A DNA stretch of 64,000 nt, from positions 5,001 through 69,000 of the forward strand of contig NC_092671.1 of NCBI RefSeq assembly GCF_964355755.1. The letters are read 5' to 3'. The notes below the pieces were generated by a model that had not been told where the DNA came from, ran no database searches, and saw only the letters and a list, made by a program, of their open reading frames with translations. Numbering within the stretch: position 1 is the first letter of the stretch; each line of letters begins with the position of its first letter. Source of the stretch: Antedon mediterranea. Taxonomy: Eukaryota > Echinodermata > Crinoidea > Comatulida > Antedonidae. A program made the position numbers and the translations under genes. Positions 1-64,000 of this stretch are shown piece after piece.

Positions 1-91
1 AACTATTATGATACTTCAAAATGACCCACTTTTTTCGAAATCTTTTTTTTTTTTTTTTTTGGAATCAGTCAAAGGGACAATACATCTTTAA
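1..91. mobile_element. Right end of a TTAA-flanked MITE (partial copy)
   Basis: The stretch ending in the 16-bp inverted-repeat end AAGGGACAATACATCT followed by TTAA matches the right end of the full copy at 56643-57192. Both also share the segment beginning 'atgatacttcaaaatgaccc'. The window opens inside this copy, so its left end is not visible. No gene is present in it. Confidence 0.6.
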
Positions 92-179
92 GAAGAGTGA
101 TCATGCTGAAGTATTTGAAATTTTTTTTGTGATCATTGCCAATCAATTTTTGAGATAATTGTTACATTTGATTCTAAAT

Positions 180-1507
180 GATCACCTAATAAGTGAAAAC
201 TGCCTCAATATAAGTTTATTTTTACGACATGTTTCGGGCATAGCCCATCATCAGGTGAAGAGAATTGTAACAAAGGATAACATAAGTCACAAAATTACAT
301 AATAAAACAAATCAGCCAAAAATGTTAACCAACAAAAGGCATAGTAATTTATTTTATTTATTTCATTGTTTAGGACCACAATGGAAATAAGTTTGCCGTC
401 TCGGAACTTTTTTGTGTTTTTATCCTATTGATTTTATATCAGAAATAAATGTTAACTAACAAAAGGCATAGTTATAAAGGCACGCCTCCAAAATCTTTGG
501 AGTACAAAGCAGAAATGGTTGCTTATAAAGCAGGAAATTTAAAACAAAGACAAAAGCTTCAAGTGTGAATAATTGTTAATATGTGAATGTCTCTGGCAAA
601 ATTAATGTTTTAAAAAAGATCTAAATTGTACATTTATGCCGGTAGCGGCAAAAGTGCCAAGCTTTACAATTATTCTTTCTTCTATAATTCTACGAGATGT
701 CTCAGAACCATTACATACCTTAACACCAGAAATTGTACAATCCGAAAGGGAATGCTTATTATTACAAAAATGGGTGGCTACAGGTTACCCGGGAGTTTTT
801 AGTTTAATAGACCTTAAATGTTCTACAAACCTATCACCTAACCTGCGTTTAGTTTCACCAATATATAGCATATTACATTTAGTACATGAAATACAATAAA
901 CTAGATTTCTAGTGGTGCAAGTAATATGATCTGTGATAACATAATTACCAGAAGGTCATTGTTTCGGAGTCTCCAAACAAACGTAGGCCCCAACTATAAT
1001 AAACTGAATTGACTGGTCGACAAACACATAAATTAAAGGGTTTGGTGTCGCCGAAGCTTCCACATTTGTTATATTGTCTACACCCAGCACGAAGCTCAAT
1101 TGTCAACTCACTCGCACAACAACCTGCGCAATGTTTATTTATAGCTAATTTGCATAAAGGTGTAACAAAGAACAATACAGTATGCTCTACTGGACACTGA
1201 TGTATTCACCTTCTGAACAAACATACTATTTTGTTTGAACATGAAACATAATTACATGTGGAACATCTACTTCTATTACATTAGCTTTGTTTTGTAATTT
1301 AGATTTAACTAAAGTGTCTTTAATACTTTGATCTCGTCTGTACGCTATATAATGTATAAGGTACAGTATGTATAATGGCGGACTTAAGGTTGTTTTTTCA
1401 AATGTATTTTGTTCACACTGGACAGTTGCTAGCATACAATCTAATGTTGAACTTGTGGTAGTCATCTTACGGAAAATAGTAATACAGTTTACTATTTGTC
1501 CAACCAA
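180..1507 (-). mobile_element. Penelope-like retroelement remnant (GIY-YIG end)
   Basis: Read on the minus strand, 920 to about 600 encodes a GIY-YIG endonuclease segment. It contains VYCISCTKCNMLYIGETKRR, followed by GDRFVEHLRSIK and a downstream IIEERIIVKLG stretch. Upstream, 1507-1226 carries the typical linker between reverse transcriptase and GIY-YIG (IAYRRDQSIKDTLV), and 1175-945 a cysteine-containing connector. The catalytic reverse transcriptase is missing, and stops and frame changes interrupt the rest, so this is a 5'-truncated dead copy. Downstream of the coding part (255-223) lies a hammerhead-like motif, as expected for Penelope-like elements. The 5' limit is where homology fades, next to the LINE. 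Assignment rests on remembered family motifs. Confidence 0.75.
223..254 (-). ncRNA. Hammerhead-ribozyme-like motif of the Penelope-like element
   Basis: On the minus strand the sequence reads CTGATGA, one extra T, a GGGC/GCCC stem with a TAT loop, GAA, then a 2-bp AC/GT stem III with a five-base loop, then A at the expected cleavage position. This matches the conserved CUGAUGA...GAAA core, apart from the extra base before stem II. No strong stem I is visible. Hammerheads in Penelope-like terminal repeats are established. Activity of this copy is unproven. Confidence 0.45.
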
Positions 1508-1649
1508 ACATTCTGAAATAGTCTACTTTACTTAATCAACCAATTGCTAGACTAGACAAAAGTAAGTTAAAGGATGAAATAAACTGAACGTAAGTTTTAA
1601 ACAGCTTCTACAATCAAATAAAATTAAAATAAGAAGTCGATTGTAAAAA

Positions 1650-2455
1650 ATGAGTGCTACTAGAGCGAAATCTAAACAAATATCTGAAACTACTGAGGCA
1701 ACGCCTATGCCACGCCAGCTTAAAGTTCCCGCGACTACCGACTTGAGGACTGACACGTCATCTTCTGAAATTAAGGCCCTGCGAAAAGATCTAAAAGAGA
1801 TGTTTGTTGATATTAATAAAAAAAATCGAAGATGAAATATCGTCGATCAAATCCAATCAACAAGTACTAATTGAAAGAATAACAAAAGTGGAAGAAACAC
1901 AACGTATTATGGACCAGTCATTGGAATATTACACAACATCCACTACGGAAACTCAAGCGAGTGTAAGTAGATTAAATACACGTATTGACAACATTGAAAC
2001 AGAACTGAAGGAGAAAAATAAGCAAAGAAGGGGATATTCATAGAATGGAAAGATATTCAAGAGGATTTAATTTACGATTTGGAGGAATAAATGAAGATGA
2101 GAACGAAAATACACTAGATAAACTAAATACACTTATAAGCGATAAACTACACTTGAAGGATATTAACATTGAAAACGCCCATAGAACCGGTAAACAGACC
2201 AGAGGAGACCAAAAACCTAGGCAAATAATTGCTAAATTTATCTATAGGCCAGAACGAAACGAGGTTCTTAAGAAGGTAAAGTCACTGAAAAATATAGATT
2301 TTTATGCAATGGAGGACCTTACAGCAGCAGATGCCAAGAAGAAACGTGAGTACCGAGACATAATGTTGAAAGCATACAATGAAGGAAGACATCCTGTATT
2401 TAGAAATGGATCATTATATATAGATGGGAGACTATACCGTGAACCTACAAAGTGA
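1650..2455 (+). pseudogene. LINE ORF1: coiled-coil plus RNA-binding protein (frameshifted)
   Basis: Three consecutive open segments in successive frames (1650-1835, 1804-2043, 2045-2455) read as one ORF1 product. The first gives a basic/serine-rich N-terminus. The second is a heptad-rich coiled coil (IEDEISSIKSNQQVLIERIT and onward). The third begins ERYSRGFNLRFGGI, the usual start of the RRM-like domain of L1/L2-type ORF1 proteins, followed by a basic C-terminal domain (AHRTGKQTRGDQKPRQIIAK). One frame change lies in the A-run at about 1818-1827. The other is near 2030-2043, where the HRMERYSR junction is rejoined. The family role is binding element RNA in a ribonucleoprotein. The protein is not translatable as it stands. 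Confidence 0.7.
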
Positions 2456-2794
2456 CCAGACCACACTCTGTTAGTAAGAAACACACTTATTTAACATGAG
2501 ATGGTATTTATGTAATTTGGACAAAATACTATCCATGTCATGTTATTATACACAGCCCCACATTGCTGTGAACTGTTGCATACAGTGCATTCATATAAGT
2601 TGGGGTTGTTTATAAAATTGTATATTTTGTATTACTACATTCATTAATAAGGGGTCACGGTAAAATAAATAAAATACTTTATGACGGGTAGCTAATGTAC
2701 AGATATAGCAAATAAGGTTATATTTATTATAAAATATTTCTTTTGTCATTAGGCCCTATAATTAACTGATATTTATTTATATTAACGAAATTAT

Positions 2795-5720
2795 ATGTTT
2801 TCAATTCTAAATATTGATCATTTTAATTACGAAGACGAAAATACAACCGCATTTAACTATAAGGAAAACTATTACTTTAGTATTGATACATTTAAATCCA
2901 CGTTCAGTCAAACGTCAACTAATAGTTTTTCTATGTTTGCATTAAATTGTAGAAGTATTGTTAACAAATTTGAAGAATTTAAAAATTATGTACCCTCTCT
3001 CGATTTTGAATTTAATGTACTAGGACTTACTGAAACTTGGCTTTCAAGCAAACATCACCTTGGTTTATATACACTTCCAAACTATACACCTATCTTTAAA
3101 AACAGAGAAACCCAGACAGGGGGGTGTGTAGCATTGTACATACACTCAAATATATCATATCAAATAAGAAATGACTTGTCTGCTATGATAAACGAGGGAG
3201 AGTGCATTATAATTGAATTAAAAAATAATGATAAATCAATTATATGTGGAATAATCTACAGGCCTCCTAAAGCCCATATTCCAACATTTAATAATCAACT
3301 TAGTGAATTAATGCACATGATAAACAATGAAAATAAAAAGGCATACCTAATGGGTGACTTTAACCTAGATCTACAAAAATATAACTGTGACAATAATGTT
3401 CAAACTCACGTAGACAACATGCTAACAGAATCTTTCATTCCACTAGTCAATAAACCCACTCGAATCACAAAAGATACCGCAACAGTAATTGACAATATTT
3501 ATACAAATTATCAGGAATTCCAAAATATTAACACAGGGATATTAGTTAACGACATATCTGACCACTTTGCAGTTTTCTGCATGGATGATTCAGAAAATTA
3601 TTCATTACCACGATCAGAAAAATTTATAATAAAAAGAAGCTATACTGATCAACAAAAACGGCAATTTAGACTTGAATTACAGGGCTATGATTGGCAATAT
3701 GTAACTAACATTGAAAATGCAAATGAATCATATAAACGTTTCTCAGATTCTTTAAAAACAATGATAGATAAGCATTTCCCACTAAAAAGAGTTAGGTTAA
3801 AAGTAAATACAATTAAATCCCCGTGGATAACATATGGAATTCAAAAATCTCTTTGTACCAAAAATAAATTATACATCAAATATAAACAGAAACCAACAGA
3901 TATAAATAAATCTAAATATAAGAAATACAAAAATAAGTTAACATCAATAATAAGAGAAAGAAAAACTACTTATTACAAAAATGAATTTGAAAAGCACAAG
4001 AGTAATATAAAGAAAACATGGGGTGTCATAAACTCATTATTAGGTAGGAAGAAACATCAAGACATGCCTCAAAAAATGAAAATCAACTCCCATCAACTTA
4101 ATGACCCAACATCCATAGCCAATGCGTTTAACACATACTTTATAAATATAGGTGACCAAATGACAGGTGATGATAACCGTAATAGTAACACCGAATATAA
4201 AATACAACATGACATTTTGAATTCAATGTTTTTTAGAGCTGTATCCGAGTCCGATATCATTAAATACATTAATGACTTAAATGTAAATAAGTCAAGTGGT
4301 TGTGATGACATTGGTACCTTTTATATAAACTCGGATATACTGGCTAAACCGTTATCTCATATAATCAATGTATCCCTTCAATCGGGTGTATTTCCTTGTC
4401 AACTAAAAATTGCTAAAACAATTCCTGTGTATAAAAAAGGAGCAAGGGAGAACATAGAAAATTATAGACCGATATCGATATTACCATGTATATCTAAGGT
4501 GTTTGAAAGGGTCGTATATGACCAAACAATCGCTTTTTTGTGTAAATATGAAATGTTACATGAATCTCAATATGGATTCAGGGCAGGTCATTCAACTAAC
4601 CACGCCCTCCTACAAGTCCTTGATAAAATAACAACAGCCGTTGACAACAAGCAATTTATGATTGGCGTATTTTTGGATTTATCCAAGGCGTTCGATTCAA
4701 TAGATCATGAATTATTGCTCACAAAATTGCCCCATTATGGAATAAGAGGCGTGGTTCTTGATTGGTACCGTAGCTACCTTAGAGAAAGACAACAATTCGT
4801 ACAAATTGGGAAGTGTCAGTCTGTAACCAAAATAATAAAACAAGGCGTTCCACAAGGGTCAATCCTTGGACCCCTGCTGTTTTTGATATTCATAAATGAC
4901 ATGTTTTCTGTAAGTAATGTCGTTGATTTAATAATGTTTGCAGATGATACGAATATGTTTTTACAACACAATGATATCGTCACTGCCTTTACAATAATGA
5001 CAAATGAACTAAATAAAATAAAATTGAGAAATGGTGTAAAACTAATAGATTAAATATTAATACAACCAAGACTACGTATATGTTATTTAGTGGAAAGAAT
5101 ACCAACATTGACACATCCCAATTTTTACTTTCAATAAATAGAGTTTCAATAGATAGAGTACCATATACTAAATTTCTCGGTGTCATCATTGATGAGAAAC
5201 TGAACTTTAGACACCATACAAATGCAGTTTCTTGTAAAGCATCCTCAATAATTGGTGCCATGTGTCATATAAAAAATTTAGTATCTACTCAAAAGTGTTA
5301 CTTACCATATGCAAGACACTTATATTACCAGTGTTGACATATGGTGTTATTGTATGGGGTGCGGGAAACAAAGACAATTTGGATCGCCTTCTTTTGCTTC
5401 AGAAAAGAGCTCTTAGGATTATTTGTAAGGTAGACTTTCATCATCCCTCTTCTCAGCTCTTTGTGAAAACGGGCACATTTAATATATTTGATTTATATAA
5501 AAACAGTGTTTTAAATTTTATGTTTAAATACCAAAAAGGACAACTTCCAAAATGTTTTAATTCTTTATTCAGTTTATTTGATAATTATCATACATATAAC
5601 ACTCGAAATAAAGACAATTATTGTATAAAATTAAAATCAACTAATATCGGTCAGCAAAGTATAGCATATACAGGACCTAAGCTATGGAATCAACTTATAA
5701 GAAATATAAGAGAGAGATGA
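2795..5720 (+). pseudogene. LINE ORF2: endonuclease/reverse transcriptase (two frameshifts)
   Basis: The main frame is open from 2795 to 5053 (752 residues). Its N-terminal part is an endonuclease/exonuclease/phosphatase domain, with ALNCRSIVNK, GLTETWLSS, GGCVALYI, IYRPP, GDFNLDL and ISDHFAVF in order. The reverse transcriptase follows, with NYRPISILPCISKVFER, QYGFRAGHST, LDLSKAFDSIDH, QGVPQGSILGPLLFLIFIND and the catalytic FADD box. After 5053 the frame changes to 5080-5337 (TKFLGVIIDEKLNF) and again to 5262-5720, which carries the typical LINE C-terminus YNTRNKDN...YTGPKLWNQL. Order and motifs fit the L2/CR1 branch of the jockey superfamily. All catalytic residues are intact in the first frame. 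Confidence 0.8.
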
Positions 5721-6135
5721 AAATATATCAATATTTAAAAAACTATTACTAAATAAATGCATTAATAGTTATAAAGAAACAATATATCTTTGCGAAAACA
5801 ACATTTGTAAAATATGTCTAACATTAACTGAATTAATTACATTTTCGTATATATTCGGAGACTGTGAAGTATATATATATATATATATTATATTATAGTA
5901 CGTTGTATTTTCGTTCATTTATTTACTACATGAAAACATTTTTGTAATATATTTGTAAATTTATATTTTAAGTTAGGGTGCCACAGATTAAAAGCTTTGC
6001 TTGCTTGTGGTTACCCTGTTTTTCACACTTTATTGTACTTAATTTTATATTTATATTTTTATGAATGTTGTGTGAAAAATAAAAGAATCAATCAGAAATC
6101 AATCAAAAGTTACATAAAATCAAAGCTTAAAATTA

Positions 6136-9100
6136 TTATATTAACTGATGATCTTTTAAGTATTTTTTAAGGACTTGTTCAGCTTCAATTTTGCCAGCCA
6201 TTTTATTTGCTTTTCCTTGAAACAGTCCATTTTTTAACACACCTTTGCCATCCAGCAGTTCAGATATCCTGTTTGGATAAAAGTACAGTATTCATATACA
6301 GAATAAAAGGGTTTACTACTTAGAAACTGACTGAACAACATGTTTAACAAAAGTTTTAAAACAGTTAAGTACAAGAAAAATCAAGAAAACACTTCCAATG
6401 AAATGTACTAATAAATAGGTATGGCAATAAAGAATCACTAAAGCACACTACATTTAAATAACTAGATGGTACGCTCGCTTCGCTCGCGTACCATCTAGTT
6501 CGTGCCCACAGATGGTTCTCGAATACATAGTAATTTCAGCGTAAAAAAAATGGCGATTTTAAATGTACGTACGGCAGGACTATAAAACATTGTCGTTTAC
6601 AGAAACAAATAGACACAATGATTTATGTAGTCAACCACAATTAGCACCTAGAAACTTGTCACAAAATGAGTTCAAATTTGTTATTTGTACTCATTTAAAC
6701 AAACCCAATTTTGTATCTATTAGAGTTTAGGGTTTTGTATCTAACATTAGAGTTGAGCGGTGGGGATGAGGATAGGTACAAAAAGGAAAATTTTTTTAAT
6801 ATATTCTTTATAATAAATTATTCTTTATATTTCTTTATTATCCACTCAGTAACGAAATATTTTTTTATAGGCCTATAAATAATATACCACTAAATAGAGT
6901 AAAACATTTCCGATTTAATACTTTATTAAAACTGTCACTGTCTCATGGTCGATTGAAATAGTAAAGTACCTTTAAAGACCACTAATACGTTTATATTTTT
7001 GTAATTATTAATTAATACAAATGTTGAGAAACAACTGACAGTATTAAAGTATTATATTATTATGTGTTTATAATCTAAAAGTAGGGGCTACCCACACTCA
7101 CAGTGATAAAGTTTATTAGTATATTTGTTTATATTATATCTAACAGTACCAACACACTTTTGATTCAAATGGCGATCAAACGTGGTTAATACCTATTTGC
7201 AGTATTGTATAGCATTACAATACTATTTCTGTTTATTCTCCAAGGGTCTATAAATTTACCTACTTGTGTTAAACCATGGAGGTATGCAAGTATGGTTAAA
7301 CCAAATAATTTGGAATGTTCCATTCATTGCAAATCAATACATTTGTATAAACGTATATTAAATCTATCAAAATAGTATTTTTTAAAGAAAATCGGCCTGT
7401 CTTCAACATTATGATGCTGTACTCGAGCTGTTCAACCGGTTTTCAGCCATTAAAAACAATTATCGTAGGAGGAGATAGGAAAATGCGAAGCATCTTCGTA
7501 TTATTGTATGCGGGTATTTTTCACGATGGACATGCATTAGACAGTGTATACCACGATCGGAAAACACCCCTATTTGGGGCAAATCGTTGAACCTAAATTC
7601 GTTTTAATTGTCAATAACTAATTATCTGACTCAATTTAATTAGTAAACAGGGTTACATCAGGTGGTTAAAATCAGTACCGAAAGTACGAACCAACTTTAT
7701 TATACCATCGAGTAAACATTCTAGAAGTAACGCGCGATTTACCGAATTTTGCCCTTACGTAAATTTATATATAGATACAATACTGTGTTGCCATTATAAT
7801 TATTCTTACTTTGGTGCTAGAACTTCTATGGCTGCTGGTGGTGCTGTTAAAAGATAAACCCCAGAAAGTTTCTCGTCGCCTCCAGTCAGAAACATCGACT
7901 GTGCCTAAGAAATAAACATGTGTTAGGATTAGGATAATACGTAAAACAGTATTTTCATTGTGCCTAAGAAATAAACATAACAAAACATAAGATGATAGTG
8001 TGATGACCTAAAATCAAACACACAGATTTCTGTTAATTTTAGTTTTGACAACATAAGATGATAGTGTGATGACCTAAGATCAAACACACATATTTCTCAA
8101 CAAAATGTCACACACTCTTGTTCAAGTTTTAAGAATTTTACACAGCAGGTGACAATTTGTTTGTCTTGTTGTCAGATAGACGTTTACACTACAGTTACTA
8201 ACCTTATCTCCAATTGCCTTTGCTACCATGTAAAGAAACTCCATATTTGCTTCTTTTTCATATTTTACAAAGACTGGTTCTCTTTCTTTTCTCTGTAAAT
8301 AAATCTCTGCTTGCATATTTGCAGCTAGTTTTAGTAATCTTGAGGATGTCTATAAATAATAAATTAAAAAAATGTTTTTATTATTATATTATATTACAAA
8401 CATATAAATTTAAACTGTAATTGTAATTTCTTTATTAGGTCTTATTTTGCCAAATTAAAGTTTTTTTTTAAATGTTAATAAATGCACTAATAAATGTAAA
8501 GTTTGCTTAAGTACTTGTGAACTATTTAATTACAATTTGAGCTCTATAAATAATATATCAGTAACTCTTTCCTGGTAATACAGGTTTTCCATGAACCAAC
8601 CTTATTCATATCCTTTACATTTTTCTTAAGTTTTTCTACAGCACAGATCTGCTCCTCATGAGTACACCTTTCAAAGAGAATAATCAAGTACTTTTAGCAT
8701 AATGACATTTTTTTAAATACAAGAAATGTCATGGCTATAAATAATTTATAATCTCTAATACTTACTTAACATGACAGGGTATTACAAAAAAGACATTATA
8801 CTGTAAAATTTATTTATTCTACAAGGACACCTGCAACTTACTTACTTAAGTAGGTTTGTGACTGCCTTTTCTGTCTGATATGATGTTCCAAGGTATTTTA
8901 AAAGACGATCACCGGCAACAAATACAATATTTGACTTTCCCTTTTTAGCTTTTGTTAATCCTAATAACTTGATCGACTAAAACAAAGTATAAAATTAAAT
9001 GTGTTTTACTATGCTATTTGCGATGATTTTTTAACAAGGTTATAGGAAATCTGTGTGTTTCTCAATAGTACATAAATTGTTCACTGCAATGAGAAAAGTA

Positions 9101-12100
9101 CAGTAATACTATTTTTATTTCTGCCATGTGGCTTTGCTGGAAGCTTTTATGAGCACATAGCCTTACAAATACAGTTCCTTCCCAAAAATGACAACAGTAT
9201 TACTTCGATATACAGTTGACATACAGTACCTGAAGGTGGCTTAGATTTGAGACATGAGTTCCACAACACATATTAGAGTCAATGCCCTCAATCTCAACAA
9301 CTCTTACAGGTCCAACATGATCAGCTGGAAGACCCCGTGTCCGTATCTAACAAGAAAGCACTACCATTTATTTTAGGAAGATATTCATACTACAGTATTA
9401 TAACCAACCAAAACTCTCTAGTTGCTATTAAAACAAATCTATTTTTAATCTATGAAGAGCCAACATTCCCCACTATGACAATTAAAAAACATTCTAATAG
9501 CATACCAACAACAACAGCTAGAAAGAAAAGTGTCTTACCTTTTTCATTTCATCTGTTTCCGGCTCCAGAACGTGCACATTAACAGGAATTGAATTTCTAA
9601 TCTGTTCATTAACAACAGATTCAATATGAAATAGTTCATCATCAGTTACTTTAGGAGTATTCAATTCAATTGTAGACACTTTCTCTCCTAAGTTCCTTCA
9701 AAATAATTAAAAATACTGTATGTAAATAAATAAATAAATAAAGCTACGCAAACACATGTCTGACACAATTTGGGACTTTCTTCCTCATTCTCATCTCTAA
9801 ATAATATTCGCCAAATAAATAACATTTTAAAAATGTGTAACTTTTTATTAAATTTTTACTTTTATTATATTAACTTAACATTTTATAATTCTAAGAGTTT
9901 TAATATTGTTTTCAATTTGTACATTATTGTGATGATGTAATCCAATCCTTCTTTTGTTAATTGCCCCATGAGGGATGGATAAACAATATACTGTTATAAA
10001 AAAATACAAAATGAAATATTGATACTATCTTTACAGTAGTTACATATTCAAAATATACAAGACATTATATTAAAACATTTTATAATGACTCTAAATGTGA
10101 ATAATATAAGACCAATTGAGTCCAGTGGCCAAGTTATAACGGAGGATAGCCATAAATGGCACATGTTGAAGGTAATATGTGCATATTTGCCTTTTTTCCT
10201 AATTGTTGGAAATCATTGTAAATGCAATATGTGTTATATTTTTTTTATACCCAAATAAAATAAATAAATCTAAAAGTCTTTCCAGAAGGCTATGTGTGCC
10301 TATCTGGCTTGTGCCAGATGTAGAGGTCCAACCATTCTCTATCGTGGATATGAATATATTTTGTTACTACTAATCAGGACGTGCGTTTTTCATCGCTCTT
10401 TATTAAAAATGGTTCTTACCATAATTATAATACAAGATCTAAAGACAAAATGAGACTCAGAAAATGTAATCGTACTTCTACTAGTTTTACTGTGTCATGT
10501 GTGGGACCCAAATTGTGGAATGACTTGAATTACGAACTACAAAGTACCAAATCAATATATATATTTAAATCATTGTTTAAAGAACATTTATTATCATTTT
10601 ACAAATTTTAAAAATAATACTTGTTGCAGGATTTAGCTTTTTTTATTATTTATGTTTTAGTTTTTTAGGCTAGTTAGGGACATAGGGGGACACAACTAAT
10701 CAAGCTCTTTTGAGTTTTTATGTGTTTCCTTTTCATCTTTTTTATGTTCTCATATATTGTTGTTGTATATTTTCATGATTGAGGTCGAGGATGAATAAAG
10801 AATATTTGAATTTGAATTTGAATTTGAAAGATGTTGTATGTATGCGACACTGACAAGCTATTACCTTGTTTGCTAAAAATTTATTATATATTCTTGTCCT
10901 TTGATTGGACAATTGTGGGTCACATGGCATTTGATTAAACAGACTATTAAACGATGTAATACCTTTTTTTCAGCTTTTTTGTATGAAAACAAATTTTCAT
11001 GCACATACAAAAAAAATTCTGAAGGGCAACTGAATGGCGCTGCTTTTGTATGATTTTGATTTAATTAATGGGAACAACTCTACAAGACGTGGAATCGTTG
11101 GAAAAAAAGCATTAGCCTAGATCAGTTTATGGGTGGCCTGCCGATTTTATTGCACTCATTATTGTATTCATTTTATTGTATAATAATATAGAACACACCA
11201 ATCAATTATGTTCACTGAAATAAAAACGTATGTCCTGTTTTATCCTGGTACTGTAATTGCTAAATCTTTCAAGCATTTGGGAATGTATCATATATCATTT
11301 TTTTTACAGTAAAAAAATGCTCTCCGGTAAGTTACTATTATAGAGGAACAACAAAATAATTGTATTACTCAACCAAAAATAATCCTGATGACTTACCATG
11401 ATGTTGTAGGCCAAGAATACAAACGCTCTGCTATAGCAGTCACTAGATGCTGGCCTATAAATATAACAAAAAAGTGCTGATGTCGTACCCTCTTTAAATT
11501 TTTTTAAATACAGTAAATAAGTTTCATGTAAACCGGCCATGGTGAGTTTCAATTGATTTATTTCTTCTTTTATAGTAAACACTGTTTTACATATTTAGAT
11601 TATTGCTGTTCAGTTTTTGAAGGCCTTCAGGTGCATATTTTAGGCAGCTTGAAACATCCAAAAATATGCGAGAAGGATTGCCTTGTTCTTGTAGGATTTG
11701 AGGATTGTCCTAATTCCTCTATGCTGTTTAATTTATGCCCTACCTAGGAGGGTGTGTTGAAGATTTGAGGATTGTCCTTCCTCTATGCCGTTTAATTTAT
11801 GCCCTCTGGCAGTCAGGGGGAGGTTGTGTGAAAGATTTGATGATTGTCCTTCCTCTATGCCGTTTAATTTATGCCCTCTGGCAGTCAGGAGGAGGGTGTG
11901 TGGAAGATTTGAGGATTTTCCTTCTTCTATACCATTTAATTTATGCCCTCTGGCAGTCAGGAGGAGGGTGTGTGGAAGATTTGAGGATTGTCCTTCCTCT
12001 ACGCCGTTTAATTTATGCCCTCTGGCAGTCAGGAGGAGGGTGTGTGGAAGATTTGAGGATTGTCCTTCCTCTATGCCGTTTAATTTATGCCCTCTGGCAG

Positions 12101-13909
12101 TCAGGAGGAGGGTGTGTGGAAGATTTGAGGATTGTCCTTCCTCTATGCCGTTTAATTTATGCCCTCTGGCAGTCAGGAGGAGGGTGTGTGGAAGATTTGA
12201 GGATTGTCCTTCCTCTACGCCGTTTAATTTATGCCCTCTGGCAGTCAGGAGGAGGGTGTGTGGAAGATTTGAGGATTGTCCTTCCTCTACGCCGTTTAAT
12301 TTATGCCCTCTGGCAGTCAGGAGGAGGGCATCTAGAGTTTGGTATGTTTTTGTTTTTATTGGGGGGGATTCCCAGCCTTATTTGATATTTCATTTAAACT
12401 GAATTCCCACCATAACGACATTCATGGTTTCGGTTCATACATCTTTATTCCAGAACTCAATGAATGTCAAGGCTGCCAGCTCTGGTAGTCCCTTCCTCTG
12501 GATACCGACTCCTAATCACAATTTATTCGTTTTAAAACTACACTTTACAAACATTTGTTGATGATTAGTTGAATGATCTGTAAACTTGTTTTGTGAATTT
12601 CTCTTTTTAAATTTTAATATATTTCATAATATACTTTTATAATATATAGTCAATGCATACCATTTGTTAATTATCCATGTAATGGGATTTACCACAGAGG
12701 GTGAATTTGTATTTTATAATAATTAATATACCTAAAAGTCCAGACATTATTTTTTTAAATATCTACAATTCATTTTATGTTCATTTAAAACATTTACTAA
12801 ATCAGGCAAAGAAAACCATGTCCAAAAATTAGTACTGGTATATTATTTTCCTTCATGCGACTTGTTTGACCATCTTTAATAATTTAATTTAGGTTAATAC
12901 AATCATTTCCTTAATGTATTTTGTTGTACCTGAATGCTGCTGCATGTGATCAAATCGTCTTTGCCAGTCTACTTCAACCTCCACTGTTTGCCCAGCTATC
13001 TGCTTATCTGTTACAAAATGAATTGCCTTAGAACCATTCCGCCATACTTTAAATACTCTAGCTCCATTAATCTGAACTTAATAGTTAATAGGAAAAGTTT
13101 TAAAAATATGTTTAAAAACTAAAGTACAAAATACCCCAATTGTACCAATAATTTTTTTAAAGCAAATAAATAAAGAAACGTTTCGAAGCTAGCCAAAAAG
13201 CTGTATTGTCTGTGCATAATTTCAATTTTCACAAAAAGGATACTTTTCCTATGTCACTTGGCTGTTAAAAAAATAAGGATCAAACATATTAAATACTTTG
13301 AAACCAATATTGTTCTTGAATTATAATAGAGACATTACACAGGACCGCTAATAATAGTAACTATTATAACATTTGATTGGTTATTTACGTATTACATATC
13401 ATTTGGAATTAGCCCTACCTATTATGAAAAAGTGATATCTAATGGTGATTTAATGCACTCTAAAGCATGTTAAGCTTAGCCCTACCTATTATGAAAAAGT
13501 GATATCTAATGGTGATTTAATGCACAGCTCTAAAGCATGTTAAGCTTTCTGTGAACATTTTCAGATTTTTTGTCATTTATATACCATAATACTGTAGCAT
13601 ATGCATCATTCAGTAAATGTAATGCTATAGATTACTTTCGATGATCCTCTCTGTTTTGAACCTGGTCCAATCAATCCAAACTCTCTCCAAACGATAATTT
13701 TAGAGACAGTTGTTGACTTCTGGTGGTAAACTGTAATAACACAGTCAGTGCAGTGTTTTTTCAAACCAATTGTGTATAATTACCTGACCTCCACCTTCAG
13801 GAAACAATATTGTATCTTCTAGGACAACTTCAAAGCCATCTAACAATTTTTTGTCTTTCTTATCTATCTGGAAATTTGCAGGAGTGCAGCTGACAATAGC
13901 AGTATTACA
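6136..13909 (-). CDS. AARSD1: AARSD1, alanyl-tRNA editing protein (10 exons found, 5' end missing)
   Basis: Stand-alone editing enzyme that removes serine (or glycine) wrongly attached to tRNA-Ala; the family is cytosolic. Exons in transcript order are 13909-13784, 13071-12930, 11454-11397, 9695-9539, 9346-9230, 8976-8846, 8667-8601, 8349-8203, 7904-7810 and 6268-6136 (stop 6138-6136). All junctions are GT-AG and keep phase, giving 390 residues against about 412 in human. Seen in order: VLEDTILFPEGGGQ; RRFDHMQQHSG joined across an intron to QHL, giving the HxxxH zinc/editing motif; SNMCCGTHVSNL, the CxxxH second zinc pair; and the C-terminal GLFQGKANKM. Missing are the first coding exon (about 14 residues) and the PxDxG-like segment normally following GGGQ, which should be an 18-base exon between 13784 and 13071 that I could not find. 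The introns contain a LINE tail and a minisatellite. Confidence 0.93.
6460..6500. repeat. Perfect 15-bp-arm hairpin
   Basis: The arms AACTAGATGGTACGC and GCGTACCATCTAGTT are exact reverse complements around an 11-base spacer, TCGCTTCGCTC. It lies in the last AARSD1 intron and looks like the end of a mobile element. The rest of 6500-7790 is AT-rich intron with no other recognisable element. Confidence 0.7.
7986..8099. repeat. Tandem duplication, about 67-bp unit, in AARSD1 intron
   Basis: Two adjacent copies of the block beginning 'ataagatgatagtgtgatga' start at 7988 and 8053. Just upstream (7899-7920 and 7959-7980) the segment 'gtgcctaagaaataaacat', which spans the splice acceptor of the 7904-7810 exon, is also duplicated. 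A decoy acceptor therefore precedes the real one in transcript order. Confidence 0.7.
10381..10830 (+). mobile_element. 3' tail fragment of a LINE (C-terminus of ORF2)
   Basis: The 76-residue open segment 10381-10611 carries YHNYNTRSKDKMRLR...VGPKLWNDL, the conserved C-terminus of L2/CR1-type reverse transcriptase proteins. The same motif occurs in the full copy at 5590-5700. The element ends in a repeated TTTGAA tail (about 10806-10827). It is a severe 5' truncation in the AARSD1 intron, opposite to the gene. Confidence 0.75.
11735..12335. repeat. 72-bp minisatellite, about 8 copies, in AARSD1 intron
   Basis: Units beginning 'ggaggaggg(t)gtgtgg' and containing 'tttaatttatgccctctggc' repeat every 72 bp with few differences. 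Because 72 is a multiple of three and stops are absent, two plus-strand frames stay open for over 200 codons (repeat peptide GGGCVEDLRIVLPL...LIYALWQS). It sits antisense in the intron between the 13071-12930 and 11454-11397 exons and has no initiation or splice context, so I treat it as non-coding. Confidence 0.9.
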
Positions 13910-13960
13910 CTGTAAGTGAACAAAGTGATACATTTGCATACAGTACATCATAAGGGAAGG

Positions 13961-14250
13961 AGTGGCCAAGCGGTTAAAACAGTGGAACCGTAATACCTTG
14001 CCATATTAACATCGGCAAAACTTGAGCCTCACTCGCTCCATGGTTCAGGCGGTAGAACAGGTCTTCTGGGACTATAAAACGTAGGTCCAGTGTACACATC
14101 TGACTCATGTGCACTTTAAAGAACCTAGTACATCTTTTGAGAAGAGTAGGGGGTTACCCAGTAAACTAGTATACACACAGCCACTCATGAAGAGGGCCCT
14201 TGATTGTCAGCTAAGTTGTTTAGGATCACCCTCTATAAGTAAACAAAAGA
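13961..14250 (+). mobile_element. tRNA-derived SINE (class II tRNA head)
   Basis: The head AGTGGCCAAGCGGTTAAAAC is a pol III A-box region like tRNA-Ser/Leu. A degraded B-box region, 'aaaacttgagcctcactcgc', follows, and then the body 'gcactttaaagaacctagta'. The same body occurs in the minus-strand copy at 53593-53912. Inserted upstream of the first recognised AARSD1 exon. Confidence 0.8.
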
Positions 14251-14739
14251 GGGAATTTTTGTTTGATTTGAGGTTCAGTGTATTTAAGAGTTAGTACAGT
14301 AGGTTGCTCTGATAGACCAGGAAACTTGGCGACATTGCGAAGCATTTTGCAATGGGTTTGCGAAAGGATTGCCGTGCGAAGGTAGAACTTTGTAAAGGGC
14401 AACTGTTCTTTGCTAAAATCAGGATTACAAAACATGTAGTTTGTCCTATAGAGGAGCACTAGAATGGAATAATCAATCTTGATTCTGATACAACCCAAAC
14501 TGCTATAAAACTAGATTAAACAATAAGTAGAACTGCAGTATGTTAAAAAGAAGATGGATTGTAGCCTACAGTTTGTATGATCTTTATCCCTCACATTGAG
14601 GATCTTTCTTTCTGCCATTCTTGGTTTTCTCTAAAACTTGGACAAAACTTGGACCCTATACATGTATGTGAATTTGTGCAGTAAACCAAGATTTTAGGAA
14701 ATTCTATATGATTATACATAAATTCAGAACCAAATCTAT

Positions 14740-16020
14740 CATAGCTCCTCGGATGACTCAACTTGTTTCAACTTATTATGGAAGCTGATAAGTTTTAGAT
14801 ATGAATTAAATGTGTAACCATCGAATGTAGTGGCCTCATCGTATGGCCACTCAAATTTTAAAAACAAGATTTTTTGCTCTTTCGCCACGTCATTAAATAG
14901 AGTGAATCTCTCTTTTGTGCCCGATGGACTCTCAAACCTTTAATAACATGTTTTTGCGTTAACGCCCGGGGTTAACTAGTATGTTTAAACATATTTTTTT
15001 TCCAATTTCTCAGACTCCAGGGACACTGAAGCTGCGGTGTATTGATGTAGCCCTGAGGTGAACGATCGGGAAGAATCGATCGGATTCATACTAAATTCAT
15101 AAAGTTTCTTGGCCCAGCAGCCGGTTCGATTAACATCAGAAAAATTCTTTCCAAGTACTAGACGCACACGAACCAACATGACTTTTCTTTTTAAATGCCT
15201 AAATTCAAAGTTTTTGAATGACGTCGGAGTTGCGCAACATGACTTATGCGCGATTTTAAGATTTTTTATGATTGATCATAGACTAAAAACCAAGCATAAT
15301 TTTGTTTTTGACACTTTGTGGAAATTGAAGTCACATCAAGGGCAAACTTTTTGTGGATAAAAAATGCGCAAAATTAATTTCTAATCACGCTGATCATGAC
15401 ATTTTGAGCATTTCAAAAATTCCCACACGCACGAACAATTTTACACGCGCAGTGTGCACGTACAGCTAAAAACATTTTTTTTTTGCGTGAATTATATTTG
15501 GGTAAACTTTTTTGGAATTACATATTCTGGAAGTTGACGAGTTGTAGATATCGGATCATGAATCAATATGGCTAACCGGACATTGTGACGTCATCATATG
15601 GCCACACGAATGTAAAATATAGGATTTTTGTCTCTTTTGTTATTGCTCATCATATTCAATGGAGCGCATCACGCCTATCTGTATTCCTTTTTTTACGAGA
15701 TTTTAATATTGTCTAGGTCAATCAACTATCTTACACATGAGTTAGTTAAATATTTTAATTTTTATGACGTCATCATGCCTAAAAATTTTAATTAAGTGGG
15801 TCATTAATTTCATCTTGACAGTAAATTTTAATCTTTTATATATAGCTCGTAAGAATAAAATGTGATAATCACAATTAAATACGTTTTCTGGAAGCTATTG
15901 GATTGTAGATACAAATTCATGTAAACATTTTGCCAATCAGATGTTGTGACGTCATCATATGGCCAGTTGAATAAAAAACGTGGTATTTTTACCTTTTGCG
16001 TCATAGTTCACATTTAAACG
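14740..16020. repeat. Three decayed direct repeats with TGACGTCATCATATGGCC core
   Basis: Around 14755-14890, 15525-15650 and 15885-16010 the same order recurs: 'tctggaagnt(g/a)', 'gttgtagatat', a CRE-like palindrome TGACGTCA followed by TCATATGGCC, then 'tttttgnctcttt'. Copies are strongly diverged and contain no gene. The stretch 14290-14740 before them holds nothing I can identify. Confidence 0.5.
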
Positions 16021-16458
16021 AGCGCACATCTATATTTTACATATTCAAATTTTTTCTACATGTTAATATGTTGTTCCTGAGATAATTTATTTATAACGGC
16101 ATATTATTCTATTAGTATTATCCTAAAACCATGCTCACGTAAGAGTGGCGGATATCGAACGTAAAAATCATCGTCATACATCATCTTCCTTTATTGCATA
16201 AACCTCATTGAGCTGGTATCCACTTGCAGGTAACTAGTTTCGTAATTTACTGCAATTAAAAAATACGCAATAGGCGCGTCTACTTGTTTAATATTAAATT
16301 ATTTCAACATTATTAAAACTTTAAACAATGGCATGCTAATCTTTTCAAAAACTTAAACAATATTCAATAACACTTTTAAAAACGATTTTCTAAATGAACA
16401 CATTACAATTATTCATTGACACCCAAGATAAATGAAAACACAAATTATTTATAAACTA

Positions 16459-17144
16459 GAAAGACACTCCGAGAGTGCATACCTCCGCCTACTGTAAAAT
16501 TCTCCTACATAAGATTTCTCCGTTAAAATAGATACATATATATATATTTGTGTGTGTCTTAATGCTGTTTCTGATTTAGGCTAATTTAAATACAAGCATG
16601 TGTATGCGAGTTTGGTGTAATGGTTATGTAACAAGCCTTTCAACAACAATAGCTTCAGTTGACTAACAATAGAACAGCAACGCGAAAATCAAACAAGTGA
16701 ATTTGAAAAGAAATAGGTTTTTTTAAACTACTCGCATAAAAAAACGTGCACATTAAATAAAATTATGTTTTAAAATTACAAATCAGAAATTATAACTCTT
16801 GCTTCTTGTACAAAAATGAAGTTTTTTGGACAAGTAGTTTTCGAGAAAATGCAATTGCAGTTTACTTGGTACTTTAAGACTGCTCGCCGGCTTTTGAGAA
16901 AAATTTTGTCCTATCTTTTAACACTAGCAGGTCTGAAAAGTATACTAAAAAGTGGTCCAGAATTGAGACCGTGGTCCGAAATGGTCCCAAAATTTAATGG
17001 AATGGTCCTTGACCACATATCTATCTGTACATTCATTGTGGTAAAGACCTTGTAATTACTTTTTGAGTAATCCTGCTAACAAACAAACAAACAGACAAAC
17101 ATACGCGATCGATTACATACCTCCTTGGCGGAGGTAAATAATGA
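16459..17144 (+). mobile_element. SINE-like repeat with CCTCCGCC/GGCGGAGG ends, copy A
   Basis: It starts 'actccgagagtgcatacctccgcctactgtaaaattc', carries a tRNA-like A-box region (GAGTTTGGTGTAATGGTTA) near 16610, and ends 'cctccttggcggaggtaa'. Related copies lie at 33367-33972 and 36655-37187. The short inverted CTCCGCC/GGCGGAG ends are shared. Confidence 0.65.
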
Positions 17145-17279
17145 GACATTAAATATTTATATTTACTGTACTAAAAAAATAATAACGATCGAGATAAAAA
17201 AATTGTTTATAGGCCTATATTAGAAATTCTATATTCAAAATTAACTAAAAACATAATTAGCGTTTTCATTAAAAATGTA

Positions 17280-17530
17280 TCTAGTGCGTCCCATGCAAAA
17301 TAGCGTGACCGATTTCAAACGCGACCGATAGCTCTAGCGGCGCGCCATAAAAAATACCGGAAGTTGATTTTATTGCGACCAATTTCAGACGCGACCGATT
17401 TCATCTGACACCCTAGTGGTTACTAGGCCTACTAGGTCTAGGCCTAGGCTAGTACTAGTCAAATCTCCAGGGACCTAGGTCTAGGCCCTAGGCCTAGCTA
17501 GCTAGGGCCTAGGCCTAGCCTAGGCTTTTA
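17280..17530. other. GC-richer TAGGCCTAG cluster, possible AARSD1 upstream region
   Basis: 17410-17530 is almost entirely built from overlapping CTAGGCC/TAGGCCTAG palindromic words, preceded by GC-richer sequence with 'gcgaccgatttca' repeats (17307-17400). A similar cluster lies at 28055-28340, before DPP8/9. No exon could be read. A promoter role is inferred only from position. Confidence 0.35.
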
Positions 17531-17769
17531 GTAGGCCTAAAACGAAAAGGATGAGTTGTCTTGTTGCTGTATTAACTTGCCTTTTTCAGATAACTTTGTT
17601 TTTGACAAAGAAATGACATTATTTTTCAAGAAAACCCCTTGTTGTTATGGTACTATCGTTTTAAACAAGGTATAGGCCTATACAAAGAATATATTAAACA
17701 CAAGATTCTCCAGGAGGGGTGGCCAAGCGACGATGAAAACAAAATACTGTAATATGCCAGACAGAAAAG

Positions 17770-18930
17770 GTATATTTATTATTAGCGTCATTTCGACGAT
17801 ATCGAGAGCGTTCTCTACTTCTACGGAGCGCCATTTATGCCTTTATTTACTTCCGAAATAGAAATAGTACTACGGTAACGTAACTGGTTCAGTGGACCAA
17901 ATTTAGCACCAGTGGAGCACAGTGATATAAAATAGAAATAAATCACTGAATTTTAATATATTTTCGTATGTTAATACACTGTGCTCAAGTGGACCCAATT
18001 TGGAGCCAGGAGAGCACAGTGATATGAAATAGAAATAAGTCACTGAATTTTAATATCTTTTCGTATGTTAATACACTGTGCTCAAGTGGACCCAATTTGG
18101 AGCCAGGGGAGCACAGTGATATAAAATAGAAATAAGTCACTGAATTTTAATATCTTTTCGTATGTTAATACACTGTGCTCAAGTGGACACAATTTGGATC
18201 CAGTGGAGCACAGTGATATAAAATAGAATAAGTCACTAATTTTAATATCGTTTCGTATGTTATTACATTGTGCTCATGTGAACCCAATTTGGCGTCAGTG
18301 GATCACAGTGATATAAAATAGAAATAAGTCACTGAATTTTAATATCTGTTCATATGTTAATACACACTATGCTCTAGTGGACACAATTTGGATCCAGTGG
18401 AGCACAGTGATATAAAATAGAATAAGTCACTAATTTTAATATCGTTTCGTATGTTATTACATTGTGCTCATGTGAACCCAATTTGGCGTCAGTGGATCAC
18501 AGTGATATAAAATAGAAATAAGTCACTGAATTTTAATATCTTTTCGTATTTTAATACACTGTGCTCAAGTGGACCCAATTTGGTACCAGGGAAGCACATT
18601 GATATAAATAGAAATAAGTCACTGAATTTTAATATCTTTTCGTAGTTTTAATACACTCTGTGCTCAAGTGGACCCAATTTGGCACCAATGGGAGCATAGA
18701 GAAATAGTCACAAAAATACTTCTGGAATTCAAAAATATTTTAAACTTGGTATATGTTCAATATCGGTTACTCCACCGTAAACCAAAAGAAAAATTAGTTT
18801 CAAGCCATAATAATACACTGTTCTCCAGTGGATGCAATTTGGCGCCAGGGGAGCACAGGGAAATTGTCACATACAAAAACTTCTAGAAAAAATATTTCTC
18901 GAATTCAAAAATATTTCAAACTTGGTATAT
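17770..18930 (+). repeat. 96-bp satellite array, left arm of a large inverted pair
   Basis: About ten copies of a roughly 96-bp unit occur from 17890. Each contains 'cactgtgctcaagtggaccc', 'caatttgg' and 'gagcacagtgatataaaata', so CACTGTGCTC and GAGCACAGTG form a palindrome within the unit. Units at about 18181-18370 and 18375-18570 form a duplicated dimer. The shoulder 17770-17880 ('gcgccatttatgcctttatt') reappears inverted at 27670-27770. Confidence 0.85.
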
Positions 18931-19364
18931 AATTTCAATATCGGTTACTCCATCCCTTAATGCAAAAGACAAATTAGTTTCAAGCCATATCAGTGATTAT
19001 ATTAACTTGCGTTTGTCTAAGATAAATACTTATGAAGGAACATACAATTCCAACACACTTTTTAAAACTTAAAAACTTTAAAAAAATAATATCAATTTGT
19101 TTTGAAAATATTTTCTATAAATAAATTTATTTTTATCGGTGTTGGACTAATATGCAAATCGACCTTGAGTTGGCTATATCCATAATTTCTGGTATTCTGA
19201 ATGCGTTTAAAACCATTATAGGACCTCAAGTAAAATGTAGGTTTGGTAGAGTTTCCATTTTTCAGTATGAGAGAGTTGACTGTATTAATCTGGAACTTCA
19301 AATGTTTCTTTGATTACGTAATAATATATAACTAAAAAATGAAAAAATGACTTTTTTTTCTAGG

Positions 19365-19558
19365 TGCATCGACAGCCATCAGAATCAACAAAATTAGATG
19401 TTTTTGAACCAGAAGCCCCAACTCCAAATAATACACAAACATCAGTGAGTCTCGAGTTCTTTGTATTTAATGGTCATATTCCTGCGCCTCTGTGTTTTAA
19501 TACCAACGAAAGTCTATCTGCACAACCAGAACAACAAACTCCCAAACTATCTTGTTGA
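19365..19558 (+). other. Candidate lone exon of unknown gene
   Basis: A pyrimidine-rich tract and TAG at 19350-19363 precede an open segment with ordinary amino-acid composition (QPSESTKLDVFEPEAP...PEQQTPKLSC, stop at 19556-19558). No partner exon was found upstream. I do not recognise the product and it may be chance. 19000-19350 and 19560-20530 hold nothing else I can identify. Confidence 0.2.
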
Positions 19559-20601
19559 TAATTATACTATACAGTGATAAAGAAAATTGGACATTGTGTT
19601 AATTATAAATTTTGGGGGTTTTTTCAGTCTCCAAAAAAGTGAATTATCATAACAACTTATAAAGAAGCGAAAAATGATGCAGATTTTGTTGAAGATTTTC
19701 ATTTACATCAGTAGTTGGACAAATAAGAACTTATATTTAAAGATAAACAGATAAAACAACAAGACTTGTCGATTTCACTGTCTTGTATGTTTTTATCCAT
19801 GTTTTTATGAGCCCACCGAATGTAGACTTACAGACATCCAATGTGAATAGAAATATCCCGAGAAGATCCTCCAATTGGCAATCAGAATAATTCTGATTAT
19901 AAAATCATGTGATTTAAAAACACATGCGATGTCTGCTGCTGCTTATTCAGAGTTTTGATATCAGTAATTGAGATTTAAAATATGTGACAGTCCCTTTAAC
20001 TGTGGCAGAATAAAACATGTTGATAATCATAGGACAACTTTAACATTAAAGAGACAACGTCATGACAACTGAAATAACTTACATATTGGTTAATTTTACC
20101 ATTACTGGTAAATTGTTTTATAACTGTAGAATCGTTGTACAGTAAATAAGGTGTATGTCATTGTGTTATGTTTGTTTGGATTTTTTCGTAGTCAGCACTG
20201 CAATGTTGCACATGTTTGGAAAAACAGCTTATGTGGTCATGGATTGAAACTATGATCCTGCCGATCTATGATTCTGAGTACAAATCCTATAAACAACCTC
20301 CGAAACATCTGTGTATGTTTTTTCTGTGAATTAATCATTTATCAATGCAACCAATTTAAATATTAAGATGTCGATTTGAAACATAATGGTGCTTTTTTTA
20401 TTATAACAATACAAAGCTAAGAAAGTCGGGCTAAACTTCCTTTACTCTCGTCCAGTTGTCAAGATATAAAAAGCTTATTATCTGTAGCCTATACGAACAA
20501 AACATTGTACAAGTTATAATAGCCTATATTATTAACAACCATGAATCACAATTAAATAAAATTTGGTACTCATAAATTTCAGGGCATAAATCATCATATG
20601 G

Positions 20602-21129
20602 CTTCGTTACGTGTTTGGAAGAGAATTAATTTTATCTCATCGTAGTTTGGTATGCCGTATGAGTGTGCACATGTGCGCGCTGTGGGAAAGATGGTATTGT
20701 TAGTCATTCGCGATCAACACACAACACTGTTCAATTTTTATTTTGTTAATCTTTTACATTATAGGCCTAATTATAATTCTACCGTTACACATTATAGTGT
20801 ATTTTTAAATATCCGTTTCATGCAAGATATTGTATTGTAGGCCTACTAATATTTATTATGTTGTGAATAAAAGTTTATGGTAGAATAAATAAATGAATAT
20901 GTTTAAGCAGATCTTCGAAATTGAAGCATATGAGGTCGAGTTTTTTTAAAACCCAACCTAAAATTCGCATATGGATAGTTGAAATTTAACATTATAATTA
21001 TCAAAGGGGATAATAGTAATTGTTTTCTAAATTATATAAATATTAAAATTAGTAAGTAGGCTTTTGTGTGCTAGCTCTGTTTGTATTTCAAATTTTGTTT
21101 TGTTGAATTACCGCACGGCCGCGTGCATT
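20602..21129 (+). repeat. Direct duplicate block, copy 1
   Basis: Nearly identical to 22281-22810, from 'cttcgttacgtgtttggaag' to 'gcacggccgcgtgcatt', with only a few substitutions and one-base indels. The copies are about 1.68 kb apart, and the intervening DNA includes the AGTCGCGTG element. Confidence 0.9.
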
Positions 21130-21281
21130 ACATTGTACAAGTTATAATAGCCTATATTATGATACGATTGTTACATTTTATAACATGAAGTACTGTAAAA
21201 GAAACAAAAATAGTTTTTTTATTTTAGAAATTCTTTTCAAAATACAGGGTCTATTTTAAACAAGGCCATATAGATGGCTGC

Positions 21282-21973
21282 AGTCGCGTGCTTAGTGTAC
21301 CGACCGACCGACCAACCTACCAACTGACCGAAATTACTGAACATGTTTAAACATGTTGAAATGTTTAAAAAACAGTTATATTTTTTTAATTTACACGTGC
21401 GTAGCCTGTCACTTTTGACGTGCTCGTATAACGTAATTTCGAGTTGAAAAGTAAGTCAAGAAAACAGAAATCGGGCAAAAAGAGTGCGCAATAACATTTA
21501 ACGTGCAGTGCGCGCGCAAAAATCTGCGCACTTATGGCAACTTTGTAAACGCTTAAAATTGCCTGACACGTACTCTTATTTCATCGAAAATAAATTTTGA
21601 ACATTTTAAGCGCGCGTACGCATGCGTTACATGCGCTATGCACGTAATTGTATTGCCATATGATGATTTATGCCCTGAAATTTATGAGTACCAAATTATA
21701 TTTAATTGTGATTCATGGTTGTGAAGATATGATTACAAACGTGATTTCGTTAAATCGTGCGTAGACACCGCTTAATTTTCTATTGCTAAACATAACCACA
21801 TCGATTCCTGGACATAAGGAATATACTGTGAAAAATTGACTTAGCTAGATTAAACTGATATCAAGATAAGGTCAGAAAGCGATAAAACGCATAGTGATAC
21901 CGGACCGACAGACAGACCGACAGACCGACCGACCGACCGACATAGTGAACTATAGAGTCGCTTTCACGCGACT
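21282..21973. mobile_element. AGTCGCGTG-ended MITE with GACC repeats, copy 1
   Basis: Inverted ends AGTCGCGTG and CACGCGACT flank about 690 bp. Inside both ends are runs of the tetranucleotide CGAC (ACCGACCGACCGACC at the left, GACCGACCGACCGACAT at the right). The core is shared with the copy at 31570-32271 ('cgtgcgtagcctgtcacttt', 'gaatatactgtgaaaaattg'). There is no coding capacity. The segment 21655-21725 is also present inverted at 20537-20600. Confidence 0.75.
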
Positions 21974-22280
21974 AAAAATCTGAGAAGGGCACTTAAAAAG
22001 GTAGAGTTTCGGTGTTCTCTGTAATAACTTTCCTGTTAATATGTTTCATTTTTACCTGCAACCACTGTAAAATTAGGGTGACACATTGTTGTGTTTACAC
22101 CGTTTTTTTTCATCATGTCTTTCTTTTATCAATCTCGTCTTTCGTGTATAACTTCTTTGTCGACTGTCTTTCTTTCAAATAATTGGTTAATACTCGGTTT
22201 TGACAAGAGAGGCTGGGTGGTTTAAATTTTATGTTTAGCGCCCTCAATTGATTTTAATGTAAAAAAAGGGAATTAATTCT

Positions 22281-22810
22281 CTTCGTTACGTGTTTGGAAG
22301 AGAATTAATTTTATCTCATCGTAGTTTGGTATGCCGTATGAGTGTGCACATGTGCGCGCTGTGGGAAAGATGGTATTGTTAGTCATTCGCGATCAACACA
22401 CAACACTGTTCAATTTTTAATTTGTTAATCTTTTACATTATAGGCCTAATTATAATTCTACCGTTACACATTATAGTGTATTTTTAAATATCCGTTTCAT
22501 GCAAGATATTGTATTGTAGGCCTACTAATATTTATTATGTTGTGAATAAAAGTTTATGGTAGAATAAATAAATGAATATGTTTTAAGCAGATCTTCGAAA
22601 TTGAAGCATATGAGGTCGAGTTTTTTTAAAACCCAACCTAAAATTCGCGATATGGATAGTTGAAATTTAACATTATAATTATCAAAGGGGATAATAGTAA
22701 TTGTTTTCTAAATTATATAAATATTAAAATTAGTAAGTAGGCTTTTGTGTGCTAGCTCTGTTTGTATTTCAAATTTTGTTTTGTTGAATTACCGCACGGC
22801 CGCGTGCATT
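22281..22810 (+). repeat. Direct duplicate block, copy 2
   Basis: Second copy of 20602-21129. It lies just after 'gagaggctgggtgg...' unique sequence and is followed by 'gcatgtctcagggaaac', where copy 1 has different sequence, which marks the duplication edge. Confidence 0.9.
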
Positions 22811-23025
22811 GCATGTCTCAGGGAAACAATCACCATTGTATGGCTGGTTCTGAAGACTAATATATTTCGTTTCATTCGGGGAATAAGCTTTCATTCTTAG
22901 CTCTGCCCCAAACACGGTGAGCTTAACTGGAGACTTAATATTTAATTTCATATTTCAATAAATATTTTTTTCAAAATTGTCTTTGCTCAGCCCCAATCAC
23001 GGTGTGGTAGTGAAGACTCTTATAT

Positions 23026-23440
23026 AATTATCATGTTTCAAAATACTATAGGTGTCATTTCTGAGGACCTGGTAGTTATTTTAAACAGTTTGGTATGCCG
23101 TGCGTTGTTATGCAAATGTGTTTGTGCGGGTGTAATGGGGAAGATGGTATTGTTAGTCATTTGCGGTGAACACGCCACAAAATTAAATTTTGATTTTGCT
23201 AATCTTTATTAGAAATTCAAATCATGTAAAGATACAATTTTCCGGGCGGGAACCTAGAAGCTCCCCTCCTTCAGTTTGCAAAAGTAATCTTGAAAAGAAC
23301 CCCATGCGGAAAAGAAGCTTACCAGTTGAAAAGAAGCCCACCGTAACGAAGATTACTAAAAATTAAGGAACACATGGGCTCTTTTGAGGGTTTTATGGTG
23401 TCTATTTAATGGAAAAGTGAATGCCATACAAATAAAAAAT
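23026..23440 (+). repeat. Diverged direct repeat, first copy (second at 26030-26430)
   Basis: Order shared with 26030-26430: 'cagtttggtatg', 'aaagatggtat(tg)ttagtcatt', 'ttccgggcgggaa', 'agtttgcaaaagtaatct', 'gaacacatgggct'. Shorter pieces of the same family recur at about 20646, 22326 and 24000. No protein is encoded. Confidence 0.65.
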
Positions 23441-23474
23441 TTAAAAAAAAACAATATTCATTAAAACAATATCC

Positions 23475-23545
23475 GTCGAGGTTCGAACCCCAGCTGATAC
23501 CATTCAAAACTGAGCATTACCCGTTGCACCACAAACTGAAACATG
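23475..23545 (-). other. tRNA-like A/B-box segment (SINE head remnant)
   Basis: On the minus strand the A-box region TGGTGCAACGGGTAATGC is followed by the B-box GGTTCGAACC at normal spacing. Clover-leaf stems are not convincing, so this is called a tRNA-derived repeat, not a gene. Confidence 0.45.
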
Positions 23546-23635
23546 ACTGAACAGCTGATAATTGTCTTTTTATACGTGTATTACTTAATTTATCATTACA
23601 TCATAAATATCCTAACCTTGATAAAACCAAAATGA

Positions 23636-23877
23636 TCAGTTATCTCAGTCGCCTGAGCGTCGTGTAGACAACACGTGTGTCGGGGGTTCGATTCCCACGC
23701 TGGTCGGTGGAATAGAGTTAAAGGTATGCGACCACTGTGTTTGGGGTTCATATAATTATACGTCCCCCTTTCCACCACACATCTTGAGAAGGCACTAGCA
23801 ATGCACCTGGTAATGATGTGGTGGAAACGAACCCAAGGCTGCTGCAGAGCCTTAGTGCTGAGGCAAGGAGAGCACAA
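23636..23877 (+). mobile_element. tRNA-derived SINE
   Basis: The head TATCTCAGTCGCCTGAGCG is followed by the B-box GGTTCGATTCC. A 7-bp acceptor stem GATCAGT/GCTGGTC forms if wobble pairs are allowed. The anticodon loop lacks U33 and the T stem has a mismatch, so it is not a functional tRNA. The tRNA-like head runs into a non-tRNA body ending near 'ggcaaggagagcac'. Confidence 0.55.
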
Positions 23878-24159
23878 TTTATGTATTTGATCTCGTAAAT
23901 GTTATGTTTAGCGGCCTCAATTTTAATGTAAAAAAGAAATTAATTATCTTCGTTACGCGTTACGACGTGTTGAGAAGAGAATATATCTCTCATCATAGTT
24001 TGGTATGCCGTTCGTTGTTATACAAATGATTTTTAAATTTTGATTTTGTTAATCAATGTTGCAACATTGGTAGCGAAATGTCCGATTCTTCATAGTAGTT
24101 GATGTGTATGGCCGCACCGTCCCAGAATAAACAAGTTTTAAACAGATAGTTTGTCTCCG

Positions 24160-25568
24160 ATGGTTTTTGTATGGGATTAATGGAGATCTGTCTAAGGCAT
24201 TCGATACCATTGATCACACTATTTTACTTTCAAAATTCTTTAACTATGGTATCCGTGGCATTACTCTTGACCTTTTTAAAGATTATCTGTCCAATCGACT
24301 TCAATGCACCTATATCAACAATGTTTTTCCCGATTTCAAACCTACTGTTTGTGGTGTTCCTCAAGGGTCTCTATCAGGCCCCTTCTTTTTTTATTGTATA
24401 TCAATGATTTACCAAATGCATCTGACATCCTTTCTTTTTATCTTTATGCTGATGACACAACCATTTTTTATTCACACACTAATTTTGATTTCATTTTCAA
24501 TACTTTTAATAGGGAATTGAAGAACGTGAACGATTATTTCAATGCAAACAAACTTTCAATAAATATTAACAAATGTCATTTTATGCTTTTTGGTTTTCGA
24601 CACCAAGATTTGATTAACGACACTCATAATGTTTACCTTGCTGCCCACAAAATTCCTCTTGTTAAGCATACCAAATTTCTTGGAGTTGAAATAGACGAAG
24701 AACTAAACTTCAAACACCACATTAAAGAAATCGAAACTAAAATTTCGAAAAATATTGGAATTTTATATCGTCTTCCATTTTACTTGCCCAAAGAAGTCCT
24801 TCGCATGATTTATTGTTCACTTGTTTTACCTTTTATTTCTTACTGTAATATTGTCTGGGCAAACAACTATGTTTCAAACCTCAAAAAAAATTTATTCTAA
24901 AAAAAAAAGCTATTCGCCTCATCTCTGGTGCATCACGGCTAGATCACAGTAGTGAGCTTTTCTCTGATAAATTATTAACTGTCCAAAACATCAATATCCT
25001 TCAACAATGCACCTTCGTCTATGAACATGTCAACTGTCTACTTCCAACTAAACTTTCTTGCAGCTTTATAAAAAATAATAGTATTCATACCCATAAAACT
25101 AGATCCTCCTGTAACCTCCACCCTCCCCTTACGAAATTAACATTAATGCAACATAATATCCGTTATAGTGGCACCAAATTATTTAATGATCTCCCCGACG
25201 AAATTAAATTGGCACCTTCAAAAAATAAATTTTCTTTTAAACTTAAACAAATTCTACTTCATAAATAACTAATAATAACAAAACAACATGTTTATTCTGG
25301 ATTTTCTGTGCTTCCATAGTATTTTATTTGTATTAACTTGTCGTTGTCTTGTTTTACTTGTTTGTTTGTCTTGTTTTGTGTCTGTTTGTTTAAACTTCAA
25401 TATGATTACAACTTGTTAACTGGCTACCCGTCACAAGTTGTATTGGAGGGCAACCTCCAAATGTTACTTTCTGGGTTTTGCCTCTTAATTATTTATATTT
25501 AAATTGTTATTTTGTTTACTTTGAAATGATAAGAAATAAATGTTAATATGAATGAATGAATGAATGAA
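24160..25568 (+). mobile_element. 5'-truncated L2-like LINE
   Basis: Reverse transcriptase motifs DLSKAFDTIDH, GVPQGS, LLYINDLP and YADDT occur in order, with frame changes at about 24380-24400. They are followed by NANKLSININKCHFMLF, HTKFLGVEID and the C-terminal segment ending at the stop near 25268. The 3' end is a (TGAA)n tail (25549-25568), typical of L2-type LINEs. The endonuclease and ORF1 are absent. Confidence 0.85.
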
Positions 25569-26029
25569 AGTGAAATAAGATAAATATAGAACATTTGCAA
25601 AGATGCCGATTTCCAGACCAATTTCGAAGCTTAGACTAATTCCGCCGCCGGGCTAGGCCATAGGCATATACGAAGTCGAGTTTTTAAAGTAGAAAACCCC
25701 ACCTAAAATGTTAAAGTCGCATCTGGAAGTTGAAATTTTAACATTATCATAATTATCATAGGTGACTATTATGTATAGTAATAAGTATGTGCATTTCTGG
25801 GCTCTATTTTCATTGCTCTGCCTCAACAAACACGGAGACTTAATATTTAATTTTATATTTCAATTAATAGGTGCACTTTCCGGGGACAAGCTCATATTGT
25901 CCTGGTGAGTCTTATATAGTTTGTTTCATTCAAATCATGTAACGCCATTTTTTCGGGCGGGAACCTACGGTACTGTATACAGCTCTTTTTTCAAAATTGT
26001 CTTTGCTCAGCCCCAAGCATGGTGGGGTA

Positions 26030-26430
26030 CTGAAAATTCTTATCCATGTTGTTTGAAAACAAAATAGATGTCATTTTCGGGTACCTTGTAGCTCTATTTT
26101 AAACAGTTTGGTATGTGCGTGCGTTGTTTTATGCAAATGAGTCTGTGCAGGTGTATTATGGTAAAGATGGTATGTTAGTCATTCGCGGTCAACACGCCAC
26201 ACTGTTAAATGTTGATGCTGTTAATTATTTACATTAGAAGATTTACAAATCATGTAAATAAAATATTTTCCGGGCGGGAAGCTAGCAGTTCCCCTCGTTT
26301 AGTTTGCAAAAGTAATCTCGAAAAGAACTCCATGTGGAAAAGAAGCCCACCCAAGAGTACTAAAAATGAAGGAGCACATGGGCTTCTTTTCGAGGTTTTA
26401 TGGCAGTCTATTTATTGGAAAATAATGCCA
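26030..26430 (+). repeat. Diverged direct repeat, second copy (see 23026-23440)
   Basis: Shares the ordered blocks listed for 23026-23440, about 3 kb downstream. The open 100-codon segment across it (26209-26511) has no recognisable domain and is not conserved between the copies. Confidence 0.65.
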
Positions 26431-26576
26431 TGCAACTTTGTTTCTGATTTAAAAAAAGGTAGGCCTACACTTGACATTTACAATCCTCAAAATATCTCTC
26501 TTTCAAAATAAAAGAAAAACAACATTCATTATTTGACATTTAAAAAAAAATTCACTGGTGCCAAATTGAGAGATTG

Positions 26577-27780
26577 AAACTTGAGTGACTTTATTTCTAT
26601 TTTATATCACTGCTCCCCTGGTACCAAATTGTGTCCACTTTTGAGCACAGTGTTTTATACGAAAAGATATTAAAATTTAGTGACTTTAGTTCTATTTTAT
26701 ATCACTGTGCTCCACTGGGACCAAATTGGGTCCACTTGAGCACATTGTAATAACATACGAAAAGCTATTAAAATTTAGTGACTTTATTTCTATTTTATTT
26801 TTTTTATTAAACCTTATTTTGTGAGGGTGACCCTAAACAGCATATGCAGACAGTCAAAAACATATATGAAAAAACAGATGAACTATGTTAAAAAAATATA
26901 AAAATATATAATATATATATGTACTTAAATACAAAAATATAGCCTACAATACTATACCAAACGTTGAGTTTTTTCTTTTGGGATTAAATATTTTTTTAGA
27001 GCAGACTTAAAATTAGTTATTGTTACCGCATTCCTTAGTTTAGTGGCTAGCAAATTCAGGTATGTTGGTGCTCTGATGAAGCTGTTCTTAAAAGTTTCAG
27101 TTTTAGGGAAAGGGACGACAAATTTCCTCTCACTGACACTTCGGGTACATCGATGATTTGGAATTCTGGCAAGACGCAGGGCAAGGTATTCCGAGCAAGA
27201 CCATTTGCAGACCTGTAGGCAAGGCAGCCCAGTTATAGATGCATGTGATCTTGGACTGTATGAAGATTTAAGGTGTTGAAAATGTTAGTTCGTGGTGTGA
27301 GAGGATGAGCTTTAAGGATAATGCGAAATGCACTATTTTGAATGGTCTATATTCGGTCAATATTCGATCTGATTCCCCAAACACTACATCAATAGTCAAT
27401 GTGTGGGTAGAGGAGTATGGATGTGTTTTTATTAATGAAATGACCGAGCACGCGATAAGATTGAGATGGACAAGCCCAGTTTGGACCGGAGTTTATTTAC
27501 ATGAAAAGAAAAAGATAAATTTGAATCAATGTGAATGCCAAGATGTTTCTGTTTGTCAGTTTGTGATATGGGTATATACGAAACGATAATAAAAGTAGTG
27601 ACTTTTATTTCTATTTTATATCACTGTGCTACCCTGGTGCTAAATTGGGTCCACTTGAGCAGTTACTGTAGTACTATTTCTATTATTGAAGTTAATAAAG
27701 GCATAAATGGCGCTCCATATAGAAGTAGAGAATGCTCCAGTCGTCAGAATGACGCTCTGAATATACCTCTCTCTGTGCGC
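26577..27780 (-). repeat. 96-bp satellite, right arm of the inverted pair (split by a LINE)
   Basis: Minus-strand copies of the 96-bp satellite lie at 26577-26799 and about 27571-27660, followed by the shoulder 27660-27770 with 'aaaggcataaatggcgctcc', the reverse complement of the shoulder at 17800-17860. A truncated LINE lies between the two satellite parts. The arm is shorter than the left arm. Confidence 0.8.
26800..27571 (-). mobile_element. Truncated LINE inserted in the satellite
   Basis: Minus-strand translation gives late reverse transcriptase and C-terminal segments: KHLGIHIDSNLSF and ARIPNHRCTRSVSERK, then FIRAPTYLNLLATKLRNAVT, ending at a stop near 26935. The T-rich start at 26797-26807 is the tail end. 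Satellite sequence of about 40 bp ('acgaaa...ttatttctattttat') is present on both sides (26757-26799 and 27577-27619). Confidence 0.75.
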
Positions 27781-28054
27781 TGCTGGGGCGCGTTGAAAGG
27801 GTGTCGAGCAAAGATCGTATAGGCTAGCGCCACTTCTTCGTGGCGCTATATAGGATCTTTGGTGTCGAGTCACGAAACCTAACTCTGCTGCTAGCTGAGG
27901 TTCACGGTGCACCCGTCGTACACCCCCACCATATAAAAAAAACGCAAGCCGCATCTAAAAATAAAATTCTCTTGTTGATTAATTTCGCTCCGCTCTACTC
28001 GAGAAAAAATGACGAGATAACATTCAAGTAAGATATTCAATTGAGAAATTAACA

Positions 28055-28340
28055 CGAGCTAGGGCTAGGCCCAGGCCTAGCCTAGGCCTAGGCTAGTACT
28101 GACTAACTAGGCTAGGCCTCTAGGCCTCATTAGGCCTACTAGGGCTAGGCTAGGCCTATGCCTACTACAACTACTAGCTAGGGCCAGGCCTAGCCTACTA
28201 GGTAGATAGGAATAGCCTGGCTGGCCCAGCCCCTCTACCACTCCAGACTAGCTAGGCTAGTTTTCTAGTTGGTTAGTTTTAGTTAGGCTAGCCTAGTAGT
28301 AGTAGTAGGGCCTAACTAGCCTGGTTTTATTTCCTGTGTA
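28055..28340. other. TAGGCCTAG-rich region upstream of DPP8/9
   Basis: Dense overlapping AGGCCTAG/CTAGGC words run through 28055-28330, then 'gccgccgcgttatttgag' and 'cgccggccgatcgctggg' at about 28350-28390, the most GC-rich part nearby. It lies between the satellite shoulder and the acceptor of the first coding DPP8/9 exon (28685), so a 5' UTR exon and promoter may be here. 28400-28680 has no other feature. Confidence 0.35.
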
Positions 28341-28711
28341 GTGTAGACTGGCCGCCGCGTTATTTGAGTAAACGCCGGCCGATCGCTGGGTTTAGATATT
28401 GAATTTTTGACCATTTATTTAAATTAAAAAAAAAACATTTTTGGAAATAAAATTATAAATAATTCTTATTGTTGTTTAGAGTGACCTTTTTGTTTCCATG
28501 CCTATTAGTATTATACAGTCAAGCTCAGTGAGGCATACATAGTTAGTATACTAATGTAGGCTATGTTCAAATATGATTATGATTAGTAATAATAATTAGG
28601 CTGAAACAAATTCTGTGTTAATATCATTGTTTTGTTACCAACTAAAAATTTTAAATTATTGTTTCTTCTTTTTTTTAATTTTCAGGTTTAAAGGTTACGT
28701 CACTAGTTGAA

Positions 28712-39770
<11,059 letters not shown>

Positions 39771-39779
39771 GATTAAAGC

Positions 39780-40840
39780 GTAACCATTTCTCTGTGACTA
39801 GCTGCCTGGACTTCATTCTATTAAATATTGGACTGGGTGTTGGGGGTCTATATCATCTGCCAGAATGAAAGATGCAGTAGCATCTCAACTTTATTTACAC
39901 AATATTATGTAGGCACACCTGTAAAATTTTAAAACTAAATATGAATACCAAAGAAGTGAATGAAAAAGATGATTTTAATAATAATTTTAAATGCAGACAG
40001 TAATTAGACAACTTTATAAATGGAATATACAAAAGACCTATAGTAATCATATAGTAATGAAGTGTCAATTATAATAACTTAAGTATTTGTACAATTGCAC
40101 AAAATATATATCCATTGCTCAAATAATAATCTTTTGCTCATCATAGTATAAGTATTTTGTTTTTTTGTAATAAATATTTCATTTAATAATTTTTCATTTA
40201 TTAGTGTTTGCAGAGTAATGCTTAAATGAGAGCACAATGATGAAGAAATTAAATTTACAGTAGAAATCATGTAACTGAATGTCTTCATCTGTAATTTCCA
40301 GTCAACATCTGAATTAGCTGTCGTTCATAGGCTCATTAGATTGTTTATTTTTATAGTGTAAGAAATATTTTAAATATGAATATCTTCAGATAATTATATT
40401 AGTGTTTAATAATAATTTTACAATTTAATATAATAATAGTTAGGTTATAATCATGAGTATTAATTTTAAAATATATATACACATACTGTACATATATGTG
40501 TTAGTGTCACCAGTCATGAACAAAACCATCTGCTCAGAATTTTAAAATGTTTTTTTTTGTTGTAAAAGTAAAATACTTGTACAAAAATAGCACATCCAAC
40601 AGTGGATCCACTCCAGGAGGTTTACAGTAGGTATATGTATAATTAATAATAAAACGTAACCATGAAGGCAAGTAATTGTACTGATGAATATTCAGGACTG
40701 ATTAAATTGTATATAATATAAAGTTGATCAAAATATGATGTTTAATGACTGATCGATAAAAAAAACTTGAACTGACAGAAAGGCCATTTCTTTAATGGCG
40801 TTAATAAAAATTGTCCAATGTATCTTCCCGTGTATTTCGA
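39780..40840. other. DPP8/9 3' flank, no gene seen
   Basis: AT-rich sequence with several AATAAA-like signals (for example near 40650). It presumably holds the 3' UTR and polyadenylation sites of DPP8/9. Nothing else is recognised. Confidence 0.4.
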
Positions 40841-40854
40841 GTCGGGTTGGTGAA

Positions 40855-42651
40855 CATCAGTCCAAAATACGCAGAATTTTTTCCAAAATACGTCAATTTG
40901 CAATTGTGACCGCTAGTAATTTTCCAAAATACGTCAACTTGAGGGCGGCAAACTTTTTTCCAAAATACGAGAGCCTTTCCAAATGTATCATATTGAGAGT
41001 GTAAGGTAAAATTACAGTTTAATGTATTAAAAAAAAGTTTCTTGGAATAAAACAAACAAGTACATCTTAGTTATAAATGAAAGTATTAGAAGGCAGCATT
41101 TTTTGTAAATAAAATGTCATAGAGTAGCCAATTATTATTTTTCAATGTAATCATTTATTACTGAATAAAAACAAATATGTGCCAACATCAGTCAATAGAC
41201 ATGTAGTGCCTATAATATACATTAATAATGTCTGAACGATGTACGATTGCATTGCCAGACGTAGCTAGTTTATGCGGCATAAACCGGCAACAAAACCAGC
41301 ATGTACGTATATAGTATTTAAGTATAGTCATAGGTATGTGTTATATATTTGGTGATCTACAAAATCGATATTTTTCCCGAGCTCGACTGACAAACATCGC
41401 TTTCAATTTAATGTACAGTACTTATGGTCTAATAAGTTACCTAATCTGAAATCTAACATAATAATTATTTCATATAATATATAATAATAAAAAGCATATG
41501 GTATTGTGATTAAAATAATATCAATAATTAATTGCTTAGAAGAAGTAATTAAGGAGTTATTTAAATTGCGTATTTTGGAAAATGAATAGCGCTCTCAAGT
41601 TGACGTATTTTGGAAAATTACAAGCGGTTCCAAATTGACGTATTTTGGACAAATCGCGTATTTTGGAAAATGACTAGCGCCCTCAACTTGACGTATTTTG
41701 GATAATTTGCGTATTTTGGAAAATGAATAGTCGACGTATTTTGGAAAGACTCTCGTATTTTGGCAGAGCCATATAAAGAGTTACGACATTGAAAATTAGA
41801 AGCCATTTTTGTGTCAAAGAATTCGCACGCTGAGGGCGCGCGCGTCTCTTTTGTATAGCGTTTTCCTGTAGTTCCATGCATTATTTTTAGATTTTGTTGT
41901 CAATGAAATAACGCTTAGATTCCGTTTTTATTTTAGTAAGTAATGTTATTAATGGTATTAATTTGGTAACATATATATATTGTGTCTATAATAACAAAAG
42001 AATAAATGCTAGGGCCTACATGCAAGTCAGGATACATCAAAGCATGAACCAATACAAAAAACACACAAATTCACCTCTTTTTTTATACAGTATATGGCTC
42101 TCTGTGTGTTTTTGACACAAACTTTCAGAGACTCGTTCATCATTTCATTTGTAATAATTTGCCTTTATTATTTTAATATTGTTCATACCTATTCAATATA
42201 TTAACAAATATATCCACGACACTTTATTATTTTATTTAGTCATCAAAGCATGCATTATGAATTGAAATATTACATAATTGTTATTAATGGGACGTAGTTA
42301 TGGGATGTTTTGTTCCAAAATCAATCAATCGAACGTTATAATATACTAGCGTACGCGCGCGCAATATTCTTTGGCGCAAGTGGTTCTGTACGCTGTGCAC
42401 GTCGATATTCCACCGTAAAATGTGCAATTACATTTTTTTTAATATAAGAAAAAGTTTAAAGTAATTTCTTGCTCCTATACTTTACATGCATTAACGGAGA
42501 CAAGTTTGACACAAATTGATCTGCATATCACGTGACTTAAATCCAATGTCGTAACTCTTTATATATGGCTCTGTATTTTGGATTAGTATAGCGCCCTCAA
42601 CTTGACGTATTTTGGAAAAAATTCTGCGTATTTTGGACTGAATTTCACCAA
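40855..42651. mobile_element. TIR element packed with CAAAATACG motifs
   Basis: Inverted ends: left 'gggttggtgaacatcagtcc' followed by 'aaaatacgcagaatttttt'; right 'ttctgcgtattttggactga' followed by 'atttcaccaaccc'. Between them the word CCAAAATACG (or CGTATTTTGG) recurs a dozen or so times, oriented inward from each end. It is often followed by 'tcaacttgagggc', and it clusters at 40860-40985 and 41565-41763 plus 42574-42640. A smaller element (41764-42573) is nested in it. GTGTATTT occurs just outside both ends, but not at equal distance, so the target duplication is uncertain. No transposase. Confidence 0.7.
41764..42573. mobile_element. hAT-like MITE with 8-bp target duplication
   Basis: The terminal inverted repeat CAGAGCCATATA, then AAGAGTTACGACATTG on the left, pairs with CAATGTCGTAACTCTTTATA, then TATGGCTCTG, on the right. 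The element is flanked by an exact 8-bp duplication TATTTTGG (41756-41763 and 42574-42581), cut from a CGTATTTTGG motif of the host element. CAGAG ends and an 8-bp duplication are hAT features. There is no transposase open frame. Confidence 0.85.
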
Positions 42652-42659
42652 CCCTATTG

Positions 42660-44350
42660 TGTATTTGTGATATATTATCTGGCTATGTTGGCGTCCCATA
42701 CATAACGCCCGAACCGAAAATAATTAATATAGGTAGATCGCCTGAAATGAGTTTGCGGGCTGAAAAACTACAGTATTTTGCAGCAATTGTATAGGCGCTA
42801 GGCATAAGGGTAAGTTTGTAGCCTACTGCTGTTTCGCATGTAATCTTTCATTAAACAATGAATTTTGTTTTGGTTACTTAGTAGGCTCATAAAGATATTA
42901 TAGTGAGTTCACTATAATATCTCTATGGTAGGTTGGCTAGTTAGGCCTACTAATAGGCCTCCCTCTAACACAACCTACACTCTCTGAGACTGGGCCATGG
43001 CATGGCGTCTGGCGTCCGCGACGCTCACGGAGTGTGTGGTGGTTCGATGACGTTCTTTGAATGCATTTCTTCCTATTAAAATGAGCTACGGTATATGAAG
43101 CGCCGTTGGCTACAAACATAGTACAGTAGTTAACAATCGCATTTTTGATAACAAATTTTAATATTATTTAAATTAATATAAGTAGGGTATTCAGTTGCAT
43201 GGCTACAGCTTGAGGTCACACACACACAGGCAGCACATTAAAGTAAAAAATTGACCATTTTGAAGTGCCATTTTTTAATTATTAGATTAATATTTTTTGG
43301 GCAAATAATACATTTTTGGAAAGGTACACATGTCTACTTTCAAGTGCTGTAGACAATTCGCGGAAATATCAATTATTCAATGAAATACAACAAGATTACT
43401 AACACCCTATCCAGCTGGTCACCTCATGAACATGATGAGGGAAATTCCTGCTTGCAGTTTATGACCGCCCATTTTTGGAGATCTAAAAATATGATGCTTT
43501 TTGATTGGAGTTTCCGTGACAACCTGAGGTGATTGACAATTAAATTGGTTTCCTAAGTGAAAGGCATGGGCTTTAGCTTGTAAACAAAGCATGTCCCAGG
43601 TTTATACGATGTCTAGAACAGAATTGGTGGACTTTCAAAAATAATCTTCGTTTTTTCGGTAGGTTGATGGAATATTTTAAATCAAAGACACATATAATAT
43701 GAAAATATAATGTTTAAAGTAGCTATTGTTAAAATCTTAGAGTAATTGGTTGAGAATTGATGAACGGAAAAAGAAAAGAGTAGGCACATGTTTTTCCTTT
43801 CTCAAGCCACAGTCCACTTGTTCCATTGTCTCAGGCTGAGGCTAGCCTGTGCCTGCCTGCACAGGACTGCCAGTAGAATTTTTACTTAACGGAGGTTAAG
43901 TCTTATATAAATTATAGTTTAACCAACATTGATTATAATTATGATTAATATATTTCCTATTCCTAACGTTCCGAAGAAATAATAATAGGTACTTTATTAT
44001 TTTTAAGTGTTTTAAAACATATTAGTTTGAAATGCTTAACATCCCTATTAATGTAAATGGAATCGTCCGTACAATGAAAGTTAAATACATTATGGACAGG
44101 TCCACTTATTTTTAAGGGGTATTATTTGGTTATATTAATTGAGGATTATGTTTTTTTTATAAAAAATGAAAGGAATACATCATATTTTGTAGGTTTTTAG
44201 TTTTAATTGATTAATTTAAAAACTGCTATAAAAATCGATGTGTTTTTTCCAGTTAATATTTATTTTTTTTAAATAATACCGATTATTTTCATATAAAAAT
44301 AAAAGTGAACTTATTGTAATTAATATTTATCAACAGGTATTTAATCTCTA
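42660..44350. other. Intergenic stretch, no gene seen
   Basis: Contains a few TAGGCC words (42920-42960) and AT-rich sequence. No exon with supporting splice sites or a recognised domain was found. Confidence 0.4.
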
Positions 44351-44358
44351 CTACAGTC

Positions 44359-44439
44359 ATGGAAGAAGATATTCCTGGTGATTTTCTTAAAGCTGTTGGT
44401 ATTTCAGCTTTAAATCTACATAAACTTACTGCTTGCTGA
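44359..44439 (+). other. Short upstream open frame, 26 residues
   Basis: ATG after a TCAACAG acceptor-like site (44337) gives MEEDIPGDFLKAVGISALNL and six more residues. It could be an alternative first exon or upstream reading frame before BLOC1S6, or chance. Not recognised. Confidence 0.15.
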
Positions 44440-44470
44440 TAAACTTATCAACATTACAATTACGAATGGC

Positions 44471-44860
44471 TATCTTTGATTTTATGTATTTTTGCGATTA
44501 AACGTCATATTTTCATTTTATTACACGTTTCCATGGTAACAAAAACATTTTTAATAGAATTTTTATTAAAAATTGTGTATTTATATTATACAATTAACTG
44601 GTAAAAAAATAGGCATAATGTGAGTAATAATTAAAGAGCTATGTTAGATTTTATGTATTTTTGCGATTAAATGTCATATTTTTATTTTATTACACGTTTC
44701 CATGGCAACAAAAACATATTTTTAATAGAATTTTTATTAAAAATTGTGTAATTATATTATACAATTAACTGGTAAAAAAATAGGCATAATGTGAGTAATA
44801 ATTAAAGAGCTATGTTAGATTTTATGTATTTTATTACATTCAAATATTACATAGTTTCAT
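44471..44860. repeat. 176-bp tandem duplication upstream of BLOC1S6
   Basis: Two full copies, starting at about 44473 and 44650, and a partial third at about 44818, share 'gattttatgtatttttgcga', 'ttacacgtttccatgg' and 'ggcataatgtgagtaataat'. AT-rich and non-coding. Confidence 0.8.
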
Positions 44861-45281
44861 TATGTATTAATAATAAAACAATAATTTATGATTTTTTTGG
44901 CAACATTTTTATTGAACATTATGTATTTACATTATATTAATAACTGTTGAAAAAATTAGGCCGGTACACTTTATGGTTAAAAAGATATACCCAATTATGT
45001 ACAAAAACTTTTAGCTTTTAATAAAATAATAGAAAACATAGAAACCAATGTCTTCGACTTCCTATCTATTTTTTCGTATTGTTTTTTAATGTAACTTTTG
45101 AACGCCTTGTCCGATTTAAAAAATTTAAAAAGCATTGTCATTGTCTTTCAATTCTGCTTCATATGGTATCATTTCCAAGTTCATAGGGTGTCAATCAATT
45201 TTTCACCTGAAATCCCTAATATAAGTTGCGAAAAAAAAAAATCTTGATTACAGTTTTAATATATAATAGTGATTCACAGTA

Positions 45282-48200
45282 ATGGCAGAAAATGAAATAA
45301 CCAGTGCTGATATGACAAATGATAGTTTACCAAATAATAAACGAGATGAGGAAGATCAAAAAGAAGTGAATGAGTCAAAGGATTCACCAACGACGGCAGA
45401 ATTCTTTGTTACTACTGATGCAGACACAGAAGATAAAAATATTAAAGAAAATAATACAGCAATGAAGAGTGTTGGTGAAACAGAAAACCTTTCCGAAAGG
45501 CCAATTTCAGGTTAGTACCTACTACAATTTATGCCATCTATCACCCCTGCCTGTCTGTAGTCTATTTCTAATAGTTACCAATTAAAGTGTAAGCAAGCAC
45601 ACTGCTACAGTAGTCGGTAGTATGTAAAAGTGAGCACTAAGGAATTGGTTATCCCCATCCAGAGATGTCTCTGGATATTTTTTTCTGCCATGTCTTTACT
45701 ATGTTTCTTAAAAATGGAACATCTCATAGCTTAATCTTTTATGTATTAGACACAATTCAGTACTATAAACATACTTCAGGTTATAGGATAGCAGACATCA
45801 ACTTTCTGCCCTCAATTCATATTTTAATGTACATGCATGTTACATTTGCATGGATATTCTAGTTATTTTTACTTTATACTACTACTGTATACTGTACACT
45901 TCATTCATAGTTACATTATTGTGTTCTTTAATTAGATGTGTTTAAAGAAGATGATAATGTTATTCTGCCTATTGAGAACCAAACACTTGCTAGGTTATCA
46001 GATGGCTTTCTTCAGAAAATACAACCAGAATTAGATTGTTTCAACAACTCCTTCCAGGAACTTACGTAAGTGTCCTTATTAAGTATAATAAAAGAACGTT
46101 TGTCTATTGTTAAACTATAAATTATAATATAGGAATGCTTGAACCAAAAGTTCCACAAAAGTTATACAGTACTGACATTTCAGAGAAATATTGAGTTAAA
46201 ATAATAAAAAATAAAATGTCTGCCGTTGCTAGATAAATGCATTGCAGGGAATATTGCGCCAGTATCGCATTGCCAATGGCTACACAATAAGCAAAAATTG
46301 TGATTCAAATGCAGAGCCATATCGCAAAATTGGCCATTCAATTGCCTACTTTAAATGCATGCTTTTTTAGGCTTAATTAGTTAAAACATCTCAATTTTCT
46401 TTTAAATCTGTCAAATCCGTTAATGAAAATAAATACATGAAATTACTTATAAACAAATTGAGCTAATCAAAATGTTTACTTGGCTCTTTATTTTGATTAG
46501 CCATTATGGCTATGCAAAAAGTTTGAATGAAAGCATGAAATTTAAAGCATATTTTTAATTCAGTCACTAGAATATGAAACTTTTGTATTAATATGTCAGT
46601 GTCATTCAACTTATTGTTATTTTGGTGTGGTAAAATAGAATATAAATTGTTTATCTTTTAATTTATCAAAATGGATCCAACATTTGATTGTGTACTGTTA
46701 TATATATATATATATACAGTAGTATTTAATTTCTTTACAGGAGAAACCAACGAGTTTTGATGGAAACTGTTCAACAAGAAAATTCAAAATTTTCTGAAAA
46801 TAAAGACATTAAGGATTTAGCAGACATGGCAAGTAAAATAGATATTAACTGCAATAAGTGGTATCCATGGATATTTCAAATCAAACTGAAGAATTATCAT
46901 AAGCCTCATTTCCACTGGACTTAAAAATTGCATGTTTTACATTATGTATAAAAGTAATATACAACAGTATATACTGTAGGCATGGGCATAATACATGGCA
47001 TACTTTTAGCTTTTACCAGATTTTTAACCAGACGTTATGGTTAGGGTTGAACCCTAAACCTTTTACCAGATTTTTAACCAGACGTTTCATTAAAACTACA
47101 GCTGTATGTGTGATAAAAAATACTCTCTGGACAGATGTGAAACTGTTCATTTATAGGACAGGCAACTTAACCAAAGAGGATCTTAATTGTGTATATGCGA
47201 GATACATTTATATGTTATAACCGATTCAGATATGACTAGGTATTTTATTATTTTTATTTAGGTAGCAGATGCTAAAGTGTATTACCAAAAGCTTGTAAAT
47301 GTAAAAAAGGACATGACACAACTTCATGAAAAAGCAACCAAAATTAAGGTTAGTATTATGAATATTGAAAAACGGGGTTAAATCTGCTTGTGAAGGCACC
47401 TCTGTTCCTCTTTATTGTATCAAACAATTAATCAATACAAAAGGTAGCCAAGATATAGCCGGAGCTAATCAAGCTTGGTACCTTTTAAAACATCTTAACT
47501 AACTTAAGCTACGAAATTAACAAATAAATAACAGAACTTAAAGGAAAATAAAAAGTTGATAACGTCAAAAACAAAGCAAAACATTTTGAATAATAAATAA
47601 CATAACATAAAGTGCTGTATGTACTGTACTGTAATTAACAAAACCAAATCAGTTCAATAGATAATATCTGATGAATTAACAATAAATAAAACATTGTAAA
47701 TTATAGATTATTCTTTTATATACTTAAATAAAAGTAATTCTTTAAGTTGTTTAGAGAAAGCAAGTGTAATTGTTCGTAATTCTAAAGGTAAATCATTCCA
47801 AATAACAGCACCGGAAAAAGAGATTCTAAATCCTCCACAATTAATACGATAAGGGGGAATGGCTAAATTAAAATAATGATTAATTCTTGTATTATATGCA
47901 TGATCGTTAGTTTTAAAATAATCAGATAAACTGTGAGGTAATCTATTATTAAATAGATCAAAAAAAGTGTAAAGGGTCATACTGGTTAAATTAATGTTTG
48001 TGCAAGACAATTTTCGAGCCAGAGTACTTGGCGAATAAATAAATTTAATTGTTATTGTTAAAAAGTAACACTATTGATGTTATTTAAAATAATAATTGTA
48101 AATGTTAAGCTTTTTTTTTAATTATTATTATTATTTACTATACAAACCATGGTTTAACCTTTTTGTGCATTATCTTAAAATAATGTTATACTTTGTAGTT

Positions 48201-51200
48201 CTGTATCATTGCAATTTTAGAAAAGAGCACTGAAGTTACAAGGCCAAAAGATGAAGGAGAATCTGTTGAAAGAGCAGCAGAGAGATCATGAGCTTGAACA
48301 GGAACGTAAACTTATAGCCCAACCTGCACGCAGGTCTAATATTCTGTGATAAACAATTGATGCACTTGTTTACATCATAAAAGAGCAGCAGAAAGATCAT
48401 GAGCTTGAACAGGAACGTAAACTTATAGCCCAATTTTCACGCAGGTCTAATATTCTGTGATCAACAATTGATGCACTTGTTTACTTCATAAAAGAGCAGC
48501 AGAGAGATCATGAGCTTGAACAGGAACGTAAACTTATAGCCCAATCTGCAAGCAGGTCTAATAATCTGTGATCAACAATTGATGCACTTGCTTACTTCAT
48601 AAAAGAGCAGCACAGAGATCATGAGCTTGAACAGGAACGTAAACTTATAGCCAAACCTGCATGCAGGTCTAATATTCTGTGATCAACAATTGATGCACTT
48701 GTTTACTTCATAAAAGAGCAGCAGAGAGATCATGAGCTTGAACAGGAACGTAAACTTATAGCCCAATCTGCAAGCAGGTCTAATAATCTGTGATCAACAA
48801 TTGATGCACTTGCTTACTTCATAAAAGAGCAGCACAGAGATCATGAGCTTGAACAGGAATGTAAACTTATAGCCAAACCTGCATGCAGGTCTAATATTCT
48901 GTGATCAACAATTGATGCACTTGTTTACATCATAAAAGAGCAGCACAGAGATCATGAGCTTGAACAGGAACGTAAACTTATAGCCCAATTTGCACGCAGG
49001 TCTAATATTCTGTGATCAACAATTGATGCACTTGCTTACTTCATAAAAGAGCAGCACAGAGATCATGAGCTTGAACAGGAACGTAAACTTATAGCCCAAC
49101 CTGCACGCAGGTCTAATATTCTGTGATCAACAATTGATGCACTTGTTTACATCATAAAAGAGCAGCACAGAGATCATGAGCTTGAACAGGAACGTAAACT
49201 TATTAGCAGGGTTGCTAACTTCCATTTTTTATGAAGATTGTGCATTTTGTGACAAAAGCACCAAACTTGGCACAAACCTTCTTTAGGGTATATCTAACAA
49301 TCCTAGAAGGGGTGCCCAAAAATCGGAACAATTTAACGACGTCATTTGGACCACGCCCCTTTTTTTAGTATTACGTAATTAGGAGAAAACTTAAATTTCG
49401 TATATATATACCAAGTTTGGTATCAAATTAAAACTCATGACATGTACATTGCAATACACACATAAAAAATATATGATTTCTCTTCAGACGGAATATATAG
49501 GTCAAATAATGTAATTTTCTGTCATATTGAAGGGGATTTCAATCAAAACGCGCCAATATTGTGCTATGTTATGAACATTGTAGTTATAAGAACAACAACA
49601 TTCATTTTTGTAATAGAACTCCTAATATATATTTATCCTGTACCAGTTACTTTCCTTTAACATATAATTAGGAACCACTGAAAAAAAGTATATAAAACAT
49701 ATACTGTATCAAACTTGGCTCAATGATCACTGGACTAAGTAAACAGACAAAAGACCATTTGACTGACAATTATGGCGTTAGCATCCATAATAATACATGG
49801 AGGTGATAATCAACTTTACTTTTATGAAATTATTTATCTGGAAACAAACACTTATAATGGTACAGAGTTGCTAGATGACGAACAAGTTCCACGGCATGGG
49901 TAACAAAGACCAGTGCAAGAAAGACCTGCTGAACGGCACTTGCAGTTCCCTGAGCAAAAAGGCAACTTTTTGCAGCCACACTTTAGCAATTCCCTACATG
50001 CCTTGGATGCTTCAGGTAGTATGGTCCAGACTGTTGTCCATGTACTGCCGGTTTTAGTCCAACCAAAGTCTTCTGGTGATGGAGCATTCTGCTGTGGCTG
50101 TAGACTGGTGGTCCAAATGCTTGCTTGGTATATGGATCGGTTGGAATGCTGTAAAAGTGCATCCTGCAATAAACAATTTAAAGATTGGTGTTACCTTTTA
50201 ATGAAAGAAAAAAAATGAACCTGATAATAAATTATTAAACCACAATTGCTCCCCTTACCTGTGTAGGAGGAATGTTGTCCATTTTCCGTGCCTTTCTTAA
50301 AAAAAGATCTTGTCTTAGCTTAGTAAGACTTCTTAAAGTCTTGTAGTATAGATGACATGTAAACTCCTCTAGCAACTGGAATTGAGATGAGTTGACTCCT
50401 AGAGATTTGAAAAGGTGATGTGCCATGAAAAGAAAGGCTTCTGTGACTGCTGGAAATGAGCATGCGGAGTGTTTTGCTTTTCCGAAGAACTGGGATGTAC
50501 TGTAGTATCGGACACAGTAAATGCATGAAAAACTGGCAGCCCTCTTGACTTATCCTCTCCTAGGTTATGGCAGATGGTATTTATATTAAAATATTGGAAG
50601 TGCTTACCCATGCCAAATGCGACCCAGATACACGTAACCAGGATAACAGGCTATTAGATTGCAGAAAATACCAACCAGGATAACAATGGCATCAGTATCA
50701 GCTGTACGCACCAAAATAACCCTGCTACCTTTCTTTAAGGCATCATCAATGTGAATGCACATCCTGGAGTCGGCCTCTTCATGGTCGCAGATTGACATAG
50801 GTTGAGTAGATGTCCGGGATACAACAGACTCGCCTACAGGACATAATAAATATCAAGAATTACTTACTAATTTAATATGCCTTTTAAATTAATTATTGGT
50901 ACGAAACTGTATAAGTAAATTAATCGTTTGGTTACAAACAAAATAAATTAGTATGTATCATAATAAAACTTACCTGATGTAATGTAAACTTCTTTGCAGT
51001 CAGAGTAATCATGGGTAGACACCTTCGTAGTTAAAAAGTTAAAGAACTCCTCTTCATTTACTGTATCTTTCAGAAAGTCTTGGAAATTCCATGGAATCTT
51101 TGTTTGTCCCCCAACTTTCCTCCTGACGTACCCCTTTTCCTCTTTTTTCTCTTGTAGACTGCTTAAGACTATCTGTTCTGTAAGTGTCCCACACTATATC

Positions 51201-53168
51201 AATTCTGTTACTATTCTGCAGCTGCTGTCTGGTCCACGGTAGAAAGACCTGTCATACAAATGATACTAGAATAACGATCCGCATATAGAAGTGACCAATT
51301 ATGTGGTGGTTAAACAATAGATACAATCCTGAATGCAAAGAAATGTACTCACCTTATCACCGTAGTCATAAAATATAAATGCATGTTTGCTGGAAAGAGC
51401 ATGGACAATAGCAGCTCCGTCAAACACCTTTACGTCAAAATATGTAGGAGGTTCAGGTTGGCCTTCAGTCTCCAAATGCTGTAGCAACTCAGACTTCTTA
51501 GTTGGTAGTCGAAGTTTTCCATTTACTGCCAAAGAGGGTGGCCATGGCTGGTTTTAATGCATGAAGAAGTCTTCCAAATCTCCATCACGAGATTGACTTT
51601 CAATATACAGTCGACTGAATAGGCTGCAGTCACTTTTTTAACTCTTAACTTGTTGCTTTGTTTTGGCCACTGATTTTGACCGTGGTGTGTTGAACAACGG
51701 CAGCTTATTCTGTTTGATGGCTTGTTGAATTGCAACACTTCTGTCGAGAATAACTTCCTTGAAATATTTTTGGTACTGGGTAGTACCTACATCCTGAATT
51801 GTACGAACTGTCACTACTGGACTTTCATTATCACAATCTCGAGCATCCAAGACCAGAAGTTCTGAACAATTATCGAGGAATGGGTTGCCTGCATTTGAAA
51901 TTGTTTCGTGTAGCCTGTTGACCTGAACTTTAAATGTTTCTTGGGTAGAGAGTCCTTGTTCTCGTTGCTGAAAGTCATTCGGATCATCAACCATGAACTG
52001 ACTCTCGAACTCTGTAATCAGTCTCGCTTGTTCTGGCCTCGCCACCATCCACCTCTTAAACGCTGTTGGATTTTCAGTAAGTCCGACTGCACCCCCAGTT
52101 CCTTTTACTAATTCGTTGTTCTGCTCATGAGATTGGTCAATGGGCATACAGGAGAACTTTCTTGTTGTTTTTGGAATAACCCAGAACTTCTTAAAATCTT
52201 CTTTGATGTTTACAGGTAGTGTATTCATGTCCCTAATGTGGATGGGAATTGCCTTTTTGCTCAGGGAACTGCAAGTGCCGTTCAGCAGGTCTTTCTTGCA
52301 CTGGTCTTTGTTACCCATGCCGTGGAACTTGTTCGTCATCTAGCAACTCTGTACCATTATAAGTGTTTGTTTCCAGATAAATAATTTCATAAAAGTAAAG
52401 TTGATTATCACCTCCATGTATTGTTATGGATGCTAACGCCATAATTGTCAGTCAAATGGTCGTTTGTCTGTTTACTTAGTCCAGTGATCATTGAGCCAAG
52501 TTTGATACAGTATATGTTTTATATACTTTTTTTCAGTGGTTCCTAATATTATGTTAAAGGAAAGTAACTGGTACAGGATAAATATATATTAGTAGTTCTA
52601 TTACAAAAATGAATGTTGTTGTTCTTATAATTACAATGTTCATAACATAGCACAATATTTGCGCGTTTTGATTGAAATCCCATTCAATATGACAGATAAT
52701 TACATTATTTGACCTATATATTCCGTCTGAAGAGAAATCATATATTTTGTATGTGTGTATTGTAATGTTTTAATTTGATACCAAACTTGGTATGTATATA
52801 CAAAATTTAAGTTTTCACCTAATTACGTAATACCAAAAAAAGGGCGTGGTCCAAATGACGTCCTTAAATTGTTCCGATTTTTGGGCACCCCTTCTAGGAT
52901 TGTTAGATATACCCTAAAGAAGGTTTGTGCCAAATGTGGTGCTTTTGTCACAAAGTGCACAAAAAAAGTGCTAAGTTACCCTGCTATATAGCCCAACCTG
53001 CATGCAGGTCTAATATTCTGTGATCAACAATTGATGCACTTGTTTACTTCATTTGATGATTGTGAACTACACTTTCTTTAATATAATAGGGAAGATGCAA
53101 TAAAAGAAGTCATCAAAACATTATTGATACAAGCCAAGGATGATGATGTTTGTAAAGATGCTAGTTAA
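45282..53168 (+). CDS. BLOC1S6: BLOC1S6 (pallidin), BLOC-1 subunit, 6 coding exons
   Basis: Coiled-coil subunit of the cytosolic BLOC-1 complex, which sorts cargo to lysosome-related organelles. Exons 45282-45510, 45936-46065, 46741-46828, 47262-47348, 48221-48333 and 53090-53168 join in phase to 241 residues. Against human pallidin (172 residues) it has a longer acidic N-terminus, and it adds about 25 residues after the usual RPAKRM-like end (here QPARREDAIKEVIKTLL). Matching core: LARLSDGFLQKIQPELD, QELTRNQRVLMETVQQE, AKVYYQKLVNVKKDM, KRALKLQGQKMKENLLKEQQ. The intron after 46828 starts GCAAGT (a GC-AG intron). The other introns are GT-AG. The last intron (about 4.76 kb) holds the exon-derived tandem array and the inverted-repeat element. 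An acceptor just before the ATG (45279) suggests an upstream non-coding exon. Confidence 0.92.
47705..48010 (-). mobile_element. LINE C-terminal fragment in BLOC1S6 intron
   Basis: The minus-strand open segment contains HAYNTRINHYFNLAIPPYR and SFSGAVIWNDLPLELR, the conserved end of LINE ORF2 proteins (compare YNTRNKDN...GPKLWNQL at 5590-5700). 5'-truncated; about 300 bp remain. The adjacent 'aataaaacattg' (47683-47694) is probably 3' tail sequence. Confidence 0.7.
48266..49203 (+). repeat. 111-bp array made from the BLOC1S6 exon 3' half plus its 5' splice site
   Basis: The 3' two-thirds of the 48221-48333 exon, its GT donor and 45 bp of intron repeat about nine times, at roughly 48266, 48379, 48491, 48602, 48713, 48825, 48936, 49047 and 49158. 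Each copy has 'gagcagcag(a/c)gagatcatga', 'acaggaacgtaaacttatag' and the donor CAG|GTCTAAT. The remaining end is at 52990-53053, beyond the inserted element. Units 3+4 and 5+6 form a duplicated dimer. Later copies lack an acceptor, so they are not complete exons. Confidence 0.92.
49204..49965. repeat. Left terminal inverted repeat (contains the CXC exon end)
   Basis: Reverse complement of 52249-52986, with small indels and scattered substitutions. The inner part (49852-49965) encodes, on the minus strand, the last 38 codons and stop of the PIN-like/CXC gene. Homology to the other arm stops exactly after GGCAA at 49965. Confidence 0.85.
49852..52339 (-). pseudogene. PIN/FEN-like nuclease-type protein with C-terminal CXC domain (broken)
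   Basis: Exons on the minus strand: 52339-51353, 51248-50974, 50833-50259, 50163-49852. Seen in order: DQSHEQNNELVKGTGGAVGL; PTYFDVKVFDGAAIVHAL; a frameshift near 51110, then KIPWNFQDFL; CDHEEADSRMCIHIDDAL; VRTADTDAIVILVG; FHAFTVSDT, then a frameshift; and the cysteine-rich tail KCGCKKLPFCSGNCKCRSAG with LSCTGLCYPCRGTC. The spaced acidic motifs (D..., EEAD, DTD, ...D) resemble the metal site of PIN/FEN-type nucleases. The nine-cysteine tail fits the tesmin/TSO1-like CXC DNA-binding motif. Two in-frame stops (51640-51638 and about 51556) and two frameshifts make it a pseudogene. The first 30 codons lie in the right inverted repeat and look non-native. I recall related proteins in cnidarian, mollusc and echinoderm genomes, without an assigned function. 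The nuclease role is inference. Confidence 0.75.
52249..52986. repeat. Right terminal inverted repeat
   Basis: Partner of 49204-49965. Its inner end provides the apparent ATG (52339-52337) and first 30 codons of the pseudogene's open frame, read antisense to the CXC codons. Confidence 0.85.
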
Positions 53169-53592
53169 ATGCTCTCTATATTAATAAAAATCAAAGTATA
53201 TTCTAGAACAATATCAGACCATTAAATAATGTCAGCTATTCATCAGTCGTTCTCAGGCCTACTGGAAATAAATAGGTTGATTTTTTTACAGTATGTACAG
53301 TATACCCATTATTACAATTAATTCGTAATAAGTGAACATGTAAAATAAATTTCAAGGATGTAGAGAGTTACCATTCCCAAACCTCAAATGTATGTCAATT
53401 TATCAATATTTCTTGTTTATTAATGAATGTTGTTTGAAAATGGTACCATAGTCAAGTTAATGATTATGCAGGCTTATACACATCCAAAGATACATTTAGC
53501 CCTACTATTCCCATACTTGTGTAATACTTTGGAGGCATCTAATATTACAATACATACGTAAACGTAACTGTACGTATTAGGTGTATATTGAC

Positions 53593-53912
53593 TGATTGAT
53601 TGAAATTTATATTTATACTGGGTAACCTCTTCAGGCAAAGACTGGTCTCCCAGAGGGCCCAGTTGGTGATCAGTGGCTGTGATGTACTAATACACCGGGG
53701 TAACCCCCTACTCGTCTCGAAAGATGTACTAGGTTCTTTAAAGTGCACACGAGCTAGATGTGTACACTGGCCCTACGGTTTATAGTCCTTATCCGAGAAG
53801 ACTCGTTCTACCACCAGAACCATGGAGTGAGTGAGCCTCGAACCCCTGCCGATGTTATGGCTACGTAATTACGGTTACACTGTCTTAACCGCTCGGTCAC
53901 TCACTCACTCGA
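53593..53912 (-). mobile_element. tRNA-derived SINE, well preserved copy
   Basis: On the minus strand: GAGTGACCGAGCGGTTAAGA (A-box region), GGGGTTCGAGGCTCACTC (B-box and acceptor side pairing with the GAGTGA start), body 'actttaaagaacctagtaca', tail 'tcaatcaatcagtcaatata'. The head resembles a class II tRNA (Ser/Leu) with a long variable region. Same family as 13961-14250. 53170-53590, between BLOC1S6 and this copy, is the gene's 3' flank with AATAAA words. Confidence 0.85.
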
Positions 53913-54041
53913 TATATATTAATCCAAAGGCAAAATACTGAAAAAAATGGCAATGGTGTGGGTATCAGTGGCTGGATCTCAATGGAGATACAAAAAAAGT
54001 GAAAAGCTAAATCAAAACGATAAGTAAAACAGCCAGAAAAG

Positions 54042-54078
54042 TTAGCAGAGCTTTCGGGCAACACTAGCCCTTCATTAG
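54042..54078 (-). ncRNA. Second hammerhead-like motif, Penelope-like terminal repeat remnant
   Basis: Minus strand: CTAATGA, A, GGGC...GCCC stem with a 7-base loop, GAA, then AGC/GCT stem III around TCT, then A. Core position G5 is A here (CUAAUGA), which should abolish cleavage. Same architecture as 223-254, including the extra base before stem II. No coding remnant adjoins. Confidence 0.4.
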
Positions 54079-54951
54079 TGCAAGTCAGGTGTATATATTA
54101 TATATTATGATGTTATTTTTAATTTATGCTGTTGCGATTAAATAAAGTACTGTTTATGTATTTTGTATAAATAGAGTTTAGACATTGTGAGTAAATGAAC
54201 AAGCAGTTACCGGTACAGACATACTTGTCAATTTCTATTACCAATTTTAATCAGCGATTGTCAATGAATGTATAGTGAAGTAGAATTCATTTGGCAACAT
54301 ACATACAATGTGTGTGTTGAGGCGCAATATAGAGTGATTTGTTTTATTCATCATAAGCCTAGACAGACAGCACTCTACTAAGTAAGGGTTAGGACAAAAA
54401 ACAAAATTAACATTTGAAATAGTTTAATTACTGTAGTTAACAAAATTACATAAATGTTGTTTTTGTCAAGATTGTCATACCAATTGAAAATAAAATTATA
54501 AAATTATTAAAGAAAAAAACAACTTCCTAAATTCTTTATAGACCTATCTGTATACAGTGGCGTATCCAGTGGGGTGCCCCCCCCCCCCCCTGATGTCGTG
54601 TCCGTCGGCACATCATCGCGTCCGTCGGCAAACAAGGTGCCTGGGAAAAAAATAAACTATTATTCTGACAATAATTGAATTGTAAACATAATTATTTTTA
54701 GTGTTTGTTTATTTACATATCATATCATTGATCCCTTCAGATCAAATATTTTTTATTTTCATTACATCATTCTAACGAAACACGTAAAAAATGTGGTCAA
54801 AATATCGTACTACCTAGCACGTACGTACGGCCGTACGCGGTAGATTGTTTACTCAAAAGTCTTTGACCTTACCCCCTATTCAATCTTGTTTTTGCAGTTG
54901 TGCCTCTCATGACCTGGGGCGGATTGCTATAAGCGGTCTATAAACGGTCTA

Positions 54952-55137
54952 AAGCGTGGTTCCCACTAGCGACGCAACGCAAGGACGTAACGCAACTCAA
55001 GTAATTGACCAATCACAAGCGATGGCTTATTCGCTTGTGAATTGCTAATTAGCTGTCTATAACTTCGCTTGTCATTGGTTAAAACGCTTGCGTTGCGTTT
55101 ACGTCCTTGCGTTACGTTCTATTGGGAACCAAGCTTT
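54952..55137. mobile_element. Hairpin MITE (AAGCGTGGTTCCCACTAG), copy 1
   Basis: Terminal arms 'aagcgtggttcccactagcg' and 'ctattgggaaccaagcttt', with inner arms 'gcaacgcaaggacgtaacgc' and 'gcgtttacgtccttgcgtta', fold almost completely. A central 'ccaatcacaagcg' also pairs with 'cgcttgtcattgg'. Length about 186 bp. Confidence 0.8.
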
Positions 55138-55188
55138 AGCGCTTAGCTTGCCGGCTATAATTCGTGACGTAGCAAGTAGTCTTTATTT

Positions 55189-55370
55189 AAGCGTGGTTCC
55201 CACTAGCGACGCAACACAAGGACGTAACGCAACGCAAGTGAATTGACCAATCACAAGCGATGGCTTATTCGCTTGTGATTGCTAACTGTCTTAACTTTGC
55301 TTGTCATTGGTTAAAACGCTTGCGTTGCGTTTACGTCCTTGCGTTACGTTCTAGTGGGAACCAAGCCTTA
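55189..55370. mobile_element. Hairpin MITE, copy 2
   Basis: Direct repeat of copy 1 (same orientation, about 50 bp downstream), with the same arms and a near-identical loop. The last bases AAGCCTTA differ from copy 1. Confidence 0.8.
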
Positions 55371-55849
55371 TAGACCATGCTATACCGCGGTCCCTAACCT
55401 GTAAACGGTCTTTAAAATTAAAGCCTACTCGAAGGAGTCTTAAAACAGTCTTAAACCTCTCTTTTTGTTGCTTTTACGTATTATTTATCGTCAAAGACAA
55501 CCAATTGAACGACTTTTAAGTGTTAAATCAAATAATAACGGTGGTTTTATTCTTATATAGGCCTAGAATGGATTTTCTCGCACATTTCTACGCGAGAAAA
55601 TGGATTTTCTCGTACAATTCTAAATTATCTGTATATTATTCTTCGCAAGGTAAAAGGTGTCTAGGCAGGCTTGTTTTAATACAATACAAATACTATAGGA
55701 GGCCTAGCCTAGCTTCACCCATTCCTACGCTAAGATTATATATTACATAGCCTATTATTATTAAACTGCTGCAGTTAAATAAATAAATATAATATTTACA
55801 TCAATGCACAAATAATTACTTTACCTCAGAAAAAATCGAAGATTCCAAA

Positions 55850-56165
55850 GGTTTCACTTCCGCCGTGGTAACTCACTTCCGCCGTGGCATTCTGTAATTT
55901 TCCGTGGTGTTGTTTCATTATTAATTTGCCGTGGTGTTTCAATACTAATTTGCCGTGGTGTTTCATTTTTAAGTTGCCGTGGTATTTTTGTTAAATTGCC
56001 GCGATGTCTTATTTTTAACTTGCCGTGATGTTTTATTTTTAATTTTCCGTGGCTTTTTTCAAATTGCCGTGGCTTTTTTCAAATTGCCGTGGCTTTTTTC
56101 AAATTGCCGTGGCTTTTTTTGAAAAAATTGCCGTGATATTTTTTTACAGTTGCCGTGACACTTAT
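55850..56165. repeat. Decayed minisatellite of TTGCCGTGG units
   Basis: The word GCCGTGG (variants TCCGTGG, GCCGTGA, GCCGCGA) recurs about 15 times at 17-30-bp spacing, separated by T-rich spacers. Three central units, TTTTTTCAAATTGCCGTGGC, are identical, and both flanks are diverged. No coding capacity. Confidence 0.85.
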
Positions 56166-56642
56166 AGGCCACCGTATAAAATGAATCTACACTAATACGA
56201 GTTTTGATTTGATGATATTAATTAATAAATACTAGGCCTACTTATTAATTACATTAAGAACCCAATAGCATATTAAAGATATTTAGGTCTACGACCCAAT
56301 AGTAGGTCGTATCAGATATTATTTTTTGAAGTTGAACGACCTTTGTCACGAACGAAAGGCTCTTTTCTTATCGTTATGGTATTGTAGCTAGCCCATGGCT
56401 AGCCTAGCCAAGCTTGTGTAGGCCTATGCAATGTATTACTTTTGAATTTAAAATGATTATGTACAGTAGGAATTCCTATGCACAGTGTATGTTTTTTATA
56501 CCTTTTAAAATAATATTATTAAATTAATATTTATATTGTAAGGTAATGGAAATTTTACGTTAACGATGTACGTATTATCCCCAATCATGAAAAATAAAGA
56601 TTTCAGACTTTTAATAATAGGCCATTTTGGAGTTTTAATTAA

Positions 56643-57192
56643 AGATGTATTGTCCCTTGAAACAAAAAAAATGAAGGTCAAAATATTCTAAATTTAAATT
56701 GGCCATATCAAAGTAATATTAAAGTTATTCACTTTAAGTCGAAAAGTTGAGCCAAAAACAATATTAAGTTTACGTAATTAACAGGTAAATTAAATAGATT
56801 ACATTTCGTCTGGAAAATCGTCGCAAAGATCGTCGTAAACAAAGATTTCAAACCACAAGTAGTATGCATGATGCTAATTAGGATTGTTTACCACCCGTCA
56901 CGGTTGAGAAGGTGTTTTCACACAGATCGCTAGGAAGTTTTATGATTATGCATACAGTGTAGCCAAACAAGCGTGTTGCATTATGAGATATGTTTTGATC
57001 GAAAACTTTGACTGGAAGTCAAAGTTATTTTTTGAACAAAAAAACGTCTGTATTTCAGTTAAATGATTTTTTTTTTCGACTAATTTTAGGTGAAAGTTAA
57101 TAACTGTTATGATACTTCAAAATGACCCACTTTTTTTTCGAAATATAAAATGTTTAATTTTTTTTTTAATTAGTCAAAGGGACAATACATCT
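56643..57192. mobile_element. TTAA-flanked MITE, full copy
   Basis: The inverted ends AGATGTATTGTCCCTT and AAGGGACAATACATCT are flanked by TTAA on both sides (56639-56642 and 57193-57196), 550 bp apart. A TTAA target fits piggyBac-type mobilisation, but the ends do not match a named family I know. It shares its right part with 1-91. 57200-57950 contains no identified feature. Confidence 0.7.
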
Positions 57193-57959
57193 TTAAGTTA
57201 TAGGCCTACAACTAAGATTATTGTTTATTATGTGTATATGTAATTTGGAAAATCATAAAAAATACATGCAAAGTAAAAAACATTCAATTACGGTACTGAC
57301 ACGACTACAAATACATTTATAATAACACATTTTCCAGGAAGCTTATAATATGTGATACTATCATCTTATCATGAAGATCGGTTTTCTGTATTCCATATTC
57401 TTGATTTTATTTTTTTATTATGGTTTCTGAAATTAATTTTTTTTTTAAATTGTTCATTTTAATTCAAAATTTCCACCGGCCAAGATATCAATAATTATTA
57501 AATTAACACAATATTAAACGCTTTATTAAGCAAGCATGTATTTCTATACATTACAACTTACAAAAATACATGTTACTATATAGGCCTATAATTCATTTCA
57601 AATGTTACACTTAAAAACCCGAAGAAAATTGTAATTTTCTTGATAAAAACATCTGTTAGTGCTACTGTACATATAATTTCTAACCTGCTATTTATTTTAT
57701 TAAAATAAAAAATAGTACTGTAGCTGGAAATGTACTACATTGAAGCACACGTACGTAGGGCTAGATGGGCTAGGCTAGCTTGGCCTTGCTTGTGACGACC
57801 AACAAAGTGCTGCTGCTGTGTGTGTTAACTGTTTGTGAATCTGATGGTACATACATTGGTTTGTGGCTGCTTATACAGTATTATATTATTAAAATTATAG
57901 GCCTATTATTATTATTACAATGAGGTTCAGTACTACTATTAATATTTATTATTATATTT

Positions 57960-60710
57960 ACAGTGAGTATATTAGGACCAGATAGTGTGCACTCTCGACT
58001 TTTATAAGAAACGGCAAATGAAATTAGTCCAATTCTCAGCACTTTATTTTCCAAGCTTTTACATGAGGGAACTATTCCTGAACAATGGAGGCAAGCTAAT
58101 GTTTCACCAATCTATAAGAAATGCTGTAAAACTAATCCTCTAAACTATAGGCCAGTGAGTTTAACGTCAATACTATGTAAAACCATGGAGACATTCATCA
58201 AGAATGAAATATCGAAACATGGAAGATAATAAACTATTTTGTAACGAACAACATGGGTTTCGCAAGGAAGATCCTGCAACACGCAACTGCTTGAGGCCAC
58301 TGAGAAATGGTCTTCAGTGATAGATGAAGGACACTCTGTCGATATCTTGTACTGATAATGATTTTCAAAAAGCTTTTGACTCTGTTCCGCATGAAAGACT
58401 TCTCCATAAAATGCATACATATGGTATTCGTGGTGAATTGTTGATGGACTAAAATATACTTGTCAAATCGTGTCCAGCGAGTGGTGGTAAATGGCGAAGT
58501 TTCGGATTGGATATCGGTCCAGAGTGGTATTCCTCAAGGGAGTGTATATGGTGTAATCTGCTTTACAATATTTATCAACGATCTGCCTCAATTAGTTAAG
58601 TCACCTCTTTTTTTTGTTTGCTGATGATTCAAAGACATACAAAGCTGTTGATTCAGACATAGATGCTCTTGATTTTCAGGCGGACATTGATAAGATGTAT
58701 AAATGGTCAGTAAAGTGGCAGTTGCCCTTTAATATTAATAAATGTAAGGTTATGCATCTCGGTAAAAAATCCTTGAACACAACATACTTTATGGGAACAG
58801 GTTCAGTAGAATTCAGTTAGGAGTTGTAACTCAGATTAGAGATCTTGGTGTTTTAGTTGATCATATGGATTCCTTTTAGCGAAAAAGGACAATTCAGAAA
58901 ACAGCTATTTTGGCACTCGTCACAGATCAGTGCACACAGCCACAAATATTCTGCTGAGCAGTGTACTGTTTAGACTATTCCATTCTCAAAATAGGTAAAT
59001 TGTTTATAAGGTCAATTGAATTGATTTAAGATTCAAGAAATTTCAACCTCGGTTTCTTAAATAGTTATTACATTATGTTCAACTGCGGTTTTACGAAAAT
59101 CTATTATCATCTCTTTGGTTTTAGTAATATTAAGTATTAAGTTCATATTCTCACACCAATTAACAAATGAACAAATTGCAAATAAACAGGTAGGCCAGTT
59201 TTAATTCAAACTTTATAGAAACCACCACATAATATATATGTATAAAAAGGTCATATATATAATCCAAATCATAGTCCCTTAGATATATTAATTCTAACTT
59301 TACTAAGAAGAAACATAATTATTGCCTACTTATGTTCATTATATTTCCCTTTGATAAAATGGAATAACCCGCTACCAATCCAGCCTAGCCTAGCCTATGT
59401 TAGACAATGGCCGATGCGAAATTTGTTGTATACACTTAAAAGGGCTAGTAGCTTATAGACTATTTAGGTGGTATTATTGCGTATTTTCTCTAAAAAAATT
59501 ACACAGAATTATTTTATATGACTTTAACTACAATATTGATTAACCAATTGTAATGAAAATAAGCAGAATATACTCACATTTGGGTATCAAACACAGGCCA
59601 ATAGTACACATAAGAGAATTTCGCGCGGAATTTCCCAAAAATATGCTGTTTAGTAATCAAATTTTCGCGGGTCTCACCATCATCCAATCAAAAAAAATTT
59701 TACATGGTTAGAAAGCCACTGTATAGGAGAATACGATGTTAAAAGAACTAAGTTTTAAGAGGACGCTGTTCAAAGTTGTGGCAATTTCAAAACTATACAT
59801 CAGCGAAAAACGCGAATTTCACACAGGAATCGGCTGTTTTTTGGCCGGGACAGGGTATGTTTAATGTAAATTCGCGATTTCCAGCTATCAAAAATTTATT
59901 TTTTAAATACATAGTCAGAAATTACAATACCTTAGCTTCAACATAGTATGAGAACTAATGTATACTATGCGAGATAAAGATTTTACAAGTATAAATGTGA
60001 AAAAAAGTAGTTTCCTCCATGCACTTAGAATAGGAACAATATCGTGCGGAAGACGTTTTTGGATTAGTGCACCAAAGGAATCCATATGAATAAATTGAAT
60101 TTTCATGATCATCGTTGAAGTTGTTAAAAAGGCTAACTCTAGACTTGGTTTAATTAAGAGAACCTTTGAATATTTAGACAGTCATTTAGTGTCTATCCTT
60201 TATAAATCAATGGTTAGACCGATTTTAGAATATTCTAGTACGGCTTGTCTTCCTCAGTTTGTTGGTGATTCTATTCTCTTAGAAAAAGTTCAGCAAAGAG
60301 CCACAAAACTTGCTGTGGAAATTAAAACTCAACCATATAGTGACCGAATGAAATTTATGAAACTGCCATCATTAGCATTTCGAAGAAAGAGGTCTTGCTG
60401 CTTACAGATTTTTAGAATGATACAAAAGTATGATAATGTTAATCCGGGTGTCTTTTTTGAATTAGCACCATCTACTGTAACTAGAGGCCACAATTTTAAA
60501 ATTAAAAAAGTTCATAGTAAATCGAAACACAGACAGAAATTCTTTTCAATATCTGCAGTAAATGATTGGAATAGTTTGCCATATCATATAGTAAATGCAT
60601 CCTCTATAAATAATTTTAAAACCCATCTTGAAACACACTGGAAAACCCACAACCTAAAGTTTGAGCCATATAACCAAGATGTTCAAAGAGGGACTCACAA
60701 ACCTTAACAG
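57960..60710 (+). mobile_element. Degraded LINE (jockey/CR1-like) split by a DNA transposon
   Basis: Reverse transcriptase motifs in several frames: WRQANVSPIYKK, NYRPVSLTSILCKTMETF, DFQKAFDSVPHERLLHKM, IPQGSV and FADDSKTYKAVDSD, then WSVKWQLPFNINKCKVMHLG. After the insertion the coding resumes as KLNFHDH, then VVKKANSRLGLIKRTFEYLD (60117 on) and a 200-codon open C-terminal segment to 60707. It is a different family from the LINE at 1546-6108. Frameshifts and stops in the first half show it is dead. Confidence 0.75.
58868..60082. mobile_element. 1.2-kb TIR element inserted in the LINE
   Basis: The inverted ends GATTCCTTT and AAAGGAATC are flanked by CATATG on both sides (58862-58867 and 60083-60088). 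Deleting the element and one CATATG restores the LINE frame LVDHMNKLNFHDH. Because CATATG is itself a palindrome, the true target duplication may be 2 bp (TA) to 6 bp. No open frame of note inside, so non-autonomous. Confidence 0.75.
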
Positions 60711-61280
60711 GTTTATAGTCTAAAGGTCAAGGTAAATCAAGGTAAAATATTAGGCCTAGTATGTATAAATCTGTCACTCGTGCAAAAAAGCTGCTCACGT
60801 TTTGTCTTGTGGTTGCTTTCACGCATCAGTGAGCATCGGTGGCAATACCGAAGAGTGGATTGAGTCCGAAACGAACCGATATGGAGGAACTCTCGTACGG
60901 AAAAAAAAATCGCACACGCAGCGGAATGTTTTCTCTCGCGCGTGGTACCATGAATCTCTCTGATCGTTACTACACAAAGTTAGAGCAATGAATTTGCCCG
61001 AATTCCGTTAAGTAAACAACTTTATATATTTTATAAGCATTTAATAACATGTTTTATTGATATTTCCAATAGTGATATATAAAATAAATTACTAAAAAAC
61101 GTAATTATATGTAATTATTTTAACCAAAAATGGCGTAGTTAATAGAATTGTCGACTGAGGCCGCAAATTGTTTTCGCCGTATCTTTAGCCACAGCGAATT
61201 GTTTTACTTCTTTCGTGGCTAAAAACGACCATTTTGGGCGATGTTTTAGACCCTATTTCGAAAACTACAAGTCAGATTAC

Positions 61281-61590
61281 GACGGACGATAAATATATAG
61301 CATGCATTTTTTTTACATAAACCAAAAGAAATTAGAAAGGTTTTCGTTCTAGACCTAGGATAATCATTTATGCTGTCTTTGATAAAAATAATGTTTTTCA
61401 AATTCCAATCAAATGACGTCATGATAAATAAAAACAATAAAATCGCTGTATTGTCACGATATTATTGGTCTTACTAATCATGACGTCATTTGGACGTGTG
61501 AAAATATAATTTTCATCAAAGGAATTGTTTATATTTCTTTTGGTTTATGTATTAAAAATGCACATTTGTCTATTTATCGTCGATCGTTAT
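61281..61590. repeat. Imperfect 310-bp palindrome (hairpin MITE candidate)
   Basis: Arms: 'gacggacgataaatatatag' / 'atttatcgtcgatcg'; 'acataaaccaaaagaaat' / 'atttcttttggtttatgt'; and, near the centre, 'aaatgacgtcatgata' / 'atcatgacgtcattt'. Two TGACGTCA sites sit in opposite arms. 60720-61280 before it is AT-rich intergenic sequence. Confidence 0.65.
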
Positions 61591-61599
61591 CGTCCTAGT

Positions 61600-63240
61600 G
61601 TATGGGCCTTATGCTGTAAATGTTCAATTAATTGATCATTCCGATTTTATTAGTTGGACTCTTGCACAGTTGCTGTCTAATCGTTGTTGTGTAATATCAT
61701 TTCGAACCATATTAAAATCATAAAGAGATTCATATTCCTTAACATGTGGCTGTGCATGGAAGTCCGGTCTACAAAAACTCGGGCCCGGGATCATTGTTAT
61801 TGGGCCTGAAAGTGTTGGTGAATTCATAATTATACTTAATATTAGACCTATATTTATATATATATATATATATATAATTATATTATTATACAATTGAAAG
61901 CAAAACCCGTTGAATCTCAAATCATTAGGACTAGAAATTTGGCTCATCAATCAAATAAATACTTCCGTTCAAAATGAAACTCCAACCTCTCTAATCAAAA
62001 GATTGAACTCGAAAACGGACCGTTTTTTTTAATTGGGTATGTTGAAACATTTCAATATTCATTTAAAAAAGTACATTAATTGTGGTATTGATCAGTGGCT
62101 ATAGAGGCGTAAAAACCCTCGGTCAATATCATGCCTAACACAGCCACACCAAAAATCAACGAATCGTTACTCAGCACGGCCTATATTCTTTACCATTTGC
62201 CGCGTACTACTCAACGCCCGGTAAATTAAGTATTGTTTTTATGATATAAATTAGTATAAAATACATGTTATTAATAGGATAAAATGTTAAATGTCATTAA
62301 CATTTATTTGTTTTACCAGAAACAAGTTAATATAGGAATATTATTAAACTATCCTTCGGGAAAACGCGTAAACGCCAACACGCCCGGTCACGCTATCGTA
62401 GCACCCGGTTGATAAAGCAAACTGTTTATACGGCAGTTTTTACTAAATAAATTGCATAAAACGAACAATTAAAGTATCCAAACAGCATTTAACATGATGT
62501 TGGCATGTAGTTGATAACATTTTTTATCATGAAAATACTACCGGTGGTCCAGCCTTTGATTAGTGCATGGATTAAAGAATAGAAGGATATGCATCGACGG
62601 TGACGTCAAACGATTTTACAACGCGCTTGCCTATTATTAAAGCACTCATGCTGCCAATCAAACAAACACGTTCATTGAACGTGTCTCTAACCGCGGCCCT
62701 CTGTAAAACGCTGCGAATCAACTGTTACATTTTTTGAGACCAAAACGTAACCATGTAGAAATCGTATGCGCAGTCTGAATGTTCTATTGACATGTCTGCG
62801 TCGATGATTAATAATTGACAACAAACATATATTGCTGAATAATTCTGTTTTAGTTTCATCACAATCGGACTACGAAAAGTTCACTTTCTTACGACTGGTA
62901 ATTTTAAGTAGTTGGTAATATTAATAAAATATGCAATTTTTATATTTGAATTATCATTATTTACCTGCCATCTTCTGTCATTAAAAATTGCGTTAATCTA
63001 TAGAATATTAAATTATGCATTTGACCATGTATGTTGTTAGCGTGGCCGGTGTTCAGACATACAACAATCGTGTTTTTAATATATGGCTAAGCAGTGGTTT
63101 CTTCATAAATCTCCTTAATTATCGATGTGATTATATTTAAACTGTAGTGCCTGGTGATTGGCTAGTGGTTATGTCATCCACATCACATCCAATCACCGGG
63201 CCTAATTGAATGAAAACAGCGATCCCTGATCCGGGATTGG
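61600..63240. other. Intergenic stretch, no gene seen
   Basis: Includes a (TA)n run at about 61855-61877 and AT-rich sequence with scattered 'cgcccggt' words. No exon or recognisable repeat family was identified. Confidence 0.4.
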
Positions 63241-63356
63241 CTGGCTATGTATAGTTGCGATTCGTTACCTAGCGGTCGTTTTGAAAAGTACACGCAGGGC
63301 AAACTTGATCACGAAGTAGGCCTACCTATTATTATTCACACAAGAAGTAAGACAAC
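63140..63356 (+). promoter_or_regulatory. Candidate promoter and 5' UTR exon
   Basis: CCAAT-type words (ATCCAATCACC at 63188, GATTGGCTGGC at 63234) precede a stretch ending in a strong donor, CAACG|GTGAGTATA (63357). No coding sequence follows within the window, so a downstream gene is only inferred. Confidence 0.2.
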
Positions 63357-64000
63357 GGTGAGTATATAGATCATGATTACACGTTGTATCTACTACATTA
63401 AAAAAACACAAAATTATGCCAGATTATACTAAAACGGATAAACAATGCCGCGGCATTATGCCAGATGTAGTGGGCCTCTAAATAATGCCAAAAAGCATAA
63501 TAATGGCAATATGTCGTACTAGGCTAGTGGTATAGTACGCCGTTACTGCCTTCACAAGAGTCTTTTTTGTGTATTTGATATCATTATTGTTCCTTTTGTT
63601 ACAATACAAAGAAATACTAGAAAATCAGAAATTGAAAATGAGTGCTGCGAGCTGATCTGGTTCTCAAACAAAATTCACTTATGGAAGTGGTGAAAATGAA
63701 GATAATAATTAAAGTATGGTGCACAGCTGCTGTATCCATCATATGCTAGGCTACATGGTCAAACTTACTACGGATTCCACTGACTGACAAAACAGTCAAT
63801 AATACAACTGTGTTTGTGTAAAAGCTCGTTTTATTTTGTTGACATAATCCACTTTGTTTGCACACATTCTGCATTATGAATTTAAAGTACAAACAAATAT
63901 AAATAAGTCTGTCAATACTAAAAAATAAATTTTGTTGGGAGTCATTGTTGAAAATAACATAAATCCTGTTTCCAAAAACCACATATAAACCATGTATGTT

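Follow-up and report, generated by a model that had tools for sequence, protein, structure and literature searches.

Positions 49204–52986 of the window, the whole 64,000-nucleotide stretch analyzed here, are a real and exact insertion of a DNA transposon of 3,783 bp. The element is probably a non-autonomous cut-and-paste transposon of the Academ superfamily, within its AcademX (nuclease) lineage, where it is placed by published descriptions rather than by Repbase sequences. AcademX is the best available name because the probable encoded nuclease and the 3-bp target duplications fit the published profile of that lineage. The window element thus most likely represents a new family within a known superfamily and not a new class.

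The element starts with TAGCAGGGT. Its left end, TAGCAGGGTTGC, lies at 49204, and its right end, ACCCTGCTA, has its last base at 52986. TAT stands on both flanks (49201–49203 and 52987–52989) as a 3-bp target-site duplication, and the empty site AAACTTATAGCCC runs uninterrupted through adjoining copies of a 111-bp satellite, whose array, with the empty target sequence, occupies 48269–49203. The original prediction had given these boundaries, the TAT duplication and the empty satellite site exactly. Elsewhere in the window, two separate tandem arrays (17891–18696 and 26569–26798) have units of about 95–97 bp that appear by eye to be related on opposite strands.

In the best single alignment, the two inverted arms are 95.5% identical over 728 bp, with ungapped pieces of 520 nt at 98%, 128 nt at 96% and 78 nt at 95%. 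As foreseen, the arms are long and inverted, though at about 730 bp instead of 740–760 bp. The left terminus (49204–49237, plus strand; TAGCAGGGTTGCTAACTTCC...) and the right terminus (52963–52986, minus strand; TAGCAGGGTAACTTAGCAC in the inward reading) have their first nine bases in common and differ over the next 25–35 or so, a difference conserved across the 15 copies compared. The left arm proper extends over 49238–49965 on the plus strand, and its inner ~110 bp are the CXC-coding 3′ end of the element's gene; the right arm (52249–52962, minus strand) carries an inverted copy of this coding end in its inner part. A few dozen bases inside the end, at about 49254–49275, a palindrome-like stretch close to AAAGyACCAAAnTTGGcA was noticed by eye, as were similar stretches near the ends of three relatives of the window's lineage (L024, L025 and L026). 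Such a stretch might be a putative transposase-binding site.

Further copies were sought in the 354-Mb genome assembly. The left arm yielded 220 candidates, of which at least 40 were scored at 95–100% identity. With up to two mismatches allowed, a 20-base left-end pattern occurs at 41 places (40 exact, one with two mismatches; none for the backwards control) and a 19-base right-end pattern likewise at 41 (35 exact, six with one mismatch; two for the backwards control). These ends pair into 36 elements of 2.9–5.3 kb, of which 35 measure 4.03 kb or less, leaving five left and five right ends unpaired. Fifteen siblings, picked from copies with gene matches, were cut out and examined together with the window copy. 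Exact 3-bp target duplications of varied sequence flank all 15 of these 16 copies that have both ends in hand; the right end of the remaining copy, L015, lies just outside the extracted stretch. L015 also has an extra arm copy on its right side (2867–4151), which is either duplicated or nested. The ends counted here and the broken gene described below agree with the expectation of a decayed, multi-copy DNA transposon with long terminal inverted repeats.

The gene of the window copy, on the minus strand, survives as a remnant that corresponds to no more than the C-terminal half of a longer protein. Its last exon is at 49852–50169, and the reading frame appears to break near 51115. MTNKFHGMGN..., which looks like the start of the protein, is a false start derived from the right arm, where the CXC-coding end is read in antisense; a plus-strand ORF in the left arm begins with the identical 30 residues. 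A Pfam scan of five window ORFs gave nothing useful, with neither a helicase nor an XPG family at E≤1. Two in-frame stops interrupt the remnant on the minus strand. The stop at 51554–51556 is common to all five siblings of the window's group (L005–L009) and absent at that codon from all nine siblings of the other group, while the stop at 51638–51640 occurs at its codon in none of the 14 siblings compared, two of which are gapped there. Among the first 171 codons that were compared, L005–L009, L010 and L011 each have one stop at another position; the other seven siblings have none in the shorter part compared. The dN/dS values of the 14 remnants against the window range from 0.38 to 2.27 on few changes; among full-length genes, four pairs gave 0.44–0.67 and five pairs were saturated, with too few changes for these values to carry weight. 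The window's group therefore multiplied with its gene already broken and was probably mobilized in trans. The truncated gene in the copies read, together with this common stop, shows that the window family is non-autonomous.

The siblings fall into two groups that differ in the orientation of the interior. The window copy and L005–L009 are 98–100% alike, and a second group (L010–L014 and L016–L019) is 97–99% alike internally. Identity between the groups drops to 73–78% over the whole alignment because the interior orientation differs: the gene segment is inverted relative to the window in nine of the 14 siblings, namely every member of the second group. In these nine, some 350 bp at the end of the window's interior are also missing. 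The positions of the asymmetric ends are unchanged in the siblings with an inverted interior, and both forms are multi-copy. The interior may have been flipped by template switching or by recombination of one long arm with the other, giving two forms, both of which would then have spread. Flipped isomers of this kind suggest that the orientation of the gene is irrelevant to movement.

The window gene has numerous longer homologs in the same genome. With its fragments as the query, at least 172 exon matches were obtained, including stop-free frames of 614–1,064 aa; another count of the homolog search gave about 1,043 first-look candidates and 89 scored matches. Ten relative loci were analyzed, a first set of seven (L020–L026), in which six have open frames of 614–1,064 aa and L026 has 479 aa with one stop, and a later set termed lineage B (L032, L033 and L034). 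Seven of the ten have TAG...CTA ends and exact 3-bp duplications: ATT in L020, CTA in L024, TAA in L025, AAT in L026, ACA in L032, CCA in L033 and ACA in L034. Among the others, L021 showed no element arms, and L022 and L023 have arms with an outer end that could not be placed. The expectation that the gene lies between inverted ends with 3-bp duplications therefore holds at these seven loci, with one or both ends missing from view at the other three. The arms of the relatives match those of the window in short stretches only, the best being 59 bp at 81% (L025), and the element lengths range from 3.9 to 9.9 kb, the longest apparently with an insertion in one arm. Next to the element of L026, an adjoining sequence (6681–9581) holds an open frame of 967 aa that encodes a P-loop (GEGGIGKTT) and leucine-rich repeats and looks NACHT-LRR-like by eye. 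In lineage B, the elements L033:662–8403 and L034:709–8450, each of 7.7 kb with a 1,247-aa open frame, are 99.97% identical at two sites with different 3-bp duplications, which shows that this lineage moved recently.

These longer relatives reveal the half that the window copy has lost. N-terminal of the nuclease they carry a transposase region related to DUF6589, and the window retains the C-terminal part of this region at 51641–52247 on the minus strand (IPIHIRDM ... DQSHEQNN ... AVGLTENP), its N-terminal half being missing. The element had been thought to show no standard transposase; the transposase missing from the window copy is this lost half. L024 has two successive ORFs, the first of 484 aa and Cys/His-rich, the second of 1,064 aa with the transposase region, the nuclease region and the CXC tail; we infer that the two form one gene. 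Nuclease and transposase region occur in a single open frame in L024, L025, L022 and L033. The transposase regions of the window lineage and lineage B match each other in hhalign with a probability of 100 and an E-value of 1.1e-41. Lineage B passes the Pfam DUF6589 cut-off of 27 bits with 31.8 and 28.3 bits; among four ORFs of the window lineage with the region, two scored 16.8 and 14.8 bits against the same cut-off and two gave no match. The conserved acidic positions and the place of the region in the elements suggest that it is a DDE transposase.

The nuclease region follows. Its beginning in the window lies at 51299–51532 on the minus strand, with the first conserved Asp (KVFDGAA) at about 51419–51421, and a motif resembling the I-region of FEN/XPG nucleases (EEADSR ... 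ADTDAIVIL) is located at 50691–50780 on the same strand. The acidic residues D73, D117, E210, D212, D236, D238 and D295 (L024 numbering) are invariant in all six diverse sequences compared. Within a set of 21 nucleases, single copies depart from this pattern (the first Asp in L062 and the last in L063), and fragments lack some parts. The distance from the Glu motif to the DxD motif is 18–24 residues in the transposon nucleases and 16 in ten archaeal FEN1 sequences, L049 having been left out as an eleventh locus without a usable frame. The distance from DxD to GTD is 49–62 residues in the correctly placed rows and 47 or 58 in the archaeal set; among the 21 rows, a simple motif pattern misplaced the last motif in six and missed the Glu motif in two. 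Profile comparison with all 21 sequences aligned GCDTTSaFxGKGK with GTDYNeGvxGvGPkkA of FEN1 at an hhalign E-value of 0.011 (0.66 for the reversed control); with E. coli PolI added to FEN1 the value was 0.057 (reversed control 0.29), and global mode was useless. A profile from the first six sequences gave 0.29 against archaeal FEN1 and 0.12 with E. coli PolI, against 0.8 for the reversed control. HMM scores exceeded those of every shuffle for only two of the 21 transposon nucleases (2,100 shuffles) and one of the ten archaeal sequences (1,000 shuffles). No Pfam XPG_I or XPG_N match was found at E≤1 in the window ORFs and relatives, and the best hit of the nuclease alignment in a PDB profile search was unrelated (E 0.81). 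A FEN1-family query of bacterial and archaeal genomes found no relatives in a first scan and two loci in a second; the viral contigs searched contained no relatives. The nuclease domain is probably FEN/XPG-like, as judged from its sequence motifs. The original prediction of a PIN/FEN-like nuclease is therefore upheld in motif order and spacing, with weak profile statistics. Both the acidic motifs with their spacing and the cysteine tail that it had described are present in the minus-strand gene; the CXC-like tail, CGCKKLPFCSGNCKCRSAGLSCTGLCYPCRGTC, lies at 49882–49980 on the minus strand, and a match to Pfam TCR, below threshold, appeared in one full relative only (L033).

The Academ superfamily and its AcademX lineage reportedly go back to Kapitonov and Jurka in 2010 and Kojima in 2020. 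The Academ nuclease is named XPG, and a Cys8 finger is described for Academ. The copies of the window family that were compared and the relatives with placed ends have terminal inverted repeats and ends that start with TAG. The same genome contains another DUF6589 element, L031, with a second copy at L037. It has a DUF6589 ORF (73.4 bits) with a C2H2 finger and, on the opposite strand, a separate Helicase_C ORF that looks RecQ-like by eye. The left end of L031/L037, TAGACTTGCTCCAAGTCT / TAGACTTGC, begins with TAG, and no clear right end or target duplication was recognized in the two copies. The arrangement resembles that expected of AcademH, and KolobokH also has a helicase. Comparison of our transposase profiles with the single helicase-partnered DUF6589 protein in hhalign gave no match, so the link between them rests on the shared Pfam DUF6589 hits. 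Academ is an accepted superfamily according to the part of a published account consulted (PMC4455052).

Three other identities were weighed against AcademX. An unnamed superfamily apart from Repbase Academ, whose hallmarks would be TAG...CTA ends, 3-bp duplications and a DUF6589-type transposase fused with a FEN-like nuclease and a CXC tail, appears unlikely. Pfam gives the transposase region no name, and the likeness to Academ is one of description, not of protein comparison; moreover, the CXC tail goes without mention in the consulted parts of four Academ accounts (PMC10045372, PMC10799480, PMC10294476 and PMC4455052). Titles and abstract openings in the literature on Academ with XPG, on DUF6589 and on CXC/PIN/FEN transposons yielded no paper describing the transposase/nuclease/CXC protein. 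Against such a superfamily, a nuclease with 3–4-bp duplications is the profile given for AcademX in the consulted part of PMC10045372, a helicase-partnered DUF6589 element resides in the same genome, and bivalve Academ elements, described as abundant, are similarly long, with a curated mean of 5,565 bp (PMC10294476, in part). The fit with AcademX also runs counter to the earlier suggestion of an undescribed transposon class.

The other two identities are far less probable. Harbinger and CACTA elements also make 3-bp duplications. For Kolobok, the consulted part of one account (PMC9587614) describes KolobokH, in which the transposase is paired with a RecQ helicase, and KolobokP, with a nuclease and duplications of 3–4 or 4–5 bp. 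A derivative of Kolobok (KolobokH and KolobokP included), PIF/Harbinger or CACTA is nevertheless very improbable: Kolobok generally duplicates TTAA, and KolobokP has a nuclease of His-Me finger type and long terminal direct repeats (PMC9587614, same part), in contrast to the inverted repeats here. The ends read TAG and not CACTA, and no Pfam match to the transposases of these groups was obtained. Equally remote is the capture of a host nuclease/CXC gene by an unrelated long-TIR transposon, which had been the second option of the original prediction. The window copy alone, lacking a complete transposase, could be read in this way. However, the gene belongs to a large family, with the numerous homologs counted above; those examined reside in elements with largely different arms and the same TAG/3-bp signature (seven of ten loci), and the nuclease shares one open frame with the transposase region at four loci.

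For the preferred AcademX assignment, a mechanism may be outlined. The DUF6589-like region, as a putative DDE-type transposase, would cut the ends and insert the element with a 3-bp stagger. During excision or repair, the FEN-like domain may act on structured ends or on flaps by trimming or nicking them, and DNA binding would fall to the CXC tail and the N-terminal Cys/His modules. A related full-length protein would move the window family in trans. The family probably originated through interrupted gap repair, in which the N-terminal half was dropped and the 3′ end of the gene was copied inverted into both arms. A bolder proposal, which we regard as unlikely, is an unnamed lineage whose transposase incorporates a FEN-like flap nuclease and CXC tail that determine the 3-bp stagger or carry out end processing, and in which inversion of the interior between the long arms allows two isomers to propagate together. 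These findings illustrate how a single copy may pass for a new class although it is just the C-terminal half of a known gene type. A recent full-length relative and broken, probably trans-mobilized siblings in one genome form a natural experiment, in which the contribution of the FEN-like domain to Academ transposition can be tested.

Compared with known systems, the protein resembles FEN1/XPG nucleases in the order and spacing of its acidic motifs, in a VxD...K...R..R motif and in a GxD...GxG helical motif; it differs in falling below Pfam thresholds and in its fusion with a transposase region and CXC tail. The C-terminal tail matches the cysteine spacing of Tesmin/TSO1 CXC (PF03638), with 16.7 bits in L033, but stays under the Pfam cut-off of 23.5 and spans about one repeat only. 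Kolobok differs from the window family, in which the duplications are 3 bp of varied sequence and not TTAA. AcademX and AcademH are described, in the consulted part of the source, as making duplications of 3–4 bp and 9–10 bp, respectively, related to the encoded nuclease or helicase (PMC10045372). AcademH is approached through the helicase-partnered element L031/L037, which has its Pfam DUF6589 match in common with lineage B, but it carries a helicase in place of a nuclease, and its longer duplications contrast with the 3 bp of the window family. AcademX, as far as that published description goes, is alike in its short duplications, its length of several kilobases and probably its encoded nuclease, and the window family departs from it in being truncated and non-autonomous, with the 3′ end of the gene inside the arms.
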